From Natranaeroarchaeum sulfidigenes (GTDB taxonomy: Archaea; Halobacteriota; Halobacteria; Halobacteriales; Natronoarchaeaceae), in NCBI RefSeq assembly GCF_017094485.1, contig NZ_CP064786.1:2232001-2296000 (forward strand): a stretch of DNA of 64,000 nucleotides, written 5' to 3'. Below, in pieces: positions 1 through 64,000 of this stretch; the stretch's first letter is position 1, and each line of letters begins with the position of its first letter. Under the pieces are notes generated by a model, which saw only the letters and a list, made by a program, of their open reading frames with translations, did not search any database and was not told the origin of the DNA. The position numbers were made by a program, and so were the translations under genes.

Positions 1-64
1 CGGCCTTCAGGGGGTTCGGCTTCGCGTACTCGTCAACGAGTGTTACTAAGACCTCGGGGGCCAT
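1..64 (-). CDS. Partial gene, N-terminus only, unknown function
   Basis: A minus-strand reading frame starts with ATG at 62-64 and stays open to the window edge, giving 21 residues (MAPEVLVTLVDEYAKPNPLK...). It lies immediately beside the palindrome array at 78-335, which would be its upstream region. That arrangement, with an integrase nearby, would suit a replication initiator or a regulator that binds the repeats, but nothing in the visible residues identifies a family. The frame could also be open by chance, because 21 codons is short. Confidence 0.35.
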   Translation of the reverse strand, partial: MAPEVLVTLVDEYAKPNPLKA

Positions 65-77
65 AAGAGTGTCGAAC

Positions 78-335
78 GTCTGATGGTTCAGACAAGTAGT
101 CGCCATACTGAAACAGCTGGGTGGGGAATCCGTCTGAAGGTTCAGACAACCATAATCGCCCTACTGGTGCCCTCTATGCCAGTATCTAATATCACTTCGT
201 TTGTCTGATCCCTCAGACACTGACTTACGAAAATTAGTATCTCATATATTACTGTATTCTGCCTGAGGGTTCAGACATCTCACTCGATTCTGAACTACGA
301 GTAGATAGGTGGTCAACCGTCTGACCCCTCAGACA
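78..335. repeat. Array of five 17-bp palindromic repeats
   Basis: Five copies of a palindrome of the form GTCTGA-N5-TCAGACA lie at 78-94, 132-148, 203-219, 261-277 and 319-335. The arms are perfect except that the fourth copy begins GCCTGA. The central five bases are TGGTT, AAGGTT-like, or their complement, so copies 1, 2 and 4 read one way and copies 3 and 5 the other. Start-to-start spacing is 54, 71, 58 and 58 bp. The spacers are also related in pairs: AGTATCTAATATCACT at 181-196 resembles 236-253, and the stretches after copies 1 and 2 share a TCGCC-TACTG core. This looks like an iteron or a multi-site operator. No gene lies within it. Confidence 0.85.
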
Positions 336-375
336 GCGGTGTACCTCTGTCTGTACTCCAGCGAGTATCAAGTAA

Positions 376-570
376 TCATCTCGCACTCCAGCCGCTTGGT
401 GTCCGGCCCGCGGCGCGAGAGATTCCGGGGTCCGGTGCGAGATCGTCGAGAGGGTCCGCTACGGGCCTCGTGGAGGCGTCCACAGGAACTCCTTCGCTCG
501 ACGAAAGGGATACATCGTCGAGCAGTCCGAGAGCCAGCAAAGTGGCGTGGCGCGGGTGCTCACCCCCCAC
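376..570 (-). CDS. Possible small protein downstream of the integrase operon
   Basis: A 64-codon frame begins 8 bp after the stop of the 125-residue gene and reads in the same direction, so it could be a third cistron behind the integrase. The product has no recognisable domain, is not notably acidic for a haloarchaeal protein, and has mixed third-position usage. I rate it doubtful. Its position is the main argument in favour: the SNJ2-type integrase is described as having two small downstream partner genes. If it is not coding, positions 336-578 hold no gene. Confidence 0.25.
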   Translation of the reverse strand: MGGEHPRHATLLALGLLDDVSLSSSEGVPVDASTRPVADPLDDLAPDPGISRAAGRTPSGWSAR

Positions 571-578
571 GAGCGATC

Positions 579-956
579 CTACACCTCGTCGGTCTCCGGC
601 GACACGCCTGAGGGTTCAGCCGCCCGGACGTGCTCGATCTCCTCGATAGTCAGCCGGATCTCGCCGATGGCCGTACCATCTGGCCCGAGTACGGAGATGT
701 CGAACGTTGGGGGATCACCGAGGGGAACAGCGGCTGGCCGAACCTTGTCAATGTCCTCGGCGATCCAGAAGCCCTCAGGGCTATCGTCGGGCTCGGCGAG
801 TACACTGAAGACAGCGTCGTCGAATCGATCAGCGAACTCTGTCAGCTCGCGCCACGAGTCTGGCTCGATCTCGGGCTTTGCCTCATCGTCAGCGGATCCT
901 CTGACCCCCGAGAGATCGGTCACTGAGGCGTCCCGTGAGTACTCAGTGCGATCCAT
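579..956 (-). CDS. Small acidic protein coupled to the integrase
   Basis: 125 residues, beginning with ATG only 3 bp after the integrase stop codon, so the two are almost certainly co-transcribed and translationally coupled. The product is very acidic (many Asp and Glu) and has no signal peptide or membrane segment. The C-terminal half (FDISVLGPDGTAIGEIRLTIEEIEHV) alternates like a beta-rich fold. I do not recognise the family. Its place directly after an integrase suggests a recombination accessory or directionality factor, by analogy with the small partner genes reported downstream of the pleolipovirus SNJ2 integrase. That function is inference from context only. Confidence 0.65.
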   Translation of the reverse strand: MDRTEYSRDASVTDLSGVRGSADDEAKPEIEPDSWRELTEFADRFDDAVFSVLAEPDDSPEGFWIAEDIDKVRPAAVPLGDPPTFDISVLGPDGTAIGEIRLTIEEIEHVRAAEPSGVSPETDEV

Positions 957-959
957 GGG

Positions 960-1982
960 TTATACCCCTTCGAGGTACTCTCGCCGCTGCTCGACCTTGA
1001 CCTCCTCGGAGCGCTTATCGTAATGCTTGTCGAGGACCTCCTGACCGACATTCATCCGGTCGGAGACGACCTTCTCGGGGACGTCTTCAGAGAGGTGGTG
1101 TGTGATCGATCCCCGGCGAACCGAGTGCGGGCTCACGCTCGACGGACACCGGCTGTAAGAGCCGTAATCCACGCCTTCACACCCGTCGGGATCACGGTCA
1201 TGTGGACAGTCGTAGCCGTAGTAGCACGGCCTCGTGGCCTTGTAGACCGTCTCGCGGACCGTCGTTCCCGATAGCCGACCGTGCTGAGTCGTCAGCAGCG
1301 GCTCACGACCGTTTTCGTCGGTCATCTCCGGACGCTGACGGTCGATCCAGTCGTCCAACACTTCGCAAACGTAGGGATCGAGAGCGACCAGCCGCTCACC
1401 TTCGCTCCCGTTCTTTAGACCCGTGTCGGTCTCGGGACGATGACGGAGTTCGAGGCGTTTCTCTTCGGGATCGTAATCGTCGAGATCGAGAGCCACGATC
1501 GATCCCAGTCGGATCCCAGTATGCCAGAGCAGTTCAAGGACGACGTGGGTCCGGGAGGCGTACTCGAACCGGCGGAGGTACTCCAGCACGTTCTCGGCCT
1601 GCTCCGACCGGAGGATCTCTTCCCGCTGCTCGTCGTCGTTCGAGAGCGTTGGGAGCAGGATCTTCTCGTGGAGGCCGCTCGGGACGGCGTCGATGGTCTC
1701 ACAGAACCGTATGAATACCCGAAGGGTCTCTAACTGGGTGCGAAGGGATACGGCGTTTAGATCTCCATCCTCCTTCCGCCAGAGCCGATACTCGTGGAGC
1801 TTCCGACCCGAGAGGTCGTTCATGTCGTCGATGTCCTCTTCGTCACACCAACGGATGAAGTGGACGAGTCGATAGTGATGGGCCTGAAGCGTTCGTTCCG
1901 TCACTTCCCCTTCGCGCTCCCGGTGATACATTTCCTTTGCCGTCTCTGGATCGAGCGGTTCGAGTTCTTGGTTTCCAGTCAT
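960..1982 (-). CDS. Tyrosine recombinase / integrase
   Basis: 340 residues from the ATG at 1980-1982. A longer open frame continues upstream but runs through the duplicated repeat, so this start is preferred. The N-terminal ~110 residues form a SAM-like core-binding domain (region around ERTLQAHHYRLVHFIRWC). The catalytic domain shows the first Arg in WHTGIRLGSIVALDL, the H-x-x-R pair in PHSVRRGSITHHL and the nucleophilic Tyr in LDKHYDKR. The enzyme would catalyse site-specific strand exchange between a mobile element and the chromosome. The presumed attachment region is just upstream at 2034-2396, where repeats with a tRNA T-loop-like motif occur. It heads a short operon with the 125-residue gene. 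Confidence 0.92.
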   Translation of the reverse strand: MTGNQELEPLDPETAKEMYHREREGEVTERTLQAHHYRLVHFIRWCDEEDIDDMNDLSGRKLHEYRLWRKEDGDLNAVSLRTQLETLRVFIRFCETIDAVPSGLHEKILLPTLSNDDEQREEILRSEQAENVLEYLRRFEYASRTHVVLELLWHTGIRLGSIVALDLDDYDPEEKRLELRHRPETDTGLKNGSEGERLVALDPYVCEVLDDWIDRQRPEMTDENGREPLLTTQHGRLSGTTVRETVYKATRPCYYGYDCPHDRDPDGCEGVDYGSYSRCPSSVSPHSVRRGSITHHLSEDVPEKVVSDRMNVGQEVLDKHYDKRSEEVKVEQRREYLEGV

Positions 1983-2033
1983 GGTTTTGTTTGAACCCGC
2001 GATCCACGGAGCGACCGGGATCCGTTGCCCTGT

Positions 2034-2396
2034 TCGACTTGTCCCCCGTCCTCGTGAGCGAAGCGAACGAGGGCTCGGAAGGCGCGCACAGCGAAGCGAG
2101 CACGTCTTCCGGCGTTCAAATCGGGGAGGGCGGACTGGTTTTCGAGTCGAATCGTAGTCGACCTCCATCGACTTGTCCCCCGTCCTCGTGAGCGAAGCGA
2201 ACGAGGGCTCAGAAGGCGCGCACAGTGGAGCGAGCACGTCTTCCGGCGTTCTAAATCGGGGAGGGCGGACTTTCTCCTGCGAACAACGTGTGCAGTGAGA
2301 AATCCATCCTGAGCCGATTTGAACACGAGAGTCGCACGCTCGCGAACGAAGTGAGCGAGACCGTCTCTCATCTGTTCAATATCGGGGAGGGCGGAC
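2034..2396. repeat. Duplicated ~103-bp repeat plus third partial copy
   Basis: Positions 2034-2136 and 2168-2271 are near-identical direct repeats with one single-base insertion and a few substitutions. A third copy keeps only the right end, at about 2373-2396. Each ends in a conserved block reading GTTCAAATCGGGGAGGGCGG or a variant. Its TTCAAATC core resembles a tRNA T-loop, although the flanking bases do not form a proper T-stem. Inside each copy CCTCGT and ACGAGG form an inverted repeat around GCGAAGCGA. The repeats lie immediately upstream of the integrase start and probably mark old attachment or integration events. The gap 1983-2602 contains no convincing gene. Confidence 0.8.
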
Positions 2397-2471
2397 CTAC
2401 TTCCTACCCGAATTACAGTAGATAGCCATACGGCTGTTTACACTGTTCTCAGCACCTCTAATCGGAGATCT

Positions 2472-2498
2472 GGATTTTCGAAATCGCGGCGAAAATCC
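2472..2498. repeat. Perfect 9-bp inverted repeat beside a T-loop-like remnant
   Basis: GGATTTTCG at 2472-2480 and CGAAAATCC at 2490-2498 are exact reverse complements around a 9-base loop. Directly to the right, at about 2500-2507, minus-strand GTTCAAATC again resembles a tRNA T-loop, but the stem around it pairs in only about three of five positions. It lies roughly 105 bp beyond the end of the kinase-like gene on the minus strand, so it could be a terminator hairpin or part of a decayed attachment site. Confidence 0.5.
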
Positions 2499-2602
2499 GG
2501 ATTTGAACTGGCAACCAGTCGGGGGTCCGTGCCCTCTGTCGAAATCGAGAGTGGAACCGAATCTAGATCGACCGTCAGGAGTGTGATCAGCGAAACACTT
2601 TC

Positions 2603-3577
2603 TCACTCATATCGAATTTCGCCGTCAGAGAGTACGCTCTCCAGCGCGTCCCAATGGAAATCTACCGCCGCTGCCCATCCAACGGGGGGATACTGGGGAT
2701 TGGTGACCACACCCGACGAGTCCACTGCACTTTCGGCGATCGCTGCGACACGACATGCCGGGTGGATCGACGGATAGCCTCTAACAGCACTGTAGCCACT
2801 CCTGAACGCCTCACGGAGGGGGCCGGGATCGTCGACGTACCAGTCGGCCACGAGGTACTCCGACTTCGCTACCGAGAGCTCCGGCGGGGCCGCGAGCGGC
2901 GCTTCCCAGTCGAGCACCGCGGTGACTGACCCGTCGGCGACGAGCGCGTTACCGGGTCGGAAGTCCCAGGGGAACAGTCGTGGTGCTGCGTCCGACACCG
3001 GTATCTCCTCGAACAGTGCGCGCAGATCGTCACGTAGCGGGTCGAACGCGTCGGGGAGCCGCTCGACCGCCCGAAGACCGTACTGCCGGAACCAGCGGTT
3101 CCAGTCCGTGTGTTCGGTCCGAAACTCCCCTTCGGAGACGAGAAGTCGCCCATAGCCGTCGAACTCGAACGCCTCGTGGAGCCGAGCGAGCGCCTTTCCG
3201 AACCAGTACGCGAGATCACGTCGCGTCTCCGCGTTGACTGTGGCGAATCGTTCGTGAAGATCCGCTCCGGCCACGTATGCGGTGAGCATGTATGCGACGC
3301 CATTGTGTGAGCCAGCCGTGAGCACCGGCGGAACTGGAACGAAGGTTCGCCCCCTGATCTCGCGCAGGAGCGCTGCCTCCGTCCGGAGCCAGGTCCGCTC
3401 ATCACAGACCTGTAGTACGACGGGACCGCGCCCGGCGAAGCGGACGACCGCGGTTCGCTTGCGGTTGCCGCGGTGGATCGGCTCGACGTCGACCGCCGGT
3501 TCCTCGACGCTTCCGAGCGCAGCTTCGGCTGCAGCCCACCGTGGCTCGGTCTCAAACACGTCCCGCAATTTATTCAT
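2603..3577 (-). CDS. APH-family phosphotransferase-like protein
   Basis: 324 residues with the aminoglycoside-phosphotransferase/choline-kinase fold. The N-lobe includes HRGNRKRTAVVRF and a likely ATP lysine region. The C-lobe has LFPWDFRPGN at residues 201-210, matching the Brenner motif except that the usual His-x-Asp is Trp-Asp, followed by LDWE at about 222-225 for metal binding. Such enzymes phosphorylate small hydroxyl-bearing molecules such as sugars, choline, amino sugars or antibiotics, and the substrate here is unknown. The start ATG lies inside the last codons of the HAD phosphatase gene (8-bp overlap), so both are made from one message. A metabolite kinase and a phosphatase in one operon suggest salvage or repair of a sugar-like compound. 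Confidence 0.8.
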   Translation of the reverse strand: MNKLRDVFETEPRWAAAEAALGSVEEPAVDVEPIHRGNRKRTAVVRFAGRGPVVLQVCDERTWLRTEAALLREIRGRTFVPVPPVLTAGSHNGVAYMLTAYVAGADLHERFATVNAETRRDLAYWFGKALARLHEAFEFDGYGRLLVSEGEFRTEHTDWNRWFRQYGLRAVERLPDAFDPLRDDLRALFEEIPVSDAAPRLFPWDFRPGNALVADGSVTAVLDWEAPLAAPPELSVAKSEYLVADWYVDDPGPLREAFRSGYSAVRGYPSIHPACRVAAIAESAVDSSGVVTNPQYPPVGWAAAVDFHWDALESVLSDGEIRYE

Positions 3578-4247
3578 TGTTCACCCCCAGCACCTCCGGC
3601 AGGTCGGCCAGCGAGTTCAGGGTGTACTCGGGGTCGTACGACCCCGGTCCCTGCTCGTTACGGAGCCACGCCGCGGCGAGTCCCGTGTTCTGTGAGCCAG
3701 CGACATCGTACTCCACCGAGTTGCCAACGTAGAGCGCGCGGTCAGGAGCCACACCCAGATCATCGAGCGCACGCTCGAACGGCAGCGCGTGCGGCTTCGC
3801 CCGCGGGAGTTCCGCGGCAAACACGACCGCATCGAATCGGTCCCCGAGACCGAGCGCGTCGAGTTTCGTTCGCTGGCTGTCGGCTGGTCCGTTCGTAACG
3901 AGCCCCACCTGTCCAGCGGCCGCCGCTGCATCGAGCGCTACGCTTGCGCCCGGAAGCAGCTCGACCGCGCTGTCGTCGATCGCCGCGACCAGTTCACGCG
4001 CGAGTGCCAGCGTGTCCGCGTCCGAGCGGTCGTGCTGTGCGGCGACCCGGGCGAACCCGGCCCCGTAGTACCCGATCGGATCGTCGTGATCCGGTGGCCC
4101 GGAGAGCGCCGTCCACAGGTCGGAAGGGGCGCCGAACGGGTCCTCGCCCACCCGCTCGAAGACGCGCGCGTACAGCGTCTCGGTGTCCTGTGTACGCTGA
4201 CAGAGCGTCCCGTCGAGATCGAATAGAACGGCTTCGAAGTTCGCCAC
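3570..4247 (-). CDS. HAD-superfamily hydrolase (phosphatase)
   Basis: 225 residues from a GTG start at 4245-4247, chosen because it places motif I near the N-terminus. Motif I is FDLDGT (nucleophile Asp10, acid Asp12), motif II is VTNG, the motif III lysine is in RAKPH, and motif IV lies in VGNSVEYDVAGSQNTG. The helical cap between motifs I and II is of the HAD-IA type, like phosphoglycolate and YjjG-type phosphatases. The protein is cytoplasmic and should dephosphorylate a small metabolite. It is transcribed ahead of, and overlaps, the APH-like kinase. It is divergent from the Gfo/Idh/MocA gene at 4337, with about 90 bp between. Confidence 0.88.
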   Translation of the reverse strand: MANFEAVLFDLDGTLCQRTQDTETLYARVFERVGEDPFGAPSDLWTALSGPPDHDDPIGYYGAGFARVAAQHDRSDADTLALARELVAAIDDSAVELLPGASVALDAAAAAGQVGLVTNGPADSQRTKLDALGLGDRFDAVVFAAELPRAKPHALPFERALDDLGVAPDRALYVGNSVEYDVAGSQNTGLAAAWLRNEQGPGSYDPEYTLNSLADLPEVLGVNNE

Positions 4248-4336
4248 AGTCGGTAGTTGGTCCTCACGAGCAAAAACCTCGTGTCGAGCCGTCGGGCGGG
4301 CACAGATTCTTGCCACCTTGCCCGGACTGCTAGCGT

Positions 4337-5371
4337 ATGACGTGGACGTTCGCCTGCGCGAATTTCGACCAGATGCACATGAACACAAACATCGGCTGGG
4401 TCGCGGCCCATCCGGACGCGGAACTCGTCGGAATTTGCGACGAGGATCCCAGCACGTCGACCGGATCGCTGTCGGCGGCGGTGAGTGAGTTCGATATCCC
4501 AAAGCGGGACGTGTATGACGACCTCGATACCTGTCTGGCTGAAACCGACCCCGACGTGGTGATTGGCTGTCCGCGCAATTCCGGACACGCGGCCTTCGTC
4601 GAGCGCGTCGAGCCGTACGATGTCCATCTGGCTATCGAGAAGCCACTGGCCGCGACACTGGCTGGAGCGGATCGAATACTCGACGCCGTCGACGAGTCCG
4701 ACCGGCTGTTCGTCCTCAACTGGCCGGTCATGTGGGATCCAGTAATACACGAGGTCCGGACGCTGGTGGCCGATGGGACGATCGGCGACGTCATTGAGGT
4801 GCAGTACTACGGCGGGAACTCCGGGGCACCCCCCAGGGGGAGCTGGTTCTACGACCCCGAGGCTGGCGGCGGATCAATGCTGGATTATCTGGGCTACGGC
4901 GCGACGTTCGCGACGTGGTTCCGCGGTGGCGACCTGCCCACTGAGGTCACCGCTGAAACGTACGTCCCGGACGGCCTCGATGTCGACGTGCAGTCCTCGA
5001 CGATCTGCCGGTTCGAAGAGGGGTTGTCTGCGTTTCAGACCTCATGGCGGATGCTTACCGACCCGTGGGAGATCCAGCCCCAGCCGCCGAAAGGCTACGA
5101 AATCGTCGGCACGGAGGGAGCGATCAGCACGAGAGAACGGAGCGCGTCGATCCGGGTCACGACCGAGGGGGATCCGGAAGGCTATTCAGTCGAGCCGTCG
5201 CCCCTACCCGGGCGGTTCGAGAATCTGGTTGCCTATCTGATCGACCTGCTGGAAACAGACAGCGAGCCGTCGGGGCCTGCAGATCCCGCGTTCTGCCGAG
5301 ATGCACATCGAATCGTCGAGACCGCACGTCGGAGTGCCGAGCGCGGTGAGACCCTGCGGCTGGTCGAGTAG
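4337..5371 (+). CDS. Gfo/Idh/MocA-family oxidoreductase, altered nucleotide loop
   Basis: 344 residues. The C-terminal two thirds match the family: the EKP signature at residues 101-103 (IEKPLAATLAGADRIL), then the mixed-sheet domain around GTIGDVIEVQYYGGN. Members use NAD(P) to oxidise or reduce the hydroxyl of sugars, inositols or sugar acids. The N-terminal strand is odd: where the family has Gly-x-Gly-x-x-Gly this protein reads ACANFDQMHMN, so cofactor binding may be altered. It stands alone on the plus strand between the HAD/APH operon and a second family member that converges on it from 6623. The shared neighbourhood suggests a common pathway, but the substrate is not evident. Confidence 0.85.
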   Translation: MTWTFACANFDQMHMNTNIGWVAAHPDAELVGICDEDPSTSTGSLSAAVSEFDIPKRDVYDDLDTCLAETDPDVVIGCPRNSGHAAFVERVEPYDVHLAIEKPLAATLAGADRILDAVDESDRLFVLNWPVMWDPVIHEVRTLVADGTIGDVIEVQYYGGNSGAPPRGSWFYDPEAGGGSMLDYLGYGATFATWFRGGDLPTEVTAETYVPDGLDVDVQSSTICRFEEGLSAFQTSWRMLTDPWEIQPQPPKGYEIVGTEGAISTRERSASIRVTTEGDPEGYSVEPSPLPGRFENLVAYLIDLLETDSEPSGPADPAFCRDAHRIVETARRSAERGETLRLVE

Positions 5372-5405
5372 TGGGTACAGGAGTGCGAGTTAGCACAGCG
5401 ATCCG

Positions 5406-6623
5406 CTATCCTCGCGCTGGCGGCGGCGTATACGATCTCAGATCGGCGGTCCGGGGGTCGATGTCCTCGCCGGTTTCGGCCGCCCGGTAGGCCGCCATAC
5501 AGAGCCGCAAGACCTCCAGCCCGTCGTGCAGGTCGAGGCGGCCGTTCTCGCCACGCTCGAAGGCATCGACGGCGTTGCGGTTCTCGGCGACGTAACCCCC
5601 GTCGACGACGCGCTTGCCCGGGATCGGCATCCGGCCGCTCGTGGCGGTCTGTTTCTCCGCCCATCCATCGCCGTTGCACAGCGCATCCGAGACGAAGACG
5701 CTCGAGGATTCCCCGTCGGTAACGACCTGTCCGGAGTACTCTGGGCCGAGCAACTCGATCGAACGCCGCACCCCTGCGCCGACGTAACACCACGACCCCG
5801 TTGCCTCGGAGATCAGGGGCCCCCCGGCGTCACTCTCGTACCGGATCGTTGCCCGGGCGTAATCGTCCGCGGGTGCGGTCTCGTAATCGACACCGTACTC
5901 CTCACGGAGTTCGGCGGCGTACTCCTCGCGAGCCCACTTTAGCGTCTCCGTATCGGCCGAGATCGAGACCGGGTCGAGGCCGCCGTCGGTACGCGCCGGA
6001 TCGGCCAGCAGGACGTGGTTGCCCGCCAGTGCGTGGCAGAGCATGTCGGTCAGCGCGCCGCCGCCCTGTCGCTTGCCATCCCAGAACCACGCCGAGTGTG
6101 GCCCTGCGTGTTCGGCCTGCGAGCGGGCGAGGTAAGGCCGTCCCGCGTCCCGGCCGCGCTCCCAGAGCAGATCGCGTAACTGCTGGATCTCTGGCTCGTG
6201 GGGCCAGTTCTCCAGGTAGGCGTGTGGCAAGTCGACATCCTCGATTCGGTCGACGATCCGGCGCGCCTCGCGGAGATTTCGAGCCACGGGCTTCTCCATT
6301 GCGATTCCACGCAGTTCCGCGCCGTCCGCGATGGCGTCGACCGCCGCCTCAACGACGTCGACCCGTGTGAAGTTCGGGCTGGTGATCCACAGCCCGTCGA
6401 CGTCCTCGTCCGCGACGAGTGCGGCGATATCGCCCTCGCCGTAGACGGTCGGATCACCCAGATCCTCGGATCGACACCGTGCTGCGAGCGTTTCCGCAGT
6501 CCCCCGTGTACGGTTCTGGATCGCCGCGACGCGGACGCCGGGCAGGTACTCGACGCTCGGAACGTGTGCTTCGCGAGTTATAAACCCGCAACCGACGAAG
6601 CCGATACCGAAATTCCCTCCCAT
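5406..6623 (-). CDS. Gfo/Idh/MocA-family oxidoreductase
   Basis: 405 residues. It opens with a normal Rossmann loop (GIGFVGCGFI) and has the EKP lysine at residues 110-112 (AMEKPVARNLREARRIV), followed by the larger C-terminal domain, making it longer than the typical 340-360. It should be an NAD(P)-dependent dehydrogenase of a sugar or polyol derivative. On the minus strand a TATA-like TTATAC about 25 bp upstream of the ATG (6645-6652) fits a leaderless transcript. It lies downstream of, and co-oriented with, the BMP-type importer, separated by about 60 bp, so it may act on what the importer brings in. Confidence 0.88.
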   Translation of the reverse strand: MGGNFGIGFVGCGFITREAHVPSVEYLPGVRVAAIQNRTRGTAETLAARCRSEDLGDPTVYGEGDIAALVADEDVDGLWITSPNFTRVDVVEAAVDAIADGAELRGIAMEKPVARNLREARRIVDRIEDVDLPHAYLENWPHEPEIQQLRDLLWERGRDAGRPYLARSQAEHAGPHSAWFWDGKRQGGGALTDMLCHALAGNHVLLADPARTDGGLDPVSISADTETLKWAREEYAAELREEYGVDYETAPADDYARATIRYESDAGGPLISEATGSWCYVGAGVRRSIELLGPEYSGQVVTDGESSSVFVSDALCNGDGWAEKQTATSGRMPIPGKRVVDGGYVAENRNAVDAFERGENGRLDLHDGLEVLRLCMAAYRAAETGEDIDPRTADLRSYTPPPARG

Positions 6624-6685
6624 ATATGAAACGCCGGCTCGTCGCGTATAACTCCCGGTGGTGGGGGGAGCGGGACGACGGTTTC

Positions 6686-7741
6686 CTACTGTTCGCTCTC
6701 GTAGGGCTCGCCGACACGCGAGGGCATCCGCGTCGAGCCGTAAAACGTCAGGACGAGGATCACGACGACATAGGGGAACAGGTCCACGAGACTTGACGGA
6801 AGGGGTACGCCAATCGTCTGGAACTGGATCTGGAGCATATCCATCGCGCCGAACAGGAGTGCGGCGAGAAAGGCCCCGATCGGGTTGTAGTTGCCAAACA
6901 GGTAGGCGACGATGCCGATCCAGCCCCGGCCGTCGACGACTGTCATCCCGGAGCCGATGAAATTGCCCGTGACGCCGAGGGTCAACACGGCCCCCGCCAG
7001 TCCCGCCATCGTCCCAGAGAAGATCACCGCGGCGTAGCGAACGCGGTTGACATTGATCCCTGCCGTGTCGAGCGCTTCGGGGTTCTCACCGGCAGCCTGC
7101 AGCCAGTAGCCGTACCGGGTCCGGTAGAGGAACACCCACGCGGCGACGGCGACGATAATGGTCAGCAGAATAAACGGTGACGTATCGAAGAAGACGGGAC
7201 CGACCACCGGGATCTCCGACAGGAGTGGCAGGTCAAGGTTACCGATCCGACCGACGGTCCCACTGTTACGGCTATCCCAGATCAGGATTGCGGTAAACGG
7301 TCCGAAGCCGAGACCGATGAACCAGACTGCCAGCCCGGCGACGATCTGATCGGCCTCGTAGCGGATCATCAAGATCGCAAAGAAGGTCGTGAGGACGGCG
7401 CTGATTACCACTGCGACGACGAGTCCGATCCAGAGGTGCATCTGCGTAACCTCGCCGTTTCCGGAGACGAGATACGCCGCGGCGAGCGCGTTGACCGCGC
7501 CGAAGATCATGAATCCCTCGACACCGATGTTGAAGACGCCGCTCTTTTCGGCGATCAGTCCCCCGATGGCGACCAGCGCGATGGGCGTTGCCGCCCGCAG
7601 GGACCGTTCGAGATACCCGAGCGTGAGTAGTCGAGCCAGCCCCGAATCATGCCACACGAGGACCACCCCCGTGAGTACCGTGAGGGCGACCAGCGCACCG
7701 ATCCGACTGGGGTGTGTTCTCGCGTAGCTGGTGACGCTCAT
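6686..7741 (-). CDS. BMP-type ABC importer permease, subunit 2
   Basis: 351 residues and about nine hydrophobic segments. The NIGVEGFMIFGAVNA stretch is typical of the YufQ/NupQ-like branch of the branched-chain/ribose permease family that serves BMP (PnrA-like) nucleoside receptors. Its ATG overlaps the stop of the partner permease by 4 bp (7738-7741). It is the last gene of the ATPase-permease-permease set, with the receptor gene upstream of all three. It sits in the cytoplasmic membrane and forms half of the translocation path. Confidence 0.9.
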   Translation of the reverse strand: MSVTSYARTHPSRIGALVALTVLTGVVLVWHDSGLARLLTLGYLERSLRAATPIALVAIGGLIAEKSGVFNIGVEGFMIFGAVNALAAAYLVSGNGEVTQMHLWIGLVVAVVISAVLTTFFAILMIRYEADQIVAGLAVWFIGLGFGPFTAILIWDSRNSGTVGRIGNLDLPLLSEIPVVGPVFFDTSPFILLTIIVAVAAWVFLYRTRYGYWLQAAGENPEALDTAGINVNRVRYAAVIFSGTMAGLAGAVLTLGVTGNFIGSGMTVVDGRGWIGIVAYLFGNYNPIGAFLAALLFGAMDMLQIQFQTIGVPLPSSLVDLFPYVVVILVLTFYGSTRMPSRVGEPYESEQ

Positions 7742-8871
7742 TCGCCATCACCACCGAGACCGGTCCGCCGTGCGGTCATCCGGAACAGTTCGGGCACGGC
7801 GACGAAGAGGACGACGAGCCCGACGATGCCATCGATCAGCTGTGGCGGGACGTCGGAGGACACGTTGATGTACTGACCGCCGGCCTCTAGCCCACCGAAC
7901 AGCGCTCCCGCAGGAATCACGCCGAGCGGGTGGTTCGCAGCGAGCAGGCTCACCGCGATGGCGTCGAACCCGTACGTGTCGATTCCGTGGGCGTTCGGCG
8001 TCGCGTTCGCGTGCATGATGATGAAAAGTGCTCCGAGGACGCCCGCGACCATCCCCGAGATCGTCATCGTCCCGACGATGGTCCGCTTCGCGTCGACGCC
8101 GGAGTAGACCGCCGCGGACTCCTGGTAGCCGCTCGTCACCATATCGTAGCCGATCCGCGTGCGCGTGAGCAACACGTAGATCACCACGGCGACGCCGATC
8201 GTCCCAGCGAGGCCGAGCATCGAGAAGCCGGAGCCCTCGAACAGCACCGGCGGGAGTTCGGCGTACTCGGGGATGGAGGCGGTTCGGGTCGCCGACTCGC
8301 CCTCACCTCGAAACGGACCGTCGACGAGGTAGAAGACGACGCCGATAGCTATGAAGTTCAGCATGATCGTCGTGATGATCTCGTTGGCGTCCGCGTAGGC
8401 CTTGAGTACGCCCGGAAGCGCGCCATACGCGCCGCCCGCGAGGACGCCGCCCAGCGTGCCGACGAGCATGAGCCCGACCCCGCCGATCCGGTTGGCGGGG
8501 AGAAACGGCGTCAGCCACAGGATCGTCATGGTTGTCGCCAGCATCCCGACGATGAACTGCCCCTGTACACCGATGTTGAAGACGCCCGCACGGAACGCCA
8601 CCGCGACCGCGACGCCTGCAAGGATGAAGTACGACGATTCCCGGAGTGTGATCGTTAGCCTGCGCTCGGTCCCGAACGCTCCATAGAGCATGTCGTTGAT
8701 GAACAGGACCGGGTTGTGCCCCGAGGCGGTGACGACGACGAGTCCGATCGCAAGCGCTGCAACGGTCGAGGCGACCGCCAGCGCGATCCGCTCGATCGGC
8801 GTCGCCCGGAGCATCCAGTCGGCGGCGGCGTCAAGCGCGGGTCGAATACGGCCGGGATCGGCGTCGCTCAT
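7738..8871 (-). CDS. BMP-type ABC importer permease, subunit 1
   Basis: 377 residues, multi-spanning, with a cytoplasmic N-terminus followed by a long hydrophobic helix (ERIALAVASTVAALAIGLVVV). The FNIGVQGQFIVGMLATT and VLKAYADANEIITTIMLNFIA motifs mark the YufP/NupP-like permeases. The gene overlaps the ATPase gene upstream and the second permease downstream by four bases each, the ATGA pattern of tight translational coupling. It pairs with the 6686-7741 product to form the membrane channel for a nucleoside or related purine-like substrate. Confidence 0.9.
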   Translation of the reverse strand: MSDADPGRIRPALDAAADWMLRATPIERIALAVASTVAALAIGLVVVTASGHNPVLFINDMLYGAFGTERRLTITLRESSYFILAGVAVAVAFRAGVFNIGVQGQFIVGMLATTMTILWLTPFLPANRIGGVGLMLVGTLGGVLAGGAYGALPGVLKAYADANEIITTIMLNFIAIGVVFYLVDGPFRGEGESATRTASIPEYAELPPVLFEGSGFSMLGLAGTIGVAVVIYVLLTRTRIGYDMVTSGYQESAAVYSGVDAKRTIVGTMTISGMVAGVLGALFIIMHANATPNAHGIDTYGFDAIAVSLLAANHPLGVIPAGALFGGLEAGGQYINVSSDVPPQLIDGIVGLVVLFVAVPELFRMTARRTGLGGDGE

Positions 8872-10451
8872 GGCTCCCCCGGGAGATCAGACTGCTGTTT
8901 AACCGAGACTCCCGATCGGTCGATCTCCGTTCCGGTCATCAACAGACCGAGCTCCTGTTCGGTTACTTCCTCCGGGTCGACGATGTCGACGATCGAACCC
9001 TCATAGAGGACGGCGATCCGGTCCGAGAGCTGCTGGATCTCTTCGAGTTTCGAGGAGACGATGACGAGCGCAATACCCTCCGCACGCAGTTCCAGCAATC
9101 GATTGTGGATAAACTCGACCGACCCGATGTCGACGCCGCGAGTCGGATGCGATGCGATCAAGAGGCGAGGATCGTGGTTGATCTCCCGGCCGACGACGAA
9201 CTTCTGCTGGTTGCCACCCGAGAGCGATGCCGAACGGACGGATGGATCCGGTGGCTGGACGTCGTACTCCGCCACGACCTCGTGGGCCTGCTCGTCGACG
9301 GCGTCCCAGTCGACGAACCAGCCGTCGACGAACGGCTCGACTGTCTGATTGCCAAGCAACGCGTTGCGAACCAGATCGTACTCCAGTACCAGCCCTTCCT
9401 GCTGGCGGTCCTCGGGGACGTAGGCGATCCCGCGCTCGATCCGCTCGCGCCGGTCCGTCTCCGTGATCTCCTCGCCCTCAAAACGGATTGATCCGGATGT
9501 GACGGATCGCAGCCCGGTCAGCGCCTCGACGAGTTCGGACTGGCCGTTGCCCTGGACGCCGGCGATCCCGAGGATCTCGCCCTCCCGGACGCGCATGTCG
9601 ACATCCGTCACCTGTTCCAGACCCCGGTCACCCTGGACGTGGAGCCCCTCGGTTTCGAGAACGCGTGTGCCCGCCGTCGCCTCGCGTTCCGTTCGGTCGA
9701 ACAGCACCTCCCGGCCGACCATCATCCGTGCCAGCTCCGCTTTCGAGGTGTCGGCTGCGTCGACCGTCCCCACAGCTTCCCCGTCGCGCAACACCGTGAT
9801 TTCGTCCGCGATCTCGATGGCCTCGTCGAGTTTGTGCGTGATAAAGACCAGCGAACGATCCTGCTCGGTCAACTCACGCATCAGATCGAACAGCCCGTCG
9901 ACCTCCTGTGGCGTCAACACCGCTGTCGGCTCGTCGAGGATGAGGATCTCCGCACCACGATAGAGGCTCTTGACGATCTCGATTCGCTGTTTGAGGCCGA
10001 TATCGAGATCCTGAACCGGCGTGTCGAGATGCTGATCGACGTCGAACGCGTAGCGCTCACAGAGCGCTTCGATATCCACTCTGGCCTCCTCTTCGTCGAC
10101 GAGGCCACCCGAAACCGGCTCGTGGCCAAGGACGACGTTTTGCAGGACGGTCATCGGCTCGATGAGCTGGAAGTGCTGGTGGATCATTCCGATCCCCGCG
10201 TCGATCGCGTCACGCGGGCTGGTGAACTCCTGCGGTTTGCCGTCGACAACGATCTCTCCCTCGTCCTGATCGTACAGCCCGTAGAGGATGCTCATCAGGG
10301 TCGTCTTGCCCGAGCCGTTCTCGCCGAGCAGGGCATGAACTGTCCCCGATTCGAGCGTGAAATCGACGCCATCGTTGGCGACGATCTCTCCGAAGCGTTT
10401 CGTAATTCCGTCCAGACGAACTGCAGTCTCCCGTGTCTCCTTCCGACTCAT
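8868..10451 (-). CDS. BMP-type ABC importer ATPase (two-cassette)
   Basis: 527 residues with two fused ABC cassettes, as in the RbsA/YufO branch. Cassette one has Walker A GENGSGKTTL (about 42-51), a degenerate signature (LDIGLKQRIEIVKSL) and an intact Walker B ILILDEPTAVL. Cassette two has GVQGNGQSEL in place of Walker A, the signature LSGGNQQKFVVGRE, and LLIASHPTRGVD where Walker B should read LILDEPTRG. The catalytic Asp/Glu pair is therefore lost from site two. Degenerate second sites are known in this branch. The protein binds the cytoplasmic side of the two permeases and powers uptake. Confidence 0.92.
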   Translation of the reverse strand: MSRKETRETAVRLDGITKRFGEIVANDGVDFTLESGTVHALLGENGSGKTTLMSILYGLYDQDEGEIVVDGKPQEFTSPRDAIDAGIGMIHQHFQLIEPMTVLQNVVLGHEPVSGGLVDEEEARVDIEALCERYAFDVDQHLDTPVQDLDIGLKQRIEIVKSLYRGAEILILDEPTAVLTPQEVDGLFDLMRELTEQDRSLVFITHKLDEAIEIADEITVLRDGEAVGTVDAADTSKAELARMMVGREVLFDRTEREATAGTRVLETEGLHVQGDRGLEQVTDVDMRVREGEILGIAGVQGNGQSELVEALTGLRSVTSGSIRFEGEEITETDRRERIERGIAYVPEDRQQEGLVLEYDLVRNALLGNQTVEPFVDGWFVDWDAVDEQAHEVVAEYDVQPPDPSVRSASLSGGNQQKFVVGREINHDPRLLIASHPTRGVDIGSVEFIHNRLLELRAEGIALVIVSSKLEEIQQLSDRIAVLYEGSIVDIVDPEEVTEQELGLLMTGTEIDRSGVSVKQQSDLPGEP

Positions 10452-10481
10452 GATGTAATACAGGGTAGTGGAGGGCAGCGT

Positions 10482-11579
10482 CTAGCAGCCGTCCGCCTCA
10501 CAGGGAACGTCGATTTCGCCGTCGACGATCGCCTGAGCCGCCTCGTCGATGTTCTGGTCGACCTCCTCGGGCAGCGAGCCCTCGAACGCCTGCCCGATGA
10601 CGGCGTCGACCGCCTCCTCAGCCAGTCCGAGCAGGTTGTGCTCGTCGGCGATGCTGTCGAACTCGTCCTCGTACGTGGCCTGTGCGGCCTCCTCGGTCCC
10701 CTCGTCGATGAACTTCACTGCGGAGCCGATAATGACGTCCTGGAACTCCGGCAGGGTACGGGACTGGTCGGCGTCGACGCCGATCGCAAAGCGTTCCTGT
10801 TGCTGTGCGGCCTCGATCGCACCTGCACCGGCCGCCGCCGCGGCGTGGTAGACGATATCCGCGCCGTCCTGATACTGCGACGTGGCGATGTCGTTTGCCA
10901 CACTCGTGTCGCTGAAGTTCCCGATATAGCCGGTGCTGACCTCGACCTCCTCGTTGACCCACTCCGCCCCTGCAACGTAGGACTCCTCGAAGGCGTTGAT
11001 CAGCGAGCCATCCTCGCCGCCGACGAACCCGACGTGGGCGTTCTCGGGATCGTTTTCGTTCCCCTCGTGTTCGAGTTCGTGCGTCGTCATCGTCCCGGCG
11101 AGCACCCCCGCGAGATATGACATCTCGTGGTTCGCCCAGGTATAGGATGCGACGTTCGGCTCGTCGAGCGGATCGTTGATCAGCATCCAGTTCTGGTCGG
11201 GATACTCGGGCGCGTTATCCTCCAGCGGCGACGTGTGCTGGAACCCAACCAGTACGATGAGATCCGGTTCGGTTTCGGCCGCCTCAACCTGTACGTCACC
11301 GAACGCGGTCGTGTCCGTCTCCTCGATCTGGTTGATCTCGAAGTCGTACTCTTCCTGTGCGTTCTGTAACCCGCTTAGCGCCATATCGTTGAACGCGTTG
11401 TCATCGAACCCGGCGTCGCTGGAGATTATCGCGATTTCGTCGTCCTCCGCACCGTTACCGAGACAGCCCGCCAAACCGATGCCCGCAACCCCCGCGCTCG
11501 CTGCGAGGAACGTACGCCGATCGATAGCCCCCGCTGGTACTCCCCCAAACTCCTGATGGCTAGTTGACTCTTGCGCCAT
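10482..11579 (-). CDS. BMP-family substrate-binding lipoprotein
   Basis: 365 residues from the ATG at 11577-11579. The N-terminus is a Tat signal with a lipobox: DRRTFLAASAGVAGIGLAGC, so the mature protein is a lipid-anchored receptor on the outer face of the membrane. The rest matches the BMP/PnrA family, for example IISSDAGFDDNAFNDMALSGL and the later HAAAAAGAGAIEAAQQ. Known family members bind purine nucleosides. It is the first gene of the importer operon, transcribed from the TATA box at 11621-11630, and is followed after about 30 bp by the ATPase. Bases around 10452-10481 could hold a processing or attenuation signal, but I see no clear hairpin. Confidence 0.93.
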   Translation of the reverse strand: MAQESTSHQEFGGVPAGAIDRRTFLAASAGVAGIGLAGCLGNGAEDDEIAIISSDAGFDDNAFNDMALSGLQNAQEEYDFEINQIEETDTTAFGDVQVEAAETEPDLIVLVGFQHTSPLEDNAPEYPDQNWMLINDPLDEPNVASYTWANHEMSYLAGVLAGTMTTHELEHEGNENDPENAHVGFVGGEDGSLINAFEESYVAGAEWVNEEVEVSTGYIGNFSDTSVANDIATSQYQDGADIVYHAAAAAGAGAIEAAQQQERFAIGVDADQSRTLPEFQDVIIGSAVKFIDEGTEEAAQATYEDEFDSIADEHNLLGLAEEAVDAVIGQAFEGSLPEEVDQNIDEAAQAIVDGEIDVPCEADGC

Positions 11580-11620
11580 AGGTAATGTATTTTCATTATA
11601 GAATATAACCCTAGTAGTGG

Positions 11621-11630
11621 CCTTTATATA
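11621..11630 (-). promoter_or_regulatory. TATA box of the BMP importer operon
   Basis: On the minus strand TATATAAAGG ends about 40 bp upstream of the receptor ATG. A start site about 25 bp downstream would leave a short AT-rich leader. This is the clearest TATA element on the importer side, and no other strong promoter is visible before the ATPase or permease genes, so the four genes are probably one operon. Confidence 0.6.
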
Positions 11631-11661
11631 TCCTACAACGCATGACGCCCACTCACGGATC

Positions 11662-12462
11662 TCAGTCGTCGATTTCGTCAACCCATCCGGGCGTCTCGAC
11701 GTCCACGTCGCCGTCCTCGTACTCGTACGTGATACGCTGTGTGGTCGTCTCGCCGGCGAGCAGATACTCGGCGTAGGAACCAACGTCGGTGGTCAGTTCC
11801 CAGCGCACGTCCGCGTGCTCGACTGCGTTCGTTTCGGCGTCGATGCGGACCTCCCCACTACTCCCTGTGATCCGGTACGAGCGATACTCGTCGAACCAGC
11901 TATCGGTCGGGCTGAGTGTTTGGGTCCCATCACTCGTCTCGACAGGATCGTACTCGGCAACGCCCAGCGTCTCGGTGACGACGCTTGCGCCACCGTCGAG
12001 GCGGTCACCGACCTCGGTGTCCGGGTTTTCGACAACGGTGACGAGTTCGGTCGTTTCACCGGCCCGGTTCTCCCGCACCAGTCGCTCGTCGGGATCGTCT
12101 TCGATGTCCTCGAGATACCGGTCGGCGTCCGGCTGGTCAGGCCCGGCGTCGTCGATCAACAGTTGTCGGTAGACGGTATCGTTGTCGCCGTCGTGATACC
12201 GTGTGTCGGTGACACCGGTGTCGACTATCCTGACGTAACCCTCACCCGATTCCGATACCCCACCATCGACGGCGAGACGGACATCACCATCTGTCTCGAT
12301 TGCGGCGCTCAGTTGGTACTCCTCGTCGACGTGCTGATCGAAGCTTTCGGTTGCCGCCTGGGGCTCTCCGGTCGAGAGCGGAAATGCGACTGCGGCAACC
12401 ATACCGAGACAGACGACTGCGAGGAGGGCGATCGCTGCGATCGACAGGGACCGGCGGTTCAT
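11662..12462 (-). CDS. Membrane-anchored extracellular protein, unknown function
   Basis: 266 residues from the ATG at 12460-12462; an ATG nine codons upstream (12489) is also possible. A single N-terminal hydrophobic helix (SLSIAAIALLAVVCLGMVAAVAF) follows two arginines, so the protein is either secreted or anchored with the bulk outside. The mature part is very acidic and beta-rich, with repeated threonines and Glu/Asp, like haloarchaeal surface proteins. There is no lipobox and no C-terminal anchor. It lies upstream of the BMP operon in the same direction, about 80 bp away, which may be coincidental. I do not recognise the family. Confidence 0.75.
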   Translation of the reverse strand: MNRRSLSIAAIALLAVVCLGMVAAVAFPLSTGEPQAATESFDQHVDEEYQLSAAIETDGDVRLAVDGGVSESGEGYVRIVDTGVTDTRYHDGDNDTVYRQLLIDDAGPDQPDADRYLEDIEDDPDERLVRENRAGETTELVTVVENPDTEVGDRLDGGASVVTETLGVAEYDPVETSDGTQTLSPTDSWFDEYRSYRITGSSGEVRIDAETNAVEHADVRWELTTDVGSYAEYLLAGETTTQRITYEYEDGDVDVETPGWVDEIDD

Positions 12463-12550
12463 GGCCACAATATGTTCCCATTCGGACATAAGTTTTCAGC
12501 TCGAACGATATTCTCAACACTCATACCCGTGGAGCGGTCACTACCAGCCG

Positions 12551-13108
12551 ATGGATCAGACCACGGACGGGCGGTTTCGCGTGCTTCCCGGGCGGAGCGA
12601 CGACGAACTGCTGTTGCTCGATGCCGAGTCAGCCGAGCCGAACTACGTGCCCGTTCCCACGGATGAGACACCAGCAACCGGGCACCTCGTCGATGCGACA
12701 CTCGTGTGGGAAGACGGCGATCCTGCCGTGTCCGAGTGCAGCGTCGTCGACGCCACGACGTTCCGGTTCGTCCGCACCGACGAACCAGCCTTCGAGGCCG
12801 CACGGGAGTGTTTCGAGTCGGCGCGTGCGGAGGGGGCGGCCATGAACTCTCAGGTCACGCGGAATATGGACAGCGATCCCAACGGCGTGGTCTACACGTT
12901 CGCCGAGCAGGCAGGCGAGCGCGACCTGTTCGGCGAGTTCCGGGACGGCGTCAAACCGCTGGAACCGCTGGTCGCCCGCGCCGCCGAAGCTGCTGAACCA
13001 CCTTTTTCGGTCTGGGTGCTCGATACACCGGAACCGTTCGTCCTCGTATACATCGTGCTGGGACCGGACAGTTTGCTAGAGCGGACGATGCAGGATACGT
13101 ATCGCTGA
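12551..13108 (+). CDS. Conserved haloarchaeal protein, unknown function
   Basis: 185 residues from ATG 12551. It is soluble and acidic, starts with MDQTTDGRFRVLPGRSDDELLLLD and ends with a hydrophobic strand-rich block (PFSVWVLDTPEPFVLVYIVLGPDSLLERTM). It resembles a protein widespread in haloarchaea that, from memory, carries a DUF66xx label; I cannot confirm the number. It diverges from the membrane-anchored gene at 12462 and is followed 70 bp later by glucose dehydrogenase on the same strand. Its function is not known. Confidence 0.75.
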   Translation: MDQTTDGRFRVLPGRSDDELLLLDAESAEPNYVPVPTDETPATGHLVDATLVWEDGDPAVSECSVVDATTFRFVRTDEPAFEAARECFESARAEGAAMNSQVTRNMDSDPNGVVYTFAEQAGERDLFGEFRDGVKPLEPLVARAAEAAEPPFSVWVLDTPEPFVLVYIVLGPDSLLERTMQDTYR

Positions 13109-13179
13109 CCGACTAGATACTCTGTCGGAACTCCCAGCAAAAAAGAAATTATTTCCATCTCCCCATCTTCGCTGGCTGT

Positions 13180-14238
13180 ATGCAAGCGATAGCGGTCCGA
13201 CGCGGCGAGGACCAGCCCACGATAATCGAGAAGCCCAGACCCGATCCGGACGAGGGGGAGGCTCTCGTCCGGACGTTGCGAGTTGGTATCGACGGAACAG
13301 ATCACGAAGTTATCAGCGGCTCCCATGGCGGCTATCCGCAGGGTGCGGATCATCTCGTGCTCGGCCACGAGGCGGTTGGCGTCGTCGAGGAGCCCGGCGA
13401 TACCGACCACGACGTCGGCGATATCGTCGTTCCGACGGTGCGGCGACCGCCGGGGGAATCGAACGAGTACTTCGAGCGCGGCCAACCGGATATGGCTCCC
13501 GACGGCGAGTACTTCGAGTGTGGGATTATCGGCACACACGGCTTCATGTCGGAGTACTTCACTGCCCCGGGGAAATACCTGATCGAGATTCCCGAATCGC
13601 TGGCCGAGCTTGGCTTTCTGATCGAACCGATCAGTATCTCCGAGAAAGCGTTCGAGCACGCATACGCCTCCCGCTCGGCCTTCGAGTGGGACCCCGAGAG
13701 CGCGATGGTTCTGGGCAACGGGAGCCTCGGACTGCTTACCCTCGCGATGGCGATCCACACGGAACCGTTCGATCGAACCTACTGTCTCGGCCGTCGTGAC
13801 CGTCCAGATCCGACGATCGACATCATCGAGACACTCGGCGCGACCTACGTCGATTCCCGCGAGACGCCCGTTGACGAAGTGCCCGCCGCACACGAGGGGA
13901 TGGACTTCATTTACGAGGCGACGGGCTACCCGCCTCATGCCTTCCAGACGATCGACGCACTCGCGCCCAATGGCGTCGGCGCGTTGCTCGGCGTCCCTGA
14001 CCCGTGGGAGTTCGAAATCGACGGCGGCGCACTCCACGAGGAGTTCGTCCTCCACAACAAGGCGCTGATCGGTAGCGTCAACTCGAACATCGACCACTTC
14101 GACGCCGCAATTGACACGCTTGAGGCGCTTCCAGACTGGCTGTTCGAGGACATCGTGACCGGCGTCTACGGCCTCTCCGAACTCGACCGCGCGTTCGAGG
14201 ACGGCGACGACGTCATCAAGACCGCAATCGAGTTCTGA
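13180..14238 (+). CDS. gdh: Glucose 1-dehydrogenase, zinc-dependent MDR family
   Basis: 352 residues and colinear with the haloarchaeal enzyme characterised in Haloferax mediterranei. Visible metal ligands are Asp38, His63 and Glu64 (LVLGHEAVG) and a Glu near 149 (FLIEPISIS). The nucleotide domain has VLGNGSLGLL. It oxidises glucose to gluconolactone with NADP+ (or NAD+), the first step of the semi-phosphorylative Entner-Doudoroff route used by halophiles. It is cytoplasmic. The upstream AT-rich segment AAAAAAGAAATTATTTCC sits about 20-40 bp before the ATG. The glucokinase at 41239 and the pyruvate kinase at 45950 belong to the same central metabolism. Confidence 0.93.
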   Translation: MQAIAVRRGEDQPTIIEKPRPDPDEGEALVRTLRVGIDGTDHEVISGSHGGYPQGADHLVLGHEAVGVVEEPGDTDHDVGDIVVPTVRRPPGESNEYFERGQPDMAPDGEYFECGIIGTHGFMSEYFTAPGKYLIEIPESLAELGFLIEPISISEKAFEHAYASRSAFEWDPESAMVLGNGSLGLLTLAMAIHTEPFDRTYCLGRRDRPDPTIDIIETLGATYVDSRETPVDEVPAAHEGMDFIYEATGYPPHAFQTIDALAPNGVGALLGVPDPWEFEIDGGALHEEFVLHNKALIGSVNSNIDHFDAAIDTLEALPDWLFEDIVTGVYGLSELDRAFEDGDDVIKTAIEF

Positions 14239-14267
14239 CGCTCCCTCGGCAGTGTCGACGCGAGGAC

Positions 14268-14639
14268 CTACAGCGGCGCGCCAGCGTTGATCCAGGTGTA
14301 TACGCCGACGAAGACGGCGACACCGATCGCCACGAGCAAGAACAGAACGATAAACAGCGGGTTCGTCAGTGCGTGCATCGGGTTTCCGTCGTCGCGCTTT
14401 GCACTGATTACCATGGCCCGCATGACTGCAAAGACCGTACCGAGCAGGATTGCAAGCAACATAGCCGTGATTGCAATGGCAGCGCTGTGCCGATCCATTC
14501 CCATCTGCAGACCGATGATACTGAAGATACCGCCCGTCAGAATCGCCCCGAACGTCGCAAGCGCCGCGAGCTGTTCCGGGGACATATTCTCGGGACGAAC
14601 CGAAAAGTCGCCCTCGCTTTCCTCTGATGCCTGAGCCAT
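14268..14639 (-). CDS. Small three-helix membrane protein
   Basis: 123 residues from ATG 14639; an alternative ATG lies at 14657. The TATA-like AGGATTAATA at 14671-14680 predicts a start site near 14648, which favours the shorter form. A polar N-terminus (MAQASEESEGDFSVRPENMSPEQ) precedes three transmembrane segments around LATFGAILTGGIFSIIGL, AIAITAMLLAILLGTVFAV and LFIVLFLLVAIGVAVFVGV. The function is unknown. Several small membrane genes follow in the same orientation. Confidence 0.7.
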   Translation of the reverse strand: MAQASEESEGDFSVRPENMSPEQLAALATFGAILTGGIFSIIGLQMGMDRHSAAIAITAMLLAILLGTVFAVMRAMVISAKRDDGNPMHALTNPLFIVLFLLVAIGVAVFVGVYTWINAGAPL

Positions 14640-14685
14640 TGATCTAATACCCGACATACTGACGTACGGATATTAATCCTTCCGA

Positions 14686-15468
14686 TCAGGTCAGCAGCGT
14701 TCGCAGTATCGCTTCGGCGCTCCGGCGCAGCGCGTACAGAAACGCGAGCAGCGTCGGCGCAATCAGGCCAGTGTAGATGGCCCCCCAGAAGGTGAGCGGA
14801 ACCCCATCGGCGTAGCTTCCGGCCGTCGGTTCAGCCGCCGTCGGAACGGGAACAGTTACGAGGCTCACGTCGGTAAGCGCAAACCAGACCGAAACGATCC
14901 ACGGTACCGAAACGGCGTAGAACCACGCCGCAGGCATGACTCGATAGCCGCGATCGTATCGATCCGCGGCGATCAACTCGTGTAGCTGGTAGGTGATTAG
15001 CAAGTAGCCGATCGGCACCGTCACGACCGCAAGCCCGACCGCCAGATAGAAGAACGGTCCGGTGATCTCGTAGACAATCGGCAACGCGATACCGGCGGCG
15101 ATCAGGCCGACGATGTTGAACGAGGCAACGGTGATCACTGCTGGGAGGCTGACATCGGTCGAGAGTACCGATTTGCCCTGTTTCATCTGCCGGTCGCGAC
15201 GCCACTGCGTCGAAAGCGAGGCGACCGCCCGCCCGGCGAGGAACACGGCGAGTACGGCGACAGGCGCGGTCAGGCTCTCGACGACCACACCGAGAAAAGC
15301 GAGGTCATACCGGAGGCGTGCGATCGCCCCGATCGTCACCGCCACAGCGCCGGCCGAGAGAGCGGTGAGCGCCCAGCATCGCAGGGAGACCGTCCACGCG
15401 AGAAACTCCACCGTCGTCGATGGGGGCGTTCGGCCGTTACTTGCCGTGCTGTGGTTGCTCGTCGACAT
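14686..15468 (-). CDS. Multi-spanning membrane protein, unknown function
   Basis: 260 residues from the ATG at 15466-15468. It has about six hydrophobic helices, for example CWALTALSAGAVAVTIGAIA, VVVESLTAPVAVLAVFLAG and VPWIVSVWFALTDV, with a basic cytoplasmic loop (QWRRDRQMKQGKS). There are no transporter or channel motifs that I recognise. The start lies 2 bp after the stop of the 56-residue membrane gene at 15471, so the two are one transcription unit read from the promoter near 15670. Confidence 0.75.
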   Translation of the reverse strand: MSTSNHSTASNGRTPPSTTVEFLAWTVSLRCWALTALSAGAVAVTIGAIARLRYDLAFLGVVVESLTAPVAVLAVFLAGRAVASLSTQWRRDRQMKQGKSVLSTDVSLPAVITVASFNIVGLIAAGIALPIVYEITGPFFYLAVGLAVVTVPIGYLLITYQLHELIAADRYDRGYRVMPAAWFYAVSVPWIVSVWFALTDVSLVTVPVPTAAEPTAGSYADGVPLTFWGAIYTGLIAPTLLAFLYALRRSAEAILRTLLT

Positions 15469-15470
15469 CG

Positions 15471-15641
15471 TTACACCGTTGTCACGTACATGATGACGAG
15501 GACGATGATGCTCAGGCCCAGAATGAGCAGCGGTGCGATCCGCAGGGGGACCGAACCACCAACGTCGCTGACGAACGATCGGCCCGTCCACAGTCGCTCA
15601 GAAACCTGTTTCATGCGATACACACGTAACAACTCTGCCAT
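15471..15641 (-). CDS. Single-span small membrane protein
   Basis: 56 residues from ATG 15639-15641. A polar, basic N-terminus with two internal Met candidates leads into one C-terminal helix (IAPLLILGLSIIVLVIMYVTTV). It is followed 2 bp later by the 260-residue membrane protein, which suggests that the two proteins work together. The start is supported by the TATA box at 15667-15678, about 30 bp upstream. Confidence 0.65.
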   Translation of the reverse strand: MAELLRVYRMKQVSERLWTGRSFVSDVGGSVPLRIAPLLILGLSIIVLVIMYVTTV

Positions 15642-15666
15642 CCCTGATAAGTCAACCCCATTCTGC

Positions 15667-15678
15667 GGTTTATATACC
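15667..15678 (-). promoter_or_regulatory. TATA box for the two-gene membrane operon
   Basis: GGTATATAAACC on the minus strand is a strong, self-complementary-looking TATA element centred about 31 bp upstream of the small membrane gene ATG, fitting a nearly leaderless message. Confidence 0.6.
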
Positions 15679-15729
15679 AGGTTGTTTTTAAACATGCCCG
15701 GCTAGTTTTTGCAGGTCGAGGAGTATCGT

Positions 15730-15915
15730 TCAGAAGGTCGTGAGCGCTGCAACCAGCACGAGTCCGATCGCAGACACAAGAAACGCGAGTGCGAATCCGT
15801 ACTCCAGCGCACGCAGATACAGCTCCTCGGTGTGATTCGTCTTGGCAAGTGTCATGAACGCAGAGCCAAGAATCAACAGCCCGAAACTGGCGATCACGTA
15901 CGCGACTACGGACAT
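15730..15915 (-). CDS. Two-helix small membrane protein
   Basis: 61 residues with two hydrophobic helices, VAYVIASFGLLILGSAFMTLA and YGFALAFLVSAIGLVLVAALT, joined by a short polar loop containing KTNHTEE. The function is unknown. It lies between the Cdc48 gene and the small membrane operon on the same strand, with its own start about 45 bp past the Cdc48 end. Confidence 0.6.
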   Translation of the reverse strand: MSVVAYVIASFGLLILGSAFMTLAKTNHTEELYLRALEYGFALAFLVSAIGLVLVAALTTF

Positions 15916-15962
15916 CGACTCACAGTTATCACGACGGTAATAAAACTCCCCAGGCTAGGCGG

Positions 15963-18185
15963 TCACTGGAAGCCGATCCGACCGCCCTGTCGGCCGCGAG
16001 GATCGCTCCCGCCACCCTTGAACTCGTCTTTCATCTGCTCGTAGTAGTCGAGGATGTCCTCGGTAATCGTCGGCCGGACGTCCTCCAGGGCCTGCCGGAA
16101 GTGGCGCATCTCGACCGATTCGGCGTCGTCGTTCTCACGGAGGGCCTCGATCGCCGCTTCCCGGGCGATCGATTCGAGGTCGCTACCGACGTAGCCATCC
16201 GTGATCTCGGCGATCTCGCGCAGGCTCACGTCCGCGGCCAGCGGCGTATCGTCCGTGTGGATGTTGAGGATCTGCTCGCGCCCCTCGACGTTGGGCTGGC
16301 CAACCATGACCAGTCGGTCGAACCGGCCCGAGCGGATCAGGGCCGGGTCGATCATGTCCGGGCGGTTGGTCGCGCCGATCACCATCACTTCACCCATCTC
16401 TTCGAGCCCGTCGAGTTCGGTCAGGAGCTGGTTGACGACCCGCTCGGAGACGTTCGAGCCCATCTCCTGGCTGCGGGCGGGCGCGAGACTATCGAGTTCA
16501 TCGAAGAAGATCACGGTCGGCGAGACCTGCCGCGCTTTGCGGAAGGTCTGTCGGATCGCCTTCTCGGATTCGCCGACCCACTTGCTGAGTAGCTGTGGGC
16601 CGCGGACGCTGATGAAGTTCGCATTGGTTTCGTTGGCCACTGCCTTCGCCATCAGCGTCTTGCCGGTCCCCGGCGGACCGTACAGCAGGACGCCCTTGGG
16701 CGGCTCTACGCCCATCCGGGTGAACTTCTCCGGGCTGGACATCGGCCACTCGACGCTCTCCTGAATCTGCTGTTGGGCCTCGTCGAGCCCCCCGACGTCG
16801 TCCCAGCTGATCTTCGGCAACTCGACAAGTACCTCCCGCATCGCCGATGGTTCGACCTCGTTCAGAGCCCCGCGGAAGTCCTGGCGCTTGACGATCATCC
16901 GATCGATCAGACTCGGCGGAATGTCCTCCTCGTCGAGATCGATCTCGGGGAGGTAACGGCGCAGGGCCTTCATCGCCGCCTCTTTGGTCAGGCTCTCGAT
17001 GTCCGCGCCGACGAAGCCGTGGGTTTCGTCGGCCAGATGACCGAGGTTGACGTCGTCGGACAGGGGCATCCCGCGGGTGTGGATCTGGAGGATCTCCTCC
17101 CGACCCACCTCGTCGGGGACGCCGATCTCGATCTCGCGGTCGAACCGGCCCGGACGCCGAAGCGCGGGATCGACCGAATCGACGCGGTTCGTCGCCGCAA
17201 TGACGATGACCTGTCCCCGTGATTCGAGCCCGTCCATCATCGTCAGTAGCTGGGCAACGACCCGGCGCTCGACCTCGCCGGTGACGTCCTCGCGCTTCGG
17301 TGCGATCGAGTCGAGTTCGTCGATGAAGATGATCGAGGGCGACTCCTCGGTCGCATCCTCGAAGATCTCCCGGAGCTGCTGTTCGCTTTCCCCGTAGTAC
17401 TTCGAGATGATCTCCGGCCCGGCGATAGAGAAGAAACTGGCAGAGGTCTCGTTGGCGACTGCTTTCGCAAGGAGGGTCTTCCCGGTACCCGGCGGCCCGT
17501 GGAGCAGAACCCCCTGTGGCGGCTCGATGCCGAGTTTCTTGAAGATCTGCGGGTGTTTCATCGGCAACTCGACCATCTCGCGGACCCGCTGGATCTCGTT
17601 CTGCAGGCCGCCGATGTCCTCGTAGGTGATGCCACCGCCGGTCTTCTCGAAGCCGCTGATCGGCTCCTCGCGCAGCTCGACGTCGGTGTCCTCGGTCACG
17701 AGTACGACGCCTTCGGGCTCGGTCTCGACGGCGATCAGCGGGATCGCCTGTCCGGGCGAGCGCATGAACGGGTGGTTCGTACTCGACATCACGGGGACGA
17801 TATCGCGGCCGACGACCGGCCGCTTGAGGATCTGGCGTTTGACCATCCCGGCAGCATCGGAGCCGAACTGTACGCTCGCCTCCTCGGGCGGTGCGAGCAC
17901 GAGTGAGTCGGCCTTCTGGGCTTCAGCCTTCTTGATCGTGACGCGCTCGCCAATGCCGACATCTGCGTTCTGACGAGTGAACCCGTCGATCCGGACGGTG
18001 TCGGTGTTCCAGTCCTGACGGTCCGCACGCCAGACCTTGGCGGCAGTGGTGTCTGCCCCCTCTATTTCGATGATGTCACCAGGGCTGAGCTTGAGATGCA
18101 ACAGCGTATCCGGATCGAGACGAGCGATGCCACGCCCCGAGTCGTTGGGGTAGGCTTTCGCGACTTCCAGTTGAACTTCGTTCAT
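15963..18185 (-). CDS. cdc48: Cdc48/VCP (VAT) AAA+ ATPase
   Basis: 740 residues from ATG 18183-18185, the usual length for archaeal VAT. The N-domain (double-psi barrel plus second subdomain, residues 1 to about 185) is followed by two AAA domains. The first Walker A GPPGTGKT is at about 230-237 with [14 protein letters not shown]; the second has the same loop near residue 505 with [14 protein letters not shown]. Arginine fingers are present in both domains ([22 protein letters not shown]). The protein is a hexameric unfoldase that feeds substrates to the proteasome and remodels complexes. The C-terminal tail is Gly/Arg-rich and ends GGRIGFQ. A 16-bp palindrome lies about 100 bp upstream. Confidence 0.97.
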
Positions 18186-18284
18186 GTTTTCCAGTTTGCG
18201 GGGTCTTGTTGGTTCTCCGTGACGGGGTCCGATATGTCTTTTGCTGACTTGCACGACGGAGTGTACTACGCCGTGAGATCGTGG

Positions 18285-18300
18285 TGAGTGTTAACACTCA
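18285..18300. promoter_or_regulatory. Perfect 16-bp palindrome upstream of Cdc48
   Basis: TGAGTGTTAACACTCA reads identically on both strands. It lies in the divergent gap, about 100 bp before the Cdc48 start and 120 bp before the gene at 18421. A dimeric regulator site is the simplest reading. It does not sit directly on an obvious TATA box. Confidence 0.5.
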
Positions 18301-18380
18301 TAACTGGAGTGGCGTCATACAAATGCATAACGGCGTCGGCAGGGCAAACGACAGCGGCAAAACGGGAAGTAGCCCGAACC

Positions 18381-18390
18381 CTTTTATAAA
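18381..18390 (+). promoter_or_regulatory. TATA box of the 18421 gene
   Basis: CTTTTATAAA lies about 35 bp upstream of the ATG at 18421, giving a predicted start near 18413 and a leader of fewer than ten bases. Confidence 0.6.
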
Positions 18391-18420
18391 TAGGTTCCAT
18401 ACATACCGTGAGAACTCTTT

Positions 18421-18816
18421 ATGAATGGCAACACTCCGTACGCCGGTACTCCGGGCACCACACAGGCCGGAAAACGCGCGTCAGCCGATCTTGCCGAGCT
18501 CTCCGCCGGGCAACGGCGCGCGCTCCGTGAGAACGTCACCCGGATCGCCGCGCGGACGCGATCCTTTCTCCCCGACGAGTACGTCGTCGACTCTGACGTC
18601 TCGCAGGCCGCGGGGGGCGCTCGTGCGACCGTCGCCGTCCAGCCGCCCGTCGGCCATCCCGTAAGCGCCGGGTTCTCCCCCGAGGGCGAGGACTTCGAGG
18701 ACGACCAGTTGATCAGCGACGACGACGAGTTCGAGGTCGCCCGCGGTCTCGCCGCCAGCGCGGCCCTGCAGGTCAAACAGGCCGTTCAGGACGACGTGAC
18801 GCCGACCGCGCGATAG
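18421..18816 (+). CDS. Conserved haloarchaeal protein (DUF5811-like)
   Basis: 131 residues. The sequence starts MNGNTPYAGTPGTTQAGK, contains RSFLPDEYVVDSDVS and VAVQPPVGHPVSAGF, and ends VARGLAASAALQVKQAVQDDVTPTAR. From memory this matches a family annotated DUF5811 across haloarchaea; I have not been able to check the label. No function is known. It is soluble, without a signal peptide or membrane segment. It is the first of three short plus-strand genes between Cdc48 and aIF5B. Confidence 0.8.
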   Translation: MNGNTPYAGTPGTTQAGKRASADLAELSAGQRRALRENVTRIAARTRSFLPDEYVVDSDVSQAAGGARATVAVQPPVGHPVSAGFSPEGEDFEDDQLISDDDEFEVARGLAASAALQVKQAVQDDVTPTAR

Positions 18817-18857
18817 CGTACCGGGGAGCCTTTGCTTTTCGAGCGAGTTCGATCGGT

Positions 18858-19058
18858 ATGGACACCGATTACTGGCGCAAGGAACTGCCCCATCTCCTCG
18901 TGATCGTCCTGCTCGTTCTGGTGAGTATCCAGGCCGCCGAACTGCTTGTTCCCGGCGACCTGTCGTTCTGGCTCGGCCTCGGGGTCGCGGTCCTTGTCGG
19001 CCTGTTCTATCGACCGCTCATAGAGCGACTGGGCTACGCGCCCGACCACTGGGATTGA
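18858..19058 (+). CDS. Small membrane protein
   Basis: 66 residues with two hydrophobic stretches, LLVIVLLVLVSIQAAELL and FWLGLGVAVLVGLFY, then a short basic tail (RPLIERLGYAPDHWD). It follows the DUF5811-like gene by about 40 bp on the same strand and may be co-transcribed. The function is unknown. Confidence 0.65.
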   Translation: MDTDYWRKELPHLLVIVLLVLVSIQAAELLVPGDLSFWLGLGVAVLVGLFYRPLIERLGYAPDHWD

Positions 19059-19131
19059 TTTTCCGATCGACAATCGTGATATAGCCTCCCAAACGCAACG
19101 CTCATGTGTACCTGTTTCATACCCCCGCTTG

Positions 19132-19245
19132 ATGAACGACCCACACTACCGATGCACGGGCTGTGGCCGGAAGCTACACTACCAGACCACGAAGCACAAC
19201 GGCTGTCCTGGCTGTGGGACGGTCCCGCTGCATAGCGCGGACTGA
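19132..19245 (+). CDS. Zinc-ribbon microprotein, 37 residues
   Basis: An ATG at 19132 opens a 37-codon frame with two CxxC knuckles: CTGC at residues 8-11 and CPGC at residues 25-28, spaced 13 apart, with Arg/Lys/His between. This is the pattern of a one-domain zinc ribbon, like the microproteins common in haloarchaea. It begins MNDPHYR and ends PLHSAD. It may bind nucleic acid or a protein partner; nothing shows which. The remainder of the gap to the aIF5B end (19246-19474) is AT-rich and I see no gene in it. Confidence 0.6.
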   Translation: MNDPHYRCTGCGRKLHYQTTKHNGCPGCGTVPLHSAD

Positions 19246-19474
19246 GTCGAACCGCTGATCTGATTTTAGTCCAGTCATCTGATAGCTGTGACCGACCGCG
19301 ATCGCCGTAATACCTAGTAGAATTTCTAAACATTGTAGCGCACTCATCTATCCTCGTCAGTTTAGATCGTATCGAATGTGTACACACTGTAGACGAAACG
19401 TGTCGTTGTCCAGCAAATAATCCGTGATAAAATCTTCTTCAGTGCCCGAACGCTTTCTCAGCGTCCGAACGCCC

Positions 19475-21274
19475 TCACTTGCCCCAGAACGGGTCCCGCC
19501 GCCGATGCTTGTCGAGATACATCTGCAGGGCGTCACGCTCGTCCGGCTCGATATCCTCCAGAAGCTCCTGCTCGAGGATCTTCGCGTGTTTTTCCGGCAG
19601 CTCGGTCCAGAGCTCGTCACCCTCCTCTATTCCTCGGCCCACAGTGGGACCGTCGATGGCGACGCTTACGCGATCACCTTTGCGAGCCTGATCGACGTCC
19701 TCGCCGGCGTCCTGAATCCCCTTGAGCTGGCCGACACGTTTTGGCTCCTTGCCGTCGAACAGGGCGACGTTCGTGTTGTTCTGGACCGTTCCGGCGAGGA
19801 TCTCGACGCCGACGACGGCAGGGTCGTTCTGTCGGAACGTGTGATCGGGCAAGATCTGGAAGCGGGCGGGGCGGGTGATCTTGTCAAGGATCGTCTCCTG
19901 CTGGGCCTGCTCGCGCTCCTCGACGAACTCCTCGTACTCCTCGATCAGCCGGTAGATGACGTCGCTCTCGAAGATCCGGACGTCCTGATTCTCGGCGGCG
20001 GTGCGGGCGTCAGCGAGCACGTCGACGTTAAAGGCGAGGATCGCCTCGTGCATCGGATCCTCGGCGGTCGAGGCGACTGAGATGTCTCGCGGTGCGACGT
20101 CGCCGACCTCCGCGCGAACGATCGGAACCTCGGCCTCTTCGAGCGCATTGGACATGGCTTCGAGACTGCCGAGCGTGTCGGCCTTGACGACGATCCCCTG
20201 TTCGACGGTGTCGACGGCAATATCTGCGAGTTCGGCCTCGACCTCACCAATCACGTCGTCGATCTCCCGGTCGCGGACGACCCGCATCGGGGCGCCGGAC
20301 ATGGCGTCGTCCAGCTCGGGTGCGGCGATCTTGATCCCTGCCGCGGCTTTCAGTTCATCGACGTTCTCGAAGCGACTCTCGGTCCGGATCTCAGAGAGCG
20401 GTCGTGGCTTTAGCAGTGCGCGAACGTCGGTAACGATGGTGCTGTCGGCACCTCCGACGACGATCGTGTCGTCTTCTCTGACCGTGCCATCGTAGAGGAC
20501 GACATCGAGCGTGGTGCCGAAGCCTTTCTCCTCTTTGACCTCTAGCACGGTGCCGACACCCGGTCCCGCCACGTCGATCTCCATGGCCTCCTTCATATAC
20601 CGCTGGGAGAGGCCCATCATCACGGTCAGGAGATCCGGAATCCCCTCGCCGGTCATCGCCGAAACTGGCACGACGCCGACGTTATTCTGGAAGTTCTGTA
20701 CGCGCCAGTACAGATCGGCCGAGAAGCCCCGATCGCTCAACTGGCCGATGATCTCGTAGAGCTTCTCGTCGAGGTCGCCACGCACCCGATCGCTCTGGCT
20801 CTCGTAGGTCGCCTGCACCGGCGCGTCCTCGGTCGGGTTCCAGCCGGGGACGGTGTCGATCTTGTTCGCGGCGACGATAAAGGGCGTCTCCGAGCGTTTG
20901 AGGATCTCGATGGCCTCCTCAGTCTGGGGCTGGAAGCCGTCGTTGACGTCGACGACGAGGATGGCGATATCGGCGAGTGCGCCACCCCGCGAGCGCAGCG
21001 TTGCAAAAGAGTGATGGCCCGGCGTATCGATAAACAGCAGACCGGGCAGATCGAAGTCCGTCGGATCGACCAGCTCGCCCGCGATCTCCGAGATGACGTC
21101 GAGCGGCACTGCAGTCGCGCCGATGTGCTGTGTGATCGCCCCGGCCTCGCCCTCTATGACCGCCGAGCCTCGCACCTTGTCGAGCACGCTCGTTTTTCCG
21201 TGATCGACGTGGCCAAGCACGGCGACGATGGGCGTCCGAAGGGCGGCATCCGTTGATGTTGTAGAGTCCGACAT
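19475..21274 (-). CDS. infB: Translation initiation factor aIF5B (IF-2 homologue)
   Basis: 599 residues from ATG 21272-21274. The upstream open frame is not homologous. G-domain motifs are GHVDHGKT at residues 21-28, DTPGH and NKID, followed by domain II, the Rossmann-like domain III and the C-terminal domain IV ending in a basic DKHRRRDPFWGK tail. It is a GTPase that promotes subunit joining and initiator tRNA positioning on the ribosome. The length is normal for archaea, which lack the long bacterial N-terminus. The start lies 130 bp from the divergent small membrane gene at 21404. Confidence 0.96.
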   Translation of the reverse strand: MSDSTTSTDAALRTPIVAVLGHVDHGKTSVLDKVRGSAVIEGEAGAITQHIGATAVPLDVISEIAGELVDPTDFDLPGLLFIDTPGHHSFATLRSRGGALADIAILVVDVNDGFQPQTEEAIEILKRSETPFIVAANKIDTVPGWNPTEDAPVQATYESQSDRVRGDLDEKLYEIIGQLSDRGFSADLYWRVQNFQNNVGVVPVSAMTGEGIPDLLTVMMGLSQRYMKEAMEIDVAGPGVGTVLEVKEEKGFGTTLDVVLYDGTVREDDTIVVGGADSTIVTDVRALLKPRPLSEIRTESRFENVDELKAAAGIKIAAPELDDAMSGAPMRVVRDREIDDVIGEVEAELADIAVDTVEQGIVVKADTLGSLEAMSNALEEAEVPIVRAEVGDVAPRDISVASTAEDPMHEAILAFNVDVLADARTAAENQDVRIFESDVIYRLIEEYEEFVEEREQAQQETILDKITRPARFQILPDHTFRQNDPAVVGVEILAGTVQNNTNVALFDGKEPKRVGQLKGIQDAGEDVDQARKGDRVSVAIDGPTVGRGIEEGDELWTELPEKHAKILEQELLEDIEPDERDALQMYLDKHRRRDPFWGK

Positions 21275-21403
21275 AGTGACCACCTGAAGAAGTTCTTGTT
21301 CGAAGCTACGTCGCGCGGCATTTAGGCCTATCTTTTCACGTGGGCGGGCTCCGGGGCGGTCCGGACGGACACAAACAAGTACCAGACCAACCAATGGCCA
21401 CCT

Positions 21404-21640
21404 ATGTACGAACTCCTGGCTACACTGACGGCGACCACGTTCCTCGGAGACCTCGGGACGGCAGCAGAACACTTCGAGTCCGCACTGACCGTCGATCCAC
21501 TTTCGGCGATCCTCGTAGTCGTCGGTCAGTTGATTATCGGCGTCTCGGTGCTGGCCCTTGGCTACCTCACGCTCGGGGCGGTCGTCGACCTGCTCACTCC
21601 CGAGTCGTTCGGTCAAGCGCCGCCCCGAGATGAGCAATAG
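21404..21640 (+). CDS. Small membrane protein, divergent from aIF5B
   Basis: 78 residues with one long or two short hydrophobic helices (DPLSAILVVVGQLIIGVSVLALGYLTLGAVVDLL) and a charged tail. Its last 47 bp overlap the 3' end of the convergent F420-enzyme gene. The function is unknown. A gene of this kind may be conserved beside aIF5B in haloarchaea, but I could not check. Confidence 0.6.
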   Translation: MYELLATLTATTFLGDLGTAAEHFESALTVDPLSAILVVVGQLIIGVSVLALGYLTLGAVVDLLTPESFGQAPPRDEQ

Positions 21641-22577
21641 CTGACTCCTGATCCGGGCCCAGCGGCGTCCCGGCGACGAAGCCGTCTGCGTACTCCATGA
21701 TCTCGTCGATCCGCGCTTCGACGTCTGCGGGCGTCCCTGCGACCGAGAACGCGTCGATCATTTCTGGCGTGACGGCCGCGAACGCCTCGCCGAAGTCGCC
21801 GCGCTCGATCGCGTCGCCGACAGCCGCTGCCTGCTCGCGGGCGATCCCATGCCGATCGAGCACCGGCGGTGCCGCACCCGAGGCGATGAACGCAACGGGC
21901 TGTCGAGCCAGCTCGCGGGCTGCCTCGGCGTCCTCGGCGACGCTGACGCTCGCGTAGGCGGCGAACTCGAACTCGCCGCGCTCGTCGGGGCGGTCAGCAA
22001 GCCCTTTCTCGACCTGTTCTGATGCCCACGCGAAGTCGTCGGGGTGGGAAGCGTTGTACAGCAGGCCGTCGGCGTGTTTCGCGCTCATCCTGATCATGTG
22101 GGGTCCCTGCCCGCCGACGTAGACGGGAATCTCGCCGTCGACGTCGTACTCCAGTCCGGCGTCCGTCGCGGTGAACGTCCCGTCGTGGCTGACGCGCTCG
22201 CCCGCCCAGAGGTCCTGGGCGACTTTGAACGATTCGAGCACACGCCGGAGCGGTTTGTCGCGCTCGACGCCGAGTCCTGACAGCGTCGATTTGTCGCCGG
22301 GGCCGATCCCGAAGACGGCTCGCCCGTCGCTGACCTCCTGTAAGGTGGCGATCTGCGAGGCCAGCTGGACCGGGTGGACGACGTACGGGTTCGCCGCCGC
22401 CGGCCCCACCCGGATCTCGTCGGTCGCCGCGGCGATCCGATCGAGCGTGACAAAGGGGTCGCGGTTGAAGTAGTGACACGCCGCAAACAGCGTGTCGAAG
22501 CCGTTTCGTTCGGCCGTCTGCGCGCGGTCGACGATCTCTGCTACCTGATGTTCGGGGGTAAGTTCGATGCCGTGCAT
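21594..22577 (-). CDS. F420-dependent oxidoreductase, Mer-like (LLM family)
   Basis: 327 residues of the bacterial-luciferase-like TIM-barrel family, closest by eye to methylene-tetrahydromethanopterin reductase: MHGIELTPEHQVAEIVDRAQTAERNGFDTLF, AANPYVVHPVQLASQIATLQEVSDGRAVFGIGPGD and PVYVGGQGPHMIRMSAKHADG. It would use reduced F420 as hydride carrier in the cytoplasm. Haloarchaea are not methanogens, so the natural substrate is probably a folate- or pterin-linked one-carbon unit or another compound. The start lies 3 bp after the CofE stop, so cofactor-maturing and cofactor-using enzymes are one operon. The 3' end overlaps the convergent small gene. Confidence 0.85.
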   Translation of the reverse strand: MHGIELTPEHQVAEIVDRAQTAERNGFDTLFAACHYFNRDPFVTLDRIAAATDEIRVGPAAANPYVVHPVQLASQIATLQEVSDGRAVFGIGPGDKSTLSGLGVERDKPLRRVLESFKVAQDLWAGERVSHDGTFTATDAGLEYDVDGEIPVYVGGQGPHMIRMSAKHADGLLYNASHPDDFAWASEQVEKGLADRPDERGEFEFAAYASVSVAEDAEAARELARQPVAFIASGAAPPVLDRHGIAREQAAAVGDAIERGDFGEAFAAVTPEMIDAFSVAGTPADVEARIDEIMEYADGFVAGTPLGPDQESAIAHLGAALDRTTRE

Positions 22578-22580
22578 AGA

Positions 22581-23339
22581 TTAGTCCTCGTAGCTCCACT
22601 GCCGCAGCGCCTGCTGAACGAAGTCGCCGTCGAGATCGCGGAACAGTTCGTCGCTGCCGCCGTGCTCACCGAACTCCCAGTCGCGGATCACGACGACGGG
22701 CGTCCCGCCCGCGCCCTCGCCCGCGACGAGGTTCGCTGTCGCCGCCAGTTCGTCGACGACCGACTGAACCGTCACGCCGAGTTCGCGGCCGTCCCGGTCG
22801 TGCTCGCCGCGCCAGTCGCGGCTCGCGGGCATCCCCGCCCAGCCGATCGTGACGCCGCGCTGGCCGTGGCGGAACGGCCGCCCGCAGGTGTCGGTAACGA
22901 GCACCGGCGCGTCGACGGAGAGTCCCGAACGAATCTCGGCCGCCCGCTCGGAGGGAGCCTCCGGCAGGAGCAACAGGTCGTGGTCGGGCACGTTCGAGCG
23001 GTCGATACCCGCGTTGACCGTGATATGGCCGAAGTGGGTCCGGGTCAGCAGGAAGGGCGAGTCGATCAGCAGTTCTTCGCTCTCTTCGAGCACTGCCTGT
23101 GCGAACCGTGGGTCCTTCTCCTCGCCCGTCGCGTCTTCGAGCCGCTGTGCAACCGATTGTGCCCGCTCGCCTGCCGGAAAGTCGTCGAGATCGGCGGTTC
23201 GTCCCTCGGACTTCGAGACGATGGTGCTCGCGACCGCGACGACATCCGACGGTCGCAGCGCTATCCGCTCGTCGACCAGTGCAGCGATGTCGTCACCCGC
23301 CCGTATCTCGGGGAGATCGGGCACCGGGAGCGCCTGCAT
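22581..23339 (-). CDS. cofE: F420-0:gamma-glutamyl ligase
   Basis: 252 residues from ATG 23337-23339, the normal length for archaeal CofE. Characteristic parts are VVAVASTIVSKSEGRTADLDDF, ESEELLIDSPFLLTRTHFGHITVNAGIDRSN, TDTCGRPFRHGQRGVTIGWAGM and the central GEHDRDGRELGVT. It adds glutamates to F420-0 using GTP and a divalent metal, finishing coenzyme F420. It precedes the Mer-like F420 enzyme by 3 bp. The opposite-strand gene at 23469 is divergent, with about 130 bp between. Confidence 0.95.
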   Translation of the reverse strand: MQALPVPDLPEIRAGDDIAALVDERIALRPSDVVAVASTIVSKSEGRTADLDDFPAGERAQSVAQRLEDATGEEKDPRFAQAVLEESEELLIDSPFLLTRTHFGHITVNAGIDRSNVPDHDLLLLPEAPSERAAEIRSGLSVDAPVLVTDTCGRPFRHGQRGVTIGWAGMPASRDWRGEHDRDGRELGVTVQSVVDELAATANLVAGEGAGGTPVVVIRDWEFGEHGGSDELFRDLDGDFVQQALRQWSYED

Positions 23340-23468
23340 GGTCGCCTCTCGGCGGCGTGGCGATAAAAACGCGCGGATGGTGGAAAGCACATCCGCTGTC
23401 GAAGGGGTGGCCGTGGCACCGGATCCGGTGTCGAAAGAGGTTCGGGTGACGAACGTCTCCTCGTGTGT

Positions 23469-24716
23469 ATGACGACGTTCTACGCAGTACTCCGCCACCG
23501 TGGGGACGTGCTCGTCGAACAGGGCGAGCAGGGATGGGCGCTGCCGACAGTCGAGGGCGAAGACGCCGAGCGGGCGGTCGCTGGGTTGCTCCCGGGCGAC
23601 GTCGGCAGCCAGCAGGTTCGGATCGGTGCACCGATCGGGGATGACCAGCGGCGGCCAGTGCTGTTCGACCTGCCGGAACGCCCCACGGTCGGCGCGGAGC
23701 GAGCGTGGCGCTGTCCCACCACGCTGCTCGACGAGGACGCCGCACCCGGCGCGTGGGACCCTTACGAGCGCGTTGCGCCGACGGTTCGCTCCATCGCGGC
23801 GGACGACGAGCACGGCGCGGCCTATCTCTCGGTCCGGGCGCTCGAAGTGCTCCGGGACCGGGCTACGCTGCTGGCCGCGGAGGGCGAGCGCGACCCGGAT
23901 GAACTCCACGATCTCGGCCGGCGACTGCTCAGAGCGCGCCCGAGCATGGCCGTGCTCCGGAACCGGGTGAACCGGGCACTGAACGAGGCAGGCGGTGCGG
24001 ACGACGAGGCGGCTCCGGACGCCAGGCCGACATCCGAAGCGATCCAGCGCGCCGCCACGGCGGGTATCGAAGGCGCGCTTGACGCAGACGCCGAGGCGGC
24101 TGCGGCGGCCGCGGAACTGATCGAGGGGGACGCCGTGCTCACGCTCTCGCGTTCGGGAACCGTGCTGGACGCGCTCGGTAGTGCGACCCTCTCGGGGGTC
24201 TTCGTCGCCGAGTCCCGCCCGGCCCGCGAAGGGATCGACGTCGCGGAGCGACTCGCGGCCGAACACGACGCGCCGGTCACCGTCCACACCGACGCCGCAA
24301 CGGTCCACGTGGTTGCGACCGAAGACGTCGACGCGGTGCTCGTCGGCGCGGACACGATTCTGCCGGACGGCCGGGTCATCAACAAGACAGGCACATGCGT
24401 CGCTGCGCTGGCGGCCGCTCGCGAGGGAGTTCCGGTCTACGTCGTCACGGCCAGCGACAAGGTCAGCCACGAGTCGACGGTCAACCTCGAATCGGGGGAT
24501 ACAGGGGCAGTGTACGATGGCGAGGCGGACCTCGATGTCCTGAACCCCACGTTCGACGTCACGCCGGGCGAGCTCGTTGCGGGCGTCATCACCGAGCGGG
24601 GCGTGCTCGACGACGCAGAGATCGAAACGATCGCCGAGGAGCACGCCGCTGCGGCGGCGTGGCAGGATCCACCAAGCGATGGGCATCAGGATCCACGAGA
24701 GGCCGAGTGGGAGTAG
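23469..24716 (+). CDS. Fusion: degenerate Nudix-like domain + eIF2B-alpha/R15P-isomerase-like domain
   Basis: 415 residues from ATG 23469. Residues 1 to about 130 begin like a Nudix fold (TTFYAVLRHRGDVLVEQGEQGWALPTVEGE) but the Nudix box G-x5-E-x7-RE is missing, so hydrolase activity is doubtful. Residues about 170 to 400 are the eIF2B-alpha/ribose-1,5-bisphosphate isomerase fold: LSRSGTVLDAL, VAESRPAREG, VLVGADTILPDGRVINKTGTCVAAL and DVLNPTFDVTPGELV. The isomerase converts ribose 1,5-bisphosphate to ribulose 1,5-bisphosphate in the archaeal AMP/nucleoside salvage route. Whether this member is that enzyme or a regulatory relative cannot be decided here. The tail after DPPSDG is poorly conserved. 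Confidence 0.8.
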   Translation: MTTFYAVLRHRGDVLVEQGEQGWALPTVEGEDAERAVAGLLPGDVGSQQVRIGAPIGDDQRRPVLFDLPERPTVGAERAWRCPTTLLDEDAAPGAWDPYERVAPTVRSIAADDEHGAAYLSVRALEVLRDRATLLAAEGERDPDELHDLGRRLLRARPSMAVLRNRVNRALNEAGGADDEAAPDARPTSEAIQRAATAGIEGALDADAEAAAAAAELIEGDAVLTLSRSGTVLDALGSATLSGVFVAESRPAREGIDVAERLAAEHDAPVTVHTDAATVHVVATEDVDAVLVGADTILPDGRVINKTGTCVAALAAAREGVPVYVVTASDKVSHESTVNLESGDTGAVYDGEADLDVLNPTFDVTPGELVAGVITERGVLDDAEIETIAEEHAAAAAWQDPPSDGHQDPREAEWE

Positions 24717-24940
24717 TCCGGGCGAAGGTGTGTAGCGCACGAAAGAGAGTCCCTGGACTCGGAACTGCGAACCCGCAAGCGTAAAACGCCGCCGCGGCCT
24801 ACCACCGACGGGCGGCAGTGACGACGGTTACCCCCACCGAGCCCCTTGTGACGACGACCTTTCCCGAGCCGCCCTCTCGAACGTCGCAAGTGGCTACGCT
24901 CTCCGGCAGGCTTATTCGTGGCGTGCGTCGACTGGAGCGC

Positions 24941-25720
24941 ATGGCAACAGCCGAATCGGCGGTCACCGTGCACACGGACGTGCCGTTCCGGGACGTGGCG
25001 GGCGAGACGCTCCGGCTCGACGTCTACGAGCCAGCCGACCGTGAGGGGTCGCTTCCGGTCGCCCTCCTCGTCCGTGGGGGTGGGTTCCTCATTGGCGACA
25101 AAGGCGAGTTCGCCCGGCACGCGATCGACTTCGCGAGCGACGGCTATCTCGCCGTCGAACCGCAGTACAGACTCGCGCCCGAACACCAGTTTCCCGCAGC
25201 GCTCAGGGACGTCCGCGCGGCGATCGAGTGGGTCCGTGGGTCGGGAAAGCAGTACGGCGCGGACCCCGACCGTGTCGCCGCGATCGGGCACTCCGCAGGC
25301 GCAAATCTGGTTGCGCTCGCCGCGGCGACCGCTGGGGAGGCGGGTGTCGCTCCGCCCGCCGCGGTCGTCGGCTACTCGGGGATCTACGACTTCCGGGCTG
25401 GCGACGAAGACGGCGCATCGGGGGACTCCGAGATCAATACCCAGTATCTCGGCGGCTCCTTCGAGGAGGTCCCCGACCGTTACGAGGCGGCCTCGCCCGC
25501 GGCCCGAGTCGACGACTCGATGTCGCCCACGCTCTTGCTCCACGGGAACGACGATGGGGTCGTTCCGCCCGCACAGTCCGAGCAGTTTGCCGAGGCGCTC
25601 GCACCAGTAGCCGACGTCGAGTTCGAGACGCTACCGAGCGATCATGCGGTGCCGTTCCACGGTGACATGTACGACGAGGTGTACGAACTGACGCGGGACT
25701 TTCTCGAAGAACGAGTCTAG
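24941..25720 (+). CDS. Alpha/beta hydrolase (HSL-type esterase)
   Basis: 259 residues from ATG 24941; the frame is open upstream but the extension is not family-like. Nucleophile elbow GHSAG, acid Asp in LLLHGNDDGVVPP and catalytic His in LPSDHAVPFHGD complete a triad. The oxyanion block reads RGGGFLIG, with Arg in place of the His usual in the HGGG motif of hormone-sensitive-lipase-type esterases. It is probably a cytoplasmic carboxylesterase. The stop TAG and the convergent gene's stop share the four bases CTAG at 25717-25720. Confidence 0.87.
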   Translation: MATAESAVTVHTDVPFRDVAGETLRLDVYEPADREGSLPVALLVRGGGFLIGDKGEFARHAIDFASDGYLAVEPQYRLAPEHQFPAALRDVRAAIEWVRGSGKQYGADPDRVAAIGHSAGANLVALAAATAGEAGVAPPAAVVGYSGIYDFRAGDEDGASGDSEINTQYLGGSFEEVPDRYEAASPAARVDDSMSPTLLLHGNDDGVVPPAQSEQFAEALAPVADVEFETLPSDHAVPFHGDMYDEVYELTRDFLEERV

Positions 25721-26823
25721 CCGCTGGCACCGGAGCCGCCCGATTCAGGTGGCCCATCGTCTCCCGTCTCAGCCGTCGCGTCCTCTCTCGACGGACTCGA
25801 CACGCCGTGGGTTCGATCGAACACCGTCACGGCCGCCTTGAAGAGCGCGAGCAGAATCGGGCCGAGGAACAGACCCATGATGCCGAGCAGGTAGATCCCG
25901 CCGAGGACGCCGACGAGCACGATGGCGGGGTGGACGCCCGACCCCGCATCGACGAAGATCGCGCGGAGGTAGTTGTCGACCACCGAGAGGACCGCGATGC
26001 CGTAGACGAGCAGGATGACAGCGCCGACCGGTTGACCGACGACGACGAGATAGACGACCATCGGAGCCCAGACCAGCCAGACGCCGACTACGGGCATGAT
26101 CGAGGCGATGACCATGACGACCGCCCAGAATGCCGCGTTGGGGACGCCGACGAGCCAGAGACCGATCCCCCCGAGAATCCCCTCGACGACGGCGACCAGC
26201 AGGTGGCTACCGATGACGGCCCAGGTGACGACCGACATCTCGTCGTAGAGTTCGTCCTGCACGTCGTTGTCGAGGGGCGTCACCTCGCGCGTCCACTCGA
26301 CCAGATCTGGGCCGTCGACCAGCAGGTAGTAGAGCAGGAAGGCGAGGATCAACACGCCGAACCCGACGTCGACCGTCGTATCCAGCAGGCCGAGCGTCTG
26401 GGTGAGCAGGATCTCCGCCGAGGCGGCCAGCAGGTCCTCGAACTCCTCGATCGCCGCGGCTTCTATCTCTTCGACGTGCTCAGCATCGACGCCGATATCC
26501 TCGACAAGGAAGTCACGGACCGAGTCCAGAAAGACCGAGAGATCACTTCCCTGCAGGTCGTCGAGAAACGAGATCGTCGTGTCGAGCAGGATCAGCGTGA
26601 GAATGAGGACAGGGACGATCGCAGTCACGAACGCCACCGCAGTGAGGACTGCGGCGGAGGGTCTTGGACCGATCCGTCTGGAGAGTCTCCTGTGGAGCGG
26701 GAAGAGCACGAACGCGAGCAGTCCCGCAGCGAGCACGTACTGGAGGAACGGGTCGACCAGCAGGAACCCGATAATCCCGAGGACAGCGACGAGGAGGGCG
26801 AAGAAGGCGGTTCGAACGTCCAT
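25717..26823 (-). CDS. AI-2E family (PerM-like) membrane protein
   Basis: 368 residues from ATG 26821-26823. The topology is typical of the family: an N-terminal hydrophobic pair, a long extracellular/soluble loop with acidic coiled-coil character (DSVRDFLVEDIGVDAEHVEEIEAAAIEEFEDLLA), then five to six further helices including GLWLVGVPNAAFWAVVMVIASIMPVVGVWLVW. The C-terminus is polar and disordered (SSPSREDATAETGDDGPPESGG). Relatives export autoinducer-like or ionic compounds; the substrate here is unknown. Confidence 0.87.
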   Translation of the reverse strand: MDVRTAFFALLVAVLGIIGFLLVDPFLQYVLAAGLLAFVLFPLHRRLSRRIGPRPSAAVLTAVAFVTAIVPVLILTLILLDTTISFLDDLQGSDLSVFLDSVRDFLVEDIGVDAEHVEEIEAAAIEEFEDLLAASAEILLTQTLGLLDTTVDVGFGVLILAFLLYYLLVDGPDLVEWTREVTPLDNDVQDELYDEMSVVTWAVIGSHLLVAVVEGILGGIGLWLVGVPNAAFWAVVMVIASIMPVVGVWLVWAPMVVYLVVVGQPVGAVILLVYGIAVLSVVDNYLRAIFVDAGSGVHPAIVLVGVLGGIYLLGIMGLFLGPILLALFKAAVTVFDRTHGVSSPSREDATAETGDDGPPESGGSGASG

Positions 26824-26907
26824 ACGGCGAGCACAGAAGGAAGCTATGTAAACATTGATATCGTCAGTACCGGGACTTTTTGCGCCACCGCGCCGACACC
26901 TCCAACG

Positions 26908-27336
26908 ATGCCCGCTCTCAGCGAACTCGTCGATGCACTGGACGGAATCGTTCACGAACCGACACAGCGACACGACGACAGAGTTGATCTGACTGTCAGG
27001 GAGGTGTTCGAGGTCAGAGAGCCGGGCAGGGTCGACTTCGGCGGCGGCGAGCTGGAGGATGCCGAACTCGTCCCGCACGATCGGACCTGGCGAAACGACG
27101 ATGACGAGTACCAGTGGTGGGGTCTCGACGCCGGTCAGTATCTGATCGAGTACAACGAGCGTCTGGATATCGACGAACGTGCAGTTTTGCAGGTTCGGGA
27201 CGAACTCCGGGCCCGCGGTGTATTCCATCCAACGCTACACGTCGACACGCTTTCGATGGTTCCACTATCGGTCGCTGCTGGTGGACTCCAACTGAAGGAA
27301 AACGCCAGAGTGTCGACACTGCTCGCCGACAGGTAG
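26908..27336 (+). CDS. dUTPase/dCTP-deaminase-fold protein
   Basis: 142 residues from ATG 26908; the long open frame upstream is antisense to the AI-2E gene and is not coding. The product shows the trimeric dUTPase-like beta fold: QWWGLDAGQYLIEYNERLDIDERAVLQVRDELRARGVFHPTLHVDTLSMVPLSVAAGGLQLKENARVSTLLA. The signature residues of a catalytic dUTPase or DCD are not all obvious, so it may be a paralogue of altered specificity. It would act in pyrimidine nucleotide balance. The gene is divergent from the AI-2E gene with about 85 bp between. Confidence 0.75.
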   Translation: MPALSELVDALDGIVHEPTQRHDDRVDLTVREVFEVREPGRVDFGGGELEDAELVPHDRTWRNDDDEYQWWGLDAGQYLIEYNERLDIDERAVLQVRDELRARGVFHPTLHVDTLSMVPLSVAAGGLQLKENARVSTLLADR

Positions 27337-27417
27337 GTAGAAAGGTGCTCGTTCGGCCAGTATTAAATCTGAAAATGAGACGTATAGTCAGTATATGGGA
27401 AGCCGTTTAGTGTGTCT

Positions 27418-27510
27418 GGAAGCCACTCCCGGATGCGTGCAGTCCAGCACGCACGGTCGTCATCCGGTGTTCCACTTCACCGGGCGGCGGCGGGGGGACG
27501 GCTGGCTTCC
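27418..27510 (+). ncRNA. Candidate structured RNA or hairpin element
   Basis: The 220-bp gap 27337-27556 has no gene but holds nested perfect helices. GGAAGCCA at 27418-27425 pairs with TGGCTTCC at 27503-27510. Inside, CCGGATG at 27429-27435 pairs with CATCCGG at 27461-27467, and GCGTGC at 27435-27440 pairs with GCACGC at 27447-27452 around a six-base loop. An alternative helix CCGGTG/CACCGG (27464-27469 and 27478-27483) competes with the second. On the plus strand a TATA-like TATTAAAT at 27361-27368 could drive it. The strand is uncertain because the hairpins are symmetric. It could instead be an insertion-sequence end. Confidence 0.45.
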
Positions 27511-27556
27511 GCCACGTGACTGGCCTCCGATGGCCGCCCTTCCGCCTTCGCACCTT

Positions 27557-28183
27557 CTATCGGCCGTTGGTCTCACCACTGACAAGCAACCCCTCGACGA
27601 ACTGCTCTTCTAGCTGTTCGCGGACGCCACGGGTGTACTCGGGGTCATCGAGGGTGATCTGGCGCGTCCGCGCACCATCGAGCGTTGCGACGATCAGCCG
27701 CGCAGTTCCCTCGGGATCGACCTCTCTGAAGACGTCCTGCTCGATCCCGTCCTGAACTATCTCCGCCACGGTGGTTCGGAGCAGTTCGTCGCTTCGCGCG
27801 AGTTGTTCACGATAGGCCTCGTTGAACGGGCCACGGGAGCGGAGTTCCAGCAGGGCGAGATGCAGTGCAGTCCGGTCCGTCTCGTCCGGCTCCAGAACCC
27901 ACAGGTCGAGGAACTGCCGGAGCCGTTCTGTCGGCGATTCGTCCTCGTCGGGCGCGACCGTCGCCTCGAACTCCGTGATAAGGTGGTCGATGAAGGCCAC
28001 CAGTAGCTCCTCTTTCGTGTCGAAGTGGTAGTGGAGCAGAGAGGTGCTTTTTCCTGCTTCGTCGGCGATCTGTTGCATCGTGAGATCAGCGTGGCCATGC
28101 TCGCACAGCGCACGATACGTCGCGTCCATGATCTCGGTGCGCGAGTCCGAAGCAGTGTTCGACTCGTCCTGCGTCTCGGTCAT
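27557..28183 (-). CDS. TetR/AcrR-family transcriptional regulator
   Basis: 208 residues. The N-terminal HTH is clear: MDATYRALCEHGHADLTMQQIADEAGKSTSLLHYHFDTKEELLVAFIDHL, followed by a helical ligand domain with the usual C-terminal packing helices. It should repress its own promoter and possibly a distant target. No transporter lies next to it, which is unusual because such regulators often sit beside an exporter. A near-perfect palindrome overlaps the bases immediately before its ATG. The operator is described separately. Confidence 0.92.
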   Translation of the reverse strand: MTETQDESNTASDSRTEIMDATYRALCEHGHADLTMQQIADEAGKSTSLLHYHFDTKEELLVAFIDHLITEFEATVAPDEDESPTERLRQFLDLWVLEPDETDRTALHLALLELRSRGPFNEAYREQLARSDELLRTTVAEIVQDGIEQDVFREVDPEGTARLIVATLDGARTRQITLDDPEYTRGVREQLEEQFVEGLLVSGETNGR

Positions 28184-28184
28184 C

Positions 28185-28202
28185 TGACTGATTAGTCAGT
28201 CA
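28185..28202. promoter_or_regulatory. TetR operator palindrome at the regulator's own start
   Basis: TGACTGATTAGTCAGTCA matches its reverse complement at 16 of 18 positions and starts 2 bp upstream of the TetR ATG. A site this close to the start codon would block transcription or initiation directly, so autorepression is likely. No second copy was found near another gene in the window. Confidence 0.7.
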
Positions 28203-28260
28203 GCAATCGGTAAACGAGTTTCGGAGTCCACTCGGCGGAGAAGCCGAGTCAGCCCATTAC

Positions 28261-28311
28261 TTTTTTTTTTTGAAGCGATATACTTCGAGAACTGTAGTGT
28301 GGTACTACAGT
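28261..28311. repeat. T11 tract and hairpin, possible IS-end remnant
   Basis: Eleven T residues at 28261-28271 are unusual in this GC-rich sequence. They are followed by GAAG-N7-CTTC (28273-28286), then by the exact inverted repeat ACTGTAGT (28291-28298) / ACTACAGT (28304-28311). The block CTTCGAGAACTGTAGT at 28283-28298 closely matches the arms of the inverted-repeat element at 62355-62437. No gene lies between 28203 and 28369. A terminator is unlikely because the T tract precedes rather than follows the hairpin on the plus strand. Confidence 0.5.
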
Positions 28312-28369
28312 CCAACTATGCCGTACCCAGGTACCATCCATGGGTGTTGGTACACTGGCTGGGCCGCGA

Positions 28370-29179
28370 TCACCGCGCCTCGCTTGGATCGACAACCTCG
28401 CCGCTCTCCGGATAGACGCCGATCTGCTCACAGAGATCCGCCATCGGGCAGGCGTCGGGGTCGTCCAGACAGGCAGGCTTGCGTGCCGAACAGTACTCTC
28501 GGCCGAACTGGATCGTCGCAGTGTGGCCGAACCCACACTTCTCGGCCGGGACGTCCCGCTCCAGTACCGTTCGGACCTCCTCGTGGTCCGCGTCGGCGGG
28601 TGCGATTCCCATGCGCCGGTAGATCCTGTGGACGTGCGTGTCGACGGGAAAGACGCCGTCACGGCCACCCGCGAAGAGGAGCACACAGTCGGCCGTCTTC
28701 GGGCCGACGCCACGCATCTCCAGTAGCACCTCGCGTACATCGGCCGGAGGCTCCTCGCGGACGAACGCGTCGAAGACGTCCGTCGAACCGTACTCCTCGA
28801 CGACGAGTTCGGCGACGTCCTGAATCACGCGCGATTTCTGGTTGTACAGCCCCGCCCCGCTGATCGTTTCGGCGAGCTCCGCTCGTTCGGCCGCCGCAAG
28901 CGTCTTCGCAAGGTCGGCCCCGTTGACGTCGTATCGCTCCATCAACGCGTCGTGAGCGGGCTGGCTCGCCTTGTCGCTCGTGTTCTGGCTGAGGATCGTC
29001 CGGACGAGACATTCGAAACCGTCGCGGCCCCCGTAGGCTTTCTGCCAGTAGCGCTCGCCTAGCCGGTCGACCACGCGTTCGGCACGGGTAGCCGCCTCGC
29101 CGGGATCGAACGACATTGCGTTACCACCGCCGGCAGGACCGCCACTGATATTCTCCGTCGGTTCCGGATCCTCCGTCAT
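28370..29179 (-). CDS. nth: Endonuclease III (HhH-GPD DNA glycosylase/AP lyase)
   Basis: 269 residues, or 248 if the second Met (29116) is used. The HhH motif is LLEMRGVGPKTADCVLLF with the catalytic lysine in GPKTAD, and the catalytic Asp lies in PVDTHVHRIYRRMG. A 4Fe-4S cluster is expected at C-x6-C-x6-C-x5-C near the C-terminus. The standard Nth spacing is C-x6-C-x2-C-x5-C, so four residues (within LDDPDA) are inserted. The enzyme removes oxidised pyrimidines and nicks at AP sites. It is divergent from aIF5A, with about 140 bp between. Confidence 0.93.
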   Translation of the reverse strand: MTEDPEPTENISGGPAGGGNAMSFDPGEAATRAERVVDRLGERYWQKAYGGRDGFECLVRTILSQNTSDKASQPAHDALMERYDVNGADLAKTLAAAERAELAETISGAGLYNQKSRVIQDVAELVVEEYGSTDVFDAFVREEPPADVREVLLEMRGVGPKTADCVLLFAGGRDGVFPVDTHVHRIYRRMGIAPADADHEEVRTVLERDVPAEKCGFGHTATIQFGREYCSARKPACLDDPDACPMADLCEQIGVYPESGEVVDPSEAR

Positions 29180-29290
29180 TGCACACGAATACGGTGTCGA
29201 GGGACTTCAGCGACCCGGCAGCGGCGACCCTATCAGTGCAAGGTATCTCAACGGTACCGGCTCGAAACACCGCGCTCCGCGTTTCCAAAC

Positions 29291-29300
29291 CGTTTATACC
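29291..29300 (+). promoter_or_regulatory. TATA box of the aIF5A operon
   Basis: CGTTTATACC is centred 27 bp upstream of the aIF5A ATG at 29323, so transcription would start at or next to the A of ATG (leaderless). Confidence 0.7.
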
Positions 29301-29322
29301 GTTCGGTTGGTAATCAGGCGGT

Positions 29323-29706
29323 ATGGCGAAAGAGCAGAAAGAAGTCCGCGATCTGCAGGAAGGTAACTACCTAATGATGGACGACGAACCGTGCAAGATC
29401 ACTGCCTACAGCACGGCCAAGCCAGGCAAACACGGCAGCGCCAAGGCCCGTATCGAGGGGAAAGGCGTGTTCGATGGCCAGAAGCGCAGTCTCTCCCAGC
29501 CTGTGGACGCGAAGATCTGGGTCCCGATCATCAACCGGAAACAGGGACAGGTCGTCAGCGTCGAGAGTGCGGACGTCGCACAGGTGATGGATCTAGAAAC
29601 CTACGAGACGATCACGATCAAAACGCCCGGTGACGTCAGCCTCTCGCCGGACGACGAGATCGAATACCTCGAGATGGAAGACCAGCGCAAAATCATCGAA
29701 TCGTAG
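29323..29706 (+). CDS. eif5A: Translation factor aIF5A (hypusine-containing)
   Basis: 127 residues with the SH3-like N-domain and OB-fold C-domain. The hypusination loop reads [11 protein letters not shown], with the modified lysine at position 36. It binds the ribosomal E site and relieves stalling at poly-proline and other motifs. The gene is followed directly, with no spacer (TAG then ATG), by an agmatinase. This arrangement is known from Haloferax, where deoxyhypusine formation proceeds through an agmatine intermediate that needs agmatinase. A leaderless promoter is present. Confidence 0.97.
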
Positions 29707-30513
29707 ATGTTCCCCGGTGCCGTCGCTGAACGGGAGTCCGCTGACTACGTTATCGTCGGCGCACCGCTTGACGTCTCCACGACGTTCCAGCCCGGCACCC
29801 GATTCGGTCCGGACCGACTCCGGCAGTTCGCCCGGACCTTCGACGACTACGATCCTCACGCCGACTCTCACTTTTCTTCGCTCGACGTCCACGATCACGG
29901 GGACGTCCACGCCTGGGACGACGCCGCGGAATACCTCGACTACCTCGAAGGCGTCGTGACCGACGTGGAGTGGGACGACGCCGTCCCGCTCCTCCTCGGG
30001 GGCGAACATACGATCACAATCGCGGCGGTACGAGCCCTCGACCCGGACGTATTCGTCTGTCTGGACGCTCACCTGGATCTACGAGAGGCCTACGACGGAA
30101 ACGAATTGAGCCACTCGACGGTCGCCCAGCACGCCCTTGATGTCGCCGACGAGGCGATTATCCTCGGCGCACGAACGGGGAGCGAAGCCGAGTGGGAGCG
30201 GGCCGGAGAGGAAGATGTGACCGTCGTCCCGCCTGAGGACGTTGCAGGGTGGACGCCCCCGAAGTCACTCGCCCGGGAGGATGTCTATCTGAGCGTCGAC
30301 ATCGACGCCGCCGATCCGGCGTACGCGCCGGGGACCGGTACGCTCGAGCCCTTTGGCCTGACCAGCCGTGAGATGCGCGAGGTGGTTCGCGCTGTCGCCC
30401 CGCACTCGGTCGGCTTCGATGTCGTCGAGGTGAATGACCGCGACGACGGGCAGGCAGCGACACTTGGCGCGAAGCTCCTCCGGGAGTTCGTATTTGCCCA
30501 CGCGACCCAGTAG
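29707..30513 (+). CDS. speB: Agmatinase (ureohydrolase family)
   Basis: 268 residues. Mn-binding motifs of ureohydrolases are present: LLLGGEHTIT, VCLDAHLDLR and YLSVDIDAADPAYAPGTGT. The enzyme cleaves agmatine, or an agmatine adduct, to release urea. Its ATG follows the aIF5A stop without any gap, so it should be co-translated with it. The pairing points to deoxyhypusine synthesis on aIF5A rather than bulk polyamine catabolism. This role follows published Haloferax work and is inferred here from context. It is slightly shorter than the ~300-residue bacterial enzyme. Confidence 0.92.
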   Translation: MFPGAVAERESADYVIVGAPLDVSTTFQPGTRFGPDRLRQFARTFDDYDPHADSHFSSLDVHDHGDVHAWDDAAEYLDYLEGVVTDVEWDDAVPLLLGGEHTITIAAVRALDPDVFVCLDAHLDLREAYDGNELSHSTVAQHALDVADEAIILGARTGSEAEWERAGEEDVTVVPPEDVAGWTPPKSLAREDVYLSVDIDAADPAYAPGTGTLEPFGLTSREMREVVRAVAPHSVGFDVVEVNDRDDGQAATLGAKLLREFVFAHATQ

Positions 30514-30555
30514 GAGACCGCAACGCCCTTTCTCCCGCTGTCCCAACTGATAGTC

Positions 30556-31323
30556 ATGCAACTCTCCGAACTCGTCGACCAGTACGACGAACGTCTCGAT
30601 ACCGACGCGTACGCCGACATCGACGCGAGCGCGAATGGCTTGCAGGTCGGTCCCGAAGAAGCGCCGATCGACCACGTCGCCGTCGCGGTCGACGCGGGTG
30701 TCGCGACGATCGAGCGCGCCGCCGATGCAGGAGCAGACGTACTGGTGACCCACCATGGCGTCGTTTTCGGGGGCATCGAGCACGTCACCGGTCCGGACTA
30801 CGACCGGATGGAGGCGCTGATCGAGAACGATCTCGCGCTCTACGTCTCGCATCTCCCCCTCGACGGGCAGCAGGAGCTGGGTAACGCCGCAGGGCTCGCC
30901 GATCTACTGGCGTTGACGGATCGTGAACCGTTCGGGACAGTTGGTGGGGAGTACATCGGCCAGCGTGGACGGCGGACCGAGGCCCAGACTATCGAGGGGA
31001 TCGCCGAGACGCTGAACGAATCGCTTGACACCGGAGAGCGTGACGTTCAGACGTTCGCGTTTGGCCCAGAGGAGGTAGAGGACGTAGCGATCGTTACCGG
31101 TAGCGGCGTCGACTGGCTCGAAGACGCCGCGGACACCGGTACCGACGTGCTGGTGACTGGCGAGGGGAAGCAGCACGCCTACCATCTCGCGCGCGAGCTT
31201 GGAATCAACCTGGTCCTCGCAGGCCACTACGCAACAGAGACGTTCGGCGTCCGGAACCTGCAATCGCTCGCCGAGGAGTGGGGCCTGGAAACGACGTTCA
31301 TCGACGAGCCGACCAGTCTGTAA
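30556..31323 (+). CDS. NIF3-like dinuclear metal protein
   Basis: 255 residues of the NIF3/GTP cyclohydrolase I type 2-like family. Metal ligands are recognisable in DVLVTHHGVVFGG, LYVSHLPLDGQQELGNAAGLADLL, VTGSGVDWLEDA and VTGEGKQHAYHLARELGINLVLAGHYATETFGVR. The molecular function of the family is not settled. It is about 40 bp after the agmatinase and may share its operon, although the gap could hold a separate promoter. It converges on the DUF371 gene. Confidence 0.88.
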   Translation: MQLSELVDQYDERLDTDAYADIDASANGLQVGPEEAPIDHVAVAVDAGVATIERAADAGADVLVTHHGVVFGGIEHVTGPDYDRMEALIENDLALYVSHLPLDGQQELGNAAGLADLLALTDREPFGTVGGEYIGQRGRRTEAQTIEGIAETLNESLDTGERDVQTFAFGPEEVEDVAIVTGSGVDWLEDAADTGTDVLVTGEGKQHAYHLARELGINLVLAGHYATETFGVRNLQSLAEEWGLETTFIDEPTSL

Positions 31324-31371
31324 CTGCTCTCGATAGGGACGCTGCTAGATTGCGAACAGGTGACACTTGTT

Positions 31372-31415
31372 CCGCGACGCGGGTCGTCACACACCCGCCT
31401 CGCCCGGCGTCGCGG
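31372..31415 (-). ncRNA. Candidate small structured RNA between convergent genes
   Basis: CCGCGACGC at 31372-31380 and GCGTCGCGG at 31407-31415 are exact reverse complements, and GCGGGT/ACCCGC (31379-31384 and 31392-31397) forms a competing inner stem. On the minus strand AGGTTTATG at 31455-31463 resembles a TATA box and would start a transcript near 31430, running through the hairpin. The alternative is a bidirectional terminator for the convergent NIF3-like and DUF371 genes. There is no coding frame that I trust between 31324 and 31493. Confidence 0.35.
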
Positions 31416-31493
31416 CGCTCTACTGGGGCATGGCGGCTGTGGCCGCCCAATCGGACATAAACCTGTAGTCGTCGTCCGGTCAGTCCGTAGGAG

Positions 31494-31907
31494 TTATTCG
31501 ACTTCAAGCGTCAGCGTTAGCTCCGTCCCCGCAGCAAGCGCGTCGACGATTTCGTCGTCGATACCGATCGCTCCGTGATCGGCGTTCACTGTCACTGTCC
31601 GATCGTCGACGTGGTCGCTCGCGCGGACGACGGCGCTACGGTCGCTCTCGAAGGAGAGATCGGGATGGCCGCTGCCGGTGACTGATTGGCTCATCCCGCC
31701 GACCTCGACCGTCGCCGTGATCGTCGCCTCGGCGTCCTGACAGGCATCGACGAACTCCGGGTCGAAATCAGCAGGCGCTCGGTCGGCCTCGATTGCGAGA
31801 ATACAGTCGCCTGCGGGGGTAAGAAAGTCGTCAGTGGTTACCTCGAACGTACTGGCGTGGTCCGCGCTGACGTGTTTGTGGCCGTGTGCGGAGATCCGTT
31901 CTTCCAT
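31494..31907 (-). CDS. DUF371 family protein
   Basis: 137 residues from ATG 31905-31907. The sequence (MEERISAHGHKHVSADHASTFEVTTDDFLTPAGDCILAIEADRAPADF ... DHGAIGIDDEIVDAL) matches the archaeal DUF371 family, beta-rich and about 140 residues long. It has a conserved His-rich start and a central Gly/Asp-rich segment. No biochemical function is known. It is preceded on the same strand by a zinc microprotein with about 50 bp between, so the two may share a transcript. Confidence 0.85.
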   Translation of the reverse strand: MEERISAHGHKHVSADHASTFEVTTDDFLTPAGDCILAIEADRAPADFDPEFVDACQDAEATITATVEVGGMSQSVTGSGHPDLSFESDRSAVVRASDHVDDRTVTVNADHGAIGIDDEIVDALAAGTELTLTLEVE

Positions 31908-31957
31908 AGACCCGGTAGCCCGAGGGGCCTCTTGAGGGCGTCCTTTTCGGGTGGTGA

Positions 31958-32113
31958 CTACTCCTGCACGACGGTAACCGTCACCGCGCCGCAGTCGCAC
32001 TCGTAGGCGCGGCGCGTGCCGCCGTCAGTTCGCATCGAGAGCATCAGGTGCTCCTCGCCGAGCGCGGTGTCACAGCCGTCGGCCTCGCACGCACAGGTTA
32101 GCTGTTCGAGCAT
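31958..32113 (-). CDS. Cysteine-rich zinc microprotein, 51 residues
   Basis: An ATG at 32111-32113 opens a 51-residue frame. Cysteines lie in CAC (residues 7 and 9), C14 and C39/C41 (ECDCG), so two CxC pairs plus one more Cys could hold a zinc ion. The rest is strand-forming (EEHLMLSMRTDGGTRRAYECDCGAVTVTVVQE). It is transcribed toward DUF371. It may bind nucleic acid or a partner protein; nothing shows which. Confidence 0.6.
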   Translation of the reverse strand: MLEQLTCACEADGCDTALGEEHLMLSMRTDGGTRRAYECDCGAVTVTVVQE

Positions 32114-32186
32114 ATCACGAACTGCTCACTCGATGGTAGTTAAACTGTGCCGTCCCCGGAGTGAAAGTGAAAGTGAAGCCAGCCCG

Positions 32187-34085
32187 ATGGAGGGCAAGAC
32201 CTATTTCAGTGCCGGACACTGGCTGGTAACAATGCTGGGTCAGTGGCTGGGTGCCGCGGTCGAACCGAACGACGAGCAGGAGCCACCGACCATGGAGAAC
32301 CCACAGCCGGTGGCGGTTCCGGGCCGTCCAGCCGCGCTGTCCGGAACCGATACGGTAGCGTACAGGACGGACTTTCCCGATCCCTGCGGCGACGAGGAAA
32401 CTCGTGCCACGCTCGAACTCGCCGGTCTGTACGGCCATGCGCGGATCTGGCTAAATGGCACCTTCCTCGGTACACACGAGTCGTACTTCACGCCGTGGCG
32501 GACCACGTTCGATCCGGAGCCGGAGAACGAACTCATCGTCGAGTGTCGGCGTCCGGCTGACGCGTTCGGCGGAATCTACGAGACGGACTTGCTCCCCGCA
32601 GAGCGTTGCGTGCCGGGGATCTGGTGGGAGGCGTCCGTAGAGCCACACGGTCCCGTCACGATCACTGATCTATCAGTGACACCCGAACTGGAAGACGACG
32701 GTGGTTCGATCCAGGCCGCGATCACCGTCGACGCCGCCGAACCGATCGACGACCGGGTGACACTCTCGATTCGGCCAAAGGGGTTCCGCGGTGGAGGTAC
32801 GATGGAACGCGCCCGCGTCGTGGCAGCGGCCGGAGAGCGCGTCGTCGTCGAGCGCCGGATCGAGGTCAGGGATCCACGGCTGTGGTGGCCGCGGGGGTTC
32901 GGGCCCCAGCACCGGTACGCAGTCCACGCCAAACTGGGAGAGCAAGAGCAAATTGCGACGACGGGCTTCAGTACGATCAGTTACGGCGACGACGGGCTAG
33001 TGGTTAACGGGCGACCGATACCGGCTCGTGGGTTCAACATTCTACCGGGGGTGGGGCCTGAAGAGACGGTCACTCGTGCGGTAGAAGCGAACGCGAATCT
33101 GTTGCGGACACACGCACACGTCCCCCCACCGAAGTTCTACGACGCCTGTGACGAGGCAGGGCTGCTCGTCTGGCAGGACGTTCCGCTGACCGGCCCGGTC
33201 GAGTACAACCCCGAGCGGGGAATCGAAATCAGCGCCGCGCTCGTCGATCGGTGTGAATCACGCCCGAGCGTTGCGGCGTACGGCGTCCACGACGACCCCA
33301 GATCGCCGTTCGAGACACCGCTCGGGTCGGGCCGTCTCGCCCGGATGCGCCTTCGCTGGCGCGCCTGGAGAACGGCGTTCGACCGCACCGCTGTCGACGC
33401 CCTTGCGGACGGCATCGAGACCGACCGACCGGTCTTCCCCGTTATGGGATCGCCCGGGACCGATCCCGACGCATCACATCTGTACCCCGGCTGGGAGTAC
33501 GGTACCGCAGCGGACATCGAGTGGCTCACCGGCAGGTATCCCGGACTCGGCGATGTCGTCACGGAGTTCGGAGCCGGTTCGTTGACCGAGGGTAGGGAGG
33601 GAGCACTAGGGACTCATCCCGCCTTCGATCACCTCGACGATACGCCGATCGGCACCCAGCACGAGCAAGGACGGACTCTCAAGCACGTTGCTGAATGGCT
33701 CCGGCTGGAGCATACCGACGTGCTTGCCGCGTTCACTCTGCAGGATGTCAGGCCGGGTGGCGGTATGGGTGTCATCGACGCGAACGGTATCGAGAAGCGG
33801 AGTTTCGATCCGATCAAAGCGGCATACGAACCTGTGCAGGCTGTCGTCACCGACCCGCTGACACCGGGTGCAGTTGGGGTAACTGTAATCAACGATACCC
33901 ACGAGCGCGTGTCAGGTACCATCGATTGGAAGTCCGGTAGTCGGTCAGGAGTCATCAATCTCGACGCCGAACCCCTTTCGCGCGTGTCCGTCGGCGGTGC
34001 GAAGGTCGACGACGACGCTGAAAAGCTGGTTCTGGAGCTATCAACTGATGGACAAACAGTTCGGAACCAGTACCGACTCCCTTGA
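32187..34085 (+). CDS. Glycoside hydrolase family 2-like protein, altered acid/base site
   Basis: 632 residues from ATG 32187. Domains in order: jelly-roll sugar-binding domain (about 40-175, with ARIWLNGTFLGTHESYFTPW), Ig-like domain (about 175-265) and TIM barrel (about 270-560, from LVVNGRPIPARGFNILPGV), then a small beta tail. The nucleophile Glu is kept in DVVTEFGAGS (about 460). The acid/base segment, Asn-Glu in typical members, reads YGVHDDPRS (about 365-373), with Asp replacing the usual Glu. There is no signal peptide, so it is cytoplasmic. Specificity could be mannoside- or galactoside-like, and the protein may be inactive or unusually specific. Confidence 0.75.
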   Translation: MEGKTYFSAGHWLVTMLGQWLGAAVEPNDEQEPPTMENPQPVAVPGRPAALSGTDTVAYRTDFPDPCGDEETRATLELAGLYGHARIWLNGTFLGTHESYFTPWRTTFDPEPENELIVECRRPADAFGGIYETDLLPAERCVPGIWWEASVEPHGPVTITDLSVTPELEDDGGSIQAAITVDAAEPIDDRVTLSIRPKGFRGGGTMERARVVAAAGERVVVERRIEVRDPRLWWPRGFGPQHRYAVHAKLGEQEQIATTGFSTISYGDDGLVVNGRPIPARGFNILPGVGPEETVTRAVEANANLLRTHAHVPPPKFYDACDEAGLLVWQDVPLTGPVEYNPERGIEISAALVDRCESRPSVAAYGVHDDPRSPFETPLGSGRLARMRLRWRAWRTAFDRTAVDALADGIETDRPVFPVMGSPGTDPDASHLYPGWEYGTAADIEWLTGRYPGLGDVVTEFGAGSLTEGREGALGTHPAFDHLDDTPIGTQHEQGRTLKHVAEWLRLEHTDVLAAFTLQDVRPGGGMGVIDANGIEKRSFDPIKAAYEPVQAVVTDPLTPGAVGVTVINDTHERVSGTIDWKSGSRSGVINLDAEPLSRVSVGGAKVDDDAEKLVLELSTDGQTVRNQYRLP

Positions 34086-34365
34086 ACGATAGCGATCGCT
34101 GGGGCGGTGTATCGCTCCAGACACCGATGATCATTTATATACAATCCGGATGTCTTGGTAACTCCTAACACGGCGTCTCAGGGCCCGTGCTAGCTATTTT
34201 CACCCTGATAATCACCGATACTTTTAAATTGAAAGCCCCAGTAGTAGTAGTTACCAGAACGTCACCGGCGTTCGGGTAGTATCGCTCGCAGACCAACATG
34301 ACAGGAACTGCTTATCACCGACCAGTCACAGTTTGTCCGAGCGATCACTATCCACCGGTGCGGGT

Positions 34366-35286
34366 ATGGCACAGAGGTTTGAACAACACATGGTAGACGC
34401 ACAAGAACTCGACGAATCCGACAACGTCGAACTAACCGAAGAACAGCTCGAAAACAATTCTAAAGGACAGCTCATCAAAATCGCCGGTCAGCTACGCGAC
34501 CGACGAAACGAGCTGAACCAGCTTGCATCCGACCGCGCCTCGAAACGCGACGAGCTCAACGCGAAGACACGCGAAAAGGTCGACGAAGCACAGGAACACC
34601 GCGAAAAACGTGACGAGCTCAACGAGCAGGTGCAAGAGCACAAGGAGAGCCGCAATGAGCTCAACGCCGAGGCGAACGAGCTGTTCGACAAAGTCGAGAA
34701 GATGAAGTCGGACATGGAGCTCGACGAGGGCAAGGACCTCGAAGAGCTCGAAGCGGAGATCGAAGAGCTCGAATTCAAACAGCAGACCGAGGTTTTAAGC
34801 ACCGAGGACGAGCGCGAGCTGATCGAGAAGATCGAGGCCAAACGCGAGGAGTACAACGAGCGCAAGGACAAGCTCAACCAGAACGAGGAGCTCGACGAGC
34901 TCGTCGAAAAGGCCGAAGAAGTCCGCTCAGAAGCCTCCCAGCACCACCAGAAGGTCACCGAACTCGCCGACAAGGCCCAGGAACACCACAACCAGATGAT
35001 CGAGGCCTATCGCGAGGCCGACGACATCCGTGACGAGGCCGACGAGATGCACGAGCTGTTCGTCGAGGCCCAAGAGGCCGCCGACCAGCACCACGAGGAC
35101 TTCGTCCGCGTCCAGAAGCGCCTACGCGAGCTCGACAAAGAGGAAGAAAAAGAACGCAAGTCCGAGCGCGAGAAAGAAAAGGAAGAAGTCGAGCAGGAAG
35201 CAGAAGAGATCTACGAGCGGTTCAAAGACGGCGAAACCCTCGAAACCGAGGACCTGATGAAGCTGCAGAAGGCGGGTCGGCTGTAG
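34366..35286 (+). CDS. Long coiled-coil protein, haloarchaeal
   Basis: 306 residues from ATG 34366; a TTG 11 codons upstream also opens the frame. Nearly the whole length from residue 40 to 290 is heptad coiled-coil rich in Glu, Lys, Arg, Asp and Gln, for example KRDELNAKTREKVDEAQEHREKRDELNEQ. Several LNE/LNA-spaced repeats suggest internal duplication. No catalytic motif is visible. Relatives are sometimes misnamed phosphoserine phosphatase. It could be a scaffold or chromosome-associated protein. TATA-like CTTTTAAATT near 34220-34230 would give a leader of about 110 bases, and a second AT-rich box lies near 34136. Confidence 0.8.
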   Translation: MAQRFEQHMVDAQELDESDNVELTEEQLENNSKGQLIKIAGQLRDRRNELNQLASDRASKRDELNAKTREKVDEAQEHREKRDELNEQVQEHKESRNELNAEANELFDKVEKMKSDMELDEGKDLEELEAEIEELEFKQQTEVLSTEDERELIEKIEAKREEYNERKDKLNQNEELDELVEKAEEVRSEASQHHQKVTELADKAQEHHNQMIEAYREADDIRDEADEMHELFVEAQEAADQHHEDFVRVQKRLRELDKEEEKERKSEREKEKEEVEQEAEEIYERFKDGETLETEDLMKLQKAGRL

Positions 35287-35385
35287 TCGGTATCTGCTGA
35301 TTCTCTCTACGTTTTCACGACCGGCGAGCCGCTGGCTCGTCCGAGTATTGAGGTTTTATCACCACCCGCCCACCTACACCGGTGT

Positions 35386-35412
35386 ATGACAGGAGGTGTC
35401 GCCAGTGGATAA
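35386..35412 (+). promoter_or_regulatory. Leader mini-ORF before the SppA gene
   Basis: An 8-codon frame (MTGGVASG) starts at the ATG 35386, about 30 bp after TTTTAT at 35354-35359, so it would be the leaderless first frame of the transcript. It contains AGGAGGT (35391-35397), a strong ribosome-binding site 7 bp before the GTG at 35405. Its stop TAA at 35410-35412 overlaps the SppA reading frame. The arrangement looks like translational coupling. Confidence 0.5.
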
Positions 35413-36409
35413 CCCGCTTCGGGGACTGGCACAGATCGGGATCATACTGCTCGGCGCAGCAATCGCCGCCGTGATCGGCTACGGACTGTTCGTCGAGATA
35501 CCGGAGTCGACGGCAGAGCTCCTCGGGATCGTGCTCGCGCTGCTCGTCGTGGGCGTGGGTGTTAAACTCGCAGGCAACGCCGTCGAATCGCTCTTCCCGG
35601 GTTACAACGTCGCCGAGGTCGCCGTCGAGGGGCCGATCACGCGCGACGGTGGCGGCGGACCGCTTCCCACGCAACCCGGCTCGACCCCAGCAGACGACAT
35701 CGTCGAACAGATCGAACAGGCCGACGCCGACGAGAACGTCGAAGCGTTGATGATACGGCTGAACACGCCCGGCGGCGAGGTGGTCCCGAGCGACGACATC
35801 CGGCTCGCGGCCGAGGAGTTCGATGGGCCCACGATCGCGTACGCACAGGACACTTGCGCGAGCGGGGGCTACTGGATCGCCAGCGGCTGTGACGAACTGT
35901 GGGCGCGAGATATGAGCATCGTCGGCAGCATCGGCGTGATCGGCTCCCGCGTGAACGCCAGTGAACTGGCTGACAAGGTCGGAATCTCCTACGAGCGGCT
36001 CGCGGCAGGAGAGTACAAGGACGCCGGAATCCCGCTCAAGGAACTCGAAGAGGACGAACGCGAGTACCTCCAGAACCTGATCGACGACCTGTACGGCAAC
36101 TTCGTCGAGCGCGTCGCGGCGGGACGCGATCTGGATGAAGAGACGATCAGGGACACGGAAGCACGGATCTACCTCGGCGAGGACGCCATCGAGCTCGGAC
36201 TGGTCGACGAACTTGGAACGGCCGAGGACGTCAAGGACGCGCTCATCGAACGGATCGAAGGCGATTCGATCGATGTCCGGGAGTTCGAGCCCGATCGCGG
36301 GCTGCAGGCCAGGCTCCGGGGCGGTGCAGCGTCGGTCGCATACTCGTTCGGGGCGGGGGTCGCAAGCGTCGTCGGCGACGACGGCGAGGTCGACATCCAG
36401 CTGCGTTGA
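35405..36409 (+). CDS. sppA: SppA-like signal peptide peptidase (S49)
   Basis: 334 residues from the GTG at 35405, chosen because a GGAGG site lies 7 bp upstream; a GTG three codons earlier is possible. Two N-terminal membrane helices (IGIILLGAAIAAVIGYGLF and LLGIVLALLVVGVGVKLA) anchor the protein. The protease domain has NTPGGEVVPSDDI, the nucleophile Ser in DTCASGGYWIASG and the general-base Lys in GEYKDAG. It should degrade cleaved signal peptides in the membrane. The stop codon TGA is the first triplet of an IS200/IS605-type terminal hairpin, so the C-terminus may have been defined by that insertion. Confidence 0.88.
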   Translation: MDNPLRGLAQIGIILLGAAIAAVIGYGLFVEIPESTAELLGIVLALLVVGVGVKLAGNAVESLFPGYNVAEVAVEGPITRDGGGGPLPTQPGSTPADDIVEQIEQADADENVEALMIRLNTPGGEVVPSDDIRLAAEEFDGPTIAYAQDTCASGGYWIASGCDELWARDMSIVGSIGVIGSRVNASELADKVGISYERLAAGEYKDAGIPLKELEEDEREYLQNLIDDLYGNFVERVAAGRDLDEETIRDTEARIYLGEDAIELGLVDELGTAEDVKDALIERIEGDSIDVREFEPDRGLQARLRGGAASVAYSFGAGVASVVGDDGEVDIQLR

Positions 36410-36445
36410 CATCCTCCCACGACTGAAGTCGTGGGCTTTCTCCTC
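36407..36445 (+). mobile_element. Solo IS200/IS605-type end hairpin
   Basis: The block beginning TGACATCCTCCCAC contains the perfect hairpin CCCACGAC (36416-36423), TGAA, GTCGTGGG (36428-36435), then CTTTCTCC. This is the sequence and fold of the right end of haloarchaeal IS200/IS605 and IS1341-type elements. No transposase gene is adjacent. The block starts inside the SppA stop codon. It could be the leftover of an excised or decayed element, and could now serve as a terminator or processing hairpin for SppA. Confidence 0.7.
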
Positions 36446-36502
36446 GATGTTCTGCAAACGGTCGTAGGAGTTTTTATTTCCCCCCGACACGATGCAAACA
36501 CA

Positions 36503-37654
36503 GTGACAACGCTGGTCGTCTGCGTAGACCGAACTGACGACGTCGGGCGCAAAACCGGGCTCTCGACGCCGGTCGCGGGCTGGGAGGCCGTCCAGTCGCT
36601 CGTGATCGACATGGGGCTTGCCGATCCGGAGGACTCCTCGGTGAACAGTTTGCTGGAGTCGCTACGGGTCGCCCGCGATCTGCGCGACGGTGACGATGAT
36701 GCCGTCGTCGCGGTCGTCTCGGGGGCGAGCGATTCGATGGTGAGCGCCGATCGCACGGTCGCACGCCAACTCGACGATCTGATCGACGAGTACAATGTCG
36801 ACTCGGCGATCGTCGTCATCGACAGTGCCGAAGACGAGCGACTCGTCCCGGTTGTCGAAAGCCGTCTCCGCGTCGACTCCGTCGATCGCGTGGTCGTGCG
36901 ACAGGCCAGGGATATCGAGTCGACGTACTACCTGCTCAAGCAGTTCCTGGCCGACGAGGAGCTCCGACAGACGACCCTGGTTCCCATCGGGATCGCGCTA
37001 ATCGTGTTTCCTGCGCTCTCGATCTGGGCTGGCTCCGCAATCGCGCTGGCGACGATCACGGCCGTGATCGGGGCGTTCCTGTTGTACAAAGGGTTTGGCG
37101 TCGACGAATATCTCACCAGAGTCGCACGACAGGCGAGGGATTCACTGTACTCCGGTCAGGTTTCCGTCGTCACCTATGTCGTCGCCGCGGGACTGACACT
37201 CGTGGGTGTGTTCGCCGGTGCGCTCGGCGTGTCGGATCTTTCAGATCCCGAAAGCGCGTTCATCCAGTCGATGATGTTCGCCTACGCGAGCGTGCCGTGG
37301 CTGGCGATGGCCGCGCTGGCGGCCAGCACGGGCCGTCTGCTCGATGAGATCATTCAGGACGAACAGCTCCGCCCCTCGTTTCTTAACCTTCCCTTTGTCG
37401 TGGTCGGGATCGGATTGATCATTCGTGGCTTCTCGGCGTACTTCCTCGAACGAGGTGGGCAGATCAGTTCGTTCGAGGTCCCCGATGTCTCGCTGGGAGT
37501 GGTTTCTGTCGAGGGGTTCACGCTAGGCGTCGGAAACCGCCTGGGCGTGTTCGTCCTGTTGGGCGTGTTGATAAGCGTGCTCGGCGTTCGCGTCGCGATG
37601 TACTTCTCCGGGTCAAGCGTCGAGGAGGCAGAGGTAGCGGAGACGGATGTGTGA
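36503..37654 (+). CDS. DUF373 membrane protein
   Basis: 383 residues from the GTG at 36503, supported by TTTTTATTT at 36471-36479 about 27 bp upstream. The N-terminal ~175 residues are a soluble, Rossmann-like acidic domain (MTTLVVCVDRTDDVG, DDAVVAVVSGASDSMVSADRTVARQLDDLI), followed by six predicted transmembrane segments with short loops. This is the archaeal DUF373 family, whose function is unknown. It is transcribed in the same direction as SppA, after the IS-type hairpin. The short frame ATGCAAACACAGTGA just upstream lies outside the predicted transcript. Confidence 0.85.
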   Translation: MTTLVVCVDRTDDVGRKTGLSTPVAGWEAVQSLVIDMGLADPEDSSVNSLLESLRVARDLRDGDDDAVVAVVSGASDSMVSADRTVARQLDDLIDEYNVDSAIVVIDSAEDERLVPVVESRLRVDSVDRVVVRQARDIESTYYLLKQFLADEELRQTTLVPIGIALIVFPALSIWAGSAIALATITAVIGAFLLYKGFGVDEYLTRVARQARDSLYSGQVSVVTYVVAAGLTLVGVFAGALGVSDLSDPESAFIQSMMFAYASVPWLAMAALAASTGRLLDEIIQDEQLRPSFLNLPFVVVGIGLIIRGFSAYFLERGGQISSFEVPDVSLGVVSVEGFTLGVGNRLGVFVLLGVLISVLGVRVAMYFSGSSVEEAEVAETDV

Positions 37655-37696
37655 TCTCTTCGACGGGCCTTTGCCGTCCGGCCGAGAAGTGTGCGT

Positions 37697-38434
37697 ATGA
37701 CTGACGACCCTACTGACGGGCACTGGGTGAGTCTCTACTCCGGCGGGAAAGACTCCTCGTGGGCGCTGTATCAGGCACTCGACCGCGATCTTCCTGTGGG
37801 ACGACTACTGACCGTCCACCCCGGGGAAGATTCGTATATGTATCACGTTCCGGCGACCGATCTGGCGACGCTTGCCGCCGAGAGCGTCGGGATCCCGCTC
37901 GTGGACGTCCACCCCGGGGATCTGGGTGCGGAGGGGGCGGCAGATTCGGGCGAGCAGGGCGACCGCGAGGTCAAACCTCTGGAGGCCGCGCTGGCCGAGC
38001 TAGACGCCGAGCTGGATGGCGGTATTGCGGGCGTCACCGCGGGTGCGGTCGAAAGCGAATTTCAGACCAGTCGGATCGAATCGATGGCCGAGCGCCTCGG
38101 TATCGAACTCTTTGCCCCGCTCTGGCAACGCGACCCGCGCACGCTCGCCGACGAGATGCTCGCGGCCGGATTCGAGATCCGGATCGTGCAGGTTGCCGCA
38201 GCTGGCCTCGACGAATCGTGGCTCGGGCGGCAACTCGACGCCGACGCACTGGACGAACTCGAAAGGCTTCACGACGAGTACGGCGTCCACATTCTGGGTG
38301 AGGGAGGCGAGTTCGAGACACTCGTTACTGATGGGCCGCATATGGAGCGACCGATCGAACTGGAGTACGAGACGGAGTGGGAGGGAACTCGTGGAGGGAT
38401 TCGGATTACGGACGCGTGGCTGGGCGAGCGGTAA
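37697..38434 (+). CDS. dph6: Diphthine-ammonia ligase-like ATP pyrophosphatase
   Basis: 245 residues from ATG 37697. The PP-loop SLYSGGKDSSWALYQAL at the N-terminus and the C-terminal signature ILGEGGEFETLVTDGP are typical of the Dph6/MJ0570 family. The enzyme would adenylate diphthine and amidate it, the last step in forming diphthamide on elongation factor 2. Family members also include uncharacterised ATPases, so the substrate is inferred. It follows DUF373 by 42 bp and may be in the same transcript. Confidence 0.85.
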   Translation: MTDDPTDGHWVSLYSGGKDSSWALYQALDRDLPVGRLLTVHPGEDSYMYHVPATDLATLAAESVGIPLVDVHPGDLGAEGAADSGEQGDREVKPLEAALAELDAELDGGIAGVTAGAVESEFQTSRIESMAERLGIELFAPLWQRDPRTLADEMLAAGFEIRIVQVAAAGLDESWLGRQLDADALDELERLHDEYGVHILGEGGEFETLVTDGPHMERPIELEYETEWEGTRGGIRITDAWLGER

Positions 38435-38467
38435 GATACGCCGAGAAACGGTAGACTGTTGGGGCCG

Positions 38468-39778
38468 CTATTCTTCGTCGACCACTTCGATCCCGCGATT
38501 GTTCACCGCGGCGGGATCGAGGCCGACCTCCTGCAGGAAGTCCTTGTACTCACGCTCGCACTGTTCGGCGTCTTTCTGCTGGTCCGAGGCGTGGTCACAG
38601 AGCGCGGCCAGATCCTCGGGGACGTCGTTCGTGTAGACGATCCAGTGGTTGATCAGGTCGCTGAGTCGGCGGATCGGGCTCGTGAAGTGGCCGTAGATCT
38701 CGAAGTTCAGGGCGTGGTGACCGCCGAACGGGTCGTTCATGTACTTCGCGCGGGGCATCACCTTCATGACGGCCCACTGGATCTTGTCGAGCTGGCGGCC
38801 CGGCGCTTCCTCCAGTGTGGCGTTGACCGCCTTGCGCGGGTCGTCCCACGAACCAGCGGGGATCGAGACGCCGTCGAGGTCCTGGATCTCCTGAAGGGCC
38901 TTGTCCCACTCGTCGGGGCTGGGCTGTGGGTGGACCCGGTACATCGCCTCGACGCCGCGGTCCCACATCAGCTGGTGGGTAACGGCCTTGTTCGCTTTCA
39001 GCATGCACTCCTCGATGATCGTGTGCGCACGGTCCCGTGCGGGATTCAGGACGAGCGAACCGTCCTCCTTGCGCTGTTCGTGCATCCGGTCGGCCAGTTC
39101 CCAGACCATGTGACATTTCTCGGCGAGGTCGACCTCGGGGTCTTCGAGCAGGTCGTCGGCCGTCTCGGGTTCATCGAGCATCGTCTCTGCTTCGCCGTAG
39201 GTCAGGCGGGCGTCGCTCTCGATGACGGACTTGTAGATCTCGATCGACTCGTAGGAGAGGTTCTCCTTATCAAGATGCATCTCGACGGTATGGGCGAGGC
39301 GATCCTCGTTTGGCACGAGCGAGCAGACCGTCTCGGCGAGCACCGGCGGCAGCATGTGGATGGTGTATGCCGGGAGATAGACGGTGTTCCCACGCTCGAC
39401 CGCTTCGTCCCACATCTTCGTGTCGGGGTTGACGTAGTGAGTCACGTCGGCGATGTGGACCCAGAGCACGTACTCGTCCTCGCGTTCCTCGATCGAGACC
39501 GCGTCGTCGAAGTCCTGTGCGTCGATCGGGTCGATCGTCCACGTCGTCATGTCCCGCAGGTCCTCACGCTCGTCGACCTCGTCGGCGATCTGTTGCTCGA
39601 CGCCCTCTGTGCGTTCGCGGGCCTCTTCAAGAATTTCCTCGGAGAAGCCGTCGCGGATATCGAGCTTCTCGAACAGCTCGTCGCGCTTGTTCTCCAGATG
39701 GCGGGCCATCTCCTCGTCGATCTCGACGGGGCCCTGTCCCTCGGCGGTCCCGGCCTCGGCCTGCGAATCGCTGGTCAT
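38468..39778 (-). CDS. RNB-domain exoribonuclease (RNase R-like)
   Basis: 436 residues from ATG 39776-39778. The catalytic core motif TIDPIDAQDFDDAVSIEEREDEYVLWVHIADVTHYV carries the clustered aspartates that bind Mg. The barrel domain follows (NTVYLPAYTIHMLPPVLAETVCSLVPNEDRLAHTVEM) and ends with the family tail. The cold-shock and S1 RNA-binding domains of bacterial RNase R are absent, as in other haloarchaeal members. It degrades RNA 3' to 5' in the cytoplasm, probably complementing the archaeal exosome. It converges on dph6. Confidence 0.93.
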   Translation of the reverse strand: MTSDSQAEAGTAEGQGPVEIDEEMARHLENKRDELFEKLDIRDGFSEEILEEARERTEGVEQQIADEVDEREDLRDMTTWTIDPIDAQDFDDAVSIEEREDEYVLWVHIADVTHYVNPDTKMWDEAVERGNTVYLPAYTIHMLPPVLAETVCSLVPNEDRLAHTVEMHLDKENLSYESIEIYKSVIESDARLTYGEAETMLDEPETADDLLEDPEVDLAEKCHMVWELADRMHEQRKEDGSLVLNPARDRAHTIIEECMLKANKAVTHQLMWDRGVEAMYRVHPQPSPDEWDKALQEIQDLDGVSIPAGSWDDPRKAVNATLEEAPGRQLDKIQWAVMKVMPRAKYMNDPFGGHHALNFEIYGHFTSPIRRLSDLINHWIVYTNDVPEDLAALCDHASDQQKDAEQCEREYKDFLQEVGLDPAAVNNRGIEVVDEE

Positions 39779-39873
39779 GCCCGGTCGTATGGGTGTTGGC
39801 CTGATAGTCGTATCGGCACGACGATCCGGACTCACATCGATAGCTCAGGCCTCAGCCTACCGTGGTTCCCGCG

Positions 39874-40614
39874 CTACACGTCCTCGGGCAGCCATCCTCC
39901 ATCCACCTCGATGTTCTCCCCGCTGATGTAGTCGCTGTCCTCGTCGAGGAAAAAGAGCATCGCCTGTGTCATGTCCTCGAACGCGGCGGGACGGCCTCGC
40001 GGCAGTTCCTCGGGGAACTCGGCGGAGTTCTCGACGACGTACGGCGAGATGGCGTTGACTGTGATCCCGTCATCGGCGGTGTCGGCCGCGAGCATTCGGG
40101 TGAACATCAGGACGCCCGCCTTCGCCATGAAGTACGGCGCGTTCTTGGGGTTGATCAGCCCCTTCTCGCTGGAGGCGTAGCCGACGTTGACGATTCGCCC
40201 ATACTCCTTGTCGCGCATAGACGGGAGCGCGCGCCGCGAGCACAGATAGGTCGCGTGGACGTTCGTGGCAAAGATCCCTTGCCAGGTGTCAAAGTCCATC
40301 TCGGACCAGTGGACAGGCGCGAACGCGCCGACGTTGTTGACCAGCACGTCGACATCTCCGAGGTCGGCTTCGACGGCCTCGAACAGGTCGTCCACCGCCT
40401 CGGGATCAGTGACATCGCCCTGTACTACCGTAGTATCGGCCGCACCCAGTTCGGCGGCGCGGTCGGCTACCTCGACGGCGGCGGCGTCGCTCGTGTTGTA
40501 GTGAACTGCCGTCTTCGCGCCGCGCTCGGCGGCCGCCAAAAGCAGTTCGCGCCCGACGCCACGCGCGCTTCCGGTTACCAGGACCGTCCGTCCATCGAGT
40601 TCGGGATCGATCAT
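39874..40614 (-). CDS. Short-chain dehydrogenase/reductase
   Basis: 246 residues from ATG 40612-40614. The Rossmann loop TGSARGVG is at about 14-21, VLVNNVGAFAP is the NNAG-like motif, and the catalytic YFMAK (Tyr-x-x-x-Lys) with an upstream NVGYAS gives the active site. The Ser of the triad could be the one in YASS. The C-terminus has the usual ISGENIEVDGGW. It is NAD(P)-dependent with unknown substrate, similar to 3-oxoacyl-ACP or sugar reductases. It is divergent from a universal stress protein gene, with about 100 bp between. Confidence 0.9.
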   Translation of the reverse strand: MIDPELDGRTVLVTGSARGVGRELLLAAAERGAKTAVHYNTSDAAAVEVADRAAELGAADTTVVQGDVTDPEAVDDLFEAVEADLGDVDVLVNNVGAFAPVHWSEMDFDTWQGIFATNVHATYLCSRRALPSMRDKEYGRIVNVGYASSEKGLINPKNAPYFMAKAGVLMFTRMLAADTADDGITVNAISPYVVENSAEFPEELPRGRPAAFEDMTQAMLFFLDEDSDYISGENIEVDGGWLPEDV

Positions 40615-40710
40615 AGTCCAAACAGGCCCTCCAGCGTCAAAGAACACGGTCTTTCGGCTGGATTGGTCCACGCCAGTATATTTAACACGGGTCGTTGTGA
40701 ACTGGGGAGT

Positions 40711-41163
40711 ATGACTCTCAAGTCAGTTCTCGTCGCAGTCGGACCCGGTGACGCTGACCGAGCCGAAGAGATCGCCGAAGCAGCAGTCGAAGTCGCCAAA
40801 CCCGCGGATGCGACAGTCTACCTCGCACACGTCTTCACCGACGACGAGTATCAGGACGTCCTCGACCAGCTCGAGTTCGACACCGAACTCTCGCAGGTAT
40901 CGCCGGACGACACCGCCCAGCGCCACGCAACGATCCGCTCGCTGCGTGACGTCCTGGGTGAGCACGATATCGACTACGAAATCCGCGGCGCAGTCGGCGC
41001 ACACGGCGAGACGATCGTCGACCTCGCGACGGAGACGGACGCGGACCGCGTTATCGTCGGTGGCCGCAAGCGGTCCCCGACCGGCAAGGCGGTGTTCGGC
41101 AGTACTGCCCAGCACGTCATGCTCAACTCGCCATGTCCGGTCACCTTTGTCCGCGAGCAGTAA
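40711..41163 (+). CDS. Universal stress protein family
   Basis: 150 residues: MTLKSVLVAVGPGDADRAEEIAEAAVEVAKPADATVYLAHVF at the start and the ATP-binding loop VGGRKRSPTGKAVFGSTAQHVMLNSPCPVTFVRE (G-x2-G-x9-G-S/T) at the end. This is the ATP-binding UspA fold, usually dimeric, linked to stress or energy status. TATA-like TATATTTAAC lies about 35 bp upstream of the ATG. It is followed by a glucokinase gene 75 bp later on the same strand with its own TATA box. Confidence 0.92.
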   Translation: MTLKSVLVAVGPGDADRAEEIAEAAVEVAKPADATVYLAHVFTDDEYQDVLDQLEFDTELSQVSPDDTAQRHATIRSLRDVLGEHDIDYEIRGAVGAHGETIVDLATETDADRVIVGGRKRSPTGKAVFGSTAQHVMLNSPCPVTFVREQ

Positions 41164-41238
41164 CCGGTCGTGTCGACGATGACCACAGCGCGCACGAAAC
41201 TGAGTAATTAAGTACGACCGCACTCGTTTTTGGGATAC

Positions 41239-42210
41239 ATGGTGCATTACGCGGGCGTCGACCTGGGCGCGACCAACGTCCGGGCTGTCGTCGCTGACGG
41301 CGATGGGACCATCGTCGGCTCACACGAGCAGGGGACCCCCCGCGGCCCGACCGGAATCGCGGTCACCGAGGCCGTTCTCGGCGTGCTCCGGCAGGCCTGC
41401 GCGAACGCGAACGTCGACCCGGAATCGATCACTGCTGCCGGAATCGGCTCGATCGGTCCGCTCGATCTCGCCGAGGGAGCCGTGATGGATCCGGCGAACC
41501 TCCCGAATACGATCGATCGGATCCCACTGACTGGTCCGATCAGGAACCTGATCGACAGCGACGAGGTCTATCTGCATAACGATACGAACGCGGGCGTTAT
41601 CGGCGAACGGTTCTACAGCGATCGCAACCCGGACGATATGGCCTACCTGACGATTTCCAGCGGGATCGGTGCGGGTGTCTGTGTCGACGGGAACGTCCTG
41701 GGCGGTTGGGATGGCAACGCGGGCGAGGTCGGTCATATGGTCGTCGATCCACAGGGGGAACTTACCTGTGGCTGTGGGAAAGACGGCCACTGGGAGGCGT
41801 ACTGCTCTGGCAACAATATCCCAGAATACGCGAAGTGGATCCATCAGGAAGATCCGATCGAGACCTCCCTGCCCGTCGAGGACCCTGACTTCTCAGCGGT
41901 AGACGTGTTCAACCTCGCTGGCGAGGACCCACTCGCCGATCACGTCATCGATCAGGTCGCCCACTGGAACGCGATGGGCGTTGCCAACATCATCCACGCG
42001 TACGCGCCACTCGTCATCTACGTCGGCGGAGCAGTCGCGCTCAACAACGAAGAACTCGTCCTGGGGCCGCTCAAAAAGGAACTCCCGGAAATGGTGTTCA
42101 CGAACGTCCCGGACGTCCAGTTGACTACGCTCGGCGACGAGGTCGTCGTCAAGGGCGCACTCGCAAGCGCGATGACCCGCGGCACCGGCGACCGGACGAA
42201 GCTCCACTGA
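41239..42210 (+). CDS. glk: ROK-family glucokinase
   Basis: 323 residues from ATG 41239. The ATP loop is DLGATNVRAVVAD, and the ROK zinc motif is GELTCGCGKDGHWEAYCSGNN, with a sugar-binding region around NDTNAGVIGERFY and GNAGEVGHMVVD. It phosphorylates glucose (or a related hexose) with ATP. In haloarchaea, whose Entner-Doudoroff route uses unphosphorylated glucose, a glucokinase feeds other pathways such as glucose 6-phosphate for cell-surface sugars. TAATTA at 41205-41210 fits a leaderless start. An LVIVD surface protein follows in the same direction. Confidence 0.92.
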   Translation: MVHYAGVDLGATNVRAVVADGDGTIVGSHEQGTPRGPTGIAVTEAVLGVLRQACANANVDPESITAAGIGSIGPLDLAEGAVMDPANLPNTIDRIPLTGPIRNLIDSDEVYLHNDTNAGVIGERFYSDRNPDDMAYLTISSGIGAGVCVDGNVLGGWDGNAGEVGHMVVDPQGELTCGCGKDGHWEAYCSGNNIPEYAKWIHQEDPIETSLPVEDPDFSAVDVFNLAGEDPLADHVIDQVAHWNAMGVANIIHAYAPLVIYVGGAVALNNEELVLGPLKKELPEMVFTNVPDVQLTTLGDEVVVKGALASAMTRGTGDRTKLH

Positions 42211-42247
42211 CCGGGGGCTTTATTTTCTTCTCGGACCGACGGTATGT

Positions 42248-43723
42248 ATGCGCCGCCGAACCCTCCTCCGTACCGGTGCGGGTATTCTCGCCGGAACGAC
42301 CGTTGGACGTGTCGCCGCACAGGACGACGACAACGGCTACGAACCGCTCGGAAGCGTCGAGATTCCGGGAGCAAAAGACGCCGCGGTCGTCGATGGTGAG
42401 GTCGCCTACGTCGCGGCGACTGACGGCTTCGTCACGGTCGACCTTTCCGATCCCGCGGAGCCAGAGATGCTCGCCGAAGAACGCGGGATACCTGAGGACG
42501 GACCCATCGACGCCATCTGGGATCTCTGGCCCGATGGCGACAGGCTTGTCGTTGCCGGACCAGCCAACCCGACGTCTTTGACGCCGACGGTGATGCTGTA
42601 CGACGTGAGCGACCCCGCCGACCCGGTCGGCATCGATCTGTACGAACCCGGCTATCCGGTCCACAATACCTTCTTCGAGGACGGGATCATCTACCTCACA
42701 CAGCACGGCGACGATGGACATCCACTCGCGATAGTCGACACTGCGGACGACGAGCTAACCGAGCTCACTCGATGGTCACTGCTCCAGCACGACGACGACT
42801 GGAGCGGGGTCAACCAGCGTCTCTATCCGATCCACGACGTCTACGTGCAGAACGACCTCGCGTATGTATCGTACTGGGACGCCGGACTCTGGATCCTCGA
42901 CGTGAGCGATCCGGGCGATCCGGAGTACGTCAACCACTTCGGCGACTACACGCGCGAGGAACTCGAAGCGATGGATGACGAACGCGCCCTCTGGGAACCG
43001 CTTGCCCCGCCCGGAAACGCGCACTACGCGCAGGTGGACGAGACCGGCACCCTGCTCGGTGTCGGCAAGGAGGCCTGGGAGACCGAAGACGGCGACGGGG
43101 AGCTGGTCGGCGGTCCCGGGGGGATCGACCTCTGGGATATCGAGGACCCAACCGATCCCGAACATCTGTCCCATATCCCTGCACCGGAAGCCTATGACAA
43201 CACGCAGGAAGGGCAGTTTACAACCGCGCACAACTTCGATATCGTGGACGGGCGCCTCTACTCCTCGTGGTACTTCGGTGGCGTCAAGATTCACAACGTG
43301 GAGGATCCCGAAAACCCCGAGGAGATCGCGTGGTGGCGCGAACCCGACGAGGCGGTGTTCTGGACTGCCCAGTCGGGTCTCCCCGGCGAGTTCTTCGTGG
43401 GCAGCAGTGCTGAGAGCGACGGTGGCTTCGAACTGGCACCTACGGGTGCGCTCTACACGTTCCCGGATGAACGGGGCGAGCAGGCGTCACCGCCCTCGCT
43501 GACCGAACCGCCCGAAGGAACCGATGACAGCAGTGGCGACGAACCGACCGATGGGAACGATGATGTCGAGGCGACTGATGAAGACGGGGATGACACTGAC
43601 TCCGGCGATTCCGATGACGATCCAGTTCCCGGTTTTGGCCCCGTCGTTGGTGTACTCGGTGTCGGCCTCGGCGCGTGGCGATACGCGAAGCGGAACGATC
43701 GAGAAAACCAACACCGTAAATGA
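42248..43723 (+). CDS. Tat-exported LVIVD beta-propeller with PGF-CTERM-like tail
   Basis: 491 residues. The N-terminus RRRTLLRTGAGILAGTTVGRVAAQ is a Tat signal. The middle is a beta-propeller built from LVIVD-type repeats, for example VTVDLSDPAEPEML, YDVSDPADPVGIDLY and LDVSDPGDPEYVNHF. A long acidic Thr/Ser/Asp linker precedes DDPVPGFGPVVGVLGVGLGAWRYAKRN: a PGF motif, a hydrophobic helix and positive residues, the mark of proteins processed by archaeosortase ArtA and lipid-attached to the surface. The role is unknown. It follows the glucokinase by about 37 bp. Confidence 0.87.
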   Translation: MRRRTLLRTGAGILAGTTVGRVAAQDDDNGYEPLGSVEIPGAKDAAVVDGEVAYVAATDGFVTVDLSDPAEPEMLAEERGIPEDGPIDAIWDLWPDGDRLVVAGPANPTSLTPTVMLYDVSDPADPVGIDLYEPGYPVHNTFFEDGIIYLTQHGDDGHPLAIVDTADDELTELTRWSLLQHDDDWSGVNQRLYPIHDVYVQNDLAYVSYWDAGLWILDVSDPGDPEYVNHFGDYTREELEAMDDERALWEPLAPPGNAHYAQVDETGTLLGVGKEAWETEDGDGELVGGPGGIDLWDIEDPTDPEHLSHIPAPEAYDNTQEGQFTTAHNFDIVDGRLYSSWYFGGVKIHNVEDPENPEEIAWWREPDEAVFWTAQSGLPGEFFVGSSAESDGGFELAPTGALYTFPDERGEQASPPSLTEPPEGTDDSSGDEPTDGNDDVEATDEDGDDTDSGDSDDDPVPGFGPVVGVLGVGLGAWRYAKRNDRENQHRK

Positions 43724-43790
43724 TGGACGTTACGCCCACAGACGCCAGAAACCCGAACCCTTTCGATGCTCCGGATCCTACCGTGTGATA

Positions 43791-44156
43791 ATGAGTACCG
43801 ACGCGTCCGAAGAGGTAGGCGACGCCGAGAGTCTGGCCGAGGAGATCGAGACCTGGCTGGTAAAGCAGATGCCGATCATCAAGATGCACGGCGGCACCAG
43901 CAACGTCCGAAAGGCCGATCCCGACTCCGGCGAAGTCGTCATCGAACTCGGCGGGGGCTGTGCGGGCTGTGACGTCGCGGATATCACCTCCGGCAATATC
44001 GAGGCGGAGCTCCTGAAGAAGTATCCCGAGATCGAGGAGGTCACCGTCCGCGTCCCCGACTCCGGTGAAGCCTTCGGTATCGATCAGAAAGAAAGCATCA
44101 TGGGCATCGACCGGACCGAGGGCGGCCGCGGCGACTTCAAGGACGGTCGCTGGTAG
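43791..44156 (+). CDS. NifU-like iron-sulfur carrier domain protein
   Basis: 121 residues from ATG 43791. The region IKMHGGTSNVRKADPDSGEVVIELGGGCAGCDVADITSGNIEAELLKKYPEIEEVTVRVPD matches the C-terminal NifU domain, with a conserved C-x2-C (CAGC) that holds or hands over an Fe-S cluster. The scaffold N-domain of full NifU is absent. It is cytoplasmic. The stop codon abuts the stop of the convergent SepF gene with no base between, so the two transcripts must overlap or terminate within each other. Confidence 0.88.
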   Translation: MSTDASEEVGDAESLAEEIETWLVKQMPIIKMHGGTSNVRKADPDSGEVVIELGGGCAGCDVADITSGNIEAELLKKYPEIEEVTVRVPDSGEAFGIDQKESIMGIDRTEGGRGDFKDGRW

Positions 44157-44519
44157 TTACGCGCCGTCGCCGAGTTTCGTCCGGCTGATCTTGATCCCCG
44201 TCGGCGTGACGATCAACTGATCGTCGCCTTTCTGGACGATGTCGCCGTCGACTTCTTCGGCGACCTGTCGCAGTTCGTCGACGACGTGTTCGACCGTGCT
44301 GTCCTGCGTGCGCAGGCGAGTAATGTCTGCGATTACGAGGTCGCCGTCGTAGACCGCGTCCTTGATGTCGATGACGTCTTTCTGGCCGCCGATCTCCGCG
44401 ATGTGTACCTGCATCGCGGCGTCGCTCGCAGCGGATTCGAACTCGTCGAGGTTCAGTTCCACGTAGTCCTCGGCACTCCGGGAGTTGCGGTCGCCGAGAA
44501 TCGAACTCATCAGTCCCAT
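44157..44519 (-). CDS. sepF: SepF-like cell division protein
   Basis: 120 residues: a short N-terminal amphipathic stretch for membrane binding (MGLMSSILGDRNSR), a flexible acidic linker, then the SepF core VHIAEIGGQKDVIDIKDAVYDGDLVIADITRLRTQDSTVEHVVDELRQVAEEVDGDIVQKGDDQLIVTPTGIKIS. In haloarchaea SepF anchors the FtsZ1/FtsZ2 ring to the membrane at midcell. The gene lies alone, convergent with the NifU-like gene, with its start about 100 bp from the divergent DUF1028 gene. Confidence 0.93.
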   Translation of the reverse strand: MGLMSSILGDRNSRSAEDYVELNLDEFESAASDAAMQVHIAEIGGQKDVIDIKDAVYDGDLVIADITRLRTQDSTVEHVVDELRQVAEEVDGDIVQKGDDQLIVTPTGIKISRTKLGDGA

Positions 44520-44620
44520 ATCACTACATCTCCGGGGGAATGGGTATAGTTCTTACGTCAGACGCGATCGCCGGACAAAGCAGGGATGGTTTTTTCGCAC
44601 CGGACTCCCCAGAGTCGTGT

Positions 44621-45361
44621 ATGACGTTCAGTATCTGTGTGCGTGAGGAGTATACCGACGACGAAGGGGGCCACCAGACCCGGTTTGGCGTTGCTGTCAC
44701 GACCAGACTGCCCGCCGTCGGGACGCTCTGTCCGTTCGCCAGCGAGAACGGTGCGGTGGCGACCCAGAGCCTCGTCAACGTCGATCTCGGCCGGGACGGC
44801 GTCCGCTATCTCGACGAGGGGCTGGCGGTCGAGGATGCCCTCGACGCTCTGTTAAACGCCGATGAGGGGCGCGCCCAGCGCCAGCTCCACGGCGTCGACG
44901 CCGACGGCTCGTTTACCTTCTCCGGCGAGGAATGCAAAGGCTGGTTCGGCGACCACGACGGCGGGAGCTACACCGTCGCGGGCAACCTCCTAACCGGTCC
45001 TGACGTCATCGATAGCGTGGCCGACACCTACGAGGAACTCGCACACGAGGAGTCGGTCGATCCGCTTGACGATGACGGCCCGGCACCGCTGGCCGAGCGC
45101 CTGGTCGACGCGCTGGCTGCCGGTCACGCCGAGGGCGGGGACAAACGCGAGGAACTGCCGATCCAGAGCGCCGCTCTGATCGTCGCCCGCACCGAGGACG
45201 CGGAGATGGAACCGTACTACGACGACCTGCGGGTCGACGCGACCGAGACGCCGATCACCGATCTGCGGGAGACCTACGAACTGGCCCGCGAGGGGTATCA
45301 GGACGCCGTTGCACTGTACGAGGAGGCCTACGCTGAGGACGATCTGGACGCCGACGAGTAA
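44621..45361 (+). CDS. DUF1028 family protein (Ntn-hydrolase-like)
   Basis: 246 residues from ATG 44621. The sequence FGVAVTTRLPAVGTLCPFASENGAVATQSLVNVDLGRDGVRYLDEGLAVEDALDALLNADEGRAQRQLHGVDADGSF fits DUF1028, a family with an Ntn-hydrolase-like fold. Related members include proteins proposed to act on peptidoglycan-like or peptide substrates, but no activity is established. The C-terminal third (EDAEMEPYYDDLRVDATETPITDLRETYELA) is family-specific. Remnants of a TnpB gene follow downstream. A TTTTTT tract sits about 25 bp upstream of the ATG. Confidence 0.8.
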   Translation: MTFSICVREEYTDDEGGHQTRFGVAVTTRLPAVGTLCPFASENGAVATQSLVNVDLGRDGVRYLDEGLAVEDALDALLNADEGRAQRQLHGVDADGSFTFSGEECKGWFGDHDGGSYTVAGNLLTGPDVIDSVADTYEELAHEESVDPLDDDGPAPLAERLVDALAAGHAEGGDKREELPIQSAALIVARTEDAEMEPYYDDLRVDATETPITDLRETYELAREGYQDAVALYEEAYAEDDLDADE

Positions 45362-45395
45362 TCGAGTGTGCAACAGCCTCATAGTCAAGTGGTTC

Positions 45396-45567
45396 GAGAC
45401 GCGGAGCGTCTCGTCAACACCTGTGGGGACTATCGTTCCCGTGGATACGCCTGTATCTGCAAAGCTCGTTCGTGAGATCACATCTCACGGGCTATCAGAC
45501 CTATTCTGACAACGTCGTGGAAACAGGAAGCACCACGCTCAAGCGCGAGCCATCAGACGAGCGGTAA
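45396..45567 (+). mobile_element. Remnant of an IS200/IS605-type tnpB 3' end
   Basis: Two translated fragments match the conserved C-terminus of haloarchaeal TnpB proteins: TPVGTIVPVDTPVSAK (about 45417-45464) and VVETGSTTLKREPSDER followed by TAA (45514-45567). They are in different frames because 49 bp now separate them where 3 bp are expected. That stretch contains hairpins GTGAGAT/ATCTCAC (45472-45488) and TCAGA/TCTGA (45495-45509). Upstream, GAGACGC/GCGTCTC (45396-45412) forms a third perfect hairpin. The 3' end of tnpB overlaps the guide omegaRNA in intact elements, so part of such an RNA could survive. No complete transposase is present. Confidence 0.72.
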
Positions 45568-45602
45568 AGCGGAGCAGTTCAGCAGTCGTGCTGACGGCGT
45601 CC

Positions 45603-45902
45603 TCAGGCGAACACGGTCACGGTTCTGGCGAGAATCAGTACCGCAATGAGGACGCCCAACACGACGAACACGGCGTTTTCGGCAGCGATCGTTTCCGGCT
45701 CGATCGACGTGTCGATGCGGCGGTCTTCGTTGACAATACCGTTCTCATCGACATCGTCGACGCCAAATCGCCATTCGTCGTCGGCTTCAATCTCGACGTT
45801 GTTCGCCGAGTCGGGCGATGGATCCTCACGTCCAGCTGGCGGTCCTGTCGGGGGCTGCTCGGATTCGCCCCGACGTTCCGGTTCACCGCTGCCGTCAGTC
45901 AT
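45603..45902 (-). CDS. Small membrane protein with acidic N-terminal region
   Basis: 99 residues. About 75 acidic, low-complexity residues (MTDGSGEPERRGESEQPPTGPP ... NNVEIEADDEWRFGVDDVDENGIVNED) precede one C-terminal helix, AAENAVFVVLGVLIAVLILARTVTVF. A C-tail-anchored topology is likely. It resembles a family of small haloarchaeal membrane proteins of unknown role. It converges on the TnpB remnant and lies just downstream of pyruvate kinase on the same strand. Confidence 0.7.
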   Translation of the reverse strand: MTDGSGEPERRGESEQPPTGPPAGREDPSPDSANNVEIEADDEWRFGVDDVDENGIVNEDRRIDTSIEPETIAAENAVFVVLGVLIAVLILARTVTVFA

Positions 45903-45949
45903 ACTGGTCGTTTGCGCTCCAGTGACAAAAGACCGCGGCTCTCCGCGCG

Positions 45950-47713
45950 CTACTCGTCAGCGACGGACCGGCGTGCCTCGAGGATATCCCCGGCGTAAAC
46001 GACGCCGCGTTCGGCATCGACCGTGACACGATCGAGATTCTCGATTGCATCACCCAGCGGTGCGCCACTGATCATTGGGATGTCGAGTTCGCGGGCAACC
46101 ATCGCTGGATAGCCGGTCAAACCGGGCCGAGAGTCGACGATTCCGGCCAGCTTCTCCGTATCTCCGGAGAACTCCCCGTCGAAGTCGGGGGTGAGAGCGA
46201 GGATCGCATCCTCCGGCACCTCCGAGAGGTCCCCGTCTTCGGAACCGACAACCGGCCCCGAGACGCGCCCGTCGACGACGACCCGACCGGACGCAACCGT
46301 TTCTGCGGCGATGTGAACCTTGAGGAGATTCGTCGAGTGAACGTCATCGAACTCGGTCATCATCCCAGAGAGAACGACCACAGTATCACCGCTTTCCGCG
46401 ATTCCAGTATCCATCGCCGCCTGGACGGCGTTTTCGATCAGTCTGTCAGAGCCTTCCTCGACGAAAATCGTGTTTGCGGGCTGGACGCCACCGGAGAGGG
46501 CGAGCCTGCGACGGACGCCCTCGTTCGGTGTCGCCGCGACGACGGGGACGCCCGGCCGGAACTTTGCGGTCTTGAGTGCGGTATAGCCGGACTCGCTTGC
46601 GGCGACGACAGCGCTGGCACCGATATCCCGGGCGAGATAGCGGGCCGAACGAGCGAGTGCATCGGTCCGCGTGTCGTCGGCCGTGGGGACACGCTGTTCG
46701 CGGAGTTCGCGATATTCGGTGCTCTGTTCGACTTCGCGAACGATCCTGTCCATCGCCTCGACGACACGGACCGGGTGGTCACCGATCGCCGTTTCACCTG
46801 AGAGCATCACTGCATCAGTTCCATCGAGCACGGCGTTGGCAACGTCGGAGGACTCCGCTCGGGTCGGGCGTCGGGCATGCACCATCGAATCGAGCATCTC
46901 CGTCGCGGTGATAACCGGAACACCGGCTTCCCGGCATTTCCGAATGATCCGTTTCTGGACGACTGGGACCTGTTCCATCGGACACTCGACGCCGAGGTCG
47001 CCGCGGGCGACCATGATCCCGTAGGACGCCTCGATAATCTCGTCGAGATTATCGACTGCGCCAGCGCGCTCGATCTTCGAGATGATCGGGATATCGGCCC
47101 CGTTCTCTTCGAGCACCTCGTTGACCGCATAGACGTCTTCCGCGTCGCGAACGAAACTCGCTGCGACCAGGTCGACTTCCTTCTCGGCCGCGAGCGCAAG
47201 ATCGCGGCGGTCTTTTTCGGTCACGACATCCAGATCCAGATCCACGCCGGGCACGTTGACGCCTTTTCGAGCCGTGAGTTCGCCACCACTGATGACGTTG
47301 GCGTAGATCTCGTCACCGTCGACATCGGTGACTGTGAGCTCGATTCGCCCGTCGTCGAACAGCACGGTGTCCCCGGCGTCGACACCCGTGATCGGGATCG
47401 AGAGCCCGACAGCCTCGGGCGTCGCGTCATCCCCCTCGTAGAGGCGGATCTCGGAGCCGGTTTCGAGTTCGATCGCCCCGTCGATATCGGCGGTTCGGAT
47501 CTCCGGACCCTGGGTATCGAACATCGCCGCGAGCGGATCTTCCGACGCCTGACTGACCGCCTGAATCCGGTCAATCAGATCGGCGCGGTCCTCCCGGTTC
47601 CCGTGGCTCGCGTTGATACGTGCAACCGACATTCCCGCATCCGCGAGGTTCCGGAGCATACTTCGAGAGTCCGAGGCTGGCCCGATAGTGCAGACGATTT
47701 TCGCGTTTCTCAT
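45950..47713 (-). CDS. pyk: Pyruvate kinase with C-terminal PEP-utiliser domain
   Basis: 587 residues. The N-terminal barrel has MRNAKIVCTIGPASDSRSMLRNLADAGMSVARINASHG, the metal and PEP site ISKIERAGAVDNLDEII, and VARGDLGVE, with SGETAIGDHPVRVVEAMDRI in the helix after it. The allosteric-type C-domain follows, and the last ~100 residues match the PEP-utilising-enzyme mobile domain (SRPGLTGYPAMVARELDIPMISGAP), as in other haloarchaeal kinases. It makes ATP and pyruvate from phosphoenolpyruvate. A T-rich box (GTTTTTTG) about 25-30 bp upstream of the ATG is the likely promoter. I found no TrmB motif there. Confidence 0.95.
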   Translation of the reverse strand: MRNAKIVCTIGPASDSRSMLRNLADAGMSVARINASHGNREDRADLIDRIQAVSQASEDPLAAMFDTQGPEIRTADIDGAIELETGSEIRLYEGDDATPEAVGLSIPITGVDAGDTVLFDDGRIELTVTDVDGDEIYANVISGGELTARKGVNVPGVDLDLDVVTEKDRRDLALAAEKEVDLVAASFVRDAEDVYAVNEVLEENGADIPIISKIERAGAVDNLDEIIEASYGIMVARGDLGVECPMEQVPVVQKRIIRKCREAGVPVITATEMLDSMVHARRPTRAESSDVANAVLDGTDAVMLSGETAIGDHPVRVVEAMDRIVREVEQSTEYRELREQRVPTADDTRTDALARSARYLARDIGASAVVAASESGYTALKTAKFRPGVPVVAATPNEGVRRRLALSGGVQPANTIFVEEGSDRLIENAVQAAMDTGIAESGDTVVVLSGMMTEFDDVHSTNLLKVHIAAETVASGRVVVDGRVSGPVVGSEDGDLSEVPEDAILALTPDFDGEFSGDTEKLAGIVDSRPGLTGYPAMVARELDIPMISGAPLGDAIENLDRVTVDAERGVVYAGDILEARRSVADE

Positions 47714-47917
47714 ACCCCTACCTACACCCGACTGGTCAAAAAACGCAATGATTACGCCTCAGCGTCCGAACGATCATTTACTTTTTGTACGTTCGAAAAA
47801 CGATCGTAATGGAGATACACGTGCAGTTCTATAGCCCAAGTTCGAGGTGTGGACGGTGTTTTGTTGCTGGAGTATCTATGTCGGTACCCTCTTGATGCTC
47901 CGGACTAACCGCCTGGC

Positions 47918-48259
47918 ATGAACGACGACGGAATTCTCTCGTCGCTGCCGGACGCCCCGTTAACGACAGACGCCGTCGATGCCCTTGACGCGAGCAATAG
48001 TGTGCGCGAGGCCACCGTAGTCATGGTTCGTGGTGGCGGCGGTCGCGCGGGACCCGATGAGGACCACACTGACGACGTGCTACTTGCGACAGATAACCGG
48101 ATCCGGTATCTCTCACGGGTTCCCGAAGACGGCTGGTCGGTCGAGTACTCCCAGTCCTATGGTGAAGAGGAGTACGATGGCGTCTTCGAGGAAGTGCTCG
48201 CGGTTGCACAGGAGACCGCAGAACGGAAATATCAATCCCAGACCGAGTTCGAACTGTAA
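47918..48259 (+). CDS. Small acidic protein, unknown function
   Basis: 113 residues with no signal peptide or membrane segment. It has a strand-rich middle (REATVVMVRGGGGRAGPDEDHTDDVLLATDNRIRYLS) and an acidic C-terminus. A conserved core may exist around VEYSQSYGEEEYDGVFEEVLAVAQE. It lies alone on the plus strand, convergent with the tandem DUF1508 gene. I do not recognise the family. Confidence 0.6.
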   Translation: MNDDGILSSLPDAPLTTDAVDALDASNSVREATVVMVRGGGGRAGPDEDHTDDVLLATDNRIRYLSRVPEDGWSVEYSQSYGEEEYDGVFEEVLAVAQETAERKYQSQTEFEL

Positions 48260-48286
48260 TCCGGAGTGACGGGTTGAGGAAGGTGC

Positions 48287-48949
48287 TCAGTCAGACGTCT
48301 CGACCGGTGCGCCCGGTGCGTTCGTCTTCACGCTCTGTAACCCCTGCTTTGCCTTCTGTTTGGAGGAGTACCCCTGACCGCTGTCGGCGATGATGTTGCC
48401 GTTGTCGTGGACGAGCCGCCAGCGCCACTTGGCCGCCTTGTCGGCGAACAGCTCTGCTGTCGCATTACTGCCAGCAGGGTCGGTCTCCACCGGTTCGTCC
48501 TTGGACTGGTCGACGATGTTTGCACCGGCGACGTTACGCTTGACGCTTTTGAGCCCTTGCGTTGCTTTCTGTTTCGACGCGTATCCCTCGCTCCCGTCGG
48601 CGATGATGTTGCCGTTGCGGTGGACGAGTCGCCAGCGCCATTGGTCGGCGTTGTCCCGATAGACCTCGAAGGTCGCCTTGCTGGCGACGACGTCCGTTTC
48701 GATATCGTCCTCGCCTTCCTCCCACTCGACGGCGATGTCGAGGCGTAGCTGGTCCCCATCGCGCTCGATCTCGACGTCCAGATCGGACTCCTCGGGCGGG
48801 GTTACCGTGACTGTCTGTTCCTCGTCGACCGGGACCGGCTCGCCGCGGGCGAGTCGACGTGAGAGCCGACGAAAGAAGGTAGCGAGTCCGTTTCGACTTC
48901 GTGTTGCACTCGATTCGTGTAGTGACTCGTCCTGATTCGTATCCGGCAT
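48287..48949 (-). CDS. Tandem DUF1508 (YegP/HVO_2922-like) protein
   Basis: 220 residues. After a basic, flexible N-terminus, residues about 95-150 and 160-215 are two copies of the DUF1508 domain: FEVYRDNADQWRWRLVHRNGNIIADGSEGYASKQKATQGLKSVKRN and ELFADKAAKWRWRLVHDNGNIIADSGQGYSSKQKAKQGLQSVKTN. The WRWRL/NGNIIADS pattern is the family hallmark, and tandem copies resemble the solved Haloferax HVO_2922 structure. Function is unknown. A preceding acidic region (about 35-90) may be a separate domain or linker. Confidence 0.88.
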   Translation of the reverse strand: MPDTNQDESLHESSATRSRNGLATFFRRLSRRLARGEPVPVDEEQTVTVTPPEESDLDVEIERDGDQLRLDIAVEWEEGEDDIETDVVASKATFEVYRDNADQWRWRLVHRNGNIIADGSEGYASKQKATQGLKSVKRNVAGANIVDQSKDEPVETDPAGSNATAELFADKAAKWRWRLVHDNGNIIADSGQGYSSKQKAKQGLQSVKTNAPGAPVETSD

Positions 48950-49186
48950 ACGGCTATTGGTTGTAGACTACGAACATAAGATTGTACCCCAACCGGCTGT
49001 AACCACTGAAACGACAGTTGTCGAATATGACTCCCGTGTGTCGCTCACAGAGACCAGAAACTACTGAACAACAGTGTAGGATGTCTCGGAAAGCGTCGAT
49101 CTGCAGTTCGACAATCAACGAATCTTCGGCGGAAAGAACATTAGTTATATGCTCTGAGTACCGTCGTGGGAATAACGACCCTGCAT

Positions 49187-50608
49187 ATGACCGGTAAGTA
49201 CGACCTCGTCATCGTCGGTGGCGGTATCAGTGGTGCGTCGCTCCTGTATACAACCGCGAAGTTCACTGATATCGACTCGATCGCGCTGATAGAGAAGGAA
49301 TCCGAGCTCGCGGCGATCAACTCTCATCACACCAACAACTCCCAGACGCTTCATTTCGGAGATATCGAGACGAACTACACCCTCGAAAAGGCCGAGGAGG
49401 TAAAGGAAGGTGCGGAGCTGCTCGCGGGATATCTCGAAAACTACGACGACGGCCGCGAGATGCACGCCAAGCGGAGCAAGATGGTGCTGGCCGTCGGCGA
49501 AGAGGAGGTCCAAGAGCTGGAAGAGCGATACCACGAGGACGGTTTCGGCGACCTGTTCCCAAAACTGCGCCCGATCGGTCGCCAGGAGATGGCCGAAATC
49601 GAGCCGAAGGTCGTCGAGGGCCGTGACGAGGATGTCGAGATGCTCGCCCTGCAGACGCCGGACGGCTACGTCGTCGACTACGGCGAGACGACCAAGTCGT
49701 TCGTCGAACGGGCCGAAGAGGAGGCCGCAGTCGATGTCTACACGGGAACGGAAGTCACCGACATCACGCCCACGCTCGACGGTTACACGATCGCAACCGA
49801 GAACGGCCGCTTCGACTGTGAGGCGACCGTCGTCGCTGCCGGCTCACACAGCCTCCAGATAGCCCAGGAGCTGGGCTACGGCGAGGACCTGTCACTGCTC
49901 CCGGTCGCGGGTAGCTTCTTCCTCGCCGACGAAGGGCTGTTGAACGGGAAAGTCTACACTCTCCAGATGAAGAAGCTCCCGTTCGCGGCCGTCCACGGCG
50001 ACGCCGACGTTCACGATCCGGGGATCACGCGCTTTGGCCCGACGGCGAAGGTCGTCCCGGCGCTCGAACGTGGCCGGATCTCCACCGTCGGGGACTTCCT
50101 CGACGTGTTCGGGATGAACCTCGATTCCCTGCTCAGTTACGGGAACATCATGGCCGACCGAATCCTCCTGCCATTCGTCCTCGAAAACCTCCTGTACGAC
50201 CTCCCAGAAGTCGGCCCGCGCCAGTTCCTGCCGGACGTCCAGAAGGTCGTCCCGAGCGTCGAACTGGACGATATCGAGCGCGCGGAGGGGTACGGCGGCG
50301 TCCGGCCGCAGATCGTCGATACCAGCGAGAAGTCCCTGGATATGGGTGAGGCCAAGATCGTCGGCGATGACGTCATCTTCAACATCACGCCCTCGCCGGG
50401 TGCCTCGACCTGCCTGAAAAACGCCATGCAGGATACCTATACCGTACTGGAGTTCCTCGACGGCGAGTACGAGTTCGACGAGGAAGCGTTCCGATCGGAC
50501 ACGATCGGCAACTTTCCGCGGCCCGAGGACAGTGCGGTCAGCGGCCCCAGCGCGTCCGGGACGACCGACGCCGAGGCTGCCGGTGACGCCGCAGCGACTG
50601 ACGACTGA
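49187..50608 (+). CDS. mqo: Malate:quinone oxidoreductase-like flavoprotein
   Basis: 473 residues from ATG 49187. FAD loop VIVGGGISGASLLYTTAKF, then HHTNNSQTLHFGDIETNYTLEKAEEV, a segment close to Mqo proteins (NNSQT-HFGDIETNYT), and the later active-site region around GGVRPQIVDTSEK and TPSPGASTCLKNAMQDTYTV. Mqo oxidises malate to oxaloacetate and passes electrons to quinone at the membrane surface. The tail after FPRPEDSA is disordered and acidic. TATA-like TTAGTTATAT about 40 bp upstream gives a 14-base leader. The gap 48950-49186 before it has no clear gene. Confidence 0.85.
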   Translation: MTGKYDLVIVGGGISGASLLYTTAKFTDIDSIALIEKESELAAINSHHTNNSQTLHFGDIETNYTLEKAEEVKEGAELLAGYLENYDDGREMHAKRSKMVLAVGEEEVQELEERYHEDGFGDLFPKLRPIGRQEMAEIEPKVVEGRDEDVEMLALQTPDGYVVDYGETTKSFVERAEEEAAVDVYTGTEVTDITPTLDGYTIATENGRFDCEATVVAAGSHSLQIAQELGYGEDLSLLPVAGSFFLADEGLLNGKVYTLQMKKLPFAAVHGDADVHDPGITRFGPTAKVVPALERGRISTVGDFLDVFGMNLDSLLSYGNIMADRILLPFVLENLLYDLPEVGPRQFLPDVQKVVPSVELDDIERAEGYGGVRPQIVDTSEKSLDMGEAKIVGDDVIFNITPSPGASTCLKNAMQDTYTVLEFLDGEYEFDEEAFRSDTIGNFPRPEDSAVSGPSASGTTDAEAAGDAAATDD

Positions 50609-50628
50609 GCCGAATCGCTCGGTGTGAG

Positions 50629-51483
50629 CTAGCTCGTCCGCTCACGATCAAGGCCAAACCGATCCCGCAACCGGTTGGCGACGAGTTCCACGCCCACGAC
50701 GAGCACGAGGATCACGACGATCGCGGCCATCACGCGGGTGTAGTTGCGAGCTCGAAAGGCCATGATTAAGGGGTAACCAATCCCACCCGCGCCGACGATC
50801 CCGAGGACAGTGCTTTTGCGTGCGTTGATCTCCAGATAGAACAGGATCCACGCGAGATACGCGGTCGACACCTGGGGGAGGCGCGCGGCCGAGGTCGTCG
50901 CCAGCAAGCTCGCGCCGGTCGAACGCACGGCCTCGACGGGTCCGCGGTCGATCTCCTCCATCTCGTCGGCGAACAGGCGGCCGAGATCGCCGACCGTCCC
51001 CGCGGCGATCGCGAGCGTCCCGGCGACGGGCCCCAGTCCGGCGAGGACGACGAACAGCAGGGCATACACCATGCTCGGGATGGCGCGCGCGCCACCCAGG
51101 AAGAGCCGGACGCTCGCGTGGACGTATCGCGGTGTGACGTTGCTCGCGGCCAACACGCCCAGAACAAACGCGAGCGGGAGTCCGATCGCCGTCCCTGCGG
51201 CAGCGATACCGAGCGTCTCGGCGGCTGCCGGCAGGAGTTGTGGCGCGTCGGTGACGAGTTGCTCCCAGAGCGGGCCGGGCAGCAGCATCTCCTCGACCAA
51301 AACTGACCGGAGGTTCCCCCGGTGGGCCCACAGGTACGCCAGGTCGAAGCCGAGCCAGCGCGTCGTCGCGAAGAAGCCGGCGATCAGGGCGAAGAGGGCG
51401 ACGATCTGTCGTGCAGTCCGGCGTCGCCAGCGGCGCTGAATACGCTCGAACTCCTCCTCGACCGCGGACTTACCGGATGTCAC
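50629..51483 (-). CDS. phnE: ABC importer permease, phosphonate type (PhnE-like)
   Basis: 284 residues from a GTG start that lies within the last codons of the ATPase gene (14-bp overlap). Six hydrophobic helices, with the binding-protein-dependent transport loop around DEMEEIDRGPVEAVRSTGASLLATTSAARLPQ (the EAA-type motif that contacts the ATPase) and GIVGAGGIGYPL. The family includes PhnE permeases for phosphonate or phosphite. The substrate is not shown by sequence. It is the last gene of the D-C-E set. Confidence 0.88.
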   Translation of the reverse strand: MTSGKSAVEEEFERIQRRWRRRTARQIVALFALIAGFFATTRWLGFDLAYLWAHRGNLRSVLVEEMLLPGPLWEQLVTDAPQLLPAAAETLGIAAAGTAIGLPLAFVLGVLAASNVTPRYVHASVRLFLGGARAIPSMVYALLFVVLAGLGPVAGTLAIAAGTVGDLGRLFADEMEEIDRGPVEAVRSTGASLLATTSAARLPQVSTAYLAWILFYLEINARKSTVLGIVGAGGIGYPLIMAFRARNYTRVMAAIVVILVLVVGVELVANRLRDRFGLDRERTS

Positions 51484-52183
51484 GATCGTACACCTCCGCG
51501 ATGCGGTCGGCATCGACGTCCTCGGCGGGCGCGTCGAGCACGAGTTCGCCATCCGCCAGCCCGAGATACCGATCAGCAACACCCCGGGCGAGTTCGGGCT
51601 GGTGCAGGCTCACCACCCCGACGAGATCTTGGTCGTGAACCACCGCGGCGAGTCGATCGAGAACGGATCCGGCCGTCGCCGGATCGAGGCTGGCGACCGG
51701 CTCGTCCGCGAGCAGGACTGCAGGCTCCTGCTGGAGCGCACGGGCGATACCGACGCGCTGGCGCTGGCCTCCCGAGAGCGTCCGGACCGGACGGTCGGCG
51801 TAGCCGTCCAGACCGACCGCGTGGAGGCGTTCGATCGCGGCGCGTTTCTCCGCCGGATCGTGCCAGCCGAGTAGTTCCCGCCAGGTCGGCTCGCGCCCGA
51901 GTGAGCCGTCCAGAACGTTGTCCAGCACCGATTTCGAGTCGAGCAGCGCTCCGGACTGAAAGACGAGTGCGATGTCGGTGACGCTAGGTTCGTAGCCGTC
52001 CAGTGAGACCGTCCCTTCGTCGGGCTGTTCCAGTCCGTTCAGACACCGGACCAGTGTGGTTTTACCCGCGCCCGAGCGGCCGACGAGAACCGTGAGTTCA
52101 CCGTCCTGAAGCGTTATCGAGACGTCACTAACGGCAACGTCGTCGTCGTACCGTTTCGTAAGGTGCTGGACTGTAAGCGCCAC
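51470..52183 (-). CDS. phnC: ABC importer ATPase, phosphonate type (PhnC-like)
   Basis: 237 residues from a GTG at 52181-52183. Walker A GRSGAGKTTLVRCL, Q-loop near DIALVFQSGALLDSKSVLDNVL, signature LSGGQRQRVGIARAL, Walker B AVLLADEPVASLD and the H-loop VSLHQPELA. All catalytic residues are present. It binds cytoplasmic PhnE. The gene begins about 10 bp after the PhnD stop and its 3' end overlaps phnE by 14 bp, so expression is coupled. Confidence 0.9.
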   Translation of the reverse strand: MALTVQHLTKRYDDDVAVSDVSITLQDGELTVLVGRSGAGKTTLVRCLNGLEQPDEGTVSLDGYEPSVTDIALVFQSGALLDSKSVLDNVLDGSLGREPTWRELLGWHDPAEKRAAIERLHAVGLDGYADRPVRTLSGGQRQRVGIARALQQEPAVLLADEPVASLDPATAGSVLDRLAAVVHDQDLVGVVSLHQPELARGVADRYLGLADGELVLDAPAEDVDADRIAEVYDRDIR

Positions 52184-52193
52184 GGCGGTCGAC

Positions 52194-53102
52194 TTAGTCG
52201 TCGCCTTCGGCTTCGTCGAGGGTCTCGATGTCGACGCCCATCTCCTCGGCGATTTCACGGACCTGTTCGTACAGGCTCGCGTCGTACTCGCCGTACTGGT
52301 CGACGCGGTGCTCTTCGAGATACTCGTCGGGCGTGGCCTGAATTCGCTCGCGGAGTGCCTCGACGACGTCGTCGGGGGTGTCCGGCGTCGCGGTGACGAC
52401 GTCGAACGGGATGGGGTCGCTCTCGGCGATCTTCACGATATTGTCGTCGTCGGGGTGCTGAAAGTCGCCGTATGCGGCGGCGTCGACGTGACCTTCCTCG
52501 AGCACGCGGAGCGCGGCGTCGTGGCCTCCCGCCCAGTCGATGTCGAAGTCACCCGGCTCCGTCTCGACCGTCCCGGCGTCGAGTCCGGCCTCCGAGAGCG
52601 TGTAGCGTGGGAAGATACCCCCGCTCGCCGAGAACGGGTCGACCATTCCGATCGTCCTGTCGTCGAGATCGTCAAGCGTCTCGATATCCGTCTCGGCCCG
52701 CGTCGCGATGTAGGTGTGATAGGCATCGGAACCGTGCGACCAGTTGATCGCCAGCGGATGGACGCCGTCGTCCATCGCCAGCGAGAAGATGATCGGCGAG
52801 AGGTTTGCGATCTCGGTGTGGCCCTGCAGGACGCTCTCGACCACCGCGCTGTAGTCGGTGGTCGGCGTCCCCTCGACGGTCAGTTCGTCGAAGCCATCTT
52901 CGAGCCACTCGAACGTTCCGCCGTAGTTTCGCTGGAGTTCTTCTGCGTCCTGGAACGGCGGGAGGCCGAACTCGATTTCACCGTCGGCCCAGGCAGCAAC
53001 GGGATACTCGTCAGCGTCGATCTCTTCACTGGACCCAAGACAGCCAGCTACGCCGGCGACTGCGCCGGTCGCAACCGCTCCCAGATACGTACGTCGGTTC
53101 AT
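52194..53102 (-). CDS. phnD: ABC importer receptor lipoprotein (PhnD-like)
   Basis: 302 residues from the ATG at 53100-53102. The signal is RRTYLGAVATGAVAGVAGC with a Cys lipobox, probably Tat-exported and lipid-anchored outside. The receptor domain includes DYSAVVESVLQGHTEIANLSPIIFSLAMDDGVHPLAINW, DDRTIGMVDPFSASGGIFPRYTLSEAG and GGHDAALRVLEEGHVDAAAYGDF, matching phosphonate/phosphite-type receptors. The tail is acidic. Promoter AT-rich bases occur just upstream (53103-53177). The substrate cannot be read from sequence. Confidence 0.9.
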   Translation of the reverse strand: MNRRTYLGAVATGAVAGVAGCLGSSEEIDADEYPVAAWADGEIEFGLPPFQDAEELQRNYGGTFEWLEDGFDELTVEGTPTTDYSAVVESVLQGHTEIANLSPIIFSLAMDDGVHPLAINWSHGSDAYHTYIATRAETDIETLDDLDDRTIGMVDPFSASGGIFPRYTLSEAGLDAGTVETEPGDFDIDWAGGHDAALRVLEEGHVDAAAYGDFQHPDDDNIVKIAESDPIPFDVVTATPDTPDDVVEALRERIQATPDEYLEEHRVDQYGEYDASLYEQVREIAEEMGVDIETLDEAEGDD

Positions 53103-53177
53103 ACCACCAGTCAGTAGTAGCGAGCTATAACACTGGCGAATACCACTCGGTGTAATCAACGATGATCGGAGATCCGA

Positions 53178-53642
53178 TTAGAGCACTACGAACACGACGG
53201 AGACGAGCGGAACCAGTACCGCAACGTAGACCGCAGCCGAGAGTGCCCAGTCCCTGCGGATCGTCGAGCGGCGGTTCGGATGCAGATCGACCCGTGGGAA
53301 CGGCACCAGCACGAAGAAACCAACCATCAGCGCGTAGAGTACGACCGCAGCGATGATCGTGGTCCTGACTCCAGTACCCAAGAGCCCTTCGCTCGTGAGC
53401 AACAGCCAGACGAACAGCGGGCCGGTGAGGACGCCCGAGAGATAGTGAACGAACAGCGCCAGCCGTTCCGGTGCGGCCCGCGGCGTCGTTTCGGTCAGCA
53501 CCGCTGCAGCCACAAACGGCGGTGTCGGCCCCTCCGGGAGCGTACCCATTACACGATCCATGGCCAGCGTCGCGAGCGCGCCAGCGACGACGCCGAACGC
53601 GAACTGCAGCGATATTGTCAACGTGGCGAGAAACGGATCCAT
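53178..53642 (-). CDS. Membrane protein, unknown function
   Basis: 154 residues with about four hydrophobic helices: LATLTISLQFAFGVVAGALATLAM, FVHYLSGVLTGPLFVWLLL, IIAAVVLYALMVGFFVLV and ALSAAVYVAVLVPLVSVVFVVL. A polar loop carries LPEGPTPPFVAAAVLTETTPRAAPER. No transport motif is recognised. It precedes the phnD gene on the same strand by about 75 bp and could be co-regulated, but nothing else links them. Confidence 0.7.
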   Translation of the reverse strand: MDPFLATLTISLQFAFGVVAGALATLAMDRVMGTLPEGPTPPFVAAAVLTETTPRAAPERLALFVHYLSGVLTGPLFVWLLLTSEGLLGTGVRTTIIAAVVLYALMVGFFVLVPFPRVDLHPNRRSTIRRDWALSAAVYVAVLVPLVSVVFVVL

Positions 53643-53680
53643 ATCTGTGAATACGTGGGATCCGTCTTTGTTCTGATGGT

Positions 53681-53911
53681 TCAGACGTTGGTGGGAACAC
53701 GAGCTAGTACTGCTGTCACGAGCAGGAATGTGACGCCGACGAGTCGCACCCGTGTCGCTGCATCGTCGCGGGGATCGAACTCAACGGCGAGCAGGCAGAC
53801 GTAGCCCCTTCCGGCTATCCCTAACAGTCGGTCAGGAACGAAGAGAAGGACGACGCCGACCAGCATCGTGTCGAAGGGACCGATACGGACCAGCGTGATT
53901 CTCCTTTGCAT
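53681..53911 (-). CDS. Small membrane protein
   Basis: 76 residues from the ATG at 53909-53911; a longer form from 53959 is possible. It has hydrophobic stretches around FDTMLVGVVLLFVPDRLLG and VRLVGVTFLLVTAVLARV with a short polar loop. The function is unknown. It is divergent from the flavoprotein gene at 54032. Confidence 0.5.
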   Translation of the reverse strand: MQRRITLVRIGPFDTMLVGVVLLFVPDRLLGIAGRGYVCLLAVEFDPRDDAATRVRLVGVTFLLVTAVLARVPTNV

Positions 53912-54031
53912 CGGTGGTAGATCGGCGCGGCGAGAAATCGTAGGTTGTGCTGACACCACACAGGCGTTTCACCGTGCTTCTTCGCGCGCACGCGCGTGAG
54001 GCTTATCATCCACGGGTCCTGAAACATAGTG

Positions 54032-55840
54032 ATGACACGGCTACCACTGTGGGAGGAGGCCAAAACGCCGACCGGACCGCAAGGAGATGTCCAGTCCGTC
54101 GAATACGAGACTGTACAGATACCAGTACTCGTCGTAGGAGCGGGAGCAGCTGGCGCTCGCGTCGCCATCGAGCTCGCCGAAGCGGGCGTTGAGCCTCTGG
54201 TGATTGGGAAGCGCGACCACGGCGATGCGCACACGACGTGGGCAGCCGGTGGGATCAACGCGGCGCTTGGATCGCTCGATTCGGAAGACGGCTGGACGAT
54301 TCACGCCGCCGATACGCTTGATGAGGGCCATTTTATCAACGACCCCATGGCCGTAGAGTTGACGACGAGCGAGATGCCCGATCGAATCCGTGAACTCGAC
54401 GAGTGGGGAATGGGATTTGACCGAACCGAGAACGGGCGGATCAACCAGCGGTACTTCGGCGCACAGTCGTTCCGCCGGACCTGTTTCGTCGGCGACCGGA
54501 CTGGCGAGGCGATGCTCGACGCGCTGGTCTCGAAGGCCCAGTCGCTGTCGATTCCCTACCGCGAGAACGTGATGATAACCCGCCTCCTCTCGGACGGTAC
54601 CGGGGTCCACGGCGCGGTGGGCTACGACATGGAGACGGGGGAGTTCCTCCTGTTCGAGACAGACCACGTCGTCCTCGCCGCTGGTGGCTACTCCGCACTG
54701 TACAACCGCCACTCCTCGCGGGACGACGAGAACAACGGCGACGGCCCCGTGCTAGCCCTCGAAGCGGGAGCCTCGCTGATGGACATCGAGTTCGTCCAGT
54801 TCCACCCCACGGGAATGGTCGAAGCCCGCTACGGCGACGACTGGGCGGGCCGCCTCGTCACCGAGGCCGTCCGTGGCGAGGGCGGGCGCCTCCTGAATGC
54901 AAACGGCGAGCGGTTCATGGAGCGGTACTCGCCGGACCAGATGGAACTCGATGCCCGCGACGTGGTCGCCCGCGCCATCGCCCGCGAGATCCGCGAGGGG
55001 CGAGGGACCGAAAACGGCGGCGTCTATCTGGATATCTCCCACCGGGAGGACCAGTACGTCAAGGATCGGCTACCGAGAATGCACGAGCGCTTCGCCGAGC
55101 TGGGCGTCGACATCACCGAGGAACCGATGGAGGTCGCCCCGACCGCCCACTACTCGATGGGCGGCGTCGACATCGACTTCGAGACCGGTGAGACAGGTGT
55201 CGAGGGGCTCTACGCGGTCGGCGAGACGGTCGCCGGCGTCCACGGCGCGAACCGGCTGGGCGGCAACTCGCTGGCCGAGACCGTCGCCATCGGCAAGCTC
55301 GTCGGCGAGCACGTCGCCGAGCAAATCGACGGGGATCCGTCGGTGCCCACCACCGTGAAGACGCTCGCGGAGCGGGAGTTCCGATCGCTGAAGCGACTCG
55401 CGGCAGCGGACGGCACGGAGCGACCACAGCAGCTACTGGACGACCTCGGCGACGTCCTCTGGAAGCACGCCGGGATCCTCAGAGACGAGGCGAGCCTGCG
55501 TGCTGGGCTCCGAGAGGTCCAGGCGCTCCGCGAGCGCACTGCCGACTTGCGCGTCGAGGGCGACCGGGCCGGCCGGGACTTCGAGTTCGCCGTCGACCTC
55601 GCTTTCAGCATCACGCTCGCGGAAGCACTGCTCGAAAGCGCGCTCCGGCGCGAGGAGTCCCGCGGCGCGCACTACCGGACCGACTACCCCGAGATCGACC
55701 CTGACTGGCAGCGAAACGTGCTCGTCGACGCCGGGGATACCGGGCTCGAACTACGAACCCGTGGCGTTCCAGAACCCAGCGAGGAGATCCAGGAAGCGAT
55801 CGAGGAAGGGCACGAACTCGACTACCACCACCTGGAGTGA
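54032..55840 (+). CDS. SdhA/FrdA/NadB-family flavoprotein, orphan
   Basis: 602 residues from ATG 54032. The FAD loop is VLVVGAGAAGARVAIELAEAG; AAGGINAALGS, the catalytic-domain HPTG, RRTCFVGDRTG and HGANRLGGNSLAE match the succinate dehydrogenase/fumarate reductase and L-aspartate oxidase family. The C-terminal helical bundle is present. No iron-sulfur or membrane-anchor subunit gene is adjacent, so it may be an L-aspartate oxidase or a soluble fumarate reductase fed by another donor. The position of the active-site Arg and His fits a dicarboxylate enzyme, but specificity is open. GCTTATCATC about 30 bp upstream may be its promoter. Confidence 0.85.
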   Translation: MTRLPLWEEAKTPTGPQGDVQSVEYETVQIPVLVVGAGAAGARVAIELAEAGVEPLVIGKRDHGDAHTTWAAGGINAALGSLDSEDGWTIHAADTLDEGHFINDPMAVELTTSEMPDRIRELDEWGMGFDRTENGRINQRYFGAQSFRRTCFVGDRTGEAMLDALVSKAQSLSIPYRENVMITRLLSDGTGVHGAVGYDMETGEFLLFETDHVVLAAGGYSALYNRHSSRDDENNGDGPVLALEAGASLMDIEFVQFHPTGMVEARYGDDWAGRLVTEAVRGEGGRLLNANGERFMERYSPDQMELDARDVVARAIAREIREGRGTENGGVYLDISHREDQYVKDRLPRMHERFAELGVDITEEPMEVAPTAHYSMGGVDIDFETGETGVEGLYAVGETVAGVHGANRLGGNSLAETVAIGKLVGEHVAEQIDGDPSVPTTVKTLAEREFRSLKRLAAADGTERPQQLLDDLGDVLWKHAGILRDEASLRAGLREVQALRERTADLRVEGDRAGRDFEFAVDLAFSITLAEALLESALRREESRGAHYRTDYPEIDPDWQRNVLVDAGDTGLELRTRGVPEPSEEIQEAIEEGHELDYHHLE

Positions 55841-55841
55841 G

Positions 55842-56540
55842 CTAGCGTGGCTCCGGATACGCGATCGTTCCACGTTCTATCCGGTGGTCCCGCCCTTCGG
55901 GGACGGACAGGAGCGACTCCTCGCGGGCCGCGGCGGTCAACGCGAGCGCGTCGAGCACGTCGTCACGGCCCACGTCCTTGCGGTAGAACCGTTCCATGGC
56001 GTCCTCGTAGGCCTGCTCGCTGCCGGGAAGTTCCTCGCGGAGGAGTTCCCGTCGCGTCTTTCGGCCGGTCTCGGTGTGTTTCGAGTCGGGAACCGGGTCG
56101 CCGCCGGCGAAGGCGGCAAAGCAAAGCTCGGGGTGGCACTCGATTACTCGTTCTCTCGCGGCCTCGTGTTCGTCGAGAAAGGTTCCGACTTCCTCGATCA
56201 CGGGGATGATGTTGTACGTCTGGATCGAGAGGCCGTGGCCGGTCAGCTCCCGGTGTCGTTCGTTGGCTGCCTCGTAGCTCCCGGCGTCGAGGACGCGCCG
56301 GGGCGGCACGTAGAACACACAGGATCGGCGGTCGCCGAGTAACTCCCGGGCTGCCTCGTCACAGGCACGGCGTCCAGTCTCGGGCAGCCCGATCGGCACG
56401 TCGATCAGCACGCGCTCGGCGTCGTCGTGCTCGGCCCAGAGCGTCTCGACGTCGTCGTACTGCGCCACGTAGAGTTCCGTGTCGTCGCTGACTCCCGTGA
56501 TCCATCCGCTCGGACAGGCATCGACGCCGAGTACCGTCAT
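55842..56540 (-). CDS. DUF429 family protein
   Basis: 232 residues. MTVLGVDACPSGWITGV opens an RNase-H-like fold, with acidic residues in VLIDVPIGLPETGRRACDEAARELLG and ECHPELCFAAFAGGDPVPDSKHTETGRKTRRELL, and a final Asp in GRDDVLDALALT. The family is a predicted nuclease of unknown substrate. Its start overlaps the stop of the upstream HTH regulator by 4 bp, so the pair is translationally coupled; the 3' end almost touches the convergent flavoprotein gene. Confidence 0.85.
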   Translation of the reverse strand: MTVLGVDACPSGWITGVSDDTELYVAQYDDVETLWAEHDDAERVLIDVPIGLPETGRRACDEAARELLGDRRSCVFYVPPRRVLDAGSYEAANERHRELTGHGLSIQTYNIIPVIEEVGTFLDEHEAARERVIECHPELCFAAFAGGDPVPDSKHTETGRKTRRELLREELPGSEQAYEDAMERFYRKDVGRDDVLDALALTAAAREESLLSVPEGRDHRIERGTIAYPEPR

Positions 56541-57331
56541 GTCCCGAGGTCATCTGGTTCCAGCGGTCGGGATGTCCGCCAGTAGTGGTCGTAGGTGTCG
56601 TCGGCCCACGAATGGACCGCCGGGTCGTCGGTATCAAGCGAGGCCTGCAGGACCCCGCTCTCGTCGCGCAAGAGCAGATGCACTGTCTCGTCGGCAATAG
56701 TCACGGCAAGCGGGATCCCTTCCTCGCGGAACCGGATCGACGCCGTTTCAGTCCGGAGGATACGTTTCAGGCGCCCCCGGAGTTCGGTATCATCGGCGAC
56801 TGCCTCGATGGCGCTCCGCGAGAGCACTGCGCGGAACTGCTGGTCCCCAGCGGTGACTCGATCCTCGACGACGCGGAGGCTCCCCTCGTTGAACGCGTGA
56901 GAGAAGGCCCGGACCGACTCGCTCTCCCGGAGCAGGTCAAGCAGGCGCTGCAGGGGAGCGTTCGGGCGAGTCTGTGTCGGGACGGTGATCCGGGCGTCGG
57001 CCAATCGCTGCAGATCGAAGTCCATCGCGTGGGTCGGGAGATACTCGACGATCTCACGGAGTTCGCCCTCGGTCTCCATGATCTCCAGTAGATCGGTAAC
57101 GCCATCGGCGACGAGCCGTCCCGTCGCAGTGGCAACGTACTCACCGTCGTCACGGACGGTCCACGACCGCTCCTCGAAATCACCGAGTACCCGACTCAGC
57201 GTCGCCTGTGACGCGCCGGTCTCGGCGGCCAGCTCCGACCGGGTCCGACGCTTCTCGGCAAGACATTGAAGCACCCGAACCCTGTTCTCCGAGAGTGCGA
57301 GAAACTCGATCTCCTCGAGTGCCGATTCCAT
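56537..57331 (-). CDS. Winged-helix transcriptional regulator (FilR1-type)
   Basis: 264 residues. N-terminal winged helix: SENRVRVLQCLAEKRRTRSELAAETGASQATLSRVLGDFEERSWTVRDDGEYVATATGRLVADGV. The C-terminal ~150 residues form the ligand-type domain found in archaeal regulators of the FilR1/DUF1724 group. It overlaps the DUF429 gene downstream, which may be its partner or target. Two 8-bp direct repeats lie 22-48 bp upstream of its ATG and could be its own operator. Confidence 0.88.
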   Translation of the reverse strand: MESALEEIEFLALSENRVRVLQCLAEKRRTRSELAAETGASQATLSRVLGDFEERSWTVRDDGEYVATATGRLVADGVTDLLEIMETEGELREIVEYLPTHAMDFDLQRLADARITVPTQTRPNAPLQRLLDLLRESESVRAFSHAFNEGSLRVVEDRVTAGDQQFRAVLSRSAIEAVADDTELRGRLKRILRTETASIRFREEGIPLAVTIADETVHLLLRDESGVLQASLDTDDPAVHSWADDTYDHYWRTSRPLEPDDLGT

Positions 57332-57352
57332 ACCCGTATTCGGCGACGGTCA

Positions 57353-57379
57353 GTGAAACCGTTTTCGTACCGTGAAACC
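57353..57379. promoter_or_regulatory. Two direct repeats upstream of the winged-helix regulator
   Basis: GTGAAACC occurs at 57353-57360 and again at 57372-57379, 19 bp apart (about two helical turns). On the minus strand this is GGTTTCAC twice in the promoter region of the regulator gene. A protein bound at both on the same DNA face would sit on the basal promoter, so autoregulation is plausible. Confidence 0.45.
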
Positions 57380-57476
57380 CTTGCAGTGCCCGGAGAACTC
57401 CCGCGGCGACCGGGGATTGCCTCCGCTGAAATAGTTTCTAAATGACACTATAGGGCTCCGGTTCATACTGGGTATC

Positions 57477-57536
57477 ATGACGCGCTCTCCACTCTCTGCT
57501 GTACGAGTAACGAACGAGGTGCCGTTTCGATCGTGA
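57477..57536 (+). CDS. Leader peptide ORF before the DMT transporter
   Basis: A 19-codon frame, MTRSPLSAVRVTNEVPFRS, starts at an ATG 28 bp after ACACTATA (57445-57452), so it would be the first frame of a leaderless transcript. Its stop TGA overlaps the transporter start GTG in the four bases GTGA (57533-57536). This suggests that the transporter is translated by coupling to the leader. Arginine and serine codons are frequent, but no hallmark of attenuation is obvious. Confidence 0.45.
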   Translation: MTRSPLSAVRVTNEVPFRS

Positions 57537-58516
57537 TCGACCGACGCACGCTCGTCCTCTTTGCGGCGTCGAGCCTCCTCTTCGGTGGAACGTTCGTCGC
57601 TGCGAAGGCGGGTCTGGAGTACTTTCCGCCGCTCGCGTTCGTGGCATTGCGGTTCGACATCGCCGCAATCGTCCTGCTCGGGTACGTCCTGCTGACTCGC
57701 TCGCGGGCGGAGCTCGTCCCCCGCACTCGCGGCGATATCGCTGGAATCCTCGCCACTGGCGTGCTCGCCATCGGGCTGACGAACGCCCTGATTTTCGTCG
57801 GTCAGCAGTACGCCACGAGTGCTGTCGCCGCCATCGTGTTCAGCCTCAACCCGATCCTGACGCCGGTCTTCGCCGCGCTCCTCCTCTCGGACGAACGACT
57901 CTCCACTCGCGGTGCGGCCGGATTGTTGCTCGGTCTCGGCGGCGTCGTGCTCGTGGTCGGCCCCTCGTCCGATCTGCTGCTCGGCGGCGGATTGTTCGGA
58001 CAGGCGATCCTCTTTGCCGCCGCAGTCTGCGGTGCGCTCGGTGCCGTCTCGATCCGCCGCGCTGGCGGGACCCTCTCCAGCACGGTCAGGACCGCATGGG
58101 GACTGCCGTTCGCTGCGGCCCTCACACACATGCTGAGCTTTGCGAGTGGGGAATCCATGGGGGAGATCGTCTGGACGCCAGAGGCCGTGCTGGCGCTCGT
58201 GTACGTCGCCGTCTTCGCGGGAGCGATCGCGTACGTCGCCTACTTCGGCCTGATTGATTCTGCTGGCGCGATCCACGCGAACCTCGCCTTCTACGTCGTC
58301 CCAGTCGTTTCGACGGTCGGTGGCTGGGCGCTGCTGGGCGAGTCGATTTCGACGCTGACGATCGTCGGCTTCCTCGTGATTTTCGCCGGCTTCGCAGTGC
58401 TGGGCAGCGAGTCTGTCGACCTGCGCCGGGTCCTCCCACTCTCCCGGACACGTCGTCACAGCACGACCGATCAGTTCCTCTCGCTCGAAGATGTTCGCCG
58501 CGACCGTGCTGACTGA
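57533..58516 (+). CDS. EamA/DMT-family transporter
   Basis: 327 residues from the GTG at 57533. Ten predicted membrane helices in two EamA repeats, starting RRTLVLFAASSLLFGGTFVAAKAGLEYFPPLAFVALRFD and second half LALVYVAVFAGAIAYVAYFGLIDSAGAIHANLAFYVVPVVSTVGGWALLGESI. The C-terminal tail is hydrophilic. The family exports or imports amino acids, nucleotides or sugars; the substrate is unknown. A 19-residue leader frame overlaps its start codon. It is divergent from the winged-helix regulator, about 200 bp apart. Confidence 0.88.
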   Translation: MIDRRTLVLFAASSLLFGGTFVAAKAGLEYFPPLAFVALRFDIAAIVLLGYVLLTRSRAELVPRTRGDIAGILATGVLAIGLTNALIFVGQQYATSAVAAIVFSLNPILTPVFAALLLSDERLSTRGAAGLLLGLGGVVLVVGPSSDLLLGGGLFGQAILFAAAVCGALGAVSIRRAGGTLSSTVRTAWGLPFAAALTHMLSFASGESMGEIVWTPEAVLALVYVAVFAGAIAYVAYFGLIDSAGAIHANLAFYVVPVVSTVGGWALLGESISTLTIVGFLVIFAGFAVLGSESVDLRRVLPLSRTRRHSTTDQFLSLEDVRRDRAD

Positions 58517-58619
58517 CCGGGCAGTAATCCAGCATCCGTGCTGACTGATCCGGCGCCGATCGGTACGAGGTCCCGGCGAACAACGAACGGCTTTTCGTCC
58601 GGTTGGCCCACTGGCAACC

Positions 58620-59159
58620 ATGGAGAAGCTCGAAGCCTCGCTCCACGAGGCACCGATCGTCGATCAGGATGGGTACGAATATCTGGTCCACCCGATCAGC
58701 AACGGGATCCCGCTACTCGATCCCACGCTACTCCGGGAGGCTGTCATCGGCCTGATGCGCGAGACAGATCTGGACGTCGACAAGATCGTCGCACCCGAGG
58801 CGACCGGCATTCACGTTGCAACCGCGCTCTCCCTGCAGACCGACATCCCGCTGGTCGTAGTGCGAAAGCGCGAGTACGGCCTCGACGGCGAGGTGCCACT
58901 CGACGTGACGACTGCCTACGGAGAGTCCGAGCTGTTTATCAACGACGTCGAGCGGGGCGACCGCGTCCTCGTGATCGACGATCTGCTGGCGACCGGGGGT
59001 ACCCTCGGCGCGATCTGTACCGCGCTGGAGGGGATCGGCGCGGAGGTCGTCGACGTCGGCGTCGTGATCCGAAAGCTCGACCAGTCCGGCCTCGATGAGT
59101 TCGACGTGACCAGCCTCGTCGATATCAGTATCGAGGACGGGGAAGTCACGGTTCACTGA
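58620..59159 (+). CDS. hpt: Purine phosphoribosyltransferase (HGPRT-like)
   Basis: 179 residues. The PRPP loop VLVIDDLLATGGTLGAICTALEGIGA and IVAPEATGIHVATALSLQTDIPLVVVRKREYG identify a type I phosphoribosyltransferase of the archaeal Hpt family. It would salvage hypoxanthine or guanine (or another base) with PRPP. Cytoplasmic. A purine-salvage enzyme fits the nucleoside-type importer elsewhere in the window, although the two loci are not linked. It follows the transporter by about 100 bp on the same strand. Confidence 0.87.
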   Translation: MEKLEASLHEAPIVDQDGYEYLVHPISNGIPLLDPTLLREAVIGLMRETDLDVDKIVAPEATGIHVATALSLQTDIPLVVVRKREYGLDGEVPLDVTTAYGESELFINDVERGDRVLVIDDLLATGGTLGAICTALEGIGAEVVDVGVVIRKLDQSGLDEFDVTSLVDISIEDGEVTVH

Positions 59160-59189
59160 TCGAGACCATCGAGGAAAAGATACGAACAG

Positions 59190-59621
59190 CTACTCCTCTG
59201 CGACGTTGACCGTCAGCACCGGTGCGGGCGACTTCGTGACGACTTTCTGGGACGTGCTACCGAGCATGTTCTCCGTGTACTTGTCGGCCTGGGTCCCCAT
59301 CGTTACGAGCTCGATTCCGGCGTCTTCGACGTACGAGACGATCGTCTCTGCTGGCGAGCCGCGACGGATCGCCGTCTCGACCTCGAAGCCGTCGGCGTCG
59401 AGGTCCTCGGCGACTTCCGAGACGGCCCGTTCGCCCTCGGAGCGGAGGTCCTCCAGCACTTCGGTTTTCATGTCGTCTTTCAGCGTCAGGAACGCCCCGT
59501 CGTCGATGACGTAGAGGACGTGGACGGTCGTCCCATCGGCGTCCGCGATATCGGTCGTGTGTTCGAGCACCGTCTCGACCGACGGGCCGCCGTCGGTCGG
59601 GACCAGAATGTCGCTGTACAT
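59190..59621 (-). CDS. Universal stress protein family
   Basis: 143 residues: MYSDILVPTDGGPSVETVLEHTTDIADADGTTVHVLYVIDDGAF at the start and a C-terminal loop VTMGTQADKYTENMLGSTSQKVVTKSPAPVLTVNVAEE, which keeps the ATP-binding G-x2-G-x9-G-S pattern in part (Gly-Thr in place of Gly-Gly). It is a second UspA-type protein, distinct from the one at 40711. It converges with the phosphoribosyltransferase gene, ending 30 bp from it. Confidence 0.88.
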   Translation of the reverse strand: MYSDILVPTDGGPSVETVLEHTTDIADADGTTVHVLYVIDDGAFLTLKDDMKTEVLEDLRSEGERAVSEVAEDLDADGFEVETAIRRGSPAETIVSYVEDAGIELVTMGTQADKYTENMLGSTSQKVVTKSPAPVLTVNVAEE

Positions 59622-59729
59622 CGTACCGGATCTTTCGGCGGTCGATACACACCGTTTACGGTTTTCGTGTGACTGACGGGGACTGGGGCGTCGTCACGAA
59701 CGCCGCTGGAGGGCGGCCGCCACCTGCCG

Positions 59730-60041
59730 TTACCGCTGCTCGAAGGCGTGACGAACAACGTCGGAATCGTCGTCCCACTCGAAGTGCTCGTGGGCCCGCT
59801 GGAGGATCTCTCTGTACTGGTCGAGATCCGCCACCCCCTCTGCCCGGGCGTCCTCGTCGGTCATGTCCCCGAGCGTTCGTTCCTCGATCGCGGTGATCTC
59901 GAACGTTGTGTCGTCGATCGTGAAGGTGTCGCCTTCGTCGGCGTAGGCCTGCCCACGGTGGATCTGTATGACCTCACCGTCGAGGGCCTGCTGGCGCATC
60001 CGCTCGCTCGGAAGTATCGTTTCGGCGTCGATTGTTGTCAT
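59730..60041 (-). CDS. ASCH-domain-like protein
   Basis: 103 residues from ATG 60041; a Met at 59999 is an alternative start. The core ILPSERMRQQALDGEVIQIHRGQAYADEGDTFTIDDTTFEITAIEERTLGDMTDEDARAEG matches the ASCH/PUA-like fold thought to bind RNA or modified bases. The first 68 bp overlap the 3' part of the ferredoxin gene on the same strand. It is the last gene of the three-gene minus-strand cluster. Function is inferred only from fold. Confidence 0.75.
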   Translation of the reverse strand: MTTIDAETILPSERMRQQALDGEVIQIHRGQAYADEGDTFTIDDTTFEITAIEERTLGDMTDEDARAEGVADLDQYREILQRAHEHFEWDDDSDVVRHAFEQR

Positions 60042-60438
60042 GGCTGAACCTTGGACTCAGTGGACGAAAGGGTTCCGTCGGGCTACTCTCCGTCGGCCCC
60101 CGTCCGCCCCAGATGCGCTTGTCATCGACCAGTAGGACCGTCATCGGTTCCTCGACGGTGATCTGGCAGGAGAGTCGGGGATAGCCAAAGCGGTCGGCGG
60201 CACGATCGTGCCAGTGCTCGGGCGATGGCTCACCGTCAACGATCCGGACGCCACAGGTTGCGCAGATGCCGCGCCCTCCGCAGTTAAGACTGCTCGTCAG
60301 GTCGGTGTACGGCGAGTGCCCACGATCGAGCAGTGCGTTCCGGAGGTTCCGTCCCCGCCCGACCTCGAACTGGTGGACCTCGCCCTCGGCGTGGACTGTG
60401 AGCTGGACCGTCTCGGAGCCGTCGGCGTCTCGCCCCAT
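59974..60438 (-). CDS. 2Fe-2S ferredoxin with extended C-terminus
   Basis: 154 residues. The plant-type cluster-binding loop shows Cys in LNCGGRGICATCGVRIVDG and the fourth ligand in YPRLSCQITVEE, so one [2Fe-2S] cluster is expected. The typical haloarchaeal protein ends soon after VLLVDDKRIWGG. Here a tail of about 35 residues (PTEPFRPLSPRF ... PRR) continues into the ASCH gene by 68 bp, which suggests that the normal stop has been lost. It is an electron carrier in the cytoplasm. It starts 1 bp after the tandem-domain protein, its operon neighbour. Confidence 0.82.
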   Translation of the reverse strand: MGRDADGSETVQLTVHAEGEVHQFEVGRGRNLRNALLDRGHSPYTDLTSSLNCGGRGICATCGVRIVDGEPSPEHWHDRAADRFGYPRLSCQITVEEPMTVLLVDDKRIWGGRGPTESSPTEPFRPLSPRFSHDNNRRRNDTSERADAPAGPRR

Positions 60439-60439
60439 C

Positions 60440-61162
60440 TCACAGCGAGACGGTCGCCAGATCGGATTCGAGCTCGGCGACGTGCTCGTTGTACGCCTCG
60501 ATCACGCCCGCAACCATCGGCGCGTACTTCCGGACGTCCGCAGCCGATGGGGGTTCGTACTGTGAGAGCAGGTAGACGCCGCCCGACCCACCGGCGCGCA
60601 GGTAGGAGACGCCGTCGGTGTCCCATTTCAGTTCCCAGCGCGTCCCGTCGACCCGCGTCGTGAAGGTGCCGTAGTCGCCGCCCTCGTAGCGGTGGAGCTC
60701 ACCGGCGATCAGGTCACAGGCCTCCTCGACCCGGTTCAACAGCCGGTCCCGCTCGGCGACGACGCCCTCGGTCGTCTCGATCTCGGGATACTCCGGGTCG
60801 ACATCGTCGAGCAGCCCGTCGAGCGACCTGACGTACTCGTTGTACGATTCGACGAACGCTTCGTAGTCTTCCAGCGCCGTCGCCAGTTTCTCGGGATCAG
60901 GGGGCTGTTTCGTCGAGACGACGTACACCTCAAGCCCCCGCCCGCCCTCGAAGCGGAGGTACTGCAGGTCGCCCGCCTCGTACTTGACCGTCCACGTCCC
61001 GCGATCGGTCTCGAAGCTCTGCTGGCCGTAATCACCGCCCTGGAATTTGGCGAGCTGATAGGCGATCGTCCCCGCATGGTCGCGGATCCGCTCGACGAGT
61101 TCGTCGCGCTGGCGTGTCGCTTCCTCGGGATCGGCCACGTCGAGCGCGGCTAGATCGATCAT
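60440..61162 (-). CDS. Tandem-duplicated domain protein, unknown function
   Basis: 240 residues built from two copies of one ~110-residue domain: copy one has QLAKFQGGDYGQQSFETDRGTWTVKYEAGDLQYLRFEGGRGLEVYVV, copy two HRYEGGDYGTFTTRVDGTRWELKWDTDGVSYLRAGGSGGVYLLS. Shared signature: GGDYG, then TW/RWxxKxxxxxxxYLR, then xVYxxS. Each copy is preceded by an acidic helix. The pattern could be a nucleotide- or ligand-binding module, but I do not recognise it. It heads the cluster with ferredoxin and the ASCH protein; the ferredoxin starts 1 bp after its stop. Confidence 0.7.
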   Translation of the reverse strand: MIDLAALDVADPEEATRQRDELVERIRDHAGTIAYQLAKFQGGDYGQQSFETDRGTWTVKYEAGDLQYLRFEGGRGLEVYVVSTKQPPDPEKLATALEDYEAFVESYNEYVRSLDGLLDDVDPEYPEIETTEGVVAERDRLLNRVEEACDLIAGELHRYEGGDYGTFTTRVDGTRWELKWDTDGVSYLRAGGSGGVYLLSQYEPPSAADVRKYAPMVAGVIEAYNEHVAELESDLATVSL

Positions 61163-61327
61163 ACGCGATGGTAGTGTCCGACCGGCAAAACAGGTTCGGA
61201 GGGACGTGCCATGGCGAGGCCGTCCCGGCTACGCAGCCGGGGCGCTGACCCGACTACTCCGCCGGCGGGCAGACCTGCCCACTCCGTGCCGGAACTGCAA
61301 AGGGTGTCGCCCGTCGACTCTCACTCG

Positions 61328-62332
61328 ATGGGTGGGAAACTCGATCCCGAGGCGCTGGCGGCGGTACTCGACCGGACAGGCGGACTCGATGAGGACGTCC
61401 TCGTCGGACCGGCCTACGGCGAGGACGCCGCGGTGATCGACCTCGGCGACGAACGGCTGGTCGTTTCGTCCGATCCGATCTCGCTGGCCGCCGAACGGAT
61501 CGGCACGCTCGGCGTCCACGTCGCCTGTAACGACGTAGCGGTCGGCGGGGCGGACCCGGAGTACCTGACCGCGGTCCTGCTGGTGCCGAGCGAGGCTGGC
61601 GATGGGGTCGCCCCAACGGGCGGCGAGGGAAGCGACGACAGTATCGAGACGATCATGGCGGACGTCGAACGCGAGGCGAGCGCCCTCGACGTCTCGATCG
61701 TCGGCGGCCACACCGAGTACGTCGACCAGCTCGATCGACCCCTGCTCTCGATGACGGCGATGGGCCGGACCGATCGGGCGATCCCGACAGGTGGCGCGGA
61801 ACCGGGCGACCGGCTCGTTCTGACGAAGGGCGCGGGGATCGAGGCGACTGCCATTCTGGCGACCGACTTCCGGGAGGACCTGGAAGGTGTGTCCGCCGGG
61901 ACGCTCGACCGGGCAGCGGAGTTCTTTGAAGATCTCAGCGTGGTCCCCGACGCGCGCGTCCTGCGCGAGTACGCGACTGCGATGCACGACCCGACCGAGG
62001 GCGGCGTCTTCGACGGGCTAATCGAGCTGGCGGCGGCCTCCGAGGTCGAACTGGTCGTCGAGTCGGCAACCATCCCGATCCGCGAGGAGACGGCCCGGCT
62101 CTGTACGGCGATGGACGTTGATCCACTCCACGCGTTCGGCTCCGGGGCCGCGCTGGCGACGGTCCGCGAGGAGGACGTCGCGGACGCGCTGGCCGCGCTC
62201 GCCGACGTCGGGATCGAGGCCGCCGAAATCGGGACGGTTCGGGCAGCCGACGAGCCCGCACTCGTACTGGATGGGGAGCGCCACACCGACCCGGCCCGCG
62301 AAGCGCTGTACGCGCTATGGGACGACACGTAG
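61328..62332 (+). CDS. AIR synthase-related protein (ThiL/HypE-like)
   Basis: 334 residues from ATG 61328; the frame is open upstream to 61211 but the extension looks antisense-like. AIR-synthase N-domain: GPAYGEDAAVIDLGDERLVVSSDPISL, VHVACNDVAVGGADPEYLTAVLLV, SIVGGHTEYVDQLDRPLLSMTAMGRTD and the ATP-binding C-domain with GDRLVLTKGAGIEATAILATDF, HDPTEGGVFDGLIELAAASEVELVV. Members use ATP to activate amides or carboxylates (AIR synthase, ThiL, HypE, SelD). No hydrogenase genes are near, so the HypE-like name is only family-level. Confidence 0.83.
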   Translation: MGGKLDPEALAAVLDRTGGLDEDVLVGPAYGEDAAVIDLGDERLVVSSDPISLAAERIGTLGVHVACNDVAVGGADPEYLTAVLLVPSEAGDGVAPTGGEGSDDSIETIMADVEREASALDVSIVGGHTEYVDQLDRPLLSMTAMGRTDRAIPTGGAEPGDRLVLTKGAGIEATAILATDFREDLEGVSAGTLDRAAEFFEDLSVVPDARVLREYATAMHDPTEGGVFDGLIELAAASEVELVVESATIPIREETARLCTAMDVDPLHAFGSGAALATVREEDVADALAALADVGIEAAEIGTVRAADEPALVLDGERHTDPAREALYALWDDT

Positions 62333-62350
62333 GGCGAGCGGTGATTGTGC

Positions 62351-62440
62351 CTTAGCTTCGAATACTGTAGCGAATAGATGCAGTATTTGATATGTTTCAC
62401 TTCAATTTAGGAAGTGAATTACTACAGTTTTCGAAGCCTA
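62351..62440. repeat. AT-rich inverted-repeat element (MITE-like)
   Basis: GCTTCGAATACTGTAG at 62355-62370 is the reverse complement of CTACAGTTTTCGAAGC at 62422-62437 at 15 of 16 positions, and the match extends into TTAG outside it. The intervening 51 bp hold a second exact inverted repeat, TTCACTTC (62396-62403) and GAAGTGAA (62411-62418). The stretch is clearly more AT-rich than its surroundings. It contains no ORF. The arms resemble the motif at 28283-28298. A decayed miniature transposable element or a hairpin RNA are both possible. The rest of the gap 62333-62546 holds nothing else that I see. Confidence 0.6.
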
Positions 62441-62546
62441 ACGCTATGGCTGTCGAAAGCGGCCGCTAACGACGGTAGTGGCTGACGAGTGGCCGTGGCT
62501 CATCGGCGGGCAAAACTACTTATCGATCCCGGCCAAGTCTCGACGC

Positions 62547-63011
62547 GTGTCAGACCCGCCCTTCGCCGTCCGTGGCTCGCTCTCGCCCGAGGCTATCGAG
62601 GAGTTCCTTCGTTCGACCGTCGTCCCGATCAGACTGTCCTGTCACCGGCCGAGTGGCGACCTCTGGATGCTCTCGCTGTGGTTCCGGTATCGCGAGGGGG
62701 CGCTGGAATGTGCGACTTCGGCCTCATCCGACGTGGTGAGATTCCTCCGGGCGGACGACGCGGTCGCGTTCGAGGTATCGACGAACGAGCCGCCCTATCG
62801 GGGCGTCCGGGGCAACGGCGTCGCGCGAATCGAAGCCGACGAAGACAAAGCACTGCTCCGCGCGCTCGTCGAGCGGTATCTCGGCGGGACGGACTCGTCG
62901 CTCGCCCGGAACCTGTTGTCGGAGGAGCGGGAGGAAGTCCGGATCCGTATCGAGCCGGAGACCGTCTACGGCTGGGACTACTCCGGGCGGATGGCGGACG
63001 CTGTAGAGTAG
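62547..63011 (+). CDS. FMN-binding split-barrel (PNPOx-like) protein
   Basis: 154 residues from the GTG at 62547, chosen because CTTATCG about 27 bp upstream fits a leaderless promoter; an ATG 23 codons earlier is the alternative. The chain reads like the pyridoxamine 5'-phosphate oxidase-type fold: RLSCHRPSGDLWMLSLWFRYREGALECATSASSDVVRFLRADDAVAFEVSTNEPPYRGVRGNGVARIE. Members bind FMN, F420 or haem-derived ligands. The function here is unknown; an F420 role would fit the organism. Confidence 0.75.
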   Translation: MSDPPFAVRGSLSPEAIEEFLRSTVVPIRLSCHRPSGDLWMLSLWFRYREGALECATSASSDVVRFLRADDAVAFEVSTNEPPYRGVRGNGVARIEADEDKALLRALVERYLGGTDSSLARNLLSEEREEVRIRIEPETVYGWDYSGRMADAVE

Positions 63012-63033
63012 AGAAACGCAAGCCCTGAACCGC

Positions 63034-63555
63034 TCAGAGGATCTGCCGCTGGCAGGTGCCACAGAGGTTCTGTTCTTTCATATCGACTTCCCGGACCGTC
63101 GGCGAGAAGTTCATGACACAGCGTTTGTTGTCACAGTGTTCGAGGCCGAAGGTGTGGCCGATCTCGTGGACGATCTCCTTGCGGACGCGGTCGTCGAAGA
63201 TATCCTCGGAGTTCCGTTCGGAAAAGCCGCCATCGCTGGAAGTCTGCAGGCGATAGGTAGAGACGACGCTACCGTTGCCATCGAGGTAGGCCAGCCCGAA
63301 GACGTAGTTCCGTTTCCGGTAGAACAGGTCCTTGGGCGTCACCGCGATGTTCTTCTCTCCGGAGCCGATGCGGCTGGCGAGTTCAATGAAGTCCTCTGCA
63401 CGGTACTGGTTGCGGTTCGCGTCGAACGCGCCGTCGGGAATCGGCTGGGGTTCGTGAACGGTGACATCGCAGTCGTACACCGCTCGTAACCCCGCGGACG
63501 CCTCGCGCTTGACACGCGCTGGAACGTCCCCCACCGGCACGACGTCAACGAGCAT
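63034..63555 (-). CDS. amzA: Archaemetzincin (zinc metalloprotease)
   Basis: 173 residues from ATG 63553-63555. The zinc motif HEIGHTFGLEHC, the adjacent CVMNFS methionine turn (DNKRCVMNFSPTVREVD) and C-terminal CGTCQRQIL are the hallmarks of archaemetzincins, which carry an extra pair of cysteines for a second zinc. The N-terminus MLVDVVPVGDVPARVKREASAGLRAVYDCDV matches the family. The natural substrate is unknown. It lies alone on the minus strand, divergent from the UPF0146 gene about 40 bp away. Confidence 0.93.
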   Translation of the reverse strand: MLVDVVPVGDVPARVKREASAGLRAVYDCDVTVHEPQPIPDGAFDANRNQYRAEDFIELASRIGSGEKNIAVTPKDLFYRKRNYVFGLAYLDGNGSVVSTYRLQTSSDGGFSERNSEDIFDDRVRKEIVHEIGHTFGLEHCDNKRCVMNFSPTVREVDMKEQNLCGTCQRQIL

Positions 63556-63594
63556 ACCAACCTCTAATATCGCGCCGATCATAAACATCCCGCC

Positions 63595-63993
63595 ATGCCC
63601 CACACCGATTCCGCCGCGATCGCCGACCGTCTCGCACGCTTCGACCGAGTGGTCGAGGTGGGGGTGGGACGGCGGCCGGACGTCGCCGGTGCGCTCGCCG
63701 ACCGCGGCGTAACCGTCACCGCGACGGACATCACGCCGCGCGAGGGTCCCGAGAACGTCGAGTTCGTGCTCGACGATATTACCGACCCTACTCCGGAAGT
63801 CTACGCCGATGCCGATGCGATCTACGCACTCGATCTTCCGCCCGAGCTCCACCGACCCACGGCGGGCGTCGCACGCGAGCACGATGCTGTGTTCGTCTTC
63901 ACGACGCTGGGCGGCGACCCTCCCGCGATCCCGGTCGAGCGCGAGACGCTGCCCACGGAGACGCTGTACTGGGCACGCGAGGGGCCGAGCTAG
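63595..63993 (+). CDS. UPF0146 family protein
   Basis: 132 residues with a Rossmann-like fold: RFDRVVEVGVGRRPDVAGALADRGVTVTATDITPREGPENVEFVLDDITDPTPEVYADADAIYALDLPPELHRPTAGVAREHDAVFVFTTLGGDPP. The glycine-rich loop VEVGVGRRPD and TATDITP suggest a nucleotide or SAM-like site. Function of the family is not known. The stop is about 10 bp from the window end. Its start is divergent from archaemetzincin. Confidence 0.85.
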   Translation: MPHTDSAAIADRLARFDRVVEVGVGRRPDVAGALADRGVTVTATDITPREGPENVEFVLDDITDPTPEVYADADAIYALDLPPELHRPTAGVAREHDAVFVFTTLGGDPPAIPVERETLPTETLYWAREGPS

Positions 63994-64000
63994 TCCAATC

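Follow-up and report, generated by a model that had tools for sequence, protein, structure and literature searches.

A genus-restricted conserved intergenic block and its candidate structured RNA in Natranaeroarchaeum sulfidigenes

Introduction

Intergenic small RNAs and structured transcript ends have both been described in haloarchaea. A halite community has been reported to contain 613 intergenic sRNAs (PMC7002113), and in Haloferax volcanii 22 of the 27 sRNA genes studied are confined to the species and one is found in just one further genome (PMC3956466). Because 22 of the 27 are confined to H. volcanii, a narrow range can be taken as usual for haloarchaeal sRNAs. In the same species the median 3'-UTR measures 97 nt, and 503 RNA 3' ends have a hairpin immediately before them (PMC7237163).

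The present analysis concerns a 220-bp gap in a window of 64,000 nucleotides (G000:C1:2232001-2296000; all positions below are those of the window) from a genome of 3.04 Mb. We tentatively read positions 27385-27534 as a functional, genus-restricted noncoding element whose likeliest identity is a structured small RNA, roughly 100-160 nt long, made from the + strand; this reading is based on sequence comparison and is held with somewhat less than even confidence.

The Locus and its Flanking Genes

The 220-bp gap noted in an earlier sequence-only reading of this DNA was confirmed, and the ORFs on its two sides converge on it. The main features are as follows.

26908..27336, + strand: upstream ORF, 142 aa, with relatives at 19 loci, all haloarchaeal
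27337..27556, no strand: gap of 220 bp separating the convergent ORFs
27385..27534, + strand: conserved block; against the sister species 132/150 positions are identical, 16 substituted and 2 deleted
27557..28183, - strand: TetR-family regulator, downstream neighbour of the gap

The automatic gene caller overlooked the upstream ORF and instead called a long - strand ORF at 25717-27228. For the count of fourfold sites this call was replaced by hand-set ORFs at 25720-26823 (- strand) and 26908-27336 (+ strand), the latter being supported by its relatives. The upstream ORF has no Pfam match at E 0.001; by eye we take it to resemble dCTP deaminase. The gene neighbours of the block are unchanged in the sister species (G001), which is the sole other member of the genus among the genomes searched. 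In a family member of another genus (G007), an ORF of more than 1 kb, which by eye looks like a MATE transporter, lies between TetR and the upstream ORF.

The sequence-only reading also stated that no protein frame explains the symmetry of the region, and as regards a conserved protein this is correct. The ORF that spans the block (27395-27613) is broken in the sister, and a conserved protein is excluded because the ATG is lost there and two one-base gaps shift the frame. The block is intergenic and without a conserved protein, as expected of haloarchaeal intergenic sRNAs.

Two further observations were made on the far side of TetR. The gap upstream of this gene (28200-28360), both of whose neighbouring genes are on the - strand, contains several perfect hairpins, one of them followed by an 11-T run on the + strand, and only 28% of its length is alignable to the sister. 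The copy of the endonuclease III-like gene (28370-29179) in the sister is split by about 24 kb, and the two matching pieces overlap here by 8 bp (28647-28654), which may be the target-site duplication of an integrated element.

Phylogenetic Range

BLASTN found the block in two of nine family genomes, namely the window's own and that of the sister, and at E 1e-5 the same genus pair was recovered as the only two of 391 class genomes. When 392 genomes of the order, a set that overlaps the class set, were searched at E up to 10, a long match was again found in the two genus members only. At this threshold some match was listed in 390 of the 392 genomes, and two of the other 390 order genomes gave matches below E 0.001, of 24 and 31 nt; about 0.4 such matches would be expected if per-genome E-values are exact, and the two were taken as chance.

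The 700 bases past the upstream ORF at 19 haloarchaeal loci contained short local matches only, as raw scores without a shuffle baseline. At each of the nine family loci the best of 50 shuffles scored higher than the similarity to the block, and the interval between TetR and the upstream ORF in G007 contained nothing like the block above shuffles. A covariance model built from the two sequences recovered no further member in 117 genomes under strict filters.

Divergence from the Sister Species

Across the block, 16/148 aligned sites differ from the sister, in addition to two one-base gaps. At fourfold sites of the flanking genes 62/149 differ (upstream ORF 21/60; TetR 41/89, the highest fourfold divergence among 42 genes), and over the 42 listed aligned genes the count is 1617/6716. 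The block has therefore changed more slowly than near-neutral sites; Fisher tests give p 1e-9 against the fourfold positions of both flanking genes, p 8e-5 against those of all aligned window genes and p 0.02 against the 68 other sites aligned within the gap. Among the 20 other aligned gaps of the window, 10 have an identity of at least 0.88, the value of this block; these 20 are what is left of 34 gaps of at least 60 bp once the block's own gap, three with under half of their length aligned and 10 unaligned ones are set aside. The block stands out against its own neighbours, not in absolute identity. Differences from the sister are clustered, most of them on the 5' side of the structure proposed in the sequence-only reading, at 27419-27445, and the 5' part of the block, 27385-27418, is nearly invariant.

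Other gaps of the window were also found to be similar to the sister. The 620-bp gap at 1983-2602 is 95.5% identical where aligned (72%), contains repeated units, every one of which closes with ATCGGGGAGGGCGGAC, and folds strongly at 2400-2530 (z -4.11); an array of repeats or an RNA may be present. The gaps at 31324-31493 and 34086-34389 are 98% and 96% identical, set against a gene mean of 90%; small genes or RNAs that escaped annotation may lie in them.

Helices and Fold Strength

The helices described in the sequence-only reading, three of them nested and a fourth competing, are all present by exact match. Together with an additional closing helix they are listed here, with their state in the sister.

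27398-27404/27504-27510, + strand: alternative closing helix, intact in both species
27418-27425/27503-27510, + strand: 8-bp closing helix of the sequence-only reading; 6/8 pairs kept, one via G-U
27429-27435/27461-27467, + strand: 7-bp helix of the same reading; 6/7 pairs kept, one via G-U
27434-27440/27447-27453, + strand: inner stem of a hairpin; 6/7 pairs kept, loop altered and one base shorter
27464-27469/27478-27483, + strand: competing 6-bp hairpin; stem 6/6 pairs kept, 8-nt loop identical
27504-27510, + strand: 3' arm common to both possible closing helices

As a single sequence, the 93 nt at 27418-27510, a segment that had been picked for its helices, fold at -52.4 kcal/mol with a z of -4.05, and none of 200 dinucleotide shuffles was as good. 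The surrounding 171 nt give a z of -2.04 (8/200 shuffles as good), and their reverse strand a z of -0.88 (33/200). When both strands of the whole 64 kb are scanned in steps of 93-nt windows with 25 shuffles each, 11 of 2556 such windows reach z <= -4.05, this segment included, which places it in about the best 0.4%. The fold is thus notable, yet neither rare nor unique.

The sister does not preserve the nested architecture of 8-, 7- and 6-bp helices. Three of the four helices in the earlier proposal lose pairs there without any compensation, and the competing hairpin is intact. The minimum-energy fold of the 93 nt likewise forms this hairpin and lacks the 7-bp helix. A role for the competing helix as a switch also fails to find support: what exists is an overlap of arms between the competing helix (5' arm) and the 7-bp helix (3' arm), and the latter helix is damaged in the sister; the inner stem and the 7-bp helix in turn overlap at 27434-27435. 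A broader, genus-restricted switch can be drawn, in which the two copies of GGAAGCC (27398 and 27418) would vie for 27504-27510 and two inner helices for 27464-27467, so that the RNA would toggle between two closed forms of which the sister kept the outer one only. We consider such a switch very improbable. The copy of GGAAGCC at 27398-27404 is unchanged in the sister, and single-sequence folds agree with the state of the closing helices, as the 171 nt of the window close by the 27418 arm and those of the sister by the 27398 arm.

Consensus folding of the two species was assessed with RNAalifold on four segments, on both strands, with 300 column shuffles each. The segment 27398-27510 was the best of the four (+ strand z -2.42, 7/300 as good; - strand z -1.65), followed by 27392-27516 (+ strand z -2.11; - strand z -1.91) and 27385-27550 (+ strand z -1.48; - strand z -0.94), and the originally proposed 27418-27510 was no better than shuffles (+ strand z -1.10, 47/300 as good; - strand z +0.43). 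In the consensus fold of 46 pairs, 43 are identical, three are changed on one side yet paired via G-U, and none is broken. The differences tend to spare paired positions: of the 18 differing columns three are paired, and all three still pair through G-U. The conserved pairs lend weak support, because the fold was derived from the very alignment on which it is judged. Covariation between the two sequences was absent, with 0/46 pairs changed on both sides and 0/37 in a second test. What survives of the candidate structured RNA is thus a noncoding block that is conserved beyond its local background and whose + strand consensus fold is modestly better than those of column shuffles, and what does not survive is the specific set of helices.

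Promoter, Terminator and Operator Signals

A promoter weight matrix was trained on 47 upstream regions of the window; its consensus, AGAACTATTT, is reminiscent of a haloarchaeal BRE/TATA element. The best site on each strand near the block is given here.

27378..27387, + strand: promoter-like site, score 5.8, implied start near 27413, weak
27382..27391, - strand: promoter-like site, score 6.8, weak; its RNA would run towards, and antisense to, the upstream ORF

Both scores fall below the training median of 6.9, and the - strand site outscores that on the + strand. With a start near 27413 the conserved arm 27398-27404 would not be part of the RNA; either the start lies further upstream, then, or the alternative closing helix is unused. 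A bacterial-type scan returned one promoter-like site on the - strand, by a promoter model that is not applicable to archaea, and no T-run terminator.

The motif TAGTCAGT occurs at 27385-27392 and also inside a 20-bp palindrome that precedes the TetR start. An extended form of its pattern has two matches in the window against 0.12 expected, the pattern having been chosen after it was sighted. The palindrome itself (28184-28203) is near-perfect, lies immediately before the TetR start and is the sole exact match to its pattern in the genome; with one to three mismatches three further places are found, and a reversed control pattern gives an equal number. From its sequence and position it is a probable autoregulatory operator.

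Alternative Explanations

The main rival to a small RNA is a cis-acting or 3'-UTR element, in which the block would be conserved as DNA or as part of messages: promoter or regulator sites would occupy about 27378-27418, hairpins would end or stabilise the convergent mRNAs, and no free sRNA would be made. The position of the block between two 3' ends is consistent with this, as are the hairpins just before 503 RNA 3' ends and the 97-nt median 3'-UTR of H. volcanii (PMC7237163) and the presence of TAGTCAGT, shared with the palindrome before TetR, in the nearly invariant 27385-27418. However, this motif was picked post hoc and is a single half-site only, the constraint spans 150 bp, and a T-run terminator is missing, and we regard the explanation as serious but somewhat unlikely. 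It is also conceivable, and in our judgement rather unlikely, that the block is a non-functional, GC-rich stretch evolving neutrally or decaying, perhaps what remained when a gene that lay between the upstream ORF and TetR was lost, with a fold that arose by chance. The ORF of more than 1 kb between both genes in G007 would fit such a loss, and chance would suit the 11 of 2556 windows that fold equally well, the damage in the sister to the helices first proposed, and the half of the other aligned gaps that are as identical as the block. Against this stand the slower change of the block relative to nearby fourfold sites and the lack of any likeness to the G007 interval above shuffles.

Two other explanations carry far less weight. 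Inverted repeats within a gap could mark an insertion-sequence end or a miniature mobile element, a possibility that the sequence-only reading had itself raised. The insertion-sequence end is unlikely because a search at E 0.001 found no second copy of the block in its genome, and a mobile element of either kind is largely refuted at BLASTN sensitivity, the block occurring in 2/9 family and 2/391 class genomes, always in the same place and at no other site. Neither plasmids (20 of 28 records listed, with a best E of 0.6) nor phages (best E 0.7, 18 records) gave a meaningful match, and viral contigs had no exact match to the invariant 35-base core of the block; the chance of a mobile element is accordingly slight. 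That a hairpin-rich, noncoding block in an archaeal host might be an RNA-modification guide of the H/ACA or C/D box type is the least probable explanation of all. Rfam 15 returned nothing at gathering score in the whole window and, below that score, four matches in the gap with E of 3.4-8.9, and no tRNA was found in the window. Complementarity to rRNA, assessed as contiguous runs against the organism's 23S only, exceeded the best of eight shuffles by no more than one base, and a guide for rRNA would be expected to occur widely.

A Possible Small RNA and its Relation to Known Systems

On the small-RNA reading, an archaeal promoter around 27378-27390 would start transcription between 27390 and 27413. 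The transcript is predicted by computation to fold compactly into several arms, among them a hairpin at 27435-27452 and another arm spanning 27455-27503, and the predicted fold would be closed in both species by 27398-27404/27504-27510, provided that the start lies upstream of 27398. Such an RNA might regulate by pairing with targets or by binding protein.

If it is transcribed, the block would be one more lineage-specific archaeal small RNA. Such RNAs are abundant, yet for most of them the known relatives are too few for covariation, which makes the class difficult to study. For the block, a relative at a useful distance can be aligned, and the two already differ in which closing helix can form.

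Like the intergenic sRNAs of H. volcanii (PMC3956466), the block is intergenic, encodes no protein and has a very narrow range. Unlike the block, which is known from sequence alone, those sRNAs are detected transcripts, some of them with deletion phenotypes. The block also resembles the 3'-end hairpins of the same species (PMC7237163) in that it has hairpins downstream of genes in a short gap, and it differs from them in being multi-armed, conserved over 150 bp and placed between convergent genes.
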